Source: Patescibacteria group bacterium (GTDB lineage: Bacteria; Patescibacteriota; Minisyncoccia; Phycocordibacterales; UBA1006). Taken from it: a stretch of 39,083 bases of DNA. The stretch is taken from the NCBI GenBank assembly GCA_020428645.1, contig JAGQMN010000007.1, positions 1-39,083 of the forward strand, read 5' to 3'. The position numbers and the translations under genes are program-made. The notes below the pieces were generated by a model. That model had not been told where the DNA came from. It did no database searches and saw only the letters and a program-made list of their open reading frames with translations. Below are positions 1-39,083 of the stretch, in pieces. How positions within the stretch are numbered: the stretch's first letter is position 1; every line of letters starts with the position of its first letter.

Positions 1-67
1 CACTTCCAACTAGTTGAGAGCTGACTAAATGTCAGCTCGAAAAAGAGTTCGATTCCCTGCTGATACT
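1..67 (+). ncRNA. possible 3' part of a tRNA-like gene (degenerate)
   Basis: GTTCGATTC at 47-55 is a textbook T-loop core and 60-66 could be the 3' acceptor strand, followed by a T-run. An 8-bp hairpin (GAGCTGAC/GTCAGCTC, 5-base loop) at 18-38 sits where an anticodon or long variable arm would be. The T stem has mismatches, no sensible anticodon loop is visible, CCA is absent and the 5' end lies outside the window. It may be a real class II tRNA, a tRNA remnant left at an integration site, or chance. Confidence 0.25.
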
Positions 68-72
68 TTTTC

Positions 73-96
73 AAAAACCAGCTTCGGCTGGTTTTT
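73..96 (+). terminator. TTCG hairpin terminator fused to a promoter
   Basis: Ten-base arms AAAAACCAGC/GCTGGTTTTT close a TTCG tetraloop. The T-rich 3' arm runs straight into the extended -10 of the next gene, so one element ends the upstream transcript and starts the next. It is the clearest copy of a dispersed family (also at 2112, 3074, 5418 and 7411). Confidence 0.8.
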
Positions 97-104
97 GGTA
101 TACT
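96..104 (+). promoter_or_regulatory. extended -10 promoter of the S51 peptidase gene
   Basis: TGG-TATACT followed by exactly 6 bases and then the ATG at 111. This predicts a leaderless mRNA. There is no Shine-Dalgarno sequence. Confidence 0.8.
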
Positions 105-110
105 GAGAAT

Positions 111-755
111 ATGAAACTCTATCTCTCGTCATATCATCTAGGTAATCATCCTAATGAGTTCAAAAAGCTTATAAACAGAGAAAATCCAAGAGTTGCCGTT
201 AGTGTAAATGCACTAGACTTTTTAGATAGCGAAAGAAGAAATGAGGAATTTTTAGACAGAGAATTAAAAGACATGAAAAGCTTAGGATTTTCAGCTGAAG
301 AGCTTGATTTAAGAGACTATTTTCATAACAACAACTTAGCTGAAAAAATGAAAGAGTATGACGCTGTCTGGTTCAGTGGCGGTAATGTATTTATTCTCGC
401 AAAAGCTTTCAAACAAAGTGGTTTTGACAAGGTAATAGAAGAGCAGGTAAAGACAGGCAATTTAGTTTATGCAGGATATAGTGCTGCATTCTGTGTACTT
501 ACGACTTCACTTCACGGAATAGAGTTGGTCGACGATAAAGATGCTATTGCGGAAGGATACGAGATTGGTGAGATTTGGGAAGGCATCGGACTGATTGATT
601 TTTACCCTATTGTTCACTTTCGTTCTGACCATGAAGAATCTGAACTTGTTGAGAAAGAATATGAATACGTAGTTAAAAACAACATATCTCACAAAACATT
701 TAAAGATGGGGAAGTGTATTTTGTTGACGGCGAGATAAGAGAAACACTAACTTAG
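111..755 (+). CDS. peptidase S51 (PepE, dipeptidase E-like)
   Basis: A 214-residue cytoplasmic protein of the S51 family, whose members are serine peptidases such as PepE (Asp-X dipeptides) and cyanophycinase. Visible family features are the GGN turn in WFSGGNVF (about residues 87-94) and the nucleophile elbow AGYSAA with Ser124 as predicted nucleophile. A conserved-looking His lies in VHFRSDHE (168-175). The usual elbow is GxSAG, so the second glycine is replaced by Ala. The start is fixed by the -10 box 6 bases upstream. It is a single-gene unit between two hairpins. Family call is good; substrate is unknown. Confidence 0.85.
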   Translation: MKLYLSSYHLGNHPNEFKKLINRENPRVAVSVNALDFLDSERRNEEFLDRELKDMKSLGFSAEELDLRDYFHNNNLAEKMKEYDAVWFSGGNVFILAKAFKQSGFDKVIEEQVKTGNLVYAGYSAAFCVLTTSLHGIELVDDKDAIAEGYEIGEIWEGIGLIDFYPIVHFRSDHEESELVEKEYEYVVKNNISHKTFKDGEVYFVDGEIRETLT

Positions 756-806
756 GTTTTTTATTCGAGGGAGTAGTTTTATTTAGAATGTTGTTCAACA
801 GGATAC

Positions 807-828
807 AAAACCAGCTTCAGCTAGTTTT
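807..828. terminator. degenerate hairpin between convergent genes
   Basis: Arms AAAACCAGC/GCTAGTTTT with one mismatch around TTCA, a worn copy of the repeat at 73. It lies between the ends of the peptidase (+) and regulator (-) genes and carries no promoter, so it probably acts as a two-way terminator. Confidence 0.6.
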
Positions 829-831
829 GAA

Positions 832-1560
832 TTAAAGCTTCTCCCAAAGTTTATTCCAAATAATCCGTAAAGTGTCAGTAATGTTTTTGTCTTCAATCAA
901 CACTACATGTGGCTCCGAAGAGGAGTTAAAGTTAAACAGTGCTACCTTGTTATCGTAAATGTTAATCTCCGTTTTAAAGTCTTCGGTTTCGATAAACTTA
1001 GTCTTTCTCAATAACTCCTTGTCATTAGCAGTAAATTTGCTGGCATGTTTACTCTTCTTAGAAATTGCGTGCAATGGAATTTGCTTTTCGGCACGCTTTG
1101 ACGGTAACCAATTATGATACTTTTCTGGAAGTCCACTTTTGAGATAATCGAGATCTTCAAAAGAAAGCACGGTGTCTTTGGTCTTTAGTAAGTCAGCGTA
1201 CACCTCTTTTACCCCCTCGATTCCCGTGTAGAAAGAGACTTGCGGTTTATTCTCGTCTACATTATTGATCGCTAAAAGTTCAGGCATCTCCATTTCAAGT
1301 TGAATCATGTTCGCTTTGGCGATTTGTTCAAGGTACTTCGGGTGAACCGCCCTTAGGGTTCGCCTTTTGTCTTTGTAGATTTCTGAAATCACACCATTAT
1401 CTTTGAGAGTAGGTAGGTGATTGTAAATACTCGTTCTCTTAATCCCTGATTTTATAGCCAAATCTTGGACAGTTGATTCACCAATCTCAAGAAGGGAAAT
1501 GTAGAGCTTTACCTGCTGTTTGGTAAGTCCGAGGAGTTTTTGGAGTGACTCATACTTCAT
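832..1560 (-). CDS. TrmB-family transcriptional regulator
   Basis: A 242-residue DNA-binding regulator. Residues about 7-65 form a winged helix of the TrmB type (LLGLTKQQVKLYISLLEIG, then SGIKRTSIYNHLPTLKDNGVI). A central stretch rich in charged residues and a C-terminal effector-like half follow (FYTGIEGVKEVY and a PLD-like TrmB C-terminal region). TrmB proteins are best known as sugar-responsive regulators in archaea; many bacterial relatives are uncharacterised. It is divergent from the cupin gene at 1689. An inverted repeat abuts its start codon, which suggests autoregulation. The ligand cannot be read from sequence. Confidence 0.8.
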   Translation of the reverse strand: MKYESLQKLLGLTKQQVKLYISLLEIGESTVQDLAIKSGIKRTSIYNHLPTLKDNGVISEIYKDKRRTLRAVHPKYLEQIAKANMIQLEMEMPELLAINNVDENKPQVSFYTGIEGVKEVYADLLKTKDTVLSFEDLDYLKSGLPEKYHNWLPSKRAEKQIPLHAISKKSKHASKFTANDKELLRKTKFIETEDFKTEINIYDNKVALFNFNSSSEPHVVLIEDKNITDTLRIIWNKLWEKL

Positions 1561-1561
1561 A

Positions 1562-1578
1562 TGTCTATATATTAGACA
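1562..1578 (-). promoter_or_regulatory. promoter with palindromic operator of the TrmB-type gene
   Basis: TGTCTA-TATAT-TAGACA is a perfect 6-bp inverted repeat beginning two bases before the start codon. On the minus strand its centre contains a candidate -10 box TAATAT with 8 bases to the ATG. A repressor bound here would cover the -10 and the start site. Confidence 0.5.
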
Positions 1579-1688
1579 AAATACATATTCACGTAAAGTA
1601 TTTCTATATAATACATCTGTAGGTTTTCAACATATTCGCAGTACATATACTGTTATATATATTTGACATTCTATGTGTCGGCATAATA

Positions 1689-2093
1689 ATGAAAAGCGAA
1701 GTAATACTAAAATTTAAACACTATCGTATGAGAAACCTAATAGATTCAATTTTGAACGGTAAGCAACCTGTTGCACAAGAAGGAAACGTTATCGCCTATG
1801 AACTGACTCCTCAGGAATATCGTGAGCTACGCAAACAAACATCTGCTCAGACAACGATTCCTGTGGGAGCTACTACCAAAGAACACACTCATGAACATAA
1901 ATCATTTTATCTGAGTAAGAAGTTGGATGTAATCGTTGGTGTAGGGAAAAAGCTCCTAAAACTACCCAAGCTCGCACTGAGTATTATTCCACAAGGGACT
2001 ATTCATCCCTGGCAGAATAATTCGGGTGAAGATGGTGAAGTGTGTGATGTGTACACAGGGACATTCATTCATGAAAAACATGTGATCTTATAA
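1689..2093 (+). CDS. small cupin-like protein
   Basis: A 134-residue protein with a cupin-type beta-barrel pattern. TTKEHTHEHKSFYL (about 62-75) supplies the His cluster of cupin motif 1, and IPQGTIHPWQNN (about 99-110) supplies the Gly/His of motif 2. Cupins bind a metal or small ligand and range from enzymes to sensors; nothing here fixes the reaction. It is transcribed divergently from the TrmB-type regulator and could be its target (inference from position). A TATACT at 1646-1651 would give a leader of roughly 30 bases, so it does not follow the leaderless pattern of its neighbours. Confidence 0.6.
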   Translation: MKSEVILKFKHYRMRNLIDSILNGKQPVAQEGNVIAYELTPQEYRELRKQTSAQTTIPVGATTKEHTHEHKSFYLSKKLDVIVGVGKKLLKLPKLALSIIPQGTIHPWQNNSGEDGEVCDVYTGTFIHEKHVIL

Positions 2094-2111
2094 TTAAAGA
2101 TACTGAGGGTT

Positions 2112-2134
2112 AAAACCAGCTTCGGCTGGTTTTT
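2112..2134 (+). terminator. TTCG hairpin terminator fused to a promoter
   Basis: Perfect 9-bp arms AAAACCAGC/GCTGGTTTT with a TTCG loop, then a T and the extended -10 of the dehydrogenase gene. Nearly identical to the element at 73. Confidence 0.8.
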
Positions 2135-2142
2135 GGTATACT
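2134..2142 (+). promoter_or_regulatory. extended -10 promoter of the dehydrogenase gene
   Basis: TGG-TATACT, 6-base gap, ATG at 2149. Leaderless arrangement. Confidence 0.8.
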
Positions 2143-2148
2143 TAGGGT

Positions 2149-3075
2149 ATGAAACTACTTATCACTGACAACCTATTCATATTCCAAGAACACGAAGAGA
2201 AATTGAAAGAAATGGGTTTTGAAATTGAACGTTTAGATACACCACAAGCTACGGAAAATGAACTCATTGAAGCATTGCAGGGTAAGGATGCATATATTCT
2301 AGGTGGTATTGAGAAAGTTACAGAGAAAATAATCAATTCAACTGATACTTTAAAAATGATAGCTTTCACGGGTACTGACTGGAGACAATTTATTCCAGGG
2401 CATGAGCTGGCAACAAAAAAGGGTATCGCTATTACCAATGCACCAGGGGCAAATGCTCGTGCAGTTGCTGAGTATACCCTTACAGCAATACTCGCTATGA
2501 CTCGTAACCTCCAAGACTTAACTCGAATGGGAGATAAAAGTTTTGAGACAACGGGCTCTCTCTACAGTCAAACAGTAGGGATCGTAGGTTTAGGAAACAT
2601 AGGTGAACAACTCGCAAGGCTACTGCAACCATTTAATGTAAACCTCATTTACTACAGTCGTAACAGAAAAGAAAATCTCGAATCAGAGCTGGGATTACAA
2701 TACGTTGATCTTGAAACACTTCTTGCCCAGAGTGATATCGTAAGTCTCCACGTTTCAAAAGAAGTAGGTGATGAGTTTATTGATAGAGAAAAATTATCGT
2801 ATATGAAAGATGGCGCTCTTTTGGTAAATTGCGGATTTACAGGGATTATTAACAAAGACGATTTATTCAATGAACTTGAAACTGGTCGCTTGCGAGCCTT
2901 CCAAGATGATCCGATGGACGAACGTTTCGATACATTACCCTTCCATATCTGGCTTAATTCAAATGCACACACTGCCTACAACACCCATGATGCTAATATG
3001 AGAGCAAGTGATATGACAGTTACATCAATCAAAAATTTACTCGAAAGTGGGACTGATGAATGCAAAGTTAACTAA
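2149..3075 (+). CDS. D-isomer-specific 2-hydroxyacid dehydrogenase-like protein, catalytic Arg missing
   Basis: A 308-residue protein of the phosphoglycerate/2-hydroxyacid dehydrogenase family, NAD(P)-dependent oxidoreductases. The Rossmann motif is VGLGNIG at 146-152. After the second strand comes YYSRNRK (168-174), basic rather than acidic, which favours NADP(H). The catalytic His is likely H274 in NAHTAYNT. The family signature NxxRG reads NCGFT (227-231), so the substrate-binding, catalytic Arg is Phe230. This means either an altered substrate or loss of the usual chemistry. The stop codon overlaps the next terminator-promoter hairpin. Confidence 0.8.
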   Translation: MKLLITDNLFIFQEHEEKLKEMGFEIERLDTPQATENELIEALQGKDAYILGGIEKVTEKIINSTDTLKMIAFTGTDWRQFIPGHELATKKGIAITNAPGANARAVAEYTLTAILAMTRNLQDLTRMGDKSFETTGSLYSQTVGIVGLGNIGEQLARLLQPFNVNLIYYSRNRKENLESELGLQYVDLETLLAQSDIVSLHVSKEVGDEFIDREKLSYMKDGALLVNCGFTGIINKDDLFNELETGRLRAFQDDPMDERFDTLPFHIWLNSNAHTAYNTHDANMRASDMTVTSIKNLLESGTDECKVN

Positions 3076-3095
3076 CCAAGCTTCGGCTGGTTTTT
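3074..3095 (+). terminator. hairpin terminator fused to a promoter (bulged copy)
   Basis: AACCA-A-GC/GCTGGTT around TTCG with a single bulged A, followed by TTT and the extended -10 of the methyltransferase gene. It begins inside the stop codon of the dehydrogenase gene. Confidence 0.65.
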
Positions 3096-3103
3096 GATAT
3101 ACT
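3095..3103 (+). promoter_or_regulatory. extended -10 promoter of the methyltransferase gene
   Basis: TGA-TATACT, 6-base gap TCATTC, ATG at 3110. The same spacer TCATTC is used by the next promoter at 3884. Confidence 0.8.
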
Positions 3104-3109
3104 TCATTC

Positions 3110-3868
3110 ATGGAGAAAACCTACTCACAAAATGACTTCGGCAACATGGCTCATGTCTACAATACAACCCGTCGTGGTTACGGTGATGAAGTGTATCCTT
3201 ATATTAAATTTCTACTCAAGACAAAAAGTATAAAAACACTAGATCTCGGATGTGGAACAGGAATCTCTACCCGTGAACTACAACAGCATGGTTTTAATGT
3301 TATAGGATTAGACAAAGATGAATCTATGATTGCGGTTGCAGAGGAACATGGATCTGATATCGCTTACATTATTTCTGGGGTAAACAAGTTACCATTTGAA
3401 GACGAGACTTTTGACGTCGTAACCGCCTTCACCGCATTTCATTGGTTTAACAATGAAGAGAGTTTGAAAGAAATACGAAGAATCTTGAAACCAAACGGAC
3501 TGTTTGTGTCGGTACTGAAGGGAAATCAACAAGACGAGGAGAGTAAGAATTTCAGAGATGAATACATGAACATCCTTGCAAAGTACGCTGGACCAAAGTT
3601 CGACACTACCCAAAATCACTTTGATCACGAAGCAATGACTAAGATAGGGTTCAAAGACTTATCAGAAACCTCATTCTTACTGGATGAGTACTACTCGGTA
3701 AGCGATGCCTTACTCTTAATGAAATCCTTGAGTATTTGGAATCTTGTTCCTGAGGGTTCTAGACAAAATTTCTTAGATGAAATGGAAACATTCTACAGGG
3801 ACAATCTAGTTAATGGAAAAGTACTGCGAAAGAGGCAATTATACGTGTTATATGCTTACAAGGAGTAA
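3110..3868 (+). CDS. class I SAM-dependent methyltransferase
   Basis: A 252-residue cytoplasmic methyltransferase of the Methyltransf_11 type. SAM-binding motif I is LDLGCGTGIS (about 45-54), the acidic end of strand 2 is GLDKDESM, and motif IV is the VVTAFTAFHWF stretch near 103-113. The form resembles small-molecule methyltransferases of the UbiE/BioC/Tam group. The substrate is unknown. It is a single-gene unit with its own promoter. There is no terminator hairpin after it, so some read-through into the next gene is likely. Confidence 0.85.
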   Translation: MEKTYSQNDFGNMAHVYNTTRRGYGDEVYPYIKFLLKTKSIKTLDLGCGTGISTRELQQHGFNVIGLDKDESMIAVAEEHGSDIAYIISGVNKLPFEDETFDVVTAFTAFHWFNNEESLKEIRRILKPNGLFVSVLKGNQQDEESKNFRDEYMNILAKYAGPKFDTTQNHFDHEAMTKIGFKDLSETSFLLDEYYSVSDALLLMKSLSIWNLVPEGSRQNFLDEMETFYRDNLVNGKVLRKRQLYVLYAYKE

Positions 3869-3883
3869 TATCTCATTTTGTTT

Positions 3884-3892
3884 TGGTATACT
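3884..3892 (+). promoter_or_regulatory. extended -10 promoter of the UDG-like gene
   Basis: TGG-TATACT with a 6-base gap to the ATG at 3899. It lacks the hairpin found at related elements. Confidence 0.75.
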
Positions 3893-3898
3893 TCATTC

Positions 3899-4393
3899 AT
3901 GAATGAGTTTATCCGACTTCGAAACACATATACCCCTTCAAACATTAGGGTTATTTTTGTTTTGGAATCACCCCCTGAGGGTCATGGGTATGTATACGAC
4001 CCTTCAGGACACACGGGCGAAGTTTTGTTTAGGGCATTCATGAAGTTAATCAATGTTCAACCCAAAACAAAAGAAGAGGGATTACAGAAACTAAAAGAAA
4101 AAGGTGTGCTCATCCTTAATCCAACCTATACACCTGTAAACAAGCTCTCTGACAGAGAAGCAAATGAAATTATCCTTGGTGAATACCAGAATTTTAAAAA
4201 AGATTTGTTGCGGTTTAATCCCAAGAAAAACATTCCGCTCATTTTAGTGAAGGCAAATATCTGTAGGTTATTGGAAAAACCACTGGTTGAAGATGGTTTT
4301 GAAGTACTTAACAAGGGACAAATGATACCGTTTCCTATTCACTATCATCAAGAGAAATTTCATACAATCGTCTCTGAACTCTTTGAGTTTTGA
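3899..4393 (+). CDS. hypothetical protein, possibly uracil-DNA-glycosylase-like fold
   Basis: A 164-residue cytoplasmic protein. An upstream in-frame ATG at 3878 would overlap the promoter, so the start at 3899 is preferred. The N-terminal part reads VIFVLESPPEGHGYVYDPSG, which recalls the ligand-binding loop of uncharacterised UDG-superfamily relatives with an ESPP...Y motif; a second strand ends in LILNPTY. This is a pattern resemblance, not a firm assignment, and no catalytic residue can be confirmed. Its stop codon TGA forms part of the promoter of the next gene. Confidence 0.5.
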   Translation: MNEFIRLRNTYTPSNIRVIFVLESPPEGHGYVYDPSGHTGEVLFRAFMKLINVQPKTKEEGLQKLKEKGVLILNPTYTPVNKLSDREANEIILGEYQNFKKDLLRFNPKKNIPLILVKANICRLLEKPLVEDGFEVLNKGQMIPFPIHYHQEKFHTIVSELFEF

Positions 4394-4399
4394 TATACT
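4391..4399 (+). promoter_or_regulatory. extended -10 promoter overlapping a stop codon
   Basis: TGA-TATACT: the TGA is at once the stop of the upstream gene and the extended -10 element. A 6-base gap leads to the ATG at 4406. Confidence 0.75.
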
Positions 4400-4405
4400 T
4401 TGGGT

Positions 4406-5062
4406 ATGAACAAGAATGAAATCATCAATAAAACAGTAGATTTTGTAAAAGAATCACTTCACAATGCCGAGGGTGGGCATGATTGGTGGCATATCTATCG
4501 AGTTTGGAAGAACGCACAGCACATCATGAAAAAAGAAGGTAATGTAGATGAACTCGTGGTTGAACTCGGTGCACTCCTTCATGACATCGCTGATTCCAAA
4601 TTCCACGATGGTGATGAAGAAATTGGACCAAGAACCGCACGAACGTTTCTAAAAAGTATTGATGTTCCTGAAGAAACGATTGTTCACGTTGAAAATATCA
4701 TTCGCCACATTTCATTCAAGGGAGCACTTGAGGGTCAAAAATGGTCGTCACCTGAACTCGACATTGTGCAAGATGCAGATAGGTTAGATGCGCTTGGTGC
4801 CATCGGTATCGCTCGTACTTTTAACTATGGTGGTCACAAGGGAAGAGAATTATACAACCCCAATATCCCACCAAATCTGAATATGACGAAAGAAGAATAT
4901 AAAAAGAGTACCGCACCTACACTTAACCATTTCTACGAAAAGCTCTTGTTACTAAAAGACCTTATGAATACTCAAACGGGAAAGAAACTTGCCACGGAAC
5001 GTCATCATTTTTTAGAAACATACCTACAACAGTTTCATGCAGAATTTGAAGGTGAGTTATAA
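4406..5062 (+). CDS. HD-domain phosphohydrolase (YedJ-like)
   Basis: A 218-residue metal-dependent phosphohydrolase. The HD ligands are visible in order: H25 and H29 region (GGHDWWHIYRV), the HD doublet in ALLHDIAD (about 57-64), His in IIRHISF, and the distal Asp in QDADRLDALGAIGIARTF, a signature of the YedJ/YpgQ subgroup. Relatives hydrolyse nucleotides; the natural substrate is not readable here. The start at 4406 follows the 6-base rule; an in-frame TTG at 4400 is not needed. The 390 bases after it hold no well-supported gene. Confidence 0.85.
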   Translation: MNKNEIINKTVDFVKESLHNAEGGHDWWHIYRVWKNAQHIMKKEGNVDELVVELGALLHDIADSKFHDGDEEIGPRTARTFLKSIDVPEETIVHVENIIRHISFKGALEGQKWSSPELDIVQDADRLDALGAIGIARTFNYGGHKGRELYNPNIPPNLNMTKEEYKKSTAPTLNHFYEKLLLLKDLMNTQTGKKLATERHHFLETYLQQFHAEFEGEL

Positions 5063-5071
5063 ACTTTGCAA

Positions 5072-5131
5072 TATCTCAATCCGAACACCGTCCTACATTG
5101 TGTATTGATGGAAAAATTTAGTATTTTTATA
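5072..5131 (+). repeat. dispersed CCGAACA-type intergenic repeat, copy A
   Basis: ATATCTCAATCCGAACA, then GTCCTACATTGTG, then a weak A/T hairpin. Related copies lie at 6239-6300 and 6841-6947; the first and third share ATATCTCA(A/T)TCCGAACA and GTCCTACAT(C/T)GTG. Confidence 0.5.
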
Positions 5132-5242
5132 TTTGTGAAAAAGCCTCTTGTTACAGAGGCTCCTGATATTGATTTCAATTCTACTTTTTCCTTTTTAGGT
5201 GTGTTGTCGTTACTTTTGCTTTTCCTGTTTCTGTTTTATTAG
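5108..5242 (+). CDS. possible 44-residue single-pass membrane protein
   Basis: ATG at 5108 to TAG at 5242 gives a short protein with a hydrophobic C-terminal segment (LGVLSLLLLFLFLFY, about 30-44). TACATT lies 8 bases before the ATG. The start region coincides with a dispersed intergenic repeat, and there is no independent evidence of expression, so it could be a chance frame in decayed sequence. Confidence 0.25.
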   Translation: MEKFSIFIFVKKPLVTEAPDIDFNSTFSFLGVLSLLLLFLFLFY

Positions 5243-5417
5243 AGGTATTTCCACAGGATGTTTTCTTTATACCTCCTCTTGAACCGAACATTCCCATAAT
5301 TTTTTGATGTTGATTTATAAGTTGTACATTAAGTTAACACTTATGCCATCAGTTAGAAATAAGTGTATGTCAAAGTGTAATTCTACGTTCAGTATATGAA
5401 AAATTTAATAAAAATAC

Positions 5418-5440
5418 AAAACCAGCTTCGGCAGGTTTTT
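5418..5440 (+). terminator. TTCG hairpin terminator fused to a promoter
   Basis: Arms AAAACCAGC/GCAGGTTTT (one A-A mismatch) around TTCG, leading into the extended -10 of the next gene. Confidence 0.65.
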
Positions 5441-5448
5441 GGTATACT
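5440..5448 (+). promoter_or_regulatory. extended -10 promoter of the lycopene-cyclase-like gene
   Basis: TGG-TATACT, 6-base gap, ATG at 5455. Confidence 0.8.
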
Positions 5449-5454
5449 TAACAC

Positions 5455-6234
5455 ATGTTTAAAAGTAAAGTATTTGACCTCGTAATACTAGTGACTCTCA
5501 TTCTCTTATCTTCTGCTGTCATACTTCTATTTGATGTAAATTTTTTATTTGCTACACTCCTTTACTTTGGTTTACCTAGTGCTTTTCTCATATACAAAAA
5601 ACCGTCCAACCTATTAAAAGCGTTCTTGTCGGCAGTTGTTTTTGGAGGGCTTTGGAGTTTCTCATTTGATTTCTTAGCAGAATTCAACAACGCATGGAAC
5701 TGGGATTCAAACACTGACTTAGTTTTCTCTAGTCACTTGTTTGGGGTTGTGTCATTGGACATAATGGTTTGGTACATATTATGGATTTTTCTTATTGTTT
5801 CTTATTACGAATACTTTGTTGAATACGATTTTTCAAAGCAAATATCAAAACACATACAACTAACCCTTATTACAGGAGTAGTTGTTGCAGTCATTCTCGT
5901 ATCACTTCATAAATTTTACCCACAAATTCTTAAGATAAATTATGTATACCTATGGCTCGGTCTCGCTGCTCTAGTTGCTTACTTGCTTTTAATGATAAAG
6001 AAACCTACTTTATTCAAAAAGAGTATGAAAGTAATCCCATTTTTCTCTTTCCTGTACATTACCTTTGAAATTGTAGCCCTCGAGAAAAACCTCTGGAGCT
6101 TTCCAGGTGAATATATTGGTGTGATTTCAATCTTGGGGCACGCCTTTCCAGTTGAAGAGTTTATATTTTGGATTATTTTCAGTAGTGCTATTGCAACCGC
6201 TTTTCACGAATACGGTGTGGATAATTTTGAATAA
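5455..6234 (+). CDS. lycopene-cyclase-domain membrane protein
   Basis: A 259-residue protein with about seven membrane segments and two similar halves, as in the CrtYc/CrtYd (CarR) type of lycopene cyclase. The second half ends NLWSFPGEYIG ... LGHAFPVEEFIFW (about 217-244), matching the PxEE(x)xF motif that carries the catalytic acidic residues. The first half has the weaker match SLDIMVWY, with Asp where Glu is usual. No other carotenoid gene is in the window, so the substrate may not be lycopene. It has its own leaderless promoter and is followed by a strong two-way hairpin. Confidence 0.7.
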   Translation: MFKSKVFDLVILVTLILLSSAVILLFDVNFLFATLLYFGLPSAFLIYKKPSNLLKAFLSAVVFGGLWSFSFDFLAEFNNAWNWDSNTDLVFSSHLFGVVSLDIMVWYILWIFLIVSYYEYFVEYDFSKQISKHIQLTLITGVVVAVILVSLHKFYPQILKINYVYLWLGLAALVAYLLLMIKKPTLFKKSMKVIPFFSFLYITFEIVALEKNLWSFPGEYIGVISILGHAFPVEEFIFWIIFSSAIATAFHEYGVDNFE

Positions 6235-6238
6235 CATT

Positions 6239-6300
6239 CGTCCGAACAGAATCCCACATCGTGCAAAAATCAAAATACCGTAATTAGTTACGGTATTTTG
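6239..6300 (+). repeat. dispersed CCGAACA-type intergenic repeat, copy B
   Basis: TCCGAACA followed by TCCCACATCGTGCA and the hairpin at 6271-6300. It is shorter than copy C but has the same order of parts. Confidence 0.5.
6271..6300. terminator. perfect two-way hairpin terminator
   Basis: Thirteen-bp perfect arms CAAAATACCGTAA/TTACGGTATTTTG around TTAG, A/T-rich at both ends, between convergent genes. The restored end of the minus-strand kinase frame stops in the loop. Confidence 0.8.
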
Positions 6301-6816
6301 ATTTGATTTCGTCTGAAACTGCACCTACTTTCTTCATAAAATCAGGTTGTGATGTATCAATTTTGTAACTAAATAGGATGTCTGAAATATCAGGAAAATC
6401 ATCCAAATGTTTTTTAAAACAGGGTTAATGTGAATCCATATAATTGGTGTATTGTATTTTTCTGTTAACGCTTCAACGAACTCACGTGTTTCACGTCTAG
6501 CGCAATTTGAACCATACACAACTGACCTGTGCTCGGAAAGTAAGCGCTCAAGGACGATAGGCATGATCTTGCTGTAGGTCTCTGTTGAAAAACTATTTTC
6601 TATTCTTAATAGTTTTCTTATTTCATCGTTTGAAACATGGGCTAGATCAAGTTCTGTTTCAAAAAATTCTGCAATCGTTGTTTTACCTGATTTAACTTGA
6701 CCAACAAGACATATAACAAAGGATTTGGGTGAGATTTTATTTTCATTTATTCGAGAGTAGTATTCATCAGCAAATTCTTGAATCTTGTTTTCTGGTAGTT
6801 TAGTGAGTTTTTTCAT
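6284..6816 (-). pseudogene. P-loop kinase of the AAA_33/Zeta-like type, frame broken near the 3' end
   Basis: The Walker A motif GQVKSGKT (about 40-47) marks an ATP-dependent small-molecule kinase, and VVYGSNCARRETRE resembles the region that follows strand 3 in such kinases. As read, the frame leaves the family pattern after INPVLK and ends at 6334. Reading one base back from the run at 6411-6416 continues HLDDFPDISDILFSYKID and so on to a stop at 6284, giving 177 residues. The break is at TTA AAA AAC, either a lost A in a homopolymer or a -1 slippery heptamer (A AAA AAC). The start at 6816 follows the 6-base rule. Confidence 0.7.
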
Positions 6817-6822
6817 AGCCAT

Positions 6823-6828
6823 ATTATA
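6823..6828 (-). promoter_or_regulatory. -10 promoter of the P-loop kinase gene
   Basis: TATAAT on the minus strand, 6 bases before the ATG at 6816. Upstream in-frame ATGs (including 6822) would lie in the gap or upstream of the promoter. Confidence 0.7.
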
Positions 6829-6840
6829 AACTAGTTTTAG

Positions 6841-6947
6841 ATATCTCATTCCGAACAAGGTCTGTACAGCCGTTCGTGCGTCAGGGTCCGAGCTAGTCCT
6901 ACATCGTGCACTGATGCAAAAATATCGTAGGTAGCTACGGTATTTTT
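6841..6947 (+). repeat. dispersed CCGAACA-type intergenic repeat, copy C (long form)
   Basis: ATATCTCATTCCGAACA, then about 38 extra bases, then GTCCTACATCGTGCA and a hairpin. Its left end lies just upstream of the kinase promoter; its right end feeds the promoter of the next gene. Confidence 0.5.
6918..6947. terminator. hairpin followed by promoter
   Basis: Arms AAAAATATCGTAG/CTACGGTATTTTT with one T-G pair and loop GTAG. Its T-rich end overlaps the extended -10 of the DUF1761-like gene, so the stop-and-restart design recurs with an unrelated stem. Confidence 0.65.
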
Positions 6948-6955
6948 GTTATAAT
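6947..6955 (+). promoter_or_regulatory. extended -10 promoter of the DUF1761-like gene
   Basis: TGT-TATAAT with a 7-base gap to the ATG at 6963. Confidence 0.75.
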
Positions 6956-6962
6956 TATTGAT

Positions 6963-7412
6963 ATGGAAACAATAATTATAATCGGGGTATTGGGAGCAAT
7001 TATTAGTGCGGTTACAGGAACACTATGGTACGGAGGATGGACGCCAATGGGAAAATGGCACATGCAGTACCTCGGGTTTGATGGGTTATCAGAAGAAGAA
7101 AAGAAACAGAAAATAGAAGAAGCAAAACCACACATGGCAAAAACGTACGGGGCGCAAATGTTCCTTTCATTTCTGACTTCATTTTTTATTGCTTTTGTAA
7201 CCAGCTACAGTGTACAAAACGGGGCACCAGCAAGTTCAGTGTTCTACTACACCCCGATGATTTGGTTATGTTTCACCGTGCCGATGATTGGGCAAAATAT
7301 TCTTTGGGGAACGTCAGAAGGAAGCCTTGCGTGGAAACGATTCTTTTCAGATAGTTTGTACAACTTGATAACCTTCCTTGTTATTGCATTTGTCGCAACC
7401 CTTTTCTTTTAA
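6963..7412 (+). CDS. DUF1761-like four-helix membrane protein
   Basis: A 149-residue protein with a hydrophobic N-terminal helix, then a TLWYGGWTPMGKWHMQYLG signature typical of DUF1761, a charged cytoplasmic stretch with EEEKKQKIEEAKPH (about 44-57), and three further membrane helices. The function of the family is unknown. The stop codon lies at the base of the following hairpin. The family call rests on the WYG...W pattern and topology. Confidence 0.7.
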   Translation: METIIIIGVLGAIISAVTGTLWYGGWTPMGKWHMQYLGFDGLSEEEKKQKIEEAKPHMAKTYGAQMFLSFLTSFFIAFVTSYSVQNGAPASSVFYYTPMIWLCFTVPMIGQNILWGTSEGSLAWKRFFSDSLYNLITFLVIAFVATLFF

Positions 7413-7434
7413 AACCAGCTTCAGCTGGTTTTTT
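7411..7434 (+). terminator. TTCA hairpin terminator
   Basis: Perfect 9-bp arms AAAACCAGC/GCTGGTTTT around TTCA, then TT. It belongs to the same family as the copy at 73 but is separated from the next -10 box by about 16 bases. Confidence 0.8.
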
Positions 7435-7450
7435 GAAAGTTTTTTAGGAT

Positions 7451-7456
7451 TATACT
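7451..7456 (+). promoter_or_regulatory. -10 promoter of the PQ-loop-like gene
   Basis: TATACT, 6-base gap, ATG at 7463. The GTG at 7457 lies in the gap and is not the start. Confidence 0.75.
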
Positions 7457-7462
7457 GTGAAC

Positions 7463-8059
7463 ATGAAATTACTCTTTGGTATCATCGGCGGAATCTTGGC
7501 GGTAGCAGGTAACCTGCCATACCTGAATGACATTATAAAAAAACGAATCACTCCACACCCCTACACATGGTTTGTATGGTCACTTGTGTCGGGTGTAACC
7601 TTCATTGGACAAGTAGTAAAGGGCGCAGGCGCTGCGACCATTGCATTCGCATCATCAGAAATATTTACTATACTGATTTTTATTTTTTCCCTACGCTACG
7701 GATTCAAGAATATACCTAAACGCGATACGTATTTTCTCGTTGCGGCACTGATTGGTATTGTGCCGTGGATTATTCTCAAAGATCCAACCTGGTCGGTAAT
7801 GATCATGGTTACGATTGATATTATCGCGTTTATACCAACAATACTGAAAACATGGCAAGCACCTAAGAGCGAATCACCGATACTCTATGGTTCAAATGTC
7901 CTGCGACATGGTTGTGCACTGTTGGCGCTTTCACAGTACAACATTGCAACCATGTTACATTCTCTTGCTATGATTGTTACCAATACGGTGATGACATTCA
8001 TTACTATACTACGAAAAAAGAGTGTTACTCGTGTTGATTCATTCACACCATCGAAGTAA
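7463..8059 (+). CDS. multi-pass membrane protein with two PQ-loop-like repeats
   Basis: A 198-residue integral membrane protein with six to seven helices. Two similar segments are visible: GGILAVAGNLPYLNDIIKK near the N-terminus, followed by PHPYTWFVWSLV, and IDIIAFIPTILKTWQAP near residue 125. The Pro-centred pattern recalls the PQ-loop/SemiSWEET superfamily of small-solute transporters, but the exact PQ is absent, so the assignment is tentative. It is monocistronic by its promoter. Confidence 0.5.
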   Translation: MKLLFGIIGGILAVAGNLPYLNDIIKKRITPHPYTWFVWSLVSGVTFIGQVVKGAGAATIAFASSEIFTILIFIFSLRYGFKNIPKRDTYFLVAALIGIVPWIILKDPTWSVMIMVTIDIIAFIPTILKTWQAPKSESPILYGSNVLRHGCALLALSQYNIATMLHSLAMIVTNTVMTFITILRKKSVTRVDSFTPSK

Positions 8060-8092
8060 CTATAAACACAGTCTTTCTATAAAAATTATACT

Positions 8093-8101
8093 TGGTATAA
8101 T
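8093..8101 (+). promoter_or_regulatory. extended -10 promoter before a hairpin leader
   Basis: TGG-TATAAT. An ATG at 8109 is 7 bases downstream and would fit a leaderless start, but the signal peptide begins only at 8160. Bases 8111-8131 form a hairpin (GTTTTCG/CGAAAAC), so a structured leader of about 50 bases is the alternative. Confidence 0.6.
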
Positions 8102-8159
8102 TTAAGCAATGTTTTCGTACCTCGCGAAAACAATTATTCATAACGAATTAATAACATCT

Positions 8160-8459
8160 ATGAAAAAATTACTCATCATTACTATGACACTTGGTGTGGT
8201 ATTCTCAATGACCACATTTTCAGCACACGCACTTGAATCTGAGGTTCAATCAGAATTAGGTGTTGATCTTGCCGACGAATCGACAGTACAAGATACCGTC
8301 GAAGAGACTGAAACTGAATTGCGTGATAACCACAACCATTGGGGTCATCGCCACCACGAACGAAAAGAAATACGTGGAAAACGAAGAGGTCAAACACGGC
8401 AACTACCATACTATCCACTGGCAGTTGCATACGCGGTTGAACTCATCCTCGAACCATAA
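8160..8459 (+). CDS. small exported histidine-rich protein
   Basis: From the ATG at 8160 the protein is 99 residues: a signal peptide (MKKLLIITMTL through FSAHA, cleavage likely after residue about 22), an acidic stretch, and a His-rich patch NHNHWGHRHHERKE (about 58-71), then a basic stretch and a hydrophobic tail. If translation starts at 8109 it gains 17 residues before the signal peptide. The His cluster could bind metal (inference). No family recognised. It is the first of four consecutive genes with His-rich or redox features. Confidence 0.6.
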   Translation: MKKLLIITMTLGVVFSMTTFSAHALESEVQSELGVDLADESTVQDTVEETETELRDNHNHWGHRHHERKEIRGKRRGQTRQLPYYPLAVAYAVELILEP

Positions 8460-8479
8460 TCGTTAACATTAGTTAACTC

Positions 8480-8510
8480 ATAACAACCCTTACGTGTGGG
8501 GGTTGTTATT
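8480..8510 (+). terminator. intrinsic terminator
   Basis: Ten-bp arms ATAACAACCC/GGGTTGTTAT with a 10-base loop, downstream of the His-rich protein gene. Confidence 0.75.
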
Positions 8511-8564
8511 ATTAATCACGGGGTGTCTCTGATTCTGTTATCTCTCTGTTGTGATGTTTTACTA

Positions 8565-8570
8565 TATAAT
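8565..8570 (+). promoter_or_regulatory. -10 promoter of the split-barrel gene
   Basis: TATAAT with a 7-base gap to the ATG at 8578. The in-frame ATGs at 8551 and 8554 lie upstream of this box. Confidence 0.7.
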
Positions 8571-8577
8571 AATTTGT

Positions 8578-8955
8578 ATGAATCTCTCGAAACAACAACA
8601 AGATACTATTCTGCGTGCATCATCAAAAGCATTAGCAACGTATTCGGATATACATGGATTAAACGTTGTCCCTGTTTCGACCATCAACATGGTTAACCAT
8701 CACGTTGTGTTATGTAACTACTTTATGAATAAAACACATGAAAATATTGTGCACGATCATCATGTTGCGCTGGCGTGTTGGTCAGATGGATGTGGGATTC
8801 AAATGAAGGGAACCGCGCAGTACCACGAATCAGGTGATCTCTTTGAACACATGCGAGAGGGTGTGGCACGTATACATCCAGAACGAACCTTGCGTGGAAT
8901 TATTGTCATCACCGTGGATCACATTTTTGATATATCACTACCAAACGGGGTATAA
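8578..8955 (+). CDS. pyridoxamine-5'-phosphate-oxidase-like FMN-binding split-barrel protein
   Basis: A 125-residue protein with the PNPOx-like pattern: GLNVVPVSTINMVNHHVVLC (strands 1-3), the KTHENIVHDHHVALACW stretch matching the usual KT..N...P.v.l..., then IQMKGTAQYHESGDLFEHM. Members bind FMN or related cofactors and catalyse redox steps; small stand-alone forms are mostly uncharacterised. The stop codon overlaps the promoter of the next gene, giving tight packing but separate transcription. Confidence 0.75.
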   Translation: MNLSKQQQDTILRASSKALATYSDIHGLNVVPVSTINMVNHHVVLCNYFMNKTHENIVHDHHVALACWSDGCGIQMKGTAQYHESGDLFEHMREGVARIHPERTLRGIIVITVDHIFDISLPNGV

Positions 8956-8956
8956 T
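8951..8956 (+). promoter_or_regulatory. -10 promoter overlapping the upstream stop
   Basis: TATAAT spans the TAA stop of the split-barrel gene. A 6-base gap leads to the ATG at 8963. Confidence 0.75.
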
Positions 8957-8962
8957 ACGTGC

Positions 8963-9436
8963 ATGAAAAAATTTACTATCATAGCTTTTATATTTGGTGT
9001 AGCAATTGGGTACCTCATATTTATTGGACTCGATGAAGTCTCGAATCAAAGGACTATCAACCAACACACAGAGGAATATGTTCATGCTGGAGATGAACAC
9101 ATGCACGAACAGCGAGACGTAACGTCACCAACAATACCAACACTCGATGTGAGCGTATATCCTGATAGCAAATCTGGTTACAACATTCACATTATTACCG
9201 ATAATTTTACGTGGACACCCGAACGCGTAAACACTGATCCTGTTGAAAATGAAGGGCATGCACACCTATACATTAACAATGAAAAAGTTGCCCGTATCTA
9301 TGGACCATGGTTCCATCTAGATGATCATCATCTCGTACCAGGAAAACCAAACACTATGCGTGTTACCCTTAACACAAATGATCATGCTGAATGGTCAGTG
9401 GAAGGAAATACGATAGAATTTATTAGCGAATTGTAA
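8963..9436 (+). CDS. membrane-anchored histidine-rich exported protein
   Basis: A 157-residue protein with an N-terminal anchor (MKKFTIIAFIFGVAIGYLIF), a His-rich linker (VHAGDEHMHEQ, about 41-51) and a compact outer domain. The domain contains FTWTPERVN, NEGHAHLYINNEKVARIYG and WFHLDDHHLVPGKPNTMRVTL, ending in TNDHAEW. Many spaced His residues suggest metal binding, possibly copper (inference). A similar GHAHLY..G.K.aR.Y pattern is known to me from uncharacterised exported proteins. It lies 12 bases before the DoxX-like gene, probably in one operon. Confidence 0.6.
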   Translation: MKKFTIIAFIFGVAIGYLIFIGLDEVSNQRTINQHTEEYVHAGDEHMHEQRDVTSPTIPTLDVSVYPDSKSGYNIHIITDNFTWTPERVNTDPVENEGHAHLYINNEKVARIYGPWFHLDDHHLVPGKPNTMRVTLNTNDHAEWSVEGNTIEFISEL

Positions 9437-9448
9437 ATCACCATCATT

Positions 9449-10435
9449 ATGAAACGAAACATTCTCATACTCTTAGGAACACTTGCGTTGCTTCCTGTTA
9501 CCGCCTTTGCACACGTCCGCTACATTGCAACTGACAATGAGCAAGCGCTGTTGAGCTACCATGATTACGCGGCATTTTTTTCGCCACTGTCTGAACCAAA
9601 GTACCTCGCAATGATTATTGCCACACTCGTGGTGGTGGTCGTGGCATACCTCATACTGGATCACAATCGGTTTTTTCATCACTGGGCAGAACACATGGCA
9701 CACGTTGGGGAATCATACCGTCCGTTCATCCCCTGGATTACACGACTTTCGCTCGGTATCATTCTCATTGGTGGAGCAACTGATGGATTTTTGATTTCGC
9801 CTGTACTTGATATGCCTCCGTCACTGTACCTTGTGCAACTCGTCATTGGGTTCTTCCTCATGGCTGGTTTCTTGGTTGAATTCTCTGCGGTTGTTGCATT
9901 TTGTTTGTTCATCTTTGCACTCGCACATGACCCATACCTCATTGGATCATTTGATATTCTCGCGCTGATCATTTCGCTGTTCATTCTTGATTCACGACGC
10001 CCTGGTGTTGACGATATTATTGGCATTCCTGATATATTGCACATCAAACGGTGGCGACGGTATCTCCCCGCAGTACTACGCATTGGTATCGGTGTCGGGA
10101 TGACGTACCTTGCGATTGTCGAGAAAATTCTCACACCACACCTCGCTGCCTTGGTTGCTGAACACACAGCGCTGGTTGACGTGATTCCTGTTTCTGCAAT
10201 GATGTGGGCATTTTCTGCAGGTATTATTGAATTAGTTGTTGGTATTATGCTCATCGTGGGATGGAAAACTCGCCTCGCCTCGGTTGCAGCACTGGTGATC
10301 CTCTCGATGTCATTCTTCTACTTCGGTGAAGACGTGACCTCGCACGTTACCCTGTTTGGAACCCTCTCAGCAGTATTCATACTCGGCGTTGGACCTTGGG
10401 GTATTGATAAACCACATCCTATGCATAAATATTAA
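9449..10435 (+). CDS. DoxX-like multi-pass membrane protein with exported N-terminus
   Basis: A 328-residue protein. A signal peptide ends TAFA, and cleavage there would leave His as the first mature residue (HVRYIAT), the arrangement used by CopC-type copper sites. About nine hydrophobic segments follow, with a DoxX/DoxD-like four-helix block in the C-terminal half (RYLPAVLRIGIGVGMTYLAIVEK to the end). There is no promoter of its own; it follows the His-rich anchored protein by 12 bases. Role in metal or redox homeostasis is inferred from context only. Confidence 0.65.
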   Translation: MKRNILILLGTLALLPVTAFAHVRYIATDNEQALLSYHDYAAFFSPLSEPKYLAMIIATLVVVVVAYLILDHNRFFHHWAEHMAHVGESYRPFIPWITRLSLGIILIGGATDGFLISPVLDMPPSLYLVQLVIGFFLMAGFLVEFSAVVAFCLFIFALAHDPYLIGSFDILALIISLFILDSRRPGVDDIIGIPDILHIKRWRRYLPAVLRIGIGVGMTYLAIVEKILTPHLAALVAEHTALVDVIPVSAMMWAFSAGIIELVVGIMLIVGWKTRLASVAALVILSMSFFYFGEDVTSHVTLFGTLSAVFILGVGPWGIDKPHPMHKY

Positions 10436-10440
10436 CAAAC

Positions 10441-10470
10441 AAAAAACACCCATGCGCGTGGTGTTTTTTT
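10441..10470. terminator. two-way hairpin terminator
   Basis: AAAAAACACC/GGTGTTTTTT around a 9-base loop, between the convergent DoxX-like and HU genes. Confidence 0.85.
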
Positions 10471-10494
10471 GTGTATCACGTGTGTGATAGATGA

Positions 10495-10773
10495 TTACAT
10501 TCCAGCAACGGTATCCTTCAGTGCTTTTCCTGCCTTGAATTTTGGAACGCGCTTTGCAGCAACCTGTACCATTTCTCCAGTTCGTGGGTTTCGAGCAGTT
10601 CGTGCATTTCGCATTGCTCCTTCGAATTTCCCAAATCCAGCAACATCAACAGTTCCTCCCTTTGCCATTTCTCCTGCAATAGCATCAAAGATTCCTTTTA
10701 CTACTGATTCTGCTTGTGTTTTGGTTCCTCCAACCATATCGTGAACCATGTTTACCAAGTCTTGTTTTTTCAT
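10495..10773 (-). CDS. hup: HU-family DNA-binding protein
   Basis: A 92-residue nucleoid protein. The HU signature GFGKFEGAMRNARTARNPRTG (split here around residues 46-66) includes the beta-arm with the NPRTGE turn that inserts into the DNA minor groove, followed by AAKRVPKFKAGKALKD. It compacts and bends DNA as a dimer. Length is normal for the family. A perfect DnaA box lies 46 bases upstream of the ATG, overlapping the likely promoter. The leader is about 25 bases, unlike the leaderless genes around it. Confidence 0.95.
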   Translation of the reverse strand: MKKQDLVNMVHDMVGGTKTQAESVVKGIFDAIAGEMAKGGTVDVAGFGKFEGAMRNARTARNPRTGEMVQVAAKRVPKFKAGKALKDTVAGM

Positions 10774-10818
10774 AGTTTTTCTACGTTTCTGTGTTACCTG
10801 CTAATAATGTTGAAACCT

Positions 10819-10827
10819 TTATCCACA
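10819..10827 (+). promoter_or_regulatory. perfect DnaA box in the HU upstream region
   Basis: TTATCCACA, the consensus DnaA box. Read on the minus strand it precedes the weak -10 candidates CATTAT/TATTAG of the HU gene, so bound DnaA could affect HU transcription. Confidence 0.55.
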
Positions 10828-10903
10828 CAAATGGAATTCATAAAAGCTTTCACGGGGTTATTATACAATGGTTTTTTACGAATCTGCAAGGAAAAAATTT
10901 TGA

Positions 10904-10933
10904 CAAAACAAAAAATAACCTGCATGAGGTTAC
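10904..10933 (-). terminator. terminator of clpP
   Basis: TAACCT/AGGTTA hairpin with a 5-base loop and a T-rich tail on the minus strand. It overlaps the clpP stop codon. Confidence 0.75.
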
Positions 10934-11511
10934 TTTCGCTTCGAGATGATGCCATCGACAATACCGTATTTTTTCGCCTGTGATGCATCCATCCAGTAGT
11001 CCCGATCCATGTCTTTTTCTACCTGGTCTTTTTTCTGTCCGGTTGCCTCAACCATCATATCAATCAGTGTTTGTTTGATTTTTAAGATCTGTTCAGCTGT
11101 AATGGCAATATCAGATGCCTGACCCTCAACACCGGTCATTGGCTGGTGAATCATAACCCGACTGTGTGGCAAGACGTACCGTTTACCTTTGACTCCTTGA
11201 GAAAGAATCATTGCACCCATTGACGCTGCCATACCCACACATACAGTTGATACGTCAGGTTTGATAAACTGCATGGTATCAATCATTGCCATACCCGCAT
11301 CAACTGAACCTCCTGGAGAATTCACATAAATCGTGATGTCTTTTTCAGCATCTTCTTGTTCAAGGTGGAGGAGCTGTGCAACCACGCTGTTGGCGAGATC
11401 TGCGGTGATGTTACCACCAATGAAAATAATGCGTTCTTTGAGTAATCGCGAGTAAATATCGTAGGCACGTTCACCTGCCTGTGTTTTTTCAATAACCGTT
11501 GGAATTAACAT
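10930..11511 (-). CDS. clpP: ATP-dependent Clp protease proteolytic subunit
   Basis: A 193-residue serine peptidase that forms the double-heptamer chamber fed by Clp ATPases. The triad is visible: Ser98 in GMAASMGA, His122 in RVMIHQP, and Asp171 in DRDYWM. The oxyanion loop SPGGSV is at 65-70. Length is normal. The minus-strand neighbour upstream is tig, the common bacterial tig-clpP pairing, but a terminator separates them and clpP has a candidate promoter of its own. Confidence 0.97.
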
Positions 11512-11517
11512 ACCTCT

Positions 11518-11523
11518 AGTCTA
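11518..11523 (-). promoter_or_regulatory. weak -10 promoter of clpP
   Basis: TAGACT followed by AGAGGT and the ATG: the same 6-base gap seen at leaderless genes, but a poorer hexamer. AGAGG is only one base from the ATG, too close to serve as a Shine-Dalgarno sequence. Confidence 0.45.
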
Positions 11524-11524
11524 A

Positions 11525-11551
11525 ATAAAAAAATGAGGTCTGCAACCTCAC
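11525..11551 (-). terminator. terminator of tig
   Basis: TGAGGT/ACCTCA hairpin with loop CTGCA (plus-strand reading) and a run of seven Ts on the minus strand, between tig and clpP. Confidence 0.8.
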
Positions 11552-11593
11552 TTACCGTAGTGCATGTAAATCAGAAATTTCTACAGTATCTAC

Positions 11594-12652
11594 TTACTGT
11601 TGATCTAAAAAAGTAAAGACTTCTTGATGAGTCAATACATTTGCCACGTAGGCACGTACGTTATTCTCGTCGATACCTTTTTGATCCTTGTACTGTTCCA
11701 TGATTTTTTTAGTCTCTGCCTCAACCAATTCATCAGATGGATCAATCTTCTCTTGTGTGGCAATGTGGTTCAGCATGAGCTGTGTCTGTGCACGTTTGTA
11801 TGCTTGGTCACGCCACTCTGTTCGGTAATCATCACGGGTTTTGTTGATTGATTGTAGGTAATCATCAAACGACATACCCGTCATGGCAATGTTTCCCTCA
11901 AATTCGTGTACCATTTTATCGAGCTCGTATTCAACCATCATATCTGGCACCTCGATTTTTGAATCTGCAATAATTGCCTCAATCGTTGCAATACGACGTT
12001 TCTCGTGATTCTTTGCTTCTTTTTCGCTTACAAGATTTTCTTTGATCTTTTTTGTAAATTCCTCAACATTTTGGAATTTCCCAATAGTTTTTACCCACTC
12101 GTCCGTAACCTCAGGTAAGTCTTCGTCCTTGATATCATTCCACGAGACAGGATCTTCGCCGTCCTTGAGGTTTTCCATCGCATTCTGCTGTGCACGCATT
12201 TTGCGCAGATTTGTAATAGTCTCTTCAACCTCGGTATCATCAACATCAGTAGCGTATTCTTTCTTGTTTTCTTCTTTGGCGATTTTCTTATAGTTACCAA
12301 GTTTAATATCTGGCAACACGGCAGTAGTAATTGTAAACTCAAGATCAGAACCTTCGGCAATTTTAGTAATTGCAATCTGTGGATGACCAATCGCCTTAAT
12401 ATCTTCTTTTTGAAGAATTTCAATGTAGGCATCACTGATCGCGCGATGTGCCATTTCTTCAAGAATCTGCATTCCACTGATCTGTTTTAATGCAACATCT
12501 CTCGGTACCTTACCTTCTCGAAATCCATCAACTTTGACTGAACTGATGAGTTCTTGTTCAGTCGTTTCGCGATATCCTTCCAATTTCTTTGCTGGCAAAA
12601 CAACCTTGATTTCAACTTGTGCATGTTCTCGTTTTTGTACGTCTATTTTCAT
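11594..12652 (-). CDS. tig: trigger factor lacking the PPIase domain
   Basis: A 352-residue ribosome-associated chaperone. The N-terminal domain carries the ribosome-docking signature GFREGKVPRD (about 46-55). The family normally has an FKBP-type PPIase domain of about 90 residues near 150-245; here a short acidic linker (about 140-185) leads directly into the C-terminal cradle (EVTDEWVKTIGKF onward). The chaperone should still bind nascent chains but not isomerise prolines. The GTG at 12661 lies next to the -10 box, so the ATG at 12652 is taken as start. Confidence 0.9.
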   Translation of the reverse strand: MKIDVQKREHAQVEIKVVLPAKKLEGYRETTEQELISSVKVDGFREGKVPRDVALKQISGMQILEEMAHRAISDAYIEILQKEDIKAIGHPQIAITKIAEGSDLEFTITTAVLPDIKLGNYKKIAKEENKKEYATDVDDTEVEETITNLRKMRAQQNAMENLKDGEDPVSWNDIKDEDLPEVTDEWVKTIGKFQNVEEFTKKIKENLVSEKEAKNHEKRRIATIEAIIADSKIEVPDMMVEYELDKMVHEFEGNIAMTGMSFDDYLQSINKTRDDYRTEWRDQAYKRAQTQLMLNHIATQEKIDPSDELVEAETKKIMEQYKDQKGIDENNVRAYVANVLTHQEVFTFLDQQ

Positions 12653-12659
12653 GGGGCTC

Positions 12660-12668
12660 ACTATACCA
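12660..12668 (-). promoter_or_regulatory. extended -10 promoter of tig
   Basis: TGG-TATAGT on the minus strand with a 7-base gap to the ATG at 12652. It is divergent from the promoter at 12715. Confidence 0.65.
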
Positions 12669-12714
12669 AACCAACCTCGTAAGTAAAGAAATGGTTCTAA
12701 TACCTATAGTAAGA

Positions 12715-12723
12715 TGGTATAAT
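12715..12723 (+). promoter_or_regulatory. extended -10 promoter of the 928-residue exported protein
   Basis: TGG-TATAAT with a 6-base gap to the ATG at 12730. Confidence 0.8.
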
Positions 12724-12729
12724 TTTTCT

Positions 12730-15516
12730 ATGATAAAGAAAATATTTGCACTATTCATAATTCTCATGATGCTAACTACCCCTGTTGTATCGCGGGCTCA
12801 AATTGGAGGAGTTGTTACCGACCCGGGTAACACAGGGGTCAATTTAAGTCAGAAAATTTGGCTTGAAATCAAAGAAGAGGTGATCGTTCCTATGGTAAAA
12901 CGATTAGCTGATCGTGTTATGACGAAAATGAGCAGTCAAATCATCAACTGGGCGAATGGCGGGTACGATGACGACCCGAGTTTCATAAATAATTTTGATG
13001 AATTTTTAAAGGGAACAAAACATGAACTCATTGCATCCAGTTTTGGATATGCGAGTGCTGTTGCTCTTAATGCTGCAAGCGGGGGTGGATTTATTGCCGA
13101 TGCTGAATATCTAGCATGTGTTGATGTGGCAAATACAAACTATGATTTCCGCATTGAAGTTGAAGGTATGCCTGCTGAACAATCAGCAACCATTCGTAAT
13201 GCAGATATTGTTCAATGTGAGAACGATGCTCGTGATCGACAAATTGGTGAACAAGCCCAACAAAATTACACATTATTTCAATCCAGTAACCCAGCACGAG
13301 ATGTAGCAAACACGATTGCTAACACTGGTATTAGCCAACTCACAAACAACGATCAACTCAAACAAATTATTGAAGGAAAAGGAGAAACATTGTCTAAAAT
13401 TCTTGGATCAGAAGCAGATAAACAAGCATTTATTGATGATCTCAAAAATGTTGAAAATAAAGATGCGGCAATTGTGTGGCAAGCATTCATTGCACAAGCA
13501 GACAAACACAACCGCTCTAGCGGGTTAACTAATCTCGTTAATGAAATACTAGAGAAACAAATTATTGATAATCAACAACAGACACTCGATGAACTCAACT
13601 TGCCAACAACACTGCTCAGTAAACGAACGTGTACTGATTACAACGATGATGGTACCTGTGCACGTGAAGAAGTAGAAACACCAGGTGATATTGTTGCTGG
13701 AAGATTAGTTGAAGAGTTAGGTGTAGAACAACATAAAGCAGAAAGTGTTGGGGGAGCATTAGTACAATCGCTCATTAGTGGCCTCGGGAAACTTACCGGA
13801 GACCTCACCAATCTTGGACTCAGTAAATTAACCAGCTCTGTTTCGCAAACATTTTTTAGACAAGCTGATATTCAACCACTATTAGCTGGTAGTAGCACCG
13901 GTGGTGGGTATCAATCAGCATTTGACGTACTTGGTGTCAGTGCAAACGGTGATTTTGGTGGTGATTTTGGTGGTGATTTTGGTGGTGGTGTTATTGATGA
14001 TGGTGTTAATGGGGTGAGCAATAGCATTTATGACATCTTCGTTGGTGGGCCTGAGCATGCCAACACAGGATTCAACGGGCAACCACCGATTATTGTTGAC
14101 TTTAAAAAAGATCTCGAACGAAATATTGCATACGTTGAAGAAGAGCGTGGATACTACGAAGAATTAAACGATATATTACTTGGAGCAACTGATGTTATTT
14201 ACGAATTTGATAAATGTGTACCAGGACCAGACTACAACTGGGATGATAAATATCGAGATAAGATTATTTACGGGATAGAAAGCGAAGATGATCGAGCACT
14301 TAACAGTCTCGGATTCTCGGAAACACAATCAATGATTCGTGATCCGCGCGTCACTATACCCGGCGGGGTAACCATGAGAGAGCGTGTAGGAAGACTCTTG
14401 GAAAATGCAAAAGAAACAACCCAGGAAAGTAAAGAGTACGAAAACCGAATACAAGACGCGCTCTTGACGTTAGGTTATATCAAAGATGCTATTTTGGAAG
14501 ATTTTGAAACACAAAAAGCAAGTATCCATCCAAACCTTGTCTTGTTTAGCGATGAATGGAGTGAACTTTCAGATCTTATTAAGCAACAACTTTTAGGAGA
14601 GGCTATCGATCGTGGATACTACTTGAATCCAGCATACATAGATGGTGAAAACATTTACTTTACAACTGCACTAGCAGAAGATCCTGGTGGAACAAAAAAC
14701 GCGGTACTCTCGATGGCATGGGACTTGTGGGTTGAACAAACAGAGGCGGGCGATAAATTACAGCTCAGGCAAGCGTACTACGGGCTCGATCGTGAAGGAA
14801 AATTATCAAATGAAGAATTTATTGCAACCGCGCAGTCACGATTGAATAGAACTCGTCAAAGCGTTGAACAATCCTATGGTGCTGCACGTGACTGTTTGGC
14901 CTTCAAGGCATACGCTGTTGGCTACGAACGTTCACAAATTTCATCAATCACGTCAAATCCATCATTTACTGAATTAACCAAGATTGAAAAATTAGCAGAG
15001 CTGGTGAATGCTCTTGATCCAAACAATTTTGAGATCAATCAGCCACCATTTGGTGCGGTATTCCTAAAATATAACGTTAACAATGCACGAAGTGATAGTG
15101 CCATCAAAGCATTCCTTAATGCTGAACGAGCACTCCAACAATCAGGAGGAACCAGTGTCTTTACATCAGCACTAGTAACAGGGGAAACAGCGATTGCAAA
15201 TAGTATCCTTGGATTCGCAAGTGATACTGAAAAACAGGACTATTTCGCAAGTAATTATCCTGATGATGAATTGCCGACTGATACCATTAAAAACAAACTC
15301 ACCATTAAGGACATGTACGAGGTAGACCGTATGTACGCGAAAAGTAATCGTATCGAAGCTGGTGCAAAGGGACACCTCTTCTGTCGTACATCTGCAGAGT
15401 ATGAAATTATTAACAGTTCAGGAGGAGGAGATACCTATGGAACCTACTGTTGGCGAGATGTGTACGCTGCACGTGGACTTGATTACCGACTCATTATTGA
15501 AAATATTGATTACTAA
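12730..15516 (+). CDS. large exported protein at the head of the T4SS locus
   Basis: A 928-residue protein with a signal peptide (MIKKIFALFIILMMLTTPVV, likely cut after SRA). After it come helix-rich segments, a glycine-rich tandem repeat GDFG (three units encoded near 13950-13990), a long charged region with ERGYYEELNDILLGATDVIYE, and a C-terminal part with paired Cys (for example LFCRTSAEY and TYCWRD). No known domain was recognised. Its position just before the VirB6-like gene suggests a surface or channel-associated role in type IV secretion, by context only. Confidence 0.7.
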   Translation: MIKKIFALFIILMMLTTPVVSRAQIGGVVTDPGNTGVNLSQKIWLEIKEEVIVPMVKRLADRVMTKMSSQIINWANGGYDDDPSFINNFDEFLKGTKHELIASSFGYASAVALNAASGGGFIADAEYLACVDVANTNYDFRIEVEGMPAEQSATIRNADIVQCENDARDRQIGEQAQQNYTLFQSSNPARDVANTIANTGISQLTNNDQLKQIIEGKGETLSKILGSEADKQAFIDDLKNVENKDAAIVWQAFIAQADKHNRSSGLTNLVNEILEKQIIDNQQQTLDELNLPTTLLSKRTCTDYNDDGTCAREEVETPGDIVAGRLVEELGVEQHKAESVGGALVQSLISGLGKLTGDLTNLGLSKLTSSVSQTFFRQADIQPLLAGSSTGGGYQSAFDVLGVSANGDFGGDFGGDFGGGVIDDGVNGVSNSIYDIFVGGPEHANTGFNGQPPIIVDFKKDLERNIAYVEEERGYYEELNDILLGATDVIYEFDKCVPGPDYNWDDKYRDKIIYGIESEDDRALNSLGFSETQSMIRDPRVTIPGGVTMRERVGRLLENAKETTQESKEYENRIQDALLTLGYIKDAILEDFETQKASIHPNLVLFSDEWSELSDLIKQQLLGEAIDRGYYLNPAYIDGENIYFTTALAEDPGGTKNAVLSMAWDLWVEQTEAGDKLQLRQAYYGLDREGKLSNEEFIATAQSRLNRTRQSVEQSYGAARDCLAFKAYAVGYERSQISSITSNPSFTELTKIEKLAELVNALDPNNFEINQPPFGAVFLKYNVNNARSDSAIKAFLNAERALQQSGGTSVFTSALVTGETAIANSILGFASDTEKQDYFASNYPDDELPTDTIKNKLTIKDMYEVDRMYAKSNRIEAGAKGHLFCRTSAEYEIINSSGGGDTYGTYCWRDVYAARGLDYRLIIENIDY

Positions 15517-15542
15517 AAAAACCAAGATTATCTTGGTTTTTT
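15516..15542 (+). terminator. intrinsic terminator of the large exported protein gene
   Basis: CCAAGA/TCTTGG with loop TTA, flanked by seven As and six Ts. It starts in the stop codon. Confidence 0.85.
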
Positions 15543-15576
15543 GTATAAAAAATACCCAACACGATGTGCTGGGTAA
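15543..15576 (-). terminator. terminator of the small exported protein gene
   Basis: TACCCA/TGGGTA outer arms with an inner CAC/GTG pair. On the minus strand it is followed by TTTTTT. It faces the preceding terminator. Confidence 0.75.
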
Positions 15577-15596
15577 GAAAGAAAAAATTTCTTTAA

Positions 15597-15965
15597 TTAT
15601 TTTTTTAAAGCGGTCCAAGACCCTTGAAAGCGTTCGGGAAAACTGGGTCCACCGGACCGTGTTACGACAAAAGTAGATTTCTCCAAACGGTAAATTTTTC
15701 CATTTTTTTTACCGGTATATGTCACCGTGTAGTCCCATTGGCGTTGGCCATCGATGTGTCGATAATCAGTCAACGTAATGTCTTCTGTATTATCAAGATT
15801 GTGACGTTTTTGGATGAATCCTTTTGCGTAATCGTTGGTGTAATAGGCGTCACTGTTTGCATCAAGGTTTGCTTGATTGACAGTAACACCTGACTGAGCA
15901 TATATGTCGACTGTTCCTAAGAAGGATAGAGCAAAACATACTGCAATAAAAATTAACTTTTTCAT
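15597..15965 (-). CDS. small exported protein of unknown function
   Basis: A 122-residue protein with a clear signal peptide (MKKLIFIAVCFALSFLGTV, cleavage likely after IYA). The mature part has an alternating strand pattern (WDYTVTYTGKKNGKIYRLEK) suggesting a small beta fold. It is transcribed against the surrounding T4SS genes and is divergent from the VirB6-like gene. No family recognised. A minus-strand TATACA near 15993-15998 could be its -10 box. Confidence 0.6.
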   Translation of the reverse strand: MKKLIFIAVCFALSFLGTVDIYAQSGVTVNQANLDANSDAYYTNDYAKGFIQKRHNLDNTEDITLTDYRHIDGQRQWDYTVTYTGKKNGKIYRLEKSTFVVTRSGGPSFPERFQGSWTALKK

Positions 15966-16057
15966 AAAGAACAGATAGTTTGATTCAACAAAAATTGTAT
16001 AGATCAGTAGAGATCCGACCTTATTATGACACTAAAAAAAACATTTTGTAAAGTTAG

Positions 16058-16066
16058 TTATCCACA
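16058..16066 (+). promoter_or_regulatory. perfect DnaA box upstream of the VirB6-like gene
   Basis: TTATCCACA within TTGTAAAGTTAGTTATCCACA, close to the wording at the origin copy at 29270. It lies just upstream of the -35 region of the VirB6-like gene and within the divergent gap. Confidence 0.5.
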
Positions 16067-16099
16067 AACCGATATAACCTAGTATCAATAAAATCAAGG

Positions 16100-16108
16100 T
16101 GTTATAAT
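16100..16108 (+). promoter_or_regulatory. extended -10 promoter of the VirB6-like gene
   Basis: TGT-TATAAT with an 8-base gap to the ATG at 16117. Confidence 0.7.
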
Positions 16109-16116
16109 CGAACTAT

Positions 16117-18243
16117 ATGAAATTGCTCTCTCAACGTTTGGTATCAATGGTGGTCATAGCGGTTGCGCTCCTTGCACCGGTACACGTACAATTTGACGGT
16201 ACTCCATTTCAGAAGTATGCAACACAAGAATTAAACACTTTGGGACAAAAACAAAATCTAACAATCAACCAAATGCAGGTGGTACATGTAGAAGTTGGAA
16301 TCGCACATGCACAACAAACACCTGATACGTGTAGTTTTGGTGATTTGGGATGCTATTTTGTAAATTTACTCGAACTTATTCTCGTAAATACTACGATGTT
16401 CTTTGCAGGAATTGCAGGGTTTGTACTAGATTTCTTTTTAGAGTTCAGTATTAATTCGGCATCATACCGTGATACAGGGTTCATTGAACAAGGGTGGGAA
16501 ATCATACGCGATTTCACCAACATTATCTTTATCTTTGCACTGCTCTTGACTGCATTCAAAATGGTAGTAGGCACTCAAGGAGGTAATACCAAAAAAACGC
16601 TCATTAAAACTATTCTCGTTGCACTTACCATCAACTTCAGTTTATTTTTTGTATATCTGATTGTTGATAGTTCAAACTTACTTGCCTATACGTTTTACAA
16701 CAAAATTGAAGCGCCAGAAATCAGCTTTAATCCACGAGGAGGTGGTATTACAAGTAGCTCTGGAGGAAATAGCGGTAATCCGGATGCTGCAGGTAATTCA
16801 ACTGAATTTGATTTAAATGGAACAGCTATTGAAGGACGAAAGGCTCCATCAATATCGCTCGCACTCTTGCAAAAAGTAAATCCTCAAAAACTCCTCGATG
16901 AATTAAAGGGGGAGAAAGACGCCGAACGTATGATTTTGATCTTTATCGTTGGGGCAATTAACATTGCGTTCATGTTCCTGTTCCTGTCAGTATCCTTGCT
17001 CTTCCTAGGTCGGACACTCGGGCTGATGATACTTGGTATTACGGCACCATTTGCGATGGCATCACTCGCGCTTGGTTCAAAAGCGGCAAATTTATCTTAC
17101 GTCGGATGGAACAAATGGTTTCCGCAGGTAATCAGCCTGTCGTTCATGGCACCGGTGTTTGTGTTCATGTTGTACCTCACCACCTTATTCTCAAAAATTA
17201 CTGATAACCTCGTCATTGATAACGCGGCAGGTGTCATTAACACCGTGTTTAAGATTGCACTGCCAATGCTCGTGATCTTTACGCTCGTTCAACTCTCAAA
17301 AAGGATGGCAAACAAAATGGCAGGGGAAATAGGTGGTTTCATCAATGGATACGTACAAAAGGCTGCTGGGGCAGGACTCGGTATCGCAGCGCTGGCAGTA
17401 ACAGGTGGGGTTGCTGCTGGAGCGGGAGCTCTTGGTAAGGGTGCAAGTATGTTTGGTGCCAAAAACTTTGCTGAAAAAGCCCGTAACGTAGCAAAAGTGG
17501 CAGCAAGTACTAAGTTCGATGTTTCAAAAATTCCAGGGTTTTCTGCGTTTGCAGGTAAAGATGGTTCGAAGGTAATGTCTAGTTTGTCAGGTAAATCACT
17601 CCGTGAACAGTATCAAGACAAGCAAAAAGAATTCCGCGAGAAAGGTGTGTATTCAAACGATACTGCGAAATTAGATAAACGCTACGAAGAACGTAAGAAG
17701 AAAGACGCTGATGATAGTGCGGACGAAGCGCGCAAGAAGGCGGAAGCGAAACATGAAGCTGAACTCTACGAAGCAAAGATGAAAGAGATGACAGCAAAGC
17801 AAACCGAACAATACAAGGCTGTCGATAGACGTCTCCAAGAAGCAAATGCTGCCTTGAAACAACTTCTTGCCGAGGAACGTAGATTAAAAGGGATCATGAG
17901 TGACAAATCTCGTAGTGATACCGAAAAAGATGCTGCAAAGGCTGAGCTTGAAACACTACGTAACAAACAAGCTCTACAAGAAGAAAAGAAGAAAAGTGCA
18001 CAAACAGAACTCAAAGATATGGGAATTCCTGAACTTGAAAAACGAGTCAAAGATGTTGAAGATAAGAAAAAAGACGACGGTGATCGTGCAGAAAACCAGT
18101 CTCGACAAGCTTCAGCAAGTCAGGTTATCGGGACTGATCCCGCACTCGCAAATGCAATTCTCAATAAAAAGAAAGCAAAAGGTAAACAAGTGGACATCGA
18201 GAAATTTGAAAAGTACGTCAAAGACCTCGATAAAGACAGTTAG
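16117..18243 (+). CDS. VirB6/TrbL-like T4SS inner-membrane channel protein
   Basis: A 708-residue protein. An N-terminal export signal is followed by an extracellular stretch with a Cys pair (TCSFGDLGCYF, about 73-83). Membrane helices follow in two groups: about 87-195, then a Gly/Ser-rich loop, then 270-435. Last comes a long, highly charged cytoplasmic tail (about 490-708) of Lys/Glu-rich coiled coil. The membrane core resembles VirB6/TrbL polytopic proteins that line the translocation pore. The long coiled-coil tail is a feature beyond the basic family. It precedes the PrgI and VirB4-type genes, supporting the call. Confidence 0.75.
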   Translation: MKLLSQRLVSMVVIAVALLAPVHVQFDGTPFQKYATQELNTLGQKQNLTINQMQVVHVEVGIAHAQQTPDTCSFGDLGCYFVNLLELILVNTTMFFAGIAGFVLDFFLEFSINSASYRDTGFIEQGWEIIRDFTNIIFIFALLLTAFKMVVGTQGGNTKKTLIKTILVALTINFSLFFVYLIVDSSNLLAYTFYNKIEAPEISFNPRGGGITSSSGGNSGNPDAAGNSTEFDLNGTAIEGRKAPSISLALLQKVNPQKLLDELKGEKDAERMILIFIVGAINIAFMFLFLSVSLLFLGRTLGLMILGITAPFAMASLALGSKAANLSYVGWNKWFPQVISLSFMAPVFVFMLYLTTLFSKITDNLVIDNAAGVINTVFKIALPMLVIFTLVQLSKRMANKMAGEIGGFINGYVQKAAGAGLGIAALAVTGGVAAGAGALGKGASMFGAKNFAEKARNVAKVAASTKFDVSKIPGFSAFAGKDGSKVMSSLSGKSLREQYQDKQKEFREKGVYSNDTAKLDKRYEERKKKDADDSADEARKKAEAKHEAELYEAKMKEMTAKQTEQYKAVDRRLQEANAALKQLLAEERRLKGIMSDKSRSDTEKDAAKAELETLRNKQALQEEKKKSAQTELKDMGIPELEKRVKDVEDKKKDDGDRAENQSRQASASQVIGTDPALANAILNKKKAKGKQVDIEKFEKYVKDLDKDS

Positions 18244-18270
18244 AAAAACCCTCGTTTGGGTTTTTCTTTG
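18242..18270 (+). terminator. intrinsic terminator
   Basis: AGAAAAACCC/GGGTTTTTCT with a 6-base loop, overlapping the stop codon of the VirB6-like gene. Confidence 0.85.
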
Positions 18271-18321
18271 TATTGCTCTCACAAACGAGATGTTAAAATT
18301 TTCATTTCCCTGGGGTAGAGG

Positions 18322-18327
18322 TATACT
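18322..18327 (+). promoter_or_regulatory. -10 promoter of the 274-residue protein gene
   Basis: TATACT with a 6-base gap to the ATG at 18334. Confidence 0.75.
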
Positions 18328-18333
18328 AACAAT

Positions 18334-19158
18334 ATGAAATTAACCAATGCGGAAATACAACGAAAAATTTCTGAACTTCCTGAAAACATACGAAATGCCA
18401 TCAACCAATTTGATTGGTCCGGTGAAGTACTTGCTATTGGAAAAAGTCACAATTTGCAAATTGACGAATTGAATATCTTCCAAAAACACACACTTGAGGT
18501 AATTGTTGGATTAACATCAGCGAGCGACTACCAAGGTATATTACAGCGAGAGCTCGGAATAGATACACAAACAGCCGAAGATATTGTCATTGAAGCAAAC
18601 CAAAGAATTTTTCGTGAACTACAAAAAAGAGCATTTACTACTGAAATAGATAATGAGGTGGAAATAGATACTACTTCTGTAAATTATGAACGTAATGATC
18701 CTTATCGAGAACCTCTTGAACACGACGGCATTAAACACGTCATGCGTACTGAGGGTATTGAACTCCTTGATCACGATGAGGATATGATAGTTACAACTGA
18801 GGTAGATACTCTGGAAAAACCGAAAAGTAACTACAGTGAGCCACAGTCAGCGAAACCTGCTACTAATTACCGCGAGCCTATTGAGGAACAAGATTTGAAG
18901 GGGGTTAAACAGCGGACTGCAGATATGAGAATTCTTAAAACAAAGAATCACATAACACCAGACAGCGCTTTTAATGAAAATACTTCTATACCATCAGAAC
19001 AAGTCATTGATCAGAGTCTCGATAAGAAGCTCCATGGAACTATACATACAGGAACTGAACACACTATTGACCTATCACACCTAGGGAGCGAGCATCAAGA
19101 AACAGGAGGTGAAAGATTTTTACAACAATTGTCTGACGCAGAGATTGCTGAGCATTAG
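18334..19158 (+). CDS. hypothetical cytoplasmic protein of the T4SS locus
   Basis: A 274-residue soluble protein without signal or membrane helices. Residues about 1-100 are predicted helical (ISELPENIRNAINQFDWSGE, then NIFQKHTLEVIVGL). This part resembles short helical domains common in Parcubacteria proteins next to pili and secretion genes. The remaining two thirds are low-complexity, acidic and rich in Glu, Thr and Ser, likely disordered, with a NYxEP-type element seen twice (NYSEP, NYREP). No function assigned. It may be a cytoplasmic partner of the secretion machine. Confidence 0.65.
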   Translation: MKLTNAEIQRKISELPENIRNAINQFDWSGEVLAIGKSHNLQIDELNIFQKHTLEVIVGLTSASDYQGILQRELGIDTQTAEDIVIEANQRIFRELQKRAFTTEIDNEVEIDTTSVNYERNDPYREPLEHDGIKHVMRTEGIELLDHDEDMIVTTEVDTLEKPKSNYSEPQSAKPATNYREPIEEQDLKGVKQRTADMRILKTKNHITPDSAFNENTSIPSEQVIDQSLDKKLHGTIHTGTEHTIDLSHLGSEHQETGGERFLQQLSDAEIAEH

Positions 19159-19178
19159 TACAATGCTTCTTTTCGCCA

Positions 19179-19187
19179 TGATATACT
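19179..19187 (+). promoter_or_regulatory. extended -10 promoter of the PrgI-like gene
   Basis: TGA-TATACT with a 6-base gap to the ATG at 19194. Confidence 0.8.
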
Positions 19188-19193
19188 CGTCCT

Positions 19194-19607
19194 ATGAGAT
19201 TTGAAGTTCCACAATTCATCAACGTACCTGATAAACTCTTTGGTCCGTTCACTTTCAAACAAGCCCTCTACCTGGTTGGAGGTGGTGGTCTCATCTTTAT
19301 TTTGAACAAAACTATGCCATTTTTTGTGACCATTGTTTTGGGTATTCCGATTGCAGCACTTTCTCTTGGACTTGTGTTCTATAAACCAAATGGTCGTGAC
19401 TTCATTTACATGGTTGAATCGTTTCTCATCTACAGTTTTAGCCACAAATTTTACCTCTGGCGACAACGAGAGCCCGAACCAGGCGCACAGGATGTTACCC
19501 ACATTCACGCACCATTTCCTGAAGAAGGATCAGTTCCAAAAGAAGACAAACGTGAAAAAATTTCTGATCTTGCGTGGAGTTTAGATATCTTAGATTTTGA
19601 TGAGTAA
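19194..19607 (+). CDS. PrgI-family (VirB3-like) T4SS membrane protein
   Basis: A 137-residue protein. The family signature QFINVPDKLFGPFTFKQALY (about 7-26) is followed by two membrane helices (about 24-40 and 43-62), then the cytoplasmic segment KPNGRDFIYMVESFLIY and a charged tail. PrgI proteins are the counterparts of VirB3 in Gram-positive and CPR type IV systems and work beside VirB4. The gene stands immediately before a VirB4-type N-domain gene, as expected. Confidence 0.85.
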   Translation: MRFEVPQFINVPDKLFGPFTFKQALYLVGGGGLIFILNKTMPFFVTIVLGIPIAALSLGLVFYKPNGRDFIYMVESFLIYSFSHKFYLWRQREPEPGAQDVTHIHAPFPEEGSVPKEDKREKISDLAWSLDILDFDE

Positions 19608-19609
19608 GT

Positions 19610-19640
19610 ATCCCTATCAACAAGATTGGGATTTTTCTTT
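19610..19640 (+). terminator. intrinsic terminator
   Basis: ATCCC/GGGAT with an inner ATC/GAT pair and a T-run, after the PrgI-like gene. Confidence 0.7.
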
Positions 19641-19650
19641 TAAACGGTCA

Positions 19651-19659
19651 TGTTATACT
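19651..19659 (+). promoter_or_regulatory. extended -10 promoter of the VirB4 N-domain-like gene
   Basis: TGT-TATACT. The ATG at 19661 is only 1 base away and would be lost from the transcript; the ATG at 19670 is 10 bases away and is preferred. Confidence 0.65.
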
Positions 19660-19669
19660 GATGACACGT

Positions 19670-20338
19670 ATGGCAGATGTTAAAACATATACTGGTCCTC
19701 GAACCCAAGATTTCATCCCGGTAAAAGAAATTCGCGATGGGATTGTGGTACTCGAAGACGGCAGTCTCAGGGCTATTTTGTTAGCCTCAGCAATCAACAT
19801 TGCACTGAAATCTGCTGAAGAACAGCAGGCAATTGTATTTCAATTTCAAGGATTTTTAAATTCCATTGAATTTCCAGTTGAAATTGCCGTGCAATCACGG
19901 AGACACGACATTAAACCCTATCTCCTCACCCTCGAGCGACGTGTTGAACAACAAGAAGAAGAACTCCTGAGGTTGCAAACCAAAGAGTATATTGAATTTA
20001 TTAAGTGGTTTACTGATTCAGTCAATATCATGTCAAAGAATTTCTACGTGATTGTTCCCTACACTGGGGGGGCATTCAGTGCGCCTCAATCAAACTCAAA
20101 AAATCCTTTGGCTGGAATCTTTGGTTCCAAGAAAACAACACCTAACTTTAAACAAACATCGGCAAAATTTGAAGAACAACGCAGTCAAATTGAACAACGT
20201 GTTGCTATCGTTAAGAGTGGTCTCTCTCGTTTCGGGGTTCGTTCTGAGCAACTCAACACCGAGCAAGCTATTGAAGTGTTCTACAATATGTTTAACCCAG
20301 GAGAGAACCATAGAAATATCCCTCAACTTGAACAGTAA
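19670..20338 (+). CDS. VirB4/TraC N-terminal-domain-like protein without ATPase
   Basis: A 222-residue cytoplasmic protein resembling the N-terminal, membrane-proximal part of VirB4/TraC (DFIPVKEIRDGIVVLEDGSL, then a VEIAVQSRRHDIKPYLLTLE strand-helix and a long helix rich in Glu/Gln at about 84-115). It ends before any Walker motif, so it is not an ATPase. The complete VirB4 lies three genes downstream with its own N-domain, so this is an extra, paralogous module. It may form part of the VirB3/VirB4 base. Confidence 0.65.
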   Translation: MADVKTYTGPRTQDFIPVKEIRDGIVVLEDGSLRAILLASAINIALKSAEEQQAIVFQFQGFLNSIEFPVEIAVQSRRHDIKPYLLTLERRVEQQEEELLRLQTKEYIEFIKWFTDSVNIMSKNFYVIVPYTGGAFSAPQSNSKNPLAGIFGSKKTTPNFKQTSAKFEEQRSQIEQRVAIVKSGLSRFGVRSEQLNTEQAIEVFYNMFNPGENHRNIPQLEQ

Positions 20339-20364
20339 AACATCCGTTACTAACGGGTGTTTTG
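20337..20364 (+). terminator. intrinsic terminator
   Basis: AAAACA-T-CCGTT/AACGG-G-TGTTTT with a 3-base loop, beginning at the stop codon of the previous gene. Confidence 0.75.
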
Positions 20365-20398
20365 ATTATATACATTGGTAGATTCCTACGAGATATCG

Positions 20399-20404
20399 TA
20401 TAAT
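20399..20404 (+). promoter_or_regulatory. -10 promoter of the exported beta-rich protein gene
   Basis: TATAAT with an 11-base gap to the ATG at 20416, implying a leader of about 4-5 bases. Confidence 0.65.
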
Positions 20405-20415
20405 GCAACAAGATT

Positions 20416-21438
20416 ATGTTAGAGCAAGCCTCAAAACACCTAACCATTCTCAGCCTCATGTTCTTTGGGTTTTTCACGGTGTACATTGGAAATGTAGCAG
20501 CTCAAGATATTCAACTCTATTCAGAACAAGATATTAGCGTCGAGGTAATTCCCGAAATTCCTGGACCTAACGAACACGTGAAACTTCGATTAACAAGCTA
20601 CAGCTTTAACCTCAACAACTACTACATCGCATGGTTTAAGGACGGAGAACGTCAGTCAGGCGGGTACGGGCAACGCGATTTCGATTTTACAACCGGTAAC
20701 TCTGGTGATGTAAACAATATTACCGCAGTTATAGAAATTGGCGGACAAGTATTTCGAAAAGAACTTCGTTTCGCACCATCACAGGTAGACCTCTTGTGGG
20801 AGGTAATTGATGGATACGCACCACCATTCTACAAAGGCAAGGTACTACCAATCAAACAATCAGATATTCGCGTTACGGCGATTCCTGAAACACTCCTGAT
20901 TGAACCAACTGATGCACCAAATTTGGTGTACTACTGGGATCGTAACTATAATCGCGTTGGATCACAATCTGGTTTTGGAAGACAGTACTTTGATTTTACC
21001 CTTGATCCACTGTTAGCTAGCGAAAAAATTCAGGTGACCACAAACGATCGACGTGAAAACTCTTTTGCTAAAAATACTCTGACCATAGCTGAATTATTAG
21101 TCGAACCTAATATACTGTTTTACGAAATTAACGATTCTGGAAGACTGCTTACTCAACAAGCGCTCAATATAAATAAATATGTAACAGGTGATACTATACG
21201 TTTTGCATTTCAACCACTTTATATGTCAACAACAAAGAAAAACTTTAACGATTTGTTTGTGGGGTGGTCTATTAATGGGGAGGCGCGTCCACCACAAGAT
21301 TTTAGTAAACAAAATGAACTCTACATAGGGGCAGGTGGTCAAAGGGGTGAGGTGACTATTAATCTACAACTTGAAGGTATTGAAAAATTATTACAAAAAG
21401 CAAGTGGTGGATTTCAACTCATTTTTACAGAAAATTAA
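20416..21438 (+). CDS. exported protein with tandem Ig-like beta domains
   Basis: A 340-residue protein with a signal peptide (hydrophobic core LTILSLMFFGFF, likely cut after NVAA). The mature part has at least two repeats with the same order: a GP-rich strand (ISVEVIPEIPGPNEHVKLRL and IRVTAIPETLLIEPTDAP), an aromatic strand with a W-K/R dyad (IAWFKDGER and VYYWDRNYNR), then GYGQRDFDFT or GFGRQYFDFT. This repeat pattern fits Ig-like folds. It lies 3 bases before the pilin/NlpC gene, so the two are cotranscribed; a surface role with the secretion machine is inferred. Confidence 0.7.
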   Translation: MLEQASKHLTILSLMFFGFFTVYIGNVAAQDIQLYSEQDISVEVIPEIPGPNEHVKLRLTSYSFNLNNYYIAWFKDGERQSGGYGQRDFDFTTGNSGDVNNITAVIEIGGQVFRKELRFAPSQVDLLWEVIDGYAPPFYKGKVLPIKQSDIRVTAIPETLLIEPTDAPNLVYYWDRNYNRVGSQSGFGRQYFDFTLDPLLASEKIQVTTNDRRENSFAKNTLTIAELLVEPNILFYEINDSGRLLTQQALNINKYVTGDTIRFAFQPLYMSTTKKNFNDLFVGWSINGEARPPQDFSKQNELYIGAGGQRGEVTINLQLEGIEKLLQKASGGFQLIFTEN

Positions 21439-21441
21439 GAT

Positions 21442-23688
21442 ATGAAACAATCAATTAAAATAATTGGATACATCGTTGTAATTCTTGGGCTTGGATCTAC
21501 ATACACGTATTACCACACTGCACACGCCGCTGAGGCGTGTCGCATTAAAGAAACGCCAAGCCTAACATCAGCAGGCGGGACTATTAAACACGGTAGTAAA
21601 GTAATACTTACCGTTGAAGCTGAAAATTACGACAACTGTATTAATACTGAGGGTAATCCTGATAACGGTAAGTTCCGTGTTGAAATTTGGGAATACGATA
21701 ATGTGATTATTCCCCCATATATCGATACAAATGATAATCAGGTTGAGATTGACTTACTTGGGTCAGGAATAGAATTTAGACTTACTGAAAAGCTCGAATT
21801 GCCATTTATTACTGGTAGCGATGAGTGTGGTTTTGAACCTGAGTTATGTAAATACTATGCTCGTGTCATTATGGGTGACCAGGTTCTTGAAACAAATCAA
21901 ATTCAATACGACTGTCCAAGTTCTGGTTGTACCGATGGTTGGAATGTGCACCCGGAGATGTTTGCGCTTATTTCAAACTGTACGGTCACTAACATCGAAC
22001 TTAATCCTGATGGTGATCAAACCGACGGTGGTGTTAACGGTGGTCCATTTTTAGGAAGTAGTGGGAATGGCGAATATCAAAATGTAGAAGTCATAGTCAC
22101 CACACAAGGGTGTGCCCCGTACAGTACTGAGAAAAAATTCTTTGACGTATTCATTGAGATTGCAACAGAATTTAACGAAGATAATGAACCAATCGAGTGG
22201 CAAAAAATTTCGTCCGGTGATTCACAGCTCAAAGGTGCCTTCGTTGATGAAGATGGAAAATTAAAAATTGTATACCGACCAGGTGATGATCTGTGTACTG
22301 ACAGCGATAAGTGTGTCTACAGAGCAACGGTTGATACACAAACTACAAGAATTAGTGGTTTTGAAATGGCACTCATTACTCCAACCCCAGGAAATTACTT
22401 TGCTGGGTTAGCTCTGATTTTTGATGGTCTTGATGGATTGACATCGGTTTCACTAGGTAAACAAAGTTCTGATTTTTATGGAAGCACTATTCAGTACAAA
22501 TGTCTTGAAGAAAATAGCTCAGGTGGGTACTGTAATAATGTTGACTGGGAAATCAAATTTCACAACGGCGTAGATAGTGAGGGAAACCCTATTATTCAAG
22601 ATCCCTCTCAGTTTTTTGACCCGAATAGTCCATGTTATACCGAGGAAGATAAACTGGTTGCTGGAACTATTCAAAAGGTTCCTGCATACCTTGAAGACTG
22701 TTATGAGTTTCTCGCACCGATTCCAGGATTTAGTACAACTGATGATGCGGGGGGAAGCAACCTGATTGTTAATGGTGATCGAATTGGTATTAGAAATATA
22801 CGTGAATTAAAACTGGAAGATTATATTAACTCAATATTCCAAATAGCACTGGGTGTCCTCATGGTGTTAGCGGTCGTCATGATTATTGTGGCGGGCGTTC
22901 AATATATGACAGTCGAGAGTTTCTATGGTAAATCTGACGCAAAAAAGCGTATAGGTGGTGCACTCACGGGACTCATTCTATCACTTGGTATCTTCATCAT
23001 ACTTAACACCATTAACCCACGACTCTTGCAGATTAATTTTGGTGATAATATTAAAACGGTAACCTTAAGTATTGATAGTTTCCATGGAGGTGATGGTGGT
23101 GCAAAACCTGGTGGAATAATTGAACAAATTCCTACTGAATTAATGTCAACAACATTTATTCCTGGAAAGATATATTGTCCAGGAACAGGCGGTCAGTCAG
23201 AAATCCCTAAAATTGCTAGAAGTTTCATTGGTGTTTCAACGTATAGATACGGAGCAAAAGGTGCACCACTAAACTCAGGAGAAATATATCAGGATGCCCC
23301 AAATAAAATATGTGAGAATGGTCAGCAATGTCGTACGTTCTGCCCTGAAAATTCTTTTTGTATAGATTGTTCTGGTTTTGTTAACCATGTATTAAAATGT
23401 GCCGGAGTGATTGACTCATCATTAGGAAATACGAGGGCTATATTTGATAACGTACGTCCATACACTAGTTATAACCCAACCACACAAGAAATAGACAGTG
23501 TTCCACTTGAAATAGGTGATTTAGTTGGAGAACCTGGACATGTAGGTATTTATATAGGTGAAGGAAATATTGTTGAGGCTACATCATTTCAAAATGGTAG
23601 ATTAACAAATAATAATACTCAAGAGAACTCATTTAACGAGAGACGAGTAGCATTCATTAAAAGAATTAGGAAATTTAATTCATTTTAA
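21442..23688 (+). CDS. pilin-like (VirB2-type) domain fused to an NlpC/P60 peptidoglycan hydrolase
   Basis: A 748-residue protein. An N-terminal signal (to about residue 30) leads to a Cys-rich beta region (about 30-440). Then come two membrane helices, about 465-488 and 503-522, with the CPR pilin/TrbC-like pattern (ALGVLMVLAVVMIIVAGVQY, a short polar turn SDAKKRIGGALTG, second helix, then TINPRLL). The C-terminal part is an NlpC/P60 domain with Cys643 in DCSGFVNHV and His700 in GHVGIYIG. It probably opens the cell wall for the secretion channel (VirB1-like role). Extra Cys residues around the active site suggest disulfides. Confidence 0.8.
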   Translation: MKQSIKIIGYIVVILGLGSTYTYYHTAHAAEACRIKETPSLTSAGGTIKHGSKVILTVEAENYDNCINTEGNPDNGKFRVEIWEYDNVIIPPYIDTNDNQVEIDLLGSGIEFRLTEKLELPFITGSDECGFEPELCKYYARVIMGDQVLETNQIQYDCPSSGCTDGWNVHPEMFALISNCTVTNIELNPDGDQTDGGVNGGPFLGSSGNGEYQNVEVIVTTQGCAPYSTEKKFFDVFIEIATEFNEDNEPIEWQKISSGDSQLKGAFVDEDGKLKIVYRPGDDLCTDSDKCVYRATVDTQTTRISGFEMALITPTPGNYFAGLALIFDGLDGLTSVSLGKQSSDFYGSTIQYKCLEENSSGGYCNNVDWEIKFHNGVDSEGNPIIQDPSQFFDPNSPCYTEEDKLVAGTIQKVPAYLEDCYEFLAPIPGFSTTDDAGGSNLIVNGDRIGIRNIRELKLEDYINSIFQIALGVLMVLAVVMIIVAGVQYMTVESFYGKSDAKKRIGGALTGLILSLGIFIILNTINPRLLQINFGDNIKTVTLSIDSFHGGDGGAKPGGIIEQIPTELMSTTFIPGKIYCPGTGGQSEIPKIARSFIGVSTYRYGAKGAPLNSGEIYQDAPNKICENGQQCRTFCPENSFCIDCSGFVNHVLKCAGVIDSSLGNTRAIFDNVRPYTSYNPTTQEIDSVPLEIGDLVGEPGHVGIYIGEGNIVEATSFQNGRLTNNNTQENSFNERRVAFIKRIRKFNSF

Positions 23689-23741
23689 CAAAAGAGACTA
23701 TGTGGCTGGGCTTTTTGTTTATCGAAACAGTAAATACATAG

Positions 23742-23747
23742 TATACT
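23742..23747 (+). promoter_or_regulatory. -10 promoter of the peptidoglycan-binding protein gene
   Basis: TATACT with an 11-base gap to the ATG at 23759. Confidence 0.65.
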
Positions 23748-23758
23748 AATAACATTCC

Positions 23759-25402
23759 ATGAGGTTCAGTGTACGAAAAATTATAGTGCTCGTGTTAGCA
23801 CTCATTATTGTTGGTGGTGTTTGGTTTTTTGCATTTTTAAATTCGGATCAACAAACTGAAGTTATTACTACGACGAAAAACTTATTCCCCTTCGGGGAAA
23901 TTAATCAGAGTGGATCGACACCAACAAGCAATTCACAAGAAACAACGGGTAGTGAAACAACGGGTGGTTCACAAACAACCAGCGATGACACTACATTTGA
24001 AGTTGAAGGACCGCGGTTACGACAAGTCTCATACTTTCCAACAGGTGGGTTCATTCCACTCACACGTACCGAAGAGGAAGATGTTGTTGATATAGTGGTA
24101 GATGAGAATGGTATTGAAACAGAGATATTCAACACCACAACTATTGAACACCAGTATGTTCGCTACAGCAGCATTGCTGATGCGACTATCTATGAATCAG
24201 AGCTTACACCATCAAGTATTCAAGAAGAACAGCTCGTTGAAAACTTCATACCAAATGCCGAGCGAGCACGATTCAACCGTGATGGTAACCGTGTGCTATT
24301 TCAATACTGGGACAGTGATGATGGGGTACCTGAGAGTTACCTCGCGCGGATCGAAAAACTCGCGCTCACTATCGAACCGTGTCCATTTGATTTCGGCCCT
24401 ATTACCCTTGGTGAAGAAACTGAGCGCGTACGCGATATTCACACATTCCTCAACCGAAATGCTCAAACAAGAATCGCACGTTCAGGAATTAATGCGCCAG
24501 GAAATGAATCAACCCGAGCTAGTGATGCAACTATCACTGCTATTAAAAACTTTCAGAGTCTCTATCAAATCGATATAGATGGTGCTATCGGACCATCAAC
24601 GCAAGCAAAAATGCAGGAAGTGTGTAACGACCAACAGCGACGTGCTGCTGAAGAATTGTTCAACAAACAAGACGAAAAATACAAAATCTCTGGATTCTTT
24701 TTAGCTCAAAATATTTTGGAAGCTGACATGAGTCCATCAGGTGGAGAACTCTTCTATCTCCAAAAAGATAACCTAGGGGTTATTGGGGTAATCCGAAATC
24801 TCATAGATGAAAGCAAACGGACCGTATTTGAATCACCGTTTAGCCAGTGGTTAGTCAACTGGAATAATCCACAAAACATTGAGCTGACAACGAAACCAAG
24901 TTACCGTGCTGATGGTTATACCTACAGCCTTGATCCGGATACGAACCGATACTTTAAATCACAAGGAGAAGAGCTCGGACTCCTCGTCAAACCAAGTCCA
25001 GATAATAGCAAGATGCTGATTATGGAATCTACGAATAGTGGCATTCAATTGGGAATTTTTGAACGAGCATCAAAACGTATACGGCAGCTCAGTCTCCGAA
25101 CCCTTCCTGAAAAATGCGTGTGGCTCGAAAATAGTGTCGATCTGTACTGTGGGGTACCAAATAGTATGGCATATGGAAATCAGTATCCCGATACATGGTA
25201 TCAAGGACTTGAAACCTTTACTGACTCACTCTGGAAAATTAATACCACAACTCTCGAAGAAACTGAAATTTCAAACATGAGTCGAGAGTACCAAGCTACT
25301 ATTGATATTGAAGATATACAGGTTGATGAACGAAATGAGTACTTGTACTTCATTGATAAAGGTACTGAATTCTTGTGGAGTTACCGTCTCGTTGATTTTT
25401 AA
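23759..25402 (+). CDS. membrane-anchored protein with a peptidoglycan-binding domain
   Basis: A 547-residue protein with an N-terminal membrane anchor (about 7-28), a Ser/Thr-rich linker of repeated GSETT/GGSQTT type (about 50-75) and a beta-rich segment. A PG_binding_1-type domain follows at about 205-290 (LGEETERVRDIHTFLNRN ... AIKNFQSLYQIDIDGAIGPSTQ). The C-terminal part has repeated strand units with internal SPxG/SPDNSKM turns that look like a beta propeller. It is placed between the wall-hydrolase fusion and VirB4, so it may anchor the secretion apparatus to peptidoglycan (inference). Confidence 0.75.
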   Translation: MRFSVRKIIVLVLALIIVGGVWFFAFLNSDQQTEVITTTKNLFPFGEINQSGSTPTSNSQETTGSETTGGSQTTSDDTTFEVEGPRLRQVSYFPTGGFIPLTRTEEEDVVDIVVDENGIETEIFNTTTIEHQYVRYSSIADATIYESELTPSSIQEEQLVENFIPNAERARFNRDGNRVLFQYWDSDDGVPESYLARIEKLALTIEPCPFDFGPITLGEETERVRDIHTFLNRNAQTRIARSGINAPGNESTRASDATITAIKNFQSLYQIDIDGAIGPSTQAKMQEVCNDQQRRAAEELFNKQDEKYKISGFFLAQNILEADMSPSGGELFYLQKDNLGVIGVIRNLIDESKRTVFESPFSQWLVNWNNPQNIELTTKPSYRADGYTYSLDPDTNRYFKSQGEELGLLVKPSPDNSKMLIMESTNSGIQLGIFERASKRIRQLSLRTLPEKCVWLENSVDLYCGVPNSMAYGNQYPDTWYQGLETFTDSLWKINTTTLEETEISNMSREYQATIDIEDIQVDERNEYLYFIDKGTEFLWSYRLVDF

Positions 25403-25428
25403 ACCCCTACAGTATAGGTGGTTTTTTT
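25401..25428 (+). terminator. intrinsic terminator
   Basis: AAACC-CCTA/TAGG-T-GGTTT with one bulged T, then a T-run, after the peptidoglycan-binding protein gene. Confidence 0.75.
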
Positions 25429-25452
25429 CTTAAAAAAGAAATAAGTATGTAG

Positions 25453-25458
25453 TATACT
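25453..25458 (+). promoter_or_regulatory. -10 promoter of virB4
   Basis: TATACT with a 6-base gap to the ATG at 25465. Confidence 0.75.
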
Positions 25459-25464
25459 GGTAGC

Positions 25465-27309
25465 ATGTCGTTGCTCTCAGACTTACTCGGTACAAAAAAG
25501 AAGGTCGAAGTGAAGAAAACCGCGGTACCGGTACTACCAGGTGAAATTTATAGAACAGCAAAGCTCCAACTCCAAGATATTCTTGCACCAGCAGCGCTCG
25601 AAGTCTCATCAAAATCAATCAAGATTGCTGGTAAAACATCTCGTACGTTCTTTGTTATGTCGTACCCACGATTTCTCACTGATGGGTGGCTCGCACCTAT
25701 TGTGAACCTCGACAAGGTATTTGATATTGGTATCCACATTCATCCCATTCCAACTGAAAAAATTCTCTCTGAATTCAAGAAAAAAGTAGCCGAGGTACAA
25801 TCTCAAATTAATACGAGAGAAGCAAAGGGATTAGTGCGTGATCCTATCCTCGATACTGCGTACCGTGACCTAGAACAGTTACGTGATGCACTCCAACAAG
25901 CACAGGAAAAAATCTTTTCAGTAGGTCTTTACATCACCATCTATGCTGATAGTGAGGATGAGCTCTTTAAAACCGAGAACGAAATTCGCTCGCTCCTTGA
26001 ATCAAAACTCATTTACCTTAAACCAGCACTGTTTCAACAAATGGAAGGATTTCTCTCGGTCGCACCTATTGGAAAAGACAAACTCCAAGTACACACAAAA
26101 CTCAATACAGGGCCAGTATCATCATTCTTTCCATTCATTTCATCTGAATTGACTGATAACAAAGGTATTCTCTATGGTATTAACCGTCATAATTCAGGAC
26201 TCATTATTTTTGACCGGTATTCGCTCCCAAACTACAACTCAGTGATTTTTGCGACATCTGGAGCGGGGAAATCCTATGCGACAAAACTCGAAATTTTACG
26301 TACCATGATGTTTGATACCGAAGTGATTGTCATTGATCCAGAACGCGAGTACGAGTACCTTGCCGAAGCAGTTGGTGGTCGATACTTTAATATTTCATTG
26401 TCGTCTGAACACCACATCAACCCGTTCGATGTTCCGGAACCGCTTGAAGATGAAGATCCAGCAGATGTGCTCCGTACGCACATCATTCACCTCGTGGGAC
26501 TCTTCCGCATCATGCTCGGTGGTCTCAGTCCAGAAGAGGATTCAATTATCGATCGCGCCATTACTGAAACCTACGCACTCAAAGATATCACACCAAGTTC
26601 AAACTATGCGAGCATCGAACCACCACTCATGTCAGACTTTGAAATGGTACTCTCATCAATGGAGGGAAGTGAATCATTGCTCACTCGCCTCACTAAATAT
26701 ACACGAGGAACGTGGTCAGGGTTCATAAACAAACCATCAAATGTTGATATTAATAAAAAATTAGTGGTTTTCTCAATTCGCGATATGGAGGATGAGCTCA
26801 AACCAGCCGCGATGTACATCATCACCCAGTTCATCTGGAACGCGGTTCGTAAAAATATCAGAAAGCGACTCCTCGTGGTTGATGAGGCATGGTGGATGAT
26901 GAAATCAGACGATACCGCATCATTCTTGTTCATGATCGCAAAACGTGGGCGCAAGTACTTTCTTGGTCTCGCTACTATCACTCAGGACGTGGGAGACTTC
27001 ATTAAATCACGGTACGGGGTTCCTATTATCACGAACTCATCCATGCAGTTGTTGTTAAAACAATCACCGAGTGCGATTGATCAACTTCAAGAAATATTTA
27101 GACTCACCGACGAGGAAAAGTACCTTCTGATTGAATCAAACGTAGGTGAGGGAATCTTTTTTGCAGGACTCAAACACGTTGCAATTAAAATTATTGCGTC
27201 GTACACAGAAGATCAAATTATCACCTCAGATCCGGCTCAAGTACTCTCTATCAGAAAAGCACGTAAAGAACTAAAAACATCAGAAGAAAATACAAGCTTT
27301 GTAAATTAA
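25465..27309 (+). CDS. virB4: VirB4-type T4SS ATPase
   Basis: A 614-residue cytoplasmic ATPase that energises the secretion channel. The N-terminal domain (about 25-240) is of the VirB4/TraC type, with a charged helix at 100-150. The ATPase part has Walker A TSGAGKS at 264-270, the DPEREYEYLAEAVGG segment typical of VirB4, and Walker B LLVVDEAWWMM near 475. A downstream ITQDVGDF motif completes the family pattern. No VirD4 coupling ATPase, VirB11 or relaxase is in the window. It is expressed from its own promoter and ends in a strong two-way terminator. Confidence 0.92.
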   Translation: MSLLSDLLGTKKKVEVKKTAVPVLPGEIYRTAKLQLQDILAPAALEVSSKSIKIAGKTSRTFFVMSYPRFLTDGWLAPIVNLDKVFDIGIHIHPIPTEKILSEFKKKVAEVQSQINTREAKGLVRDPILDTAYRDLEQLRDALQQAQEKIFSVGLYITIYADSEDELFKTENEIRSLLESKLIYLKPALFQQMEGFLSVAPIGKDKLQVHTKLNTGPVSSFFPFISSELTDNKGILYGINRHNSGLIIFDRYSLPNYNSVIFATSGAGKSYATKLEILRTMMFDTEVIVIDPEREYEYLAEAVGGRYFNISLSSEHHINPFDVPEPLEDEDPADVLRTHIIHLVGLFRIMLGGLSPEEDSIIDRAITETYALKDITPSSNYASIEPPLMSDFEMVLSSMEGSESLLTRLTKYTRGTWSGFINKPSNVDINKKLVVFSIRDMEDELKPAAMYIITQFIWNAVRKNIRKRLLVVDEAWWMMKSDDTASFLFMIAKRGRKYFLGLATITQDVGDFIKSRYGVPIITNSSMQLLLKQSPSAIDQLQEIFRLTDEEKYLLIESNVGEGIFFAGLKHVAIKIIASYTEDQIITSDPAQVLSIRKARKELKTSEENTSFVN

Positions 27310-27344
27310 CAAAACACCTAATGGTTTAGGTGTTTTGTTTTTTT
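27310..27344. terminator. two-way hairpin terminator
   Basis: Twelve-bp arms CAAAACACCTAA/TTAGGTGTTTTG with loop TGGT, between virB4 (+) and jag (-). The jag stop codon lies inside the stem. Confidence 0.9.
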
Positions 27345-27796
27345 ACTGTCAAACGTCTGTCTTTACCCTCACCCTCAGAAATAGTCTCAAGCCCAGGAGT
27401 ATTTTTAAGGTAGGTGTGTATGAGCATTCGTTCGTATGCATTGAGGTATCCAAACTCATACGGTTTGTCAAAGAATTGCACACGCTCAACAGCAATTGAT
27501 GCTTTCTCTTTAGTAAAATCAATGAACTGCTTATCTTTACCGTTGATATCAATAACAATATCCTTGTAGAAGTGATGTTTTTTCTTCAAGAGCTCTTTGA
27601 GTAGGTGTCCAAGACTACGCGATAATTCACTGTGATTGTCTGTAAAGAGCTCTTCTTCAGTGCCAGACATACGAATACTGACAATGTGAAGGTGGAGGTC
27701 AGTATCAACAACTACACGAATCTCTTTAAATGAGACCCCCATCATGGTGAGCAAAGTTGAAACTTCAGTTGTGATAAGCTCGGCATTCATGGTCAT
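27326..27796 (-). CDS. jag: Jag/KhpB-type RNA-binding protein (KH-like plus R3H)
   Basis: About 156 residues from the ATG at 27796 (or 154 from 27790). The C-terminal R3H domain shows the RxxxH signature RMLIH and the ISEGEGKDRRLTV tail. The preceding part has a KH-like strand-helix pattern (YKDIVIDINGKD). Jag/KhpB binds RNA and influences cell envelope growth in Gram-positive bacteria. The N-terminal Jag_N domain appears absent, giving a short form. It sits next to yidC in the conserved origin cluster. A minus-strand TATACT at 27800-27805 lies 3 and 9 bases before the two ATGs, which favours 27790. Confidence 0.85.
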   Translation of the reverse strand: MTMNAELITTEVSTLLTMMGVSFKEIRVVVDTDLHLHIVSIRMSGTEEELFTDNHSELSRSLGHLLKELLKKKHHFYKDIVIDINGKDKQFIDFTKEKASIAVERVQFFDKPYEFGYLNAYERMLIHTYLKNTPGLETISEGEGKDRRLTVKKQNT

Positions 27797-27799
27797 TTC

Positions 27800-27805
27800 A
27801 GTATA
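27800..27805 (-). promoter_or_regulatory. -10 promoter candidate of jag
   Basis: TATACT on the minus strand, 9 bases before the ATG at 27790 and 3 before that at 27796. Confidence 0.5.
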
Positions 27806-27836
27806 ACATGATGGGGATGAAGAAGATAAAAAGAGA

Positions 27837-28559
27837 TTATACAATCTCTTTTTTCTTTAAACGCTTCATAATGAAGTGTTCTTGAACGATCATAAAAATG
27901 TTCGATGTCACCCAATAGAGCGCTACCGCACCTCCAATAATGTAGGCAAAGATCGTAATCATCACGGGCATGGTGTAGCGCATAGATTTACCAACCATTG
28001 TCATCATTTTTTCCTGGTCGCTCTCGTCTCCTGTTGGTGATGCTTGTTTAAAACTTGCTGAACGCGAGAGGTGAATGTACTGTGTGAGTCCAGTGAGAAA
28101 TGCGAGGAGGTAACTCTTCTGTGCTAAGTCAACACCAAAGGTTACATGATTAATGGTATCAGGAATGTGTACGAGCGGGTAGAGAATATCTGGATTAATC
28201 TCAACACCACCTTCACGAAATACCCAGTAGAGAGCAATGATAACAGGGAACTGTACTAAAATCAGGAGAAAACTTGAGAAAGGATTTACCCCATGTTCTT
28301 TGTAGAGTGCAAACGTCTGACGTGCCTGTTCTTGTTTATCGGTGAACTCTTTTTTAATCTGCTTTAATCGTGGTTGGAGTGCCTTCGTTTGAAGCTGTGT
28401 CTTCAGGGCTTTGTACGAAAGTGGTGAAATAATCAGTCGAACAATAACTGTGAGAATAACTACAGCGATAAAGAGTGAGTGGTTGGGAAGTACATCAACC
28501 AGCCACACGAGTGCATTGTAGAGAGGATTGTAAAAAATGGTGTGCCAAAGTGCAATCAT
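27837..28559 (-). CDS. yidC: YidC/Oxa1 membrane protein insertase
   Basis: A 240-residue insertase with five membrane helices and no large extracytoplasmic P1 domain, as in Gram-positive forms. The substrate-groove Arg is in the first core helix (VIVRLIISPL, about 39-48). A charged cytoplasmic hairpin follows (KALQPRLKQIKKEFTDKQEQ), and the last helices end in ALYWVTSNIFMIVQEHFIM. It inserts Sec-dependent and independent membrane proteins. It is located between rnpA and jag as in most bacteria. Confidence 0.93.
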   Translation of the reverse strand: MIALWHTIFYNPLYNALVWLVDVLPNHSLFIAVVILTVIVRLIISPLSYKALKTQLQTKALQPRLKQIKKEFTDKQEQARQTFALYKEHGVNPFSSFLLILVQFPVIIALYWVFREGGVEINPDILYPLVHIPDTINHVTFGVDLAQKSYLLAFLTGLTQYIHLSRSASFKQASPTGDESDQEKMMTMVGKSMRYTMPVMITIFAYIIGGAVALYWVTSNIFMIVQEHFIMKRLKKKEIV

Positions 28560-28566
28560 AGAAGAG

Positions 28567-28572
28567 ATTGTA
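28567..28572 (-). promoter_or_regulatory. -10 promoter candidate of yidC
   Basis: TGT-TACAAT on the minus strand with a 7-base gap to the ATG at 28559. Confidence 0.5.
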
Positions 28573-28605
28573 ACAGATTATGATAAAAACAACAGAACCA
28601 AATAA

Positions 28606-28926
28606 TTACTTCACCTTACTGCATACTTTGCTCAAACCATCTACAAGTTCAGTATACGAGAAACCTTGTGTACTGTGCCTGAGTGAAAAGAGATAGTAAC
28701 CAGTATTTCCAGTGAGTACCGATTGTTGTAACACATGCAGTATGCGTCGTTTCTCTCTATTTCGGTGTACCCGAAGAGGAATAACCTTTTTAGGTATTAC
28801 AATACCAACACGAAGTTCATCACGTGCAAGATAAGAGAGAGTAAACAACGGTGTAAAAAAACGCTGCCCATCTTTGAAGATTCGTTTAATAGTGCGTGAG
28901 TCTAAACGATGTGGTTGAGAGAACAT
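28606..28926 (-). CDS. rnpA: ribonuclease P protein component
   Basis: A 106-residue basic protein that aids the catalytic RNA in maturing tRNA 5' ends. The RNR-like signature is VHRNREKRRILHVLQQ (about 53-68), preceded by LRVGIVIPKKVIPLR. Length is normal to slightly short. It lies between rpmH and yidC in the conserved order, but a perfect hairpin and a TATACT box stand between it and rpmH, so it can be transcribed independently. Confidence 0.92.
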   Translation of the reverse strand: MFSQPHRLDSRTIKRIFKDGQRFFTPLFTLSYLARDELRVGIVIPKKVIPLRVHRNREKRRILHVLQQSVLTGNTGYYLFSLRHSTQGFSYTELVDGLSKVCSKVK

Positions 28927-28936
28927 AGGTACAGTT

Positions 28937-28942
28937 AGTATA
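28937..28942 (-). promoter_or_regulatory. -10 promoter of rnpA
   Basis: TATACT on the minus strand with a 10-base gap to the ATG at 28926, directly after the 14-bp hairpin. Confidence 0.6.
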
Positions 28943-28975
28943 CGACAAAAGTCTCCTATGTGGAGACTTTTGTCG
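28943..28975 (-). terminator. perfect 14-bp hairpin between rpmH and rnpA
   Basis: Arms CGACAAAAGTCTCC/GGAGACTTTTGTCG with a 5-base loop, downstream of rpmH and abutting the rnpA -10 box. It may act as a terminator, attenuator or RNA-processing site, since the TTTT lies inside the stem and not after it. Confidence 0.65.
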
Positions 28976-28983
28976 ATAGGATA

Positions 28984-29130
28984 TTATACTGTGAGAGATT
29001 TTCTTCCTTTTCGTCTTCGTGAGAGGAGGGTCTTTCTTCCACCAGCAGTTTGTGATCGTTTGAGAAATCCGTGAGTTTTTTTCATTGCACGATTTTTTCT
29101 CTTTCGTAGAGTTCCTGATTTAGCTTGCAT
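28984..29130 (-). CDS. rpmH: 50S ribosomal protein L34
   Basis: A 48-residue, strongly basic protein. RKRKNRAMKKTHGFLKRSQT and GGRKTLLSRRRKGRKSL match the L34 pattern. The common N-terminus MKRTYQPS is replaced by MQAKSGTLR. The ATG at 29130 is chosen because upstream residues are not L34-like. A minus-strand TATACT ends only 3 bases before it, too close for that box to drive this start, so another promoter upstream is likely. It is first in the rpmH-rnpA-yidC-jag series. Confidence 0.92.
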   Translation of the reverse strand: MQAKSGTLRKRKNRAMKKTHGFLKRSQTAGGRKTLLSRRRKGRKSLTV

Positions 29131-29219
29131 AATAGTATAGAAAGTTAGTTGGGTAACGTAACAATAACGATATACTAATACAACAGTAAAAATAAGCAAG
29201 TCTCTATAATAAAAAATAT

Positions 29220-29280
29220 GTTTGACAAGTTATCCACAACAACGTGATTACTATTCACAGTTTGTAAAGTTATCCACATT
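29220..29280 (+). other. DnaA box cluster upstream of dnaA (part of oriC)
   Basis: Two perfect boxes TTATCCACA at 29230-29238 and 29270-29278, 40 bases apart, each preceded by a TTTG..AAG motif, and a weaker box CTATTCACA at 29251-29259, all in one orientation. The last box lies just before the dnaA -10 box, a position suited to autoregulation. Confidence 0.8.
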
Positions 29281-29285
29281 CATAC

Positions 29286-29291
29286 TATAAT
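29286..29291 (+). promoter_or_regulatory. -10 promoter of dnaA
   Basis: TATAAT. The in-frame ATG at 29290 overlaps this box and cannot be in the mRNA, so the ATG at 29311 is taken as start, with a leader of roughly 13 bases. Confidence 0.65.
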
Positions 29292-29310
29292 GACCCTACG
29301 AACAGCTACT

Positions 29311-30663
29311 ATGAGTACGATTGAAAAAAAATGGAAAGATGTTTTAACTGATATTGAACTTGAAATCTCTCGACCTAACTTTAATACGTGGTTCAAAAAA
29401 ACATTTGCGGTAAAACAGGAACATGGCATTTTTTACCTCGGTGTACCCAATGAATTTAACCGTGAGTGGCTCTACACCAAGTTTCACGACATGATTCTAG
29501 AAAAACTCAAAGATATTGATCCAACTATAACGAGTATCGAGTACCTCGTAAAGAGGAGTGGCACACCAATAGAACCAGTAAAACAAGCACTTTCAAAAGG
29601 AAGAACTCAGGAAAACGCACTACCCCTTGAAAACATTCAAATAAACAAAGAGAGTAACCTCAACGATCGGTACTCATTCAATTCATTTGTTGTTGGTCCG
29701 TTCAACGAGCTCGCATACTCTGCATCCCAAGCTATTATAAAAAAACCAGGTGTGTATAATCCACTCTTTATCTATGGAGCTACGGGACTCGGAAAAACTC
29801 ACCTCATACAGGCAACAGGTAATAAAATTAAAAAAGACAACGAGCAACTTGAAATATTCTACACGAGCTCGGAAAAGTTCTCTCAAGACTACGTGAACGC
29901 CCTTAAAAACAATCGCATCAACGCTTTCAAGAATAAGTACCGAAGCTACGATGTGCTTATTATGGATGACATTCAATTTTTCTCAGGAAAAGAAAAACTC
30001 CAAGAAGAACTTTTTCACCTCTTCAACATCCTCTACGATAAGGGAAAACAAATTATTTTTTCATCGGATAAACACCCTAATTACATTGTGGGACTTGAAG
30101 ATAGGCTACGATCTCGATTTTCTGCAGGGATGATTGTGGATGTTACCAAACCAGACTACGAATCACGAGCAGCACTCCTTAAAACCAAAGCAACACAAAA
30201 GAAAACCCCTATTGGTGATGATGTCGTTGATTTCTTAGCTTCAAGCCTTGACGGAAATATTCGAGAACTTGAGGGCATCTTAAACGCAATCAGTATTCAA
30301 ACCGAACTAAGAAACCGAAAACTATCAATCAACGAGGTAAAAACATTGATTAAAAATAATATCAAACCCAAAAAACACCTCGCGGTTGAAGAAATTGTAA
30401 AAACCATCGCGGGGTTCTACAATACCGACCCAGAAAAAATCTACGACAAAACAAGAAAAAAGGAGGTTGTGTACGTGCGACAGGTCGCTATGTACATTCT
30501 ACGGGAATACTTCAACATTTCATATCCAGCTATTGGTAAAGAAATTGGTGGTCGAGATCATACAACAGTCATCCACTCATATGATCGAGTAGTAGAACAT
30601 TTAAAAGAAGATCCAAACCTTCAACAAGAAATAGAACAACTCAAAGCGGTGCTCGATGTGTAA
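29311..30663 (+). CDS. dnaA: chromosomal replication initiator DnaA
   Basis: A 450-residue initiator. Domain I covers about 1-80 (WKDVLTDIELEISRPNFNTW), a short linker follows, and the AAA+ core has Walker A GATGLGKTH at 156-164 and Walker B VLIMDDIQFF. The C-terminal domain IV carries the DnaA-box-reading signature GGRDHTTVIHSYDRV from about 413. It melts the origin and loads the helicase. All domains are present and length is normal. Confidence 0.98.
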   Translation: MSTIEKKWKDVLTDIELEISRPNFNTWFKKTFAVKQEHGIFYLGVPNEFNREWLYTKFHDMILEKLKDIDPTITSIEYLVKRSGTPIEPVKQALSKGRTQENALPLENIQINKESNLNDRYSFNSFVVGPFNELAYSASQAIIKKPGVYNPLFIYGATGLGKTHLIQATGNKIKKDNEQLEIFYTSSEKFSQDYVNALKNNRINAFKNKYRSYDVLIMDDIQFFSGKEKLQEELFHLFNILYDKGKQIIFSSDKHPNYIVGLEDRLRSRFSAGMIVDVTKPDYESRAALLKTKATQKKTPIGDDVVDFLASSLDGNIRELEGILNAISIQTELRNRKLSINEVKTLIKNNIKPKKHLAVEEIVKTIAGFYNTDPEKIYDKTRKKEVVYVRQVAMYILREYFNISYPAIGKEIGGRDHTTVIHSYDRVVEHLKEDPNLQQEIEQLKAVLDV

Positions 30664-30901
30664 AACTCTGAGTATAAACCAGTGGATAGGTATTGAATAT
30701 TGTGTTGAATATATGTGTATAGTAATACTTAAAGAAAAAAATCTGTGTATAACAGACAGTAATTCTATAAAAATACCCTATACTATACACAATGTGAGAA
30801 TATAAAATTCATTATCTTATAATACTATTATAGGTAATCCACACATTAAACAGGTATAATAGTAATATTAATAAATTATAAACAATTAAGTTTGTATAAC
30901 T
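30664..30901 (+). other. dnaA-dnaN intergenic region, probable DNA unwinding element of oriC
   Basis: A 238-base, very AT-rich stretch, almost pure A/T from about 30793. It holds near-consensus DnaA boxes: TGTGTATAA at 30744-30752 (minus orientation, one mismatch), TAATCCACA at 30835-30843 (one mismatch), and TGTGTATAG/CTATACACA at 30714 and 30783 as an inverted pair. The extended-looking -10 box AGG-TATAAT at 30855-30860 probably drives dnaN. Confidence 0.6.
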
Positions 30902-32002
30902 ATGAAGATAGAAACAACCCTAGAGAAAATTAAAGATGCGGTATCGAGAGCTCAAAAAATTTCAACGAAAAATTTAAGTCTCCCAATACTTGAAAATGTA
31001 TTGTTGGTTGCGCAGGGTAAATATCTTACCCTACGCTCTACTAACCTCCATGTTGGGGTTGAACTTACTCTACCTGTAAAAGTGAAAACAGAGGGTGAAA
31101 TTTCTGTAAAACTTGATGTACTCAGTCAAATTATTAATAGTCTTCATGGTGAAAATACTGTTATTCTTGAAGTTATTGATAACACCCTTCATATTAGTAC
31201 TGAGAAATCACAGATGGATATTAAACTCTTTCCTCATGATGATTTTCCAACACTTCCCCGTGTTGAAGATGGTGTTGATATAACTCTCCCTATAGGAACA
31301 CTCATTGATGGAGTTCGTAGTGTTGTTTACAGTGCTTCACTCTCTGATATTAAACCAGAGATTTCGAGTGTATACCTTTACAATGAAAATAACGAACTCG
31401 TTTTTGTTTCAACTGACTCATTTCGTCTTGCTGAAAAGAGAATTGTTGTTGATACTAAAATAGACATTGATGGTTTAATTGTACCGGTTAAGAACATTCA
31501 AGAGTGTATTAAGGTGTTTGCGGGCATTGAGGGTGATGTAGAAATACACCTTGGAAAGAATCAACTCTCAATTGAATCAGAGAATATTTACTTTACCTCT
31601 CGTATTATTGACGGTAACTATCCAGACTACAAACAAATTATTCCAAATGAATCGAATACTGATGTTGTGGTTCTTAAAGATGAACTCATTCAATCACTTA
31701 GGCTCATCAATGTGTTTTCTGATAATTTTAACCAACTATCAGTTAAGGTTGATGCGAAAAAGGGACACCTCCTCCTTCACTCACGAAACACCGACGTTGG
31801 TGAAAACAACACCTCTGTTGATGCTGCGGTCACCGGTAGTGATATCGAAATGTACCTCAACCACAAATACCTCTCAGATGTACTTCCCATTCTCTCTGGG
31901 GATAGTATTCAATTTTCATTTATCGAGAAGAATAAACCATGCCTCGTTCGGAGTGTTGGTGATGCATCGTTCCTCTATCTCATCATGCCAATGAATCGGT
32001 AA
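30902..32002 (+). CDS. dnaN: DNA polymerase III sliding clamp (beta subunit)
   Basis: A 366-residue ring protein that tethers the replicative polymerase. Three similar clamp domains of about 120 residues are visible. Family landmarks are LPILENVLL near residue 27, the VSTDSFRLAEKR segment (about 168-180), FTSRIIDGNYPDYKQIIP (about 231-248), and the C-terminal YLIMPMNR ending that shapes the partner-binding pocket. It follows dnaA as in most bacterial origins and starts a small operon with the next two genes. Confidence 0.97.
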   Translation: MKIETTLEKIKDAVSRAQKISTKNLSLPILENVLLVAQGKYLTLRSTNLHVGVELTLPVKVKTEGEISVKLDVLSQIINSLHGENTVILEVIDNTLHISTEKSQMDIKLFPHDDFPTLPRVEDGVDITLPIGTLIDGVRSVVYSASLSDIKPEISSVYLYNENNELVFVSTDSFRLAEKRIVVDTKIDIDGLIVPVKNIQECIKVFAGIEGDVEIHLGKNQLSIESENIYFTSRIIDGNYPDYKQIIPNESNTDVVVLKDELIQSLRLINVFSDNFNQLSVKVDAKKGHLLLHSRNTDVGENNTSVDAAVTGSDIEMYLNHKYLSDVLPILSGDSIQFSFIEKNKPCLVRSVGDASFLYLIMPMNR

Positions 32003-32008
32003 GTGTAC

Positions 32009-32257
32009 ATGGCTATGGGCTTTAACATATCTGATATTCTCAATAACAAGCGGTCATCAGTCACTCCCGAAATAGTTATTCTGAACATACTTCAGAGATA
32101 TGAATCAAATATGACCCTTTCTCAAGTTGATTTTCACAACGGTATATTGTACCTCAAAGGTGTTTCACCACATCAGAAGACTCATACCCTCCTTAAGAAA
32201 CTAGATATTATGGCCCAAGCACGAAGAGAGGGAGTAATTATTCGTGATATTATGTAG
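32009..32257 (+). CDS. small protein, possibly DciA-like (DUF721)
   Basis: 82 residues from the ATG at 32009 (another ATG at 32015). FHNGILYLKGVSPHQKTHTL, then LLKKLDIM, resembles the strand-strand-helix core of the DciA/DUF721 KH-like domain, and the dnaA-dnaN neighbourhood is a usual place for dciA, whose product helps load the replicative helicase. The match is weak and the protein is short, so this is a suggestion only. It is wedged between dnaN and ruvC with almost no gap and must be cotranscribed. Confidence 0.45.
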   Translation: MAMGFNISDILNNKRSSVTPEIVILNILQRYESNMTLSQVDFHNGILYLKGVSPHQKTHTLLKKLDIMAQARREGVIIRDIM

Positions 32258-32260
32258 AGT

Positions 32261-32728
32261 ATGAAAGTACTCGCTGTTGATCCTGGATACGAACGCCTTG
32301 GACTCGCTCTTCTTGAAAAAAACAACAAAGAAACCGTTGTGCACTCAGAGTGTTATCAAACAATGAGTAAGGTATCGTTTTCCGAACGCCTTGGACTTAT
32401 CGGTAGCCGAGTACGAGAACTCATTGAACAGTACCAACCAGATGCTCTTGCTATTGAAGATCTGTTTTTTGCGAAGAATACAAAAACAGCACTCAAGGTG
32501 AGTGAGTCACGTGGGGTGGTAATTTTTCAAGCGGTTGACGCTGGTATTCCTGTCTACGAGTACACCCCAAATCAGATTAAGGTTGCCGTTACGAGTTACG
32601 GGAATGCTTCAAAACACGATGTGCACACTATGGTGAGTCGACTCGTTGATCTTGGGGATACGCACAAGCTTGATGATGAAATTGACGCGATTGCGACAGG
32701 TCTCACATTCTTTGCATCACACCGGTAG
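32261..32728 (+). CDS. ruvC: crossover junction endodeoxyribonuclease RuvC
   Basis: A 155-residue nuclease that cuts Holliday junctions as a dimer. The four acidic catalytic positions are visible: Asp7 (AVDPGY), Glu66 (AIEDLFF), and Asp139/Asp142 in HKLDDEIDAIA. Length is normal. It starts 3 bases after the upstream stop. Genes ruvA and ruvB are not in the window. The end of the gene forms part of a terminator. Confidence 0.95.
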   Translation: MKVLAVDPGYERLGLALLEKNNKETVVHSECYQTMSKVSFSERLGLIGSRVRELIEQYQPDALAIEDLFFAKNTKTALKVSESRGVVIFQAVDAGIPVYEYTPNQIKVAVTSYGNASKHDVHTMVSRLVDLGDTHKLDDEIDAIATGLTFFASHR

Positions 32729-32748
32729 TACATACTGGTGTTTTATTT
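32720..32748 (+). terminator. terminator of the dnaN-ruvC operon
   Basis: CACCGGTA/TACTGGTG (one G-T pair) with a 5-base loop and TTTT tail. The left arm contains the last codons and stop of ruvC. Confidence 0.75.
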
Positions 32749-32767
32749 GTAAAAATAGCCCAAAATG

Positions 32768-32773
32768 TATAAT
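32768..32773 (+). promoter_or_regulatory. -10 promoter of the penicillin-binding protein gene
   Basis: TATAAT with a 7-base gap to the ATG at 32781. This excludes the 135-base in-frame upstream extension. Confidence 0.75.
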
Positions 32774-32780
32774 ACGTGTG

Positions 32781-35669
32781 ATGGAATCACCGAGAAAACA
32801 CTATACGCGATACGCACGAGCATACCTCAAACGGCAACGACTCTTGGCGAAAAAACACCGTAAGTACATGCAATTACGTGCCTTGCGGTATGAGACAAGC
32901 GATATGCACATACACCGCAATATAGGAAACGTGATTACTCGTACATTGAAATCGTTGTGGTTTTCAATTCGTGAATTCTTTTTTACCGTACAAACGCTCA
33001 TTGAAATTGTATGGATTAACCTCCGGTATCAAGCAAAAAAATTTTGGTATCAGTTCTCTGATGGGGGAAATACAACCATAGAAAAAGGTGGTACAGTAGA
33101 TACCATGGATACCCCTCGCAAGCTCTCTGAGCGACACACACACAATAAAAAAAAGAAAAAACGTTCACTGAAAAAGATGTTTTTTACCTTGGCGATAGTT
33201 GTCCTTGTTGTCATGGGTATGTTCTTTATGTGGGTTGCGACTCTTGAAATTCCAAATGTTCAAAATTTTGAGAATCGTAAAATATCAAATTCTACAAAAA
33301 TTTACGATCGAACAGGGGAAATTGTGCTTTATGACATTCATGAAAATATTCGCCGCACCGTGGTTGATTTTGATGATATCAGTGACTATGCAAAAGACGC
33401 TATTGTAGCGATCGAAGACCACACGTTCTATGAGCATAACGGGGTGGTATGGAAATCAACTATTCGCGGGATTCTTCAAACACTCATGAACTATGCAACA
33501 GGTAGTCGTGAGACTGTTGGAGGTTCAACCCTTACTCAACAAGTTGTAAAGAACACACTCCTCAATCGAGACAAGCGTATTACTCGAAAGGTAAAAGAGT
33601 GGGTGCTCGCGTATAAAATTGAGGGAAAACTCTCAAAAGATGAAATTTTAGAAATATACCTCAACGAAGCACCCTACGGAGGAACCATTTACGGTATCGA
33701 AGAAGCGTCAAAACGATTCTTCGGTATACCGGCATCCGAACTCTCATTGGCGCAATCAGCGTATCTTGCAGCAATTCCGAACCTCCCAACCTACTACTCT
33801 CCGTATGGACCGAACAAAGTAGAGCTCGACCAGCGTCAACAAACCGTGCTCGCTCAGATGAAACGGTACGGATTTATTTCTGACGATCAGTACCGACGAG
33901 CACTTAGCGAAGAGGTAGTATTTCTTCCTGAGGCAGATAATTTTGCAAAATCACTTCACTTTGTTCAGTACGTTCGGGCACAACTCGAAGAAACATACGG
34001 TACCGACATGGTTGAAAATGGGGGACTCCAGGTGATCACCACGCTTGATTATGAACTCCAACAACGTGCTGAAGAGATTATTAAATCTCATATCGAAGAA
34101 GTAGAAGAACAGTATGATGCATCAAACGCTGCACTGGTTGCTATTGAATCATCAACAGGTCAGATACTCACGATGGTTGGATCTCGCGATTACTTTGATA
34201 CCGAGGGGTTTGATGGAAACTTCAACGTAGCGCTTGCCCCACGACAACCTGGTTCATCGTTCAAGCCGATTGCGTATGCAACTGCGTTTGAACGTGGATA
34301 CCTACCTGAGAGTGCTATCTTTGATGTCGAGACGCAATTTAACGCACGCTGTGAAGCGTACGACACGACGAGTGAAAATGGATGTTACTCACCAAACAAC
34401 TACGACTTTGACTTTAAAGGACCTCTCTCGTTCCGCAACGCACTCGCGCAATCACGAAATATTCCTGCGATTAAGGTTAACTACCTTGCGGGTCTTAGTA
34501 ATGTAATTGAAAAAGCACGCAGTATGGGTATTACCTCACTAACCCAGAAACCTGATTTTTACGGTCTTGGACTGGTACTCGGAGGTGGTGAGGTATCTCT
34601 CCTTGAAATGACCAGTGCGTATACGGTGTTTGCAAACGATGGTGTTTATAATAAACCAACAGGCATCCTCGAAATTACCGACCTTGAGGGTAACACCCTC
34701 GAAAAGTACGTCTCTGACGAGGAGCGGGTACTCGACCAAAACGCAGCGCGCATGGTGAACAGTATTTTATCTGATAATGAGGCGCGAACACCACTCTTTG
34801 GTTCACAGTCATTCCTCTACTTTGGTGGACGTGATGTCGCTGGTAAGACGGGTACAACCAACGATAATCGAGATGCATGGCTCATTGGGTACATTCCACA
34901 GGTTGCGGTTGGAGTATGGACAGGAAACAATGATAACAGCCCTATGAAGAAAGGTTCATCAATTTCGGGAAAACCGTGGCGTGCATTCATGGATGAAATC
35001 ATCAAAAACTATGATAGTGAATCGTTCAGAGATTATGAACTGCCAGCTGATTTTGGTACCTATCCTAATATGGTAAAGGGTGAGTGGTATGGTGGTACCA
35101 CTATCTACATCGACAAGGTATCCGGTAAGCTCGCAACCGAGTTTACCCCAGAGGAAACACGACTCGCGGTTCCTCAACCAAATCCACACACCATTCTCCA
35201 CTGGATTAATAAAGATAACCCACAAGTACTTGATGAATCTCACACTGATCCACAGTACAAAAACTGGGAGTATGGTGTGCAAGAGTACACACAAAAGAAC
35301 CTGCAATCAATTTTGAACTTAAACATTACGCTTCCGAGTGACTATGATGATGTTCACACCGAAGAAAACCCAGCAAGCTTTGCTGTGACGATTAATGGTA
35401 TTGATGAAACTGAGCGGTATCCTATTGATGAAGCAATCGATGTGCGAGTACAGAGCGATGAGCTTCGGGATAGTGATCTTGAACTTGTACAGTTCTTCAT
35501 TAATAATGCGTTTGTTGATCAAGATCAATCAGCACCGTTTACGTTGAGTTTCATACCGGAAGACCTCGCTTACATCGAAGAAAATAATCTCATGCGTGTT
35601 GTTGTCATTAGTAACGATGGTGCTCGGTCTACCCAAGATATTTCGTTCACCCTCGATCTTCAAGAATAA
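32781..35669 (+). CDS. class A penicillin-binding protein (PBP1A-like)
   Basis: A 962-residue bifunctional peptidoglycan synthase. An unusually long basic cytoplasmic region (1-131, ending KKKKKRSLKK) precedes the membrane helix (about 132-154). The GT51 glycosyltransferase domain shows EDHTFYEH with Glu212 and GGSTLTQQVVKN (248-259). The transpeptidase domain shows SSFK with Ser492 as acyl-enzyme residue, the SRN motif in LAQSRNIPA, and KTGTT. A C-terminal extension with two beta-rich segments follows (about 830-962). It is expressed alone and ends in a strong hairpin. Confidence 0.95.
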   Translation: MESPRKHYTRYARAYLKRQRLLAKKHRKYMQLRALRYETSDMHIHRNIGNVITRTLKSLWFSIREFFFTVQTLIEIVWINLRYQAKKFWYQFSDGGNTTIEKGGTVDTMDTPRKLSERHTHNKKKKKRSLKKMFFTLAIVVLVVMGMFFMWVATLEIPNVQNFENRKISNSTKIYDRTGEIVLYDIHENIRRTVVDFDDISDYAKDAIVAIEDHTFYEHNGVVWKSTIRGILQTLMNYATGSRETVGGSTLTQQVVKNTLLNRDKRITRKVKEWVLAYKIEGKLSKDEILEIYLNEAPYGGTIYGIEEASKRFFGIPASELSLAQSAYLAAIPNLPTYYSPYGPNKVELDQRQQTVLAQMKRYGFISDDQYRRALSEEVVFLPEADNFAKSLHFVQYVRAQLEETYGTDMVENGGLQVITTLDYELQQRAEEIIKSHIEEVEEQYDASNAALVAIESSTGQILTMVGSRDYFDTEGFDGNFNVALAPRQPGSSFKPIAYATAFERGYLPESAIFDVETQFNARCEAYDTTSENGCYSPNNYDFDFKGPLSFRNALAQSRNIPAIKVNYLAGLSNVIEKARSMGITSLTQKPDFYGLGLVLGGGEVSLLEMTSAYTVFANDGVYNKPTGILEITDLEGNTLEKYVSDEERVLDQNAARMVNSILSDNEARTPLFGSQSFLYFGGRDVAGKTGTTNDNRDAWLIGYIPQVAVGVWTGNNDNSPMKKGSSISGKPWRAFMDEIIKNYDSESFRDYELPADFGTYPNMVKGEWYGGTTIYIDKVSGKLATEFTPEETRLAVPQPNPHTILHWINKDNPQVLDESHTDPQYKNWEYGVQEYTQKNLQSILNLNITLPSDYDDVHTEENPASFAVTINGIDETERYPIDEAIDVRVQSDELRDSDLELVQFFINNAFVDQDQSAPFTLSFIPEDLAYIEENNLMRVVVISNDGARSTQDISFTLDLQE

Positions 35670-35691
35670 AAACCCATTTGGGTTTTTATTC
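35664..35691. terminator. two-way hairpin terminator
   Basis: Twelve-bp arms GAATAAAAACCC/GGGTTTTTATTC around ATTT. The stop codons of both convergent genes lie within the stem. Confidence 0.9.
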
Positions 35692-36213
35692 TGTGTTGTG
35701 ATACACATCCTGCACATCGTCGTTCTCTTCGAGGGATTCAATAAGGGATTCGAGTTTCGGACCCGTTTCCTCATCCAATTCAATGGTGCTGTTCGGTATC
35801 CAGTCACGGTTTTCGTCTTGGGTGAAATTCCATGACACTGAACCTTGTGCTCCGAGTGATCCACCTGATTTTGAGAAAATATGTTTTATTTCAGCACTCG
35901 TTCGATTGGTATTATCGGTGAGACCGGTTACAATCATGCCGACCCCTCCTGGACCATAGGCTTCGTACATGACAGGGGTTGATTCACCGGCTTCGAACGC
36001 CTTTTTAATTGCACGTTCGATATTATCTTTTGGCATGTTCTCCTTGTTTGCCTTAGCGATCGCAGCTGCAAGACCAGGCGAGTTTACATCTCCGCCACAC
36101 TTTTTCGCCTCGACCTGAATAAGGCGTACCAATTTCCCAAAGATCTTTGATTTTTGAGCATCCGTTGCCGCTTTTTTGTGTTTAATCTTTGACCATTTAT
36201 TGTGTCCTGACAT
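35686..36213 (-). CDS. yebC: YebC/PmpR-family protein, short form
   Basis: A 175-residue protein. The N-terminal signature SGHNKWSKIKHKKAATDAQK and the central YEAYGPGGVGMIVTGLTDNTNRT are intact. After GSVSWNF the sequence jumps within about 25 residues to the C-terminal LIESLEENDDVQDVYHN. Usual YebC proteins are about 240 residues, so roughly 65 residues of the middle/C-terminal domains are missing. YebC proteins act as DNA-binding regulators and, more recently, as ribosome-associated factors helping translation of proline-rich stretches. Confidence 0.9.
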   Translation of the reverse strand: MSGHNKWSKIKHKKAATDAQKSKIFGKLVRLIQVEAKKCGGDVNSPGLAAAIAKANKENMPKDNIERAIKKAFEAGESTPVMYEAYGPGGVGMIVTGLTDNTNRTSAEIKHIFSKSGGSLGAQGSVSWNFTQDENRDWIPNSTIELDEETGPKLESLIESLEENDDVQDVYHNTE

Positions 36214-36254
36214 ATACTTGGTAGTGTATAGTTCTTAGTTTTGAGTTGCAAGTA

Positions 36255-36726
36255 CTAACGAGTGTTAGGGTTTTGCACAACTTCATCAATTCCAAGTTCC
36301 GAGTATATGATTCCTTTTTTATAGTGTTCTATCCCCATCTTTACGTGATCCATCATATTTTCGGGTAAATCATCAATATCAAACCACTGTAATTCACTAC
36401 ATTTGTGTGGTTCCATGTTTGTTATCTCGCCAGTATAATCAGAAGCGATAAAGAAATAATCAACCCGATCACCTGTAGGGTCATGTTTTGTTCGGTACAT
36501 TGCGTGTACGAGCTGTATGGTTTCTCGATTGAGTTCAATACCAATTTCTTCGCGCACCTCTCGTACGAGTCCATCGATAGGAAGCTCGCCCTCTTCAACA
36601 TGACCAAGCAGGTACACCCCAATAATTATCGTAGTATCCAGTATTAATTCTGTGACCAAGTAAAATGTTATTGCCATTTTTTAAAATGAGATAACTTGCT
36701 GGTACAGCTTTGTGACGTTCTTTCAT
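36255..36726 (-). pseudogene. Nudix hydrolase, frame broken by one extra base
   Basis: The Nudix box is complete on the minus strand: GHVEEGE, seven residues, then REVREEIGI. The true N-terminus is in another frame: from the ATG at 36726 it reads MKERHKAVPASYLILKNG, then NNILLGHRINTGYYDNYW, GVPA. One extra T (the A pair at 36606-36607 on the plus strand) then throws it off before GHVEEGE and into a stop. Without it the protein would have 156 residues with an unbroken Nudix fold. The start has TACATT 6 bases upstream. It is either a recent pseudogene or an assembly error. Downstream residues look intact, so decay is recent. Confidence 0.8.
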
Positions 36727-36732
36727 AAGTGT

Positions 36733-36741
36733 AATGTAACA
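36733..36741 (-). promoter_or_regulatory. extended -10 promoter of the Nudix gene
   Basis: TGT-TACATT on the minus strand with a 6-base gap to the ATG at 36726. An 8-bp inverted repeat AACATTAA/TTAATGTT overlaps it and the stop codon of the upstream gene. Confidence 0.5.
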
Positions 36742-36748
36742 TTAATTC

Positions 36749-37300
36749 TTAATGTTGTAATAATTGATTATAAGCTTCTTCACTAAATCCATTTCTTACA
36801 GCTTCTTTTTTGATATCTTCCCAGTGTGGCGCATAGTTTTTTATAATGTATTGTTGGTATTTTTTATTTACCCCCTCTAGATTCACGAATGTTTCCCATG
36901 CACCAATTAATTCTTTTGCAAAACCGCTATTCACTGTTAGTGCATTGACTCTACGTTCAACTAAAAACCGAAATCTGACATCAAACAAATATCGAATAAC
37001 AAAGAAAATAAATTTTCTGTTTGTCATTTCATTATATTCAACGATGTGTCCTAATTCGTGACCAAACCAGCCGACTAGATCATCTTCTGAAAGTTGTGAA
37101 AGGATACCATCAAACTTGTTAGTGTTTACAGCAACAAAATATACTCTTTCTTTTTTCCATAACGAAGGAAATTCAATACCCGATCGCATGGTGAAAAACC
37201 ATCCTCTTTTGAATATTAATTTGATATGTTTATTTTTTAGTTGGGGATAGCGTTCTTTTGTGCTGTCGAACAAATTATTCAATGTAACGGTATTTATCAT
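36749..37300 (-). CDS. small zinc metalloprotease-like protein (HELGH)
   Basis: A 183-residue protein with the zinc-binding helix GHELGHIVEYN (about 80-90; HExxH ligands and catalytic Glu). A candidate third ligand is Glu in VERRVNALTV about 35 residues later. Between them is a hydrophobic segment (KFIFFVIRYLFDVRF) that may lie at the membrane. The pattern recalls minimal M48- or ImmA/IrrE-type gluzincins but no family could be fixed. It follows the transporter gene by 25 bases on the same strand, so they may be cotranscribed. Confidence 0.6.
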   Translation of the reverse strand: MINTVTLNNLFDSTKERYPQLKNKHIKLIFKRGWFFTMRSGIEFPSLWKKERVYFVAVNTNKFDGILSQLSEDDLVGWFGHELGHIVEYNEMTNRKFIFFVIRYLFDVRFRFLVERRVNALTVNSGFAKELIGAWETFVNLEGVNKKYQQYIIKNYAPHWEDIKKEAVRNGFSEEAYNQLLQH

Positions 37301-37325
37301 AGTTATGTTGCGATGAATTCTCTAG

Positions 37326-38216
37326 TTATCTTAACACTAAGAAGAGTCCAAAAATAATACACACGAAGAGTACTATTTTTTTTGAAACCGAACGCCGATC
37401 AATATCTTCCTTGAATAGATGGGGAAAACGCTTTCTTAATATAACCGCATACAGTAACACAAAAATTGATTCAGTTGATATAATTGCCTTAACAACACTA
37501 ACCGGTGCAATTGAGAGTGCGTACGTTCCCGTTGCTATTCCTAAAAATGTTGTGAGTTCTTCAAGCCCAAAAATGTATACGTTCTGTGCAAATTTTTTCC
37601 AATCACCCACGATGTGTTTTTTGTGTTGGTGATGTAGTAAAAATAGTAACGCCAAAGCAAAAGAAAAAACAACAGGCCAGGTAAAACCAGTAACCCAATT
37701 TACTGACTCGAATAATAACTTATACAACACATACTCAAACGAAAGGATGAAGGTACATAACAACATCCACCAAAACGATTGATTAATCTTTATAGAGACA
37801 TGTTTGTCGAGACTCACTGCTAAACTTGAAATCAATACAATTCCTATACCAATGTATTGTTGCAGGGTTAGAACCTCATTAACCATGAAATAGGCGAGAA
37901 TAGGTACAAACAGTTGCCCAAGAGCAAAGAGTGCAACAACGTTTGAGGTATCATTGCTTTCCAATGCTTTGTAGTACGGATAGAGATAGAGAATGTTGAT
38001 GAGTGCTAAACCTAAAAATATCGGCAGGGAAGCGTGTGTCGGAATATTAGGTAATCCAGTCAATAAAAATACTAATGGTAAAAACACCATATTTAGAAAT
38101 GATGCATAAAAAATGAGCGATACCTTGTGAGTAAACACCTTATTTGTGAGGTAATTGTCCAAAATGTTTGAACACGCGTGTAGTATAGGGTTGAGGAGGA
38201 CATAAATGATCCACAT
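37326..38216 (-). CDS. DMT-superfamily (EamA-like) transporter
   Basis: A 296-residue membrane protein with about ten helices in two homologous halves, as in EamA transporters. Half one starts LLNPILHACSNILDNYL and half two starts FWWMLLCTFILSFEYVLYKLL. Typical EamA wording is SNVVALFALGQLFVPILAYF (about 89-108) and PVSVVKAIISTESIFVLLYAV near residue 235. The substrate is unknown. The ATG at 38216 is preferred to the TTG at 38237, which lies in the likely promoter. Confidence 0.75.
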   Translation of the reverse strand: MWIIYVLLNPILHACSNILDNYLTNKVFTHKVSLIFYASFLNMVFLPLVFLLTGLPNIPTHASLPIFLGLALINILYLYPYYKALESNDTSNVVALFALGQLFVPILAYFMVNEVLTLQQYIGIGIVLISSLAVSLDKHVSIKINQSFWWMLLCTFILSFEYVLYKLLFESVNWVTGFTWPVVFSFALALLFLLHHQHKKHIVGDWKKFAQNVYIFGLEELTTFLGIATGTYALSIAPVSVVKAIISTESIFVLLYAVILRKRFPHLFKEDIDRRSVSKKIVLFVCIIFGLFLVLR

Positions 38217-38264
38217 ACGATGTATGTATTTTATCAAAAAACGGCCACAGACACCGCTTGCATT

Positions 38265-38308
38265 TGTAATACATTTGTGTTACAAATGTATTACATTACT
38301 AGGATAAT
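38265..38308 (+). promoter_or_regulatory. promoter with 31-base palindromic operator of the RHH regulator gene
   Basis: Perfect 14-bp arms at 38265-38278 and 38282-38295 (TGTAATACATTTGT and its complement) with a 3-base centre. The centre overlaps a -35 TTACAA (38280-38285), which is 17 bases from the -10 GATAAT (38303-38308). A protein bound here would block RNA polymerase. Confidence 0.7.
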
Positions 38309-38321
38309 CAACATCACTAAT

Positions 38322-38639
38322 ATGGCAAAAGATAAAACCATTAATTTAAGAGTTTCAAAAGAGCTCTACGAGAAGATCAAGAAAAAAGCGAGCGAAAATA
38401 GAGAAACCATTTCATCAACTACCAGACGATTTATTCAGGATAGCTGCGAAATTATCTCTGACCTTGCGGGCGAGGTATTGACTCCACGTGAAAAGGTGTT
38501 TGATTTCGAATACGATGGTAAAGCAGTATCCGATACCGCCTGTGCTCTGTGCGATAAGAAAATTAAGAGAGGGTCGAAAATTAAGATTCAAGAAACAAAC
38601 GCTGGTAAGAAACGTACCGTTTGTGGAAAGTGCGCGTAG
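38322..38639 (+). CDS. ribbon-helix-helix regulator with C-terminal zinc ribbon
   Basis: A 105-residue protein. Residues about 4-42 form a CopG/Arc-like ribbon-helix-helix domain (KTINLRVSKELYEKIKKKA, then a helix ending TRRFIQDSC). The C-terminal half has a zinc-ribbon pattern CALC ... CGKC (two CxxC pairs about 25 residues apart). RHH proteins bind palindromes as dimers of dimers and often repress their own gene; the 31-base palindrome directly upstream fits this. The next gene starts 4 bases after the stop, so the regulator and a UbiB-type kinase form an operon. Confidence 0.75.
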   Translation: MAKDKTINLRVSKELYEKIKKKASENRETISSTTRRFIQDSCEIISDLAGEVLTPREKVFDFEYDGKAVSDTACALCDKKIKRGSKIKIQETNAGKKRTVCGKCA

Positions 38640-38643
38640 CGGT

Positions 38644-39083
38644 ATGCGTCTGCTTGAACTGCTTTTTGTAGGTGTGAAGTTGTACCTCTACCGACTCGTT
38701 CACAACAGCAAAGAAAACTTTAACCAACGATTCGCTGTCAAATTGAGGTCGACTTTCGAGTCTCTTGGGCCCGTGTATACCAAACTTGGTCAGATGCTCA
38801 GTATGCGACCTGATTACATTGATGATGTGTACTGTCAGGAATTTGAACTGCTTCTCGATTCGGGAAGGCAGATACCACGAGAAAAAATGCGCAGGTATTT
38901 AAACCGTATTGCAAGCCCTTCTCAATTCAAACTCGTTCAATCTTTGGGTGATCCGATTGCGGTTGCCTCTATTTCACAGGTATACCAAGCAACTTTGCCA
39001 TCAGGTGAGGCGGTTGCGATAAAGGTTCTGCGTCCTGGAGTGACGCACATGGTAAAGCGCGATTTCAAAATTCTTCGTCTTTT
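38644..39083 (+). CDS. UbiB/ABC1-type atypical kinase, cut by the window end
   Basis: The first 146 residues are present. YTKLGQMLSMRPDYID (about 47-62) contains the KxGQ motif unique to UbiB/ADCK proteins. ASISQVYQATLPSGEAVAIK, then VLRPGV, contains the altered nucleotide loop (Ala-rich instead of Gly-rich) and the catalytic Lys. In bacteria these proteins support quinone or isoprenoid-lipid metabolism. No quinone genes are visible here, so the role is open. The ATG lies 4 bases after the RHH stop; the frame is open to the last base of the window. Confidence 0.85.
   Translation, partial: MRLLELLFVGVKLYLYRLVHNSKENFNQRFAVKLRSTFESLGPVYTKLGQMLSMRPDYIDDVYCQEFELLLDSGRQIPREKMRRYLNRIASPSQFKLVQSLGDPIAVASISQVYQATLPSGEAVAIKVLRPGVTHMVKRDFKILRL

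Follow-up and report, generated by a model that had tools for sequence, protein, structure and literature searches.

T4SSs of Gram-positive bacteria use VirB1-type hydrolases with lytic transglycosylase and cysteine-peptidase activities, often combined in one protein (PMC12102498), and mature VirB2 pilins are described as about 64–104 aa in length (PMC6536674). In Patescibacteria, T4SS genes are known to lie near dnaA and TrsD to be a separate gene; the text of the same 2025 survey describes most genomes with VirB2 homologues as being without VirB1, infers from this that the pilus can dispense with VirB1, and finds the association of VirB1 homologues with VirB4 to be stronger in Paceibacteria than in most classes (PMC12102498). 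It also describes, for Ca. S. epibionticum ML1, separate peptidase and lysozyme homologues downstream of virB4 that were reported as essential for epibiotic growth (PMC12102498). What the T4SS does in Saccharibacteria has been described as completely unknown (PMC11665869). In Paceibacteria that parasitise archaea, proteins with a PG-binding domain and T4SS pilins are named among the highly expressed extracellular genes (PMC10936435).

The protein described in this study, P0001, has in common with the VirB1-type proteins TraG (pIP501), PrgK (pCF10) and VirB1-89K a predicted peptidoglycan-cutting enzyme encoded in a T4SS operon. Here, in contrast to the Gram-positive systems, a pilin-type membrane protein ends in the enzyme at its C-terminus, cutters of glycan and of peptide can be divided between tandem copies, and close relatives differ in the enzyme family used. 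VirB1-type hydrolases of Gram-positive T4SSs are not known to carry a pilin hairpin. With the VirB2/TrbC pilins and the T4SS_pilin family (PF18895), P0001 and its relatives share a two-helix core, a basic loop, Sec-type export and a T4SS locus; VirB2 pilins are short, however, whereas here enzyme and Ig-like parts flank the core within a protein of 748 aa. Wall cutting is genetically tied to the T4SS in Ca. S. epibionticum ML1 too, by separate genes there (by description) and by fusion here; the fusion is not reported for that species.

A pilin-type hairpin joined to an NlpC/P60 domain in a T4SS operon

The window, that is, the whole stretch of 39,083 nt that was analysed, is contig C37 of a 720-kb genome. 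Between tig and yidC/jag/dnaA it carries the gene for P0001, in an operon that also encodes PrgI, a TrsD-like protein and VirB4 (Table 1). The ORF at 21442–23688 on the + strand, whose boundaries are exact, encodes 748 aa. A first-pass annotation had read it as a pilin-like two-helix module fused to an NlpC/P60 hydrolase and preceded by a Cys-rich exported region. This reading was borne out: the fusion of a pilin-type hairpin with a wall hydrolase is genuine, conserved and located within a T4SS operon, and the region 30–455 contains 14 Cys.

Table 1. Positions of the parts of P0001 and of the neighbouring T4SS-locus genes in the window
Feature	Position	Strand	Basis or remark
Large exported T4SS-locus protein	12619..15516	+	true start probably downstream of the listed GTG
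Polytopic membrane protein, putatively VirB6-like by position and topology	16117..18243	+	no Pfam match
T4SS-locus protein without known domain	18334..19158	+	
PrgI (VirB3-like)	19194..19607	+	Pfam PrgI E 1.1e-7
TrsD-like protein, VirB4 N-terminal-domain homologue as a separate gene	19661..20338	+	NCBIfam TrsD E 1.4e-6, under cut-off
Exported Ig-like protein adjoining the fusion	20416..21438	+	in 83/92 loci
P0001: signal-peptide-like N-terminus, aa 1–29, A-H-A/A-E cleavage-like site	21442..21528	+	sequence; AF2 helix 2–17; cleavage putative
P0001: exported Cys-containing ectodomain, aa 30–420, two Ig-like sandwiches (~32–160, 174–312)	21529..22701	+	low-confidence AF2 model; Foldseek and VIA Ig rows
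P0001: conserved pilin-type core, aa 421–533	22702..23040	+	profile A1 E 6e-37; Pfam T4SS_pilin 458–524; alignments
P0001: transmembrane helix 1, aa 458–490	22813..22911	+	AF2 model, hydropathy
P0001: transmembrane helix 2, aa 494–524; Lys/Arg-rich stretch at helix start	22921..23013	+	AF2 model, hydropathy, sequence
P0001: NlpC/P60 catalytic domain, aa 583–743	23188..23670	+	Pfam E 1.4e-6; 7cfl and CwlO by sequence and fold
P0001: Cys643, predicted nucleophile (DCSGF)	23368..23370	+	conserved in 6/6 aligned NlpC-type members
P0001: His700, predicted catalytic base (GHVGIY)	23539..23541	+	conserved in 6/6 aligned NlpC-type members
P0001: Glu712, third polar position	23575..23577	+	acidic in 6/6 aligned NlpC-type members
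Membrane-anchored peptidoglycan-binding protein (PG_binding_1)	23759..25402	+	Pfam E 5.4e-6; in 82/92 loci
VirB4-type ATPase	25465..27309	+	NCBIfam CD1110 family E 2.1e-113, above cut-off

In hmmscan of P0001, T4SS_pilin matched 458–524 just under its cut-off (E 2.5e-5, 24.7 bits versus 26.6), while the six-frame search placed it over the cut-off with 30.2 bits; the NCBIfam Mbov_0395 pilin-like model also matched, below its own cut-off (E 4.1e-6). Among the long core ORFs of the order sample, T4SS_pilin was found in 65 of 75 and TrbC/VirB2 in eight (Pfam, E≤0.01). No holin occurred among the 25 families listed for these 75 ORFs, nor among the 22 listed for 45 ORFs from the rest of the phylum (Pfam), so that the objection of an unrelated holin-like family gained no support from these lists. 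The core profile, compared by sequence with PDB chains, retrieved no VirB2 structure and chance-like matches only. The Pfam accessions PF18895 (T4SS_pilin) and PF18896 (SLT_3) are adjacent, and our guess is that the Pfam curators may have met the two together.

Structure prediction with AlphaFold2, a check that the first-pass annotation had proposed, gave the two helices and an NlpC/P60 fold (Table 1), and hydropathy shows only two strongly hydrophobic segments past the N-terminus (460–494 and 502–529). The model of full-length P0001 is poor (mean pLDDT 57), and its Foldseek match list is filled by Ig domains; the exported region of this low-confidence model matches Ig domains with a Z of about 7.5 (Foldseek, VIA rows). 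The loop between the helices is basic, with a mean net charge of +0.99 and a positive value in 57 of 87 cores, and the flanks of the hairpin are slightly acidic (means −0.75 and −0.54), counted in the 87 of 101 cores that have the search motif (14 were skipped). A hydrophobic N-terminus lies upstream of the core in 86 of the 99 ORFs having their own start. Because the loop is basic, the flanks are slightly acidic and a hydrophobic N-terminus precedes the core, both ends of the hairpin should be outside, so that the loop would be cytoplasmic and the enzyme extracytoplasmic.

NLPC_P60 matched residues 640–736 above the Pfam cut-off (E 1.4e-6; hmmscan). The AlphaFold2 model of residues 583–743 aligned with the C. 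difficile autolysin Acd24020 (7cfl; Z 13.1, rmsd 2.8, 114 aligned) and the DL-endopeptidase CwlO (Z 11.9, rmsd 3.0, 118 aligned), with scores well above those of the remaining rows. Profile and fold thus agree on NlpC/P60 membership, and the alignment puts Cys643 and His700 where the first-pass annotation had placed them, with Glu712 as the third polar residue. His, Asn or Gln is the more frequent third residue of an NlpC triad, an acidic one being less usual. The C-terminus of P0001 is therefore a predicted peptidoglycan endopeptidase resembling CwlO. NlpC is present once in the genome.

P0001 has 420 aa before the core and 214 aa after it and so departs from a short mature polymerising subunit; because of this size and these flanking regions, we do not class it as a pilus subunit. 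A separate array of ordinary pilin genes lies on contig C34 of the same genome. The earlier proposal that the wall enzyme is fixed to the channel subunit hence stands as regards the fusion, but the term channel subunit goes too far, given the separate pilin array and a 420-aa region ill-suited to a major pilus subunit.

Using A1, a 97-position profile of the pilin core, we found the core in 17 of 20 genomes of the window's family, in 175 of 197 sampled genomes of the order and in 118 of 286 phylum genomes (E≤1e-12). VirB4 was present in 16 of the 20 family genomes; the core occurred in all 16 and was absent from three of the four VirB4-negative ones (Fisher p 0.0035), the fourth, G017, having the core on a 5.9-kb contig. 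In 92 core loci, many of them only ~10 kb long or ended by contig edges, VirB4 was nearby in 81, TrsD in 72 and PrgI in 64, with the Ig-like and PG-binding neighbours in the numbers given in Table 1; in the window's genus, VirB4 has shifted to the far side of the PG-binding gene. The loci were drawn from matches to P0001 (L040–L059 and L061–L071) and from about one good match per family code among the matches listed (L072–L131), so that weak matches are under-sampled; ORFs were called by a simple script from the first start after a stop. Relatives in public records are labelled Paceibacterota, Campbellbacteria, Nomurabacteria, Yonathbacteria and others. Because homologues with the same order of parts occupy the same operon slot in many independent assemblies, the fusion is more than chance. 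In phage and plasmid collections, tblastn of P0001 gave only partial NlpC matches, one record per collection, and a scan of viral contigs found no relative. The split VirB4 was considered as a novelty and dropped, a separate TrsD-like gene having already been described for Patescibacteria (PMC12102498).

Exchange of the enzyme on a conserved anchor

In 75 of the 101 core ORFs in the 92 loci at least 100 aa follow the core, and 26 have fewer, some of these being cut by contig ends. A wall-hydrolase Pfam family was recognised in 23 of the 75 long ORFs (E≤0.01), comprising SLT (nine), NLPC_P60 (five), M23 (two), VanY (two) and single cases of M15_4, SLT_2, SLT_3, HH_signal (with M15_3) and Transglycosylas, the last under its cut-off. 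P0001 has a wall hydrolase encoded in a T4SS operon, as VirB1-type proteins do; SLT, the VirB1 family, is found in nine orthologues, and P0001 has NlpC. The survey of domain order that the first-pass annotation had proposed accordingly confirmed a recurrent order of parts, while the enzyme proved to vary and is not always NlpC.

Another 20 of the 75 carry the commonest unnamed C-terminal domain (A3), a LAS-type peptidase domain with the pattern TGGTE..H..HGP....DL...HWH, the His residues of which are lost in one member (L120). Its AlphaFold2 model (pLDDT 88.8) aligned on VIA re-alignment with Hedgehog (Z 7.2, rmsd 3.8, 109 aligned), MepA (Z 5.6), LdcB/VanY (5.4), Ply500 (4.5) and VldE (3.9), the first unrelated row scoring 3.3; Foldseek gave no match at E≤0.001, with Hedgehog at rank 10. 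The domain thus aligns in fold with the LAS peptidases (Hedgehog N-domain, MepA, LdcB/VanY, Ply500) and keeps an H..D..HxH-like set, but differs from them in that no Pfam model matched it at the thresholds used. No NCBIfam model matched the seven members scanned, and comparison by sequence of the domain and of one further relative with PDB chains gave chance-like matches only.

Altogether, 43 of the 75 long ORFs have a recognised or LAS-type enzyme and 32 have none, several of the latter resembling coiled coils. Since 26 of 101 ends are short and 32 of 75 long ends are without a recognised enzyme, the enzyme is not obligatory. A search for silent enzyme cassettes near the loci with home-made enzyme profiles returned only two non-core ORFs, of which the one in L092 is a short overlapping frame and the one in L119 encodes a LAS-type protein anchored in the membrane.

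The main feature of the system is a conserved anchor on which the fused enzyme has been exchanged for others from unrelated hydrolase families. Within the window's family, such an enzyme is present in 16 of the 19 ORFs having a C-terminus, and the remaining three (L044, L052 and L055) are enzyme-like by motif or phmmer link; the class labels of these three, and of L061, L069 (second copy), L124 and L125, are phmmer links or motifs read by eye. Members of the window's genus whose VirB4 is close to that of the window have other enzymes: SLT_2 in G009 (95% VirB4 identity), VanY in G005 (93%) and G003 (92%), a LAS-type domain in G002 (89%) and G007 (96% over 249 aa), and both SLT and NlpC in G006 (88%). 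In L040, two tandem copies are 100% identical over the 515 aa of ectodomain and core and 27% identical beyond the core, one ending in SLT and the other in NlpC; the near-identical DNA stops 1579 bases past the ORF start. L041 and L048 share 85% of the core and end in NlpC and a LAS-type domain, respectively, and L052 and L053, from one genome, share 99% of the core and have different ends. On a tree of five operon proteins, the enzyme class changes at least eight times among 15 family tips, two of whose labels (L052 and L055) rest on weaker links, as compared with 8.5 ± 0.6 for shuffled labels; L041, L044, L048, L069 and L092 had too few columns for the tree. As the observed changes match the shuffled labels, the enzyme class carries no phylogenetic signal in the family.

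Two long core ORFs occur in six loci of the order sample (L040, L069, L092, L097, L119 and L120). Five of the six pair a glycan-strand enzyme with a peptide-bond enzyme, where the second end of L069 is LAS-like by motif only and the first end of L119 is a weak match; L120 pairs a degenerate LAS-type end with an end without class. With eye-made labels included, five mixed pairs out of five would arise by chance in about 1% of cases given the class shares of the sample. Outside the order, L178 pairs SLT with Peptidase_M15. These tandem pairs may resemble the two-domain VirB1 of Gram-positive T4SSs, split between two anchored proteins. Contig ends near the gene were not counted as a sign of further tandem copies, because short contigs make them likely in any case.

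From the rest of the phylum, 40 loci (L164–L203) were chosen among the better matches of the phylum profile search, with 45 ORFs having at least 90 aa after the core. T4SS_pilin was found in 43 and TrbC in nine of these; Pfam recognised Peptidase_C39_2 in five, Amidase_2 in two, and SLT, Glucosaminidase, Peptidase_M15 and GH18 in one each, most others being without a family. Records named Paceibacteria have, as judged by eye, LAS-like, VanY-like and NlpC-like ends. In 14 loci named Saccharibacteria, nearly all core-like ORFs stop within about 35 aa of the core (by eye), and therefore plain pilins prevail there.

Proposed role and competing explanations

We think it fairly probable that P0001 takes the place of the usual free VirB1 hydrolase of the T4SS, in a tethered form whose enzyme can be interchanged. 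The sequences themselves show how the protein is built, where its gene sits in the operon, that it co-occurs with VirB4, its catalytic residues and the exchange of enzymes on the same anchor; its topology, its physical association with the T4SS, its activity and the choice of wall, the producer's or the host's, are our inference. After export, the N-terminal Ig-like part would lie outside; the VirB2/TrbC-type hairpin would enter the membrane so that its basic loop faces the cytoplasm, leaving the C-terminal enzyme outside too. The hairpin would dock in the T4SS membrane assembly and hold the enzyme near the wall, presumably beside the membrane-anchored PG-binding neighbour. There the NlpC/P60 domain would cut peptide bonds of the peptidoglycan locally and let the machine pass the wall, while the Ig-like part, together with the PG-binding neighbour, may grip either the wall or a host surface. 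The enzyme would be exchangeable because only the anchor must fit the machine, and lineages would have replaced it with other glycan or peptide cutters, tandem copies often holding one of each.

The acidic third residue and the sub-cut-off pilin score of P0001 count against this proposal, as do the core ORFs that have no recognised enzyme, the failure of the core profile to retrieve a VirB2 structure by sequence and, with regard to a pilus subunit, the large ectodomain and the separate pilin array. Methanogen walls lack murein. That some Paceibacteria are described as parasitising methanogens (PMC10936435) also counts against it.

A rather unlikely alternative, yet one to be taken seriously, is a host-directed weapon, in which the Ig-like part would attach to the host and the exchanged hydrolase would attack the host wall at contact, with diversification by host switching or an arms race as in polymorphic effectors. 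The lack of phylogenetic signal in the enzyme class would fit this, as would an ectodomain that is only 23–30% identical between members of the genus whose VirB4 is 88–93% identical. NlpC, Amidase_2 and Glucosaminidase are also named among the antibacterial T4SS effectors of Xanthomonadales (PMC6536674), and all cultivated members of the phylum are described as episymbionts (PMC12206443). However, two helices anchor the protein in the membrane of its producer, which makes it no released effector, no immunity gene was noticed in passing, and neutral replacement among wall cutters predicts the same pattern. Since the other operon genes diverge equally fast (34–57%), the exchange of enzymes need not mean an arms race.

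A broader version can be offered only tentatively, and we doubt it about as much. Throughout the Patescibacteria, the pilin-type module might be a common T4SS socket, combining a surface-binding N-terminus with one of ~10 unrelated wall cutters exchanged by recombination directly after the hairpin. The result would be a contact-dependent, host-matched polymorphic weapon that is built in and not secreted.

It is improbable that P0001 is a general autolysin whose pilin-like hairpin is a mere membrane anchor with no functional tie to the T4SS. The large ectodomain, which argues against pilus assembly, and the simple nature of two-helix anchors, known in general, would agree with this, but the gene has a fixed slot among conserved T4SS genes in most of the 92 loci, all three family genomes without the core are also without VirB4, and no other part of the protein is as conserved as the hairpin. 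Finally, an assembly chimera or annotation artefact, to which mostly metagenome-assembled genomes and long near-identical tandem copies that are hard for short reads (L040) might give rise, is practically out of the question, as the frames are open, the catalytic residues are conserved and the same order of parts recurs in independent public assemblies from several projects and in dozens of genomes, so that the fusion is not the rare artefact that the first-pass annotation had allowed for.

In summary, the parts of the system are already known; what is new, as judged from the open-access literature, is the fusion as a widespread feature and the exchange of its enzyme. In that literature, taken without its supplements, we found no description of a pilin-hydrolase fusion; Table S3 of PMC12102498 lists VirB1 homologues, some with extra domains, and may contain such proteins. 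A tethered replacement for VirB1 would explain why VirB1 appeared to be missing in the 2025 survey as its text presents it (PMC12102498), suggesting that in the order studied many genomes do have the cutter, concealed as the C-terminal end of a pilin-type protein. The LAS-type domain adds a predicted family of wall peptidases that no Pfam model matched at the thresholds used. The bacteria concerned are a large group of tiny, probably host-dependent organisms. For them, enzyme swapping at this site is a possible marker of host adaptation, and the question of how the machine passes the wall, and whose wall it is, may be reduced to a test on one small soluble domain.

LAS-type and other C-terminal domains on the pilin core

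Within the order sample, the enzyme most commonly found C-terminal to the conserved VirB2/TrbC-like hairpin (the core) is the domain collected in alignment A3, which is predicted to represent an unnamed family of LAS-type (Hedgehog/MepA-like) zinc peptidases. The domain gave no Pfam match at E ≤ 0.01 among the 75 core ORFs of this sample with at least 100 aa after the core. Other C-terminal ends, assigned by eye, were seen at loci L103, L120 (second copy), L131, L059 and L180; among the first four there are GH75-like, lysozyme-like and repeat-rich, β-helix-like ends, and the L180 end looks like the GH18 match of the 45-ORF Pfam scan.

Features of the pilin loci and LAS-type domains (G000, the genome of the window; C34, its contig; L-numbers, loci)
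Feature	Position	Strand	Remark
Second pilin locus	G000:C34:10971-15143 (L002-L008, L060)		PF18895 matches
LAS-type domain member	L062:9808-10230 and relatives		alignment A3
LAS-type domain, membrane-anchored protein without pilin core	L119:1933-2928	-	adjoins fusion gene

Additional pilin and core loci

Profile searching of C34 returned five matches to the T4SS pilin family PF18895 above the cut-off, one lying within a 524-aa ORF that has a large ectodomain and no enzyme. Outside the order, L176 carries three tandem core ORFs whose long C-termini appear adhesin-like by eye. Pfam found PKD matches in 3 of 45 ORFs from the rest of the phylum with at least 90 aa after the core.

Operon divergence and gene order

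The upstream operon genes g12619, g16117 and g18334 (window 12619-19158) share 34-57% identity with L043, L045 and L047, against 92-93% for VirB4 in the same comparison, and have diverged much faster than VirB4. Within the genus of the window, VirB4 (window 25465-27309) follows the PG-binding gene, but among the core-containing loci compared across the order it mostly precedes the Ig-like gene.
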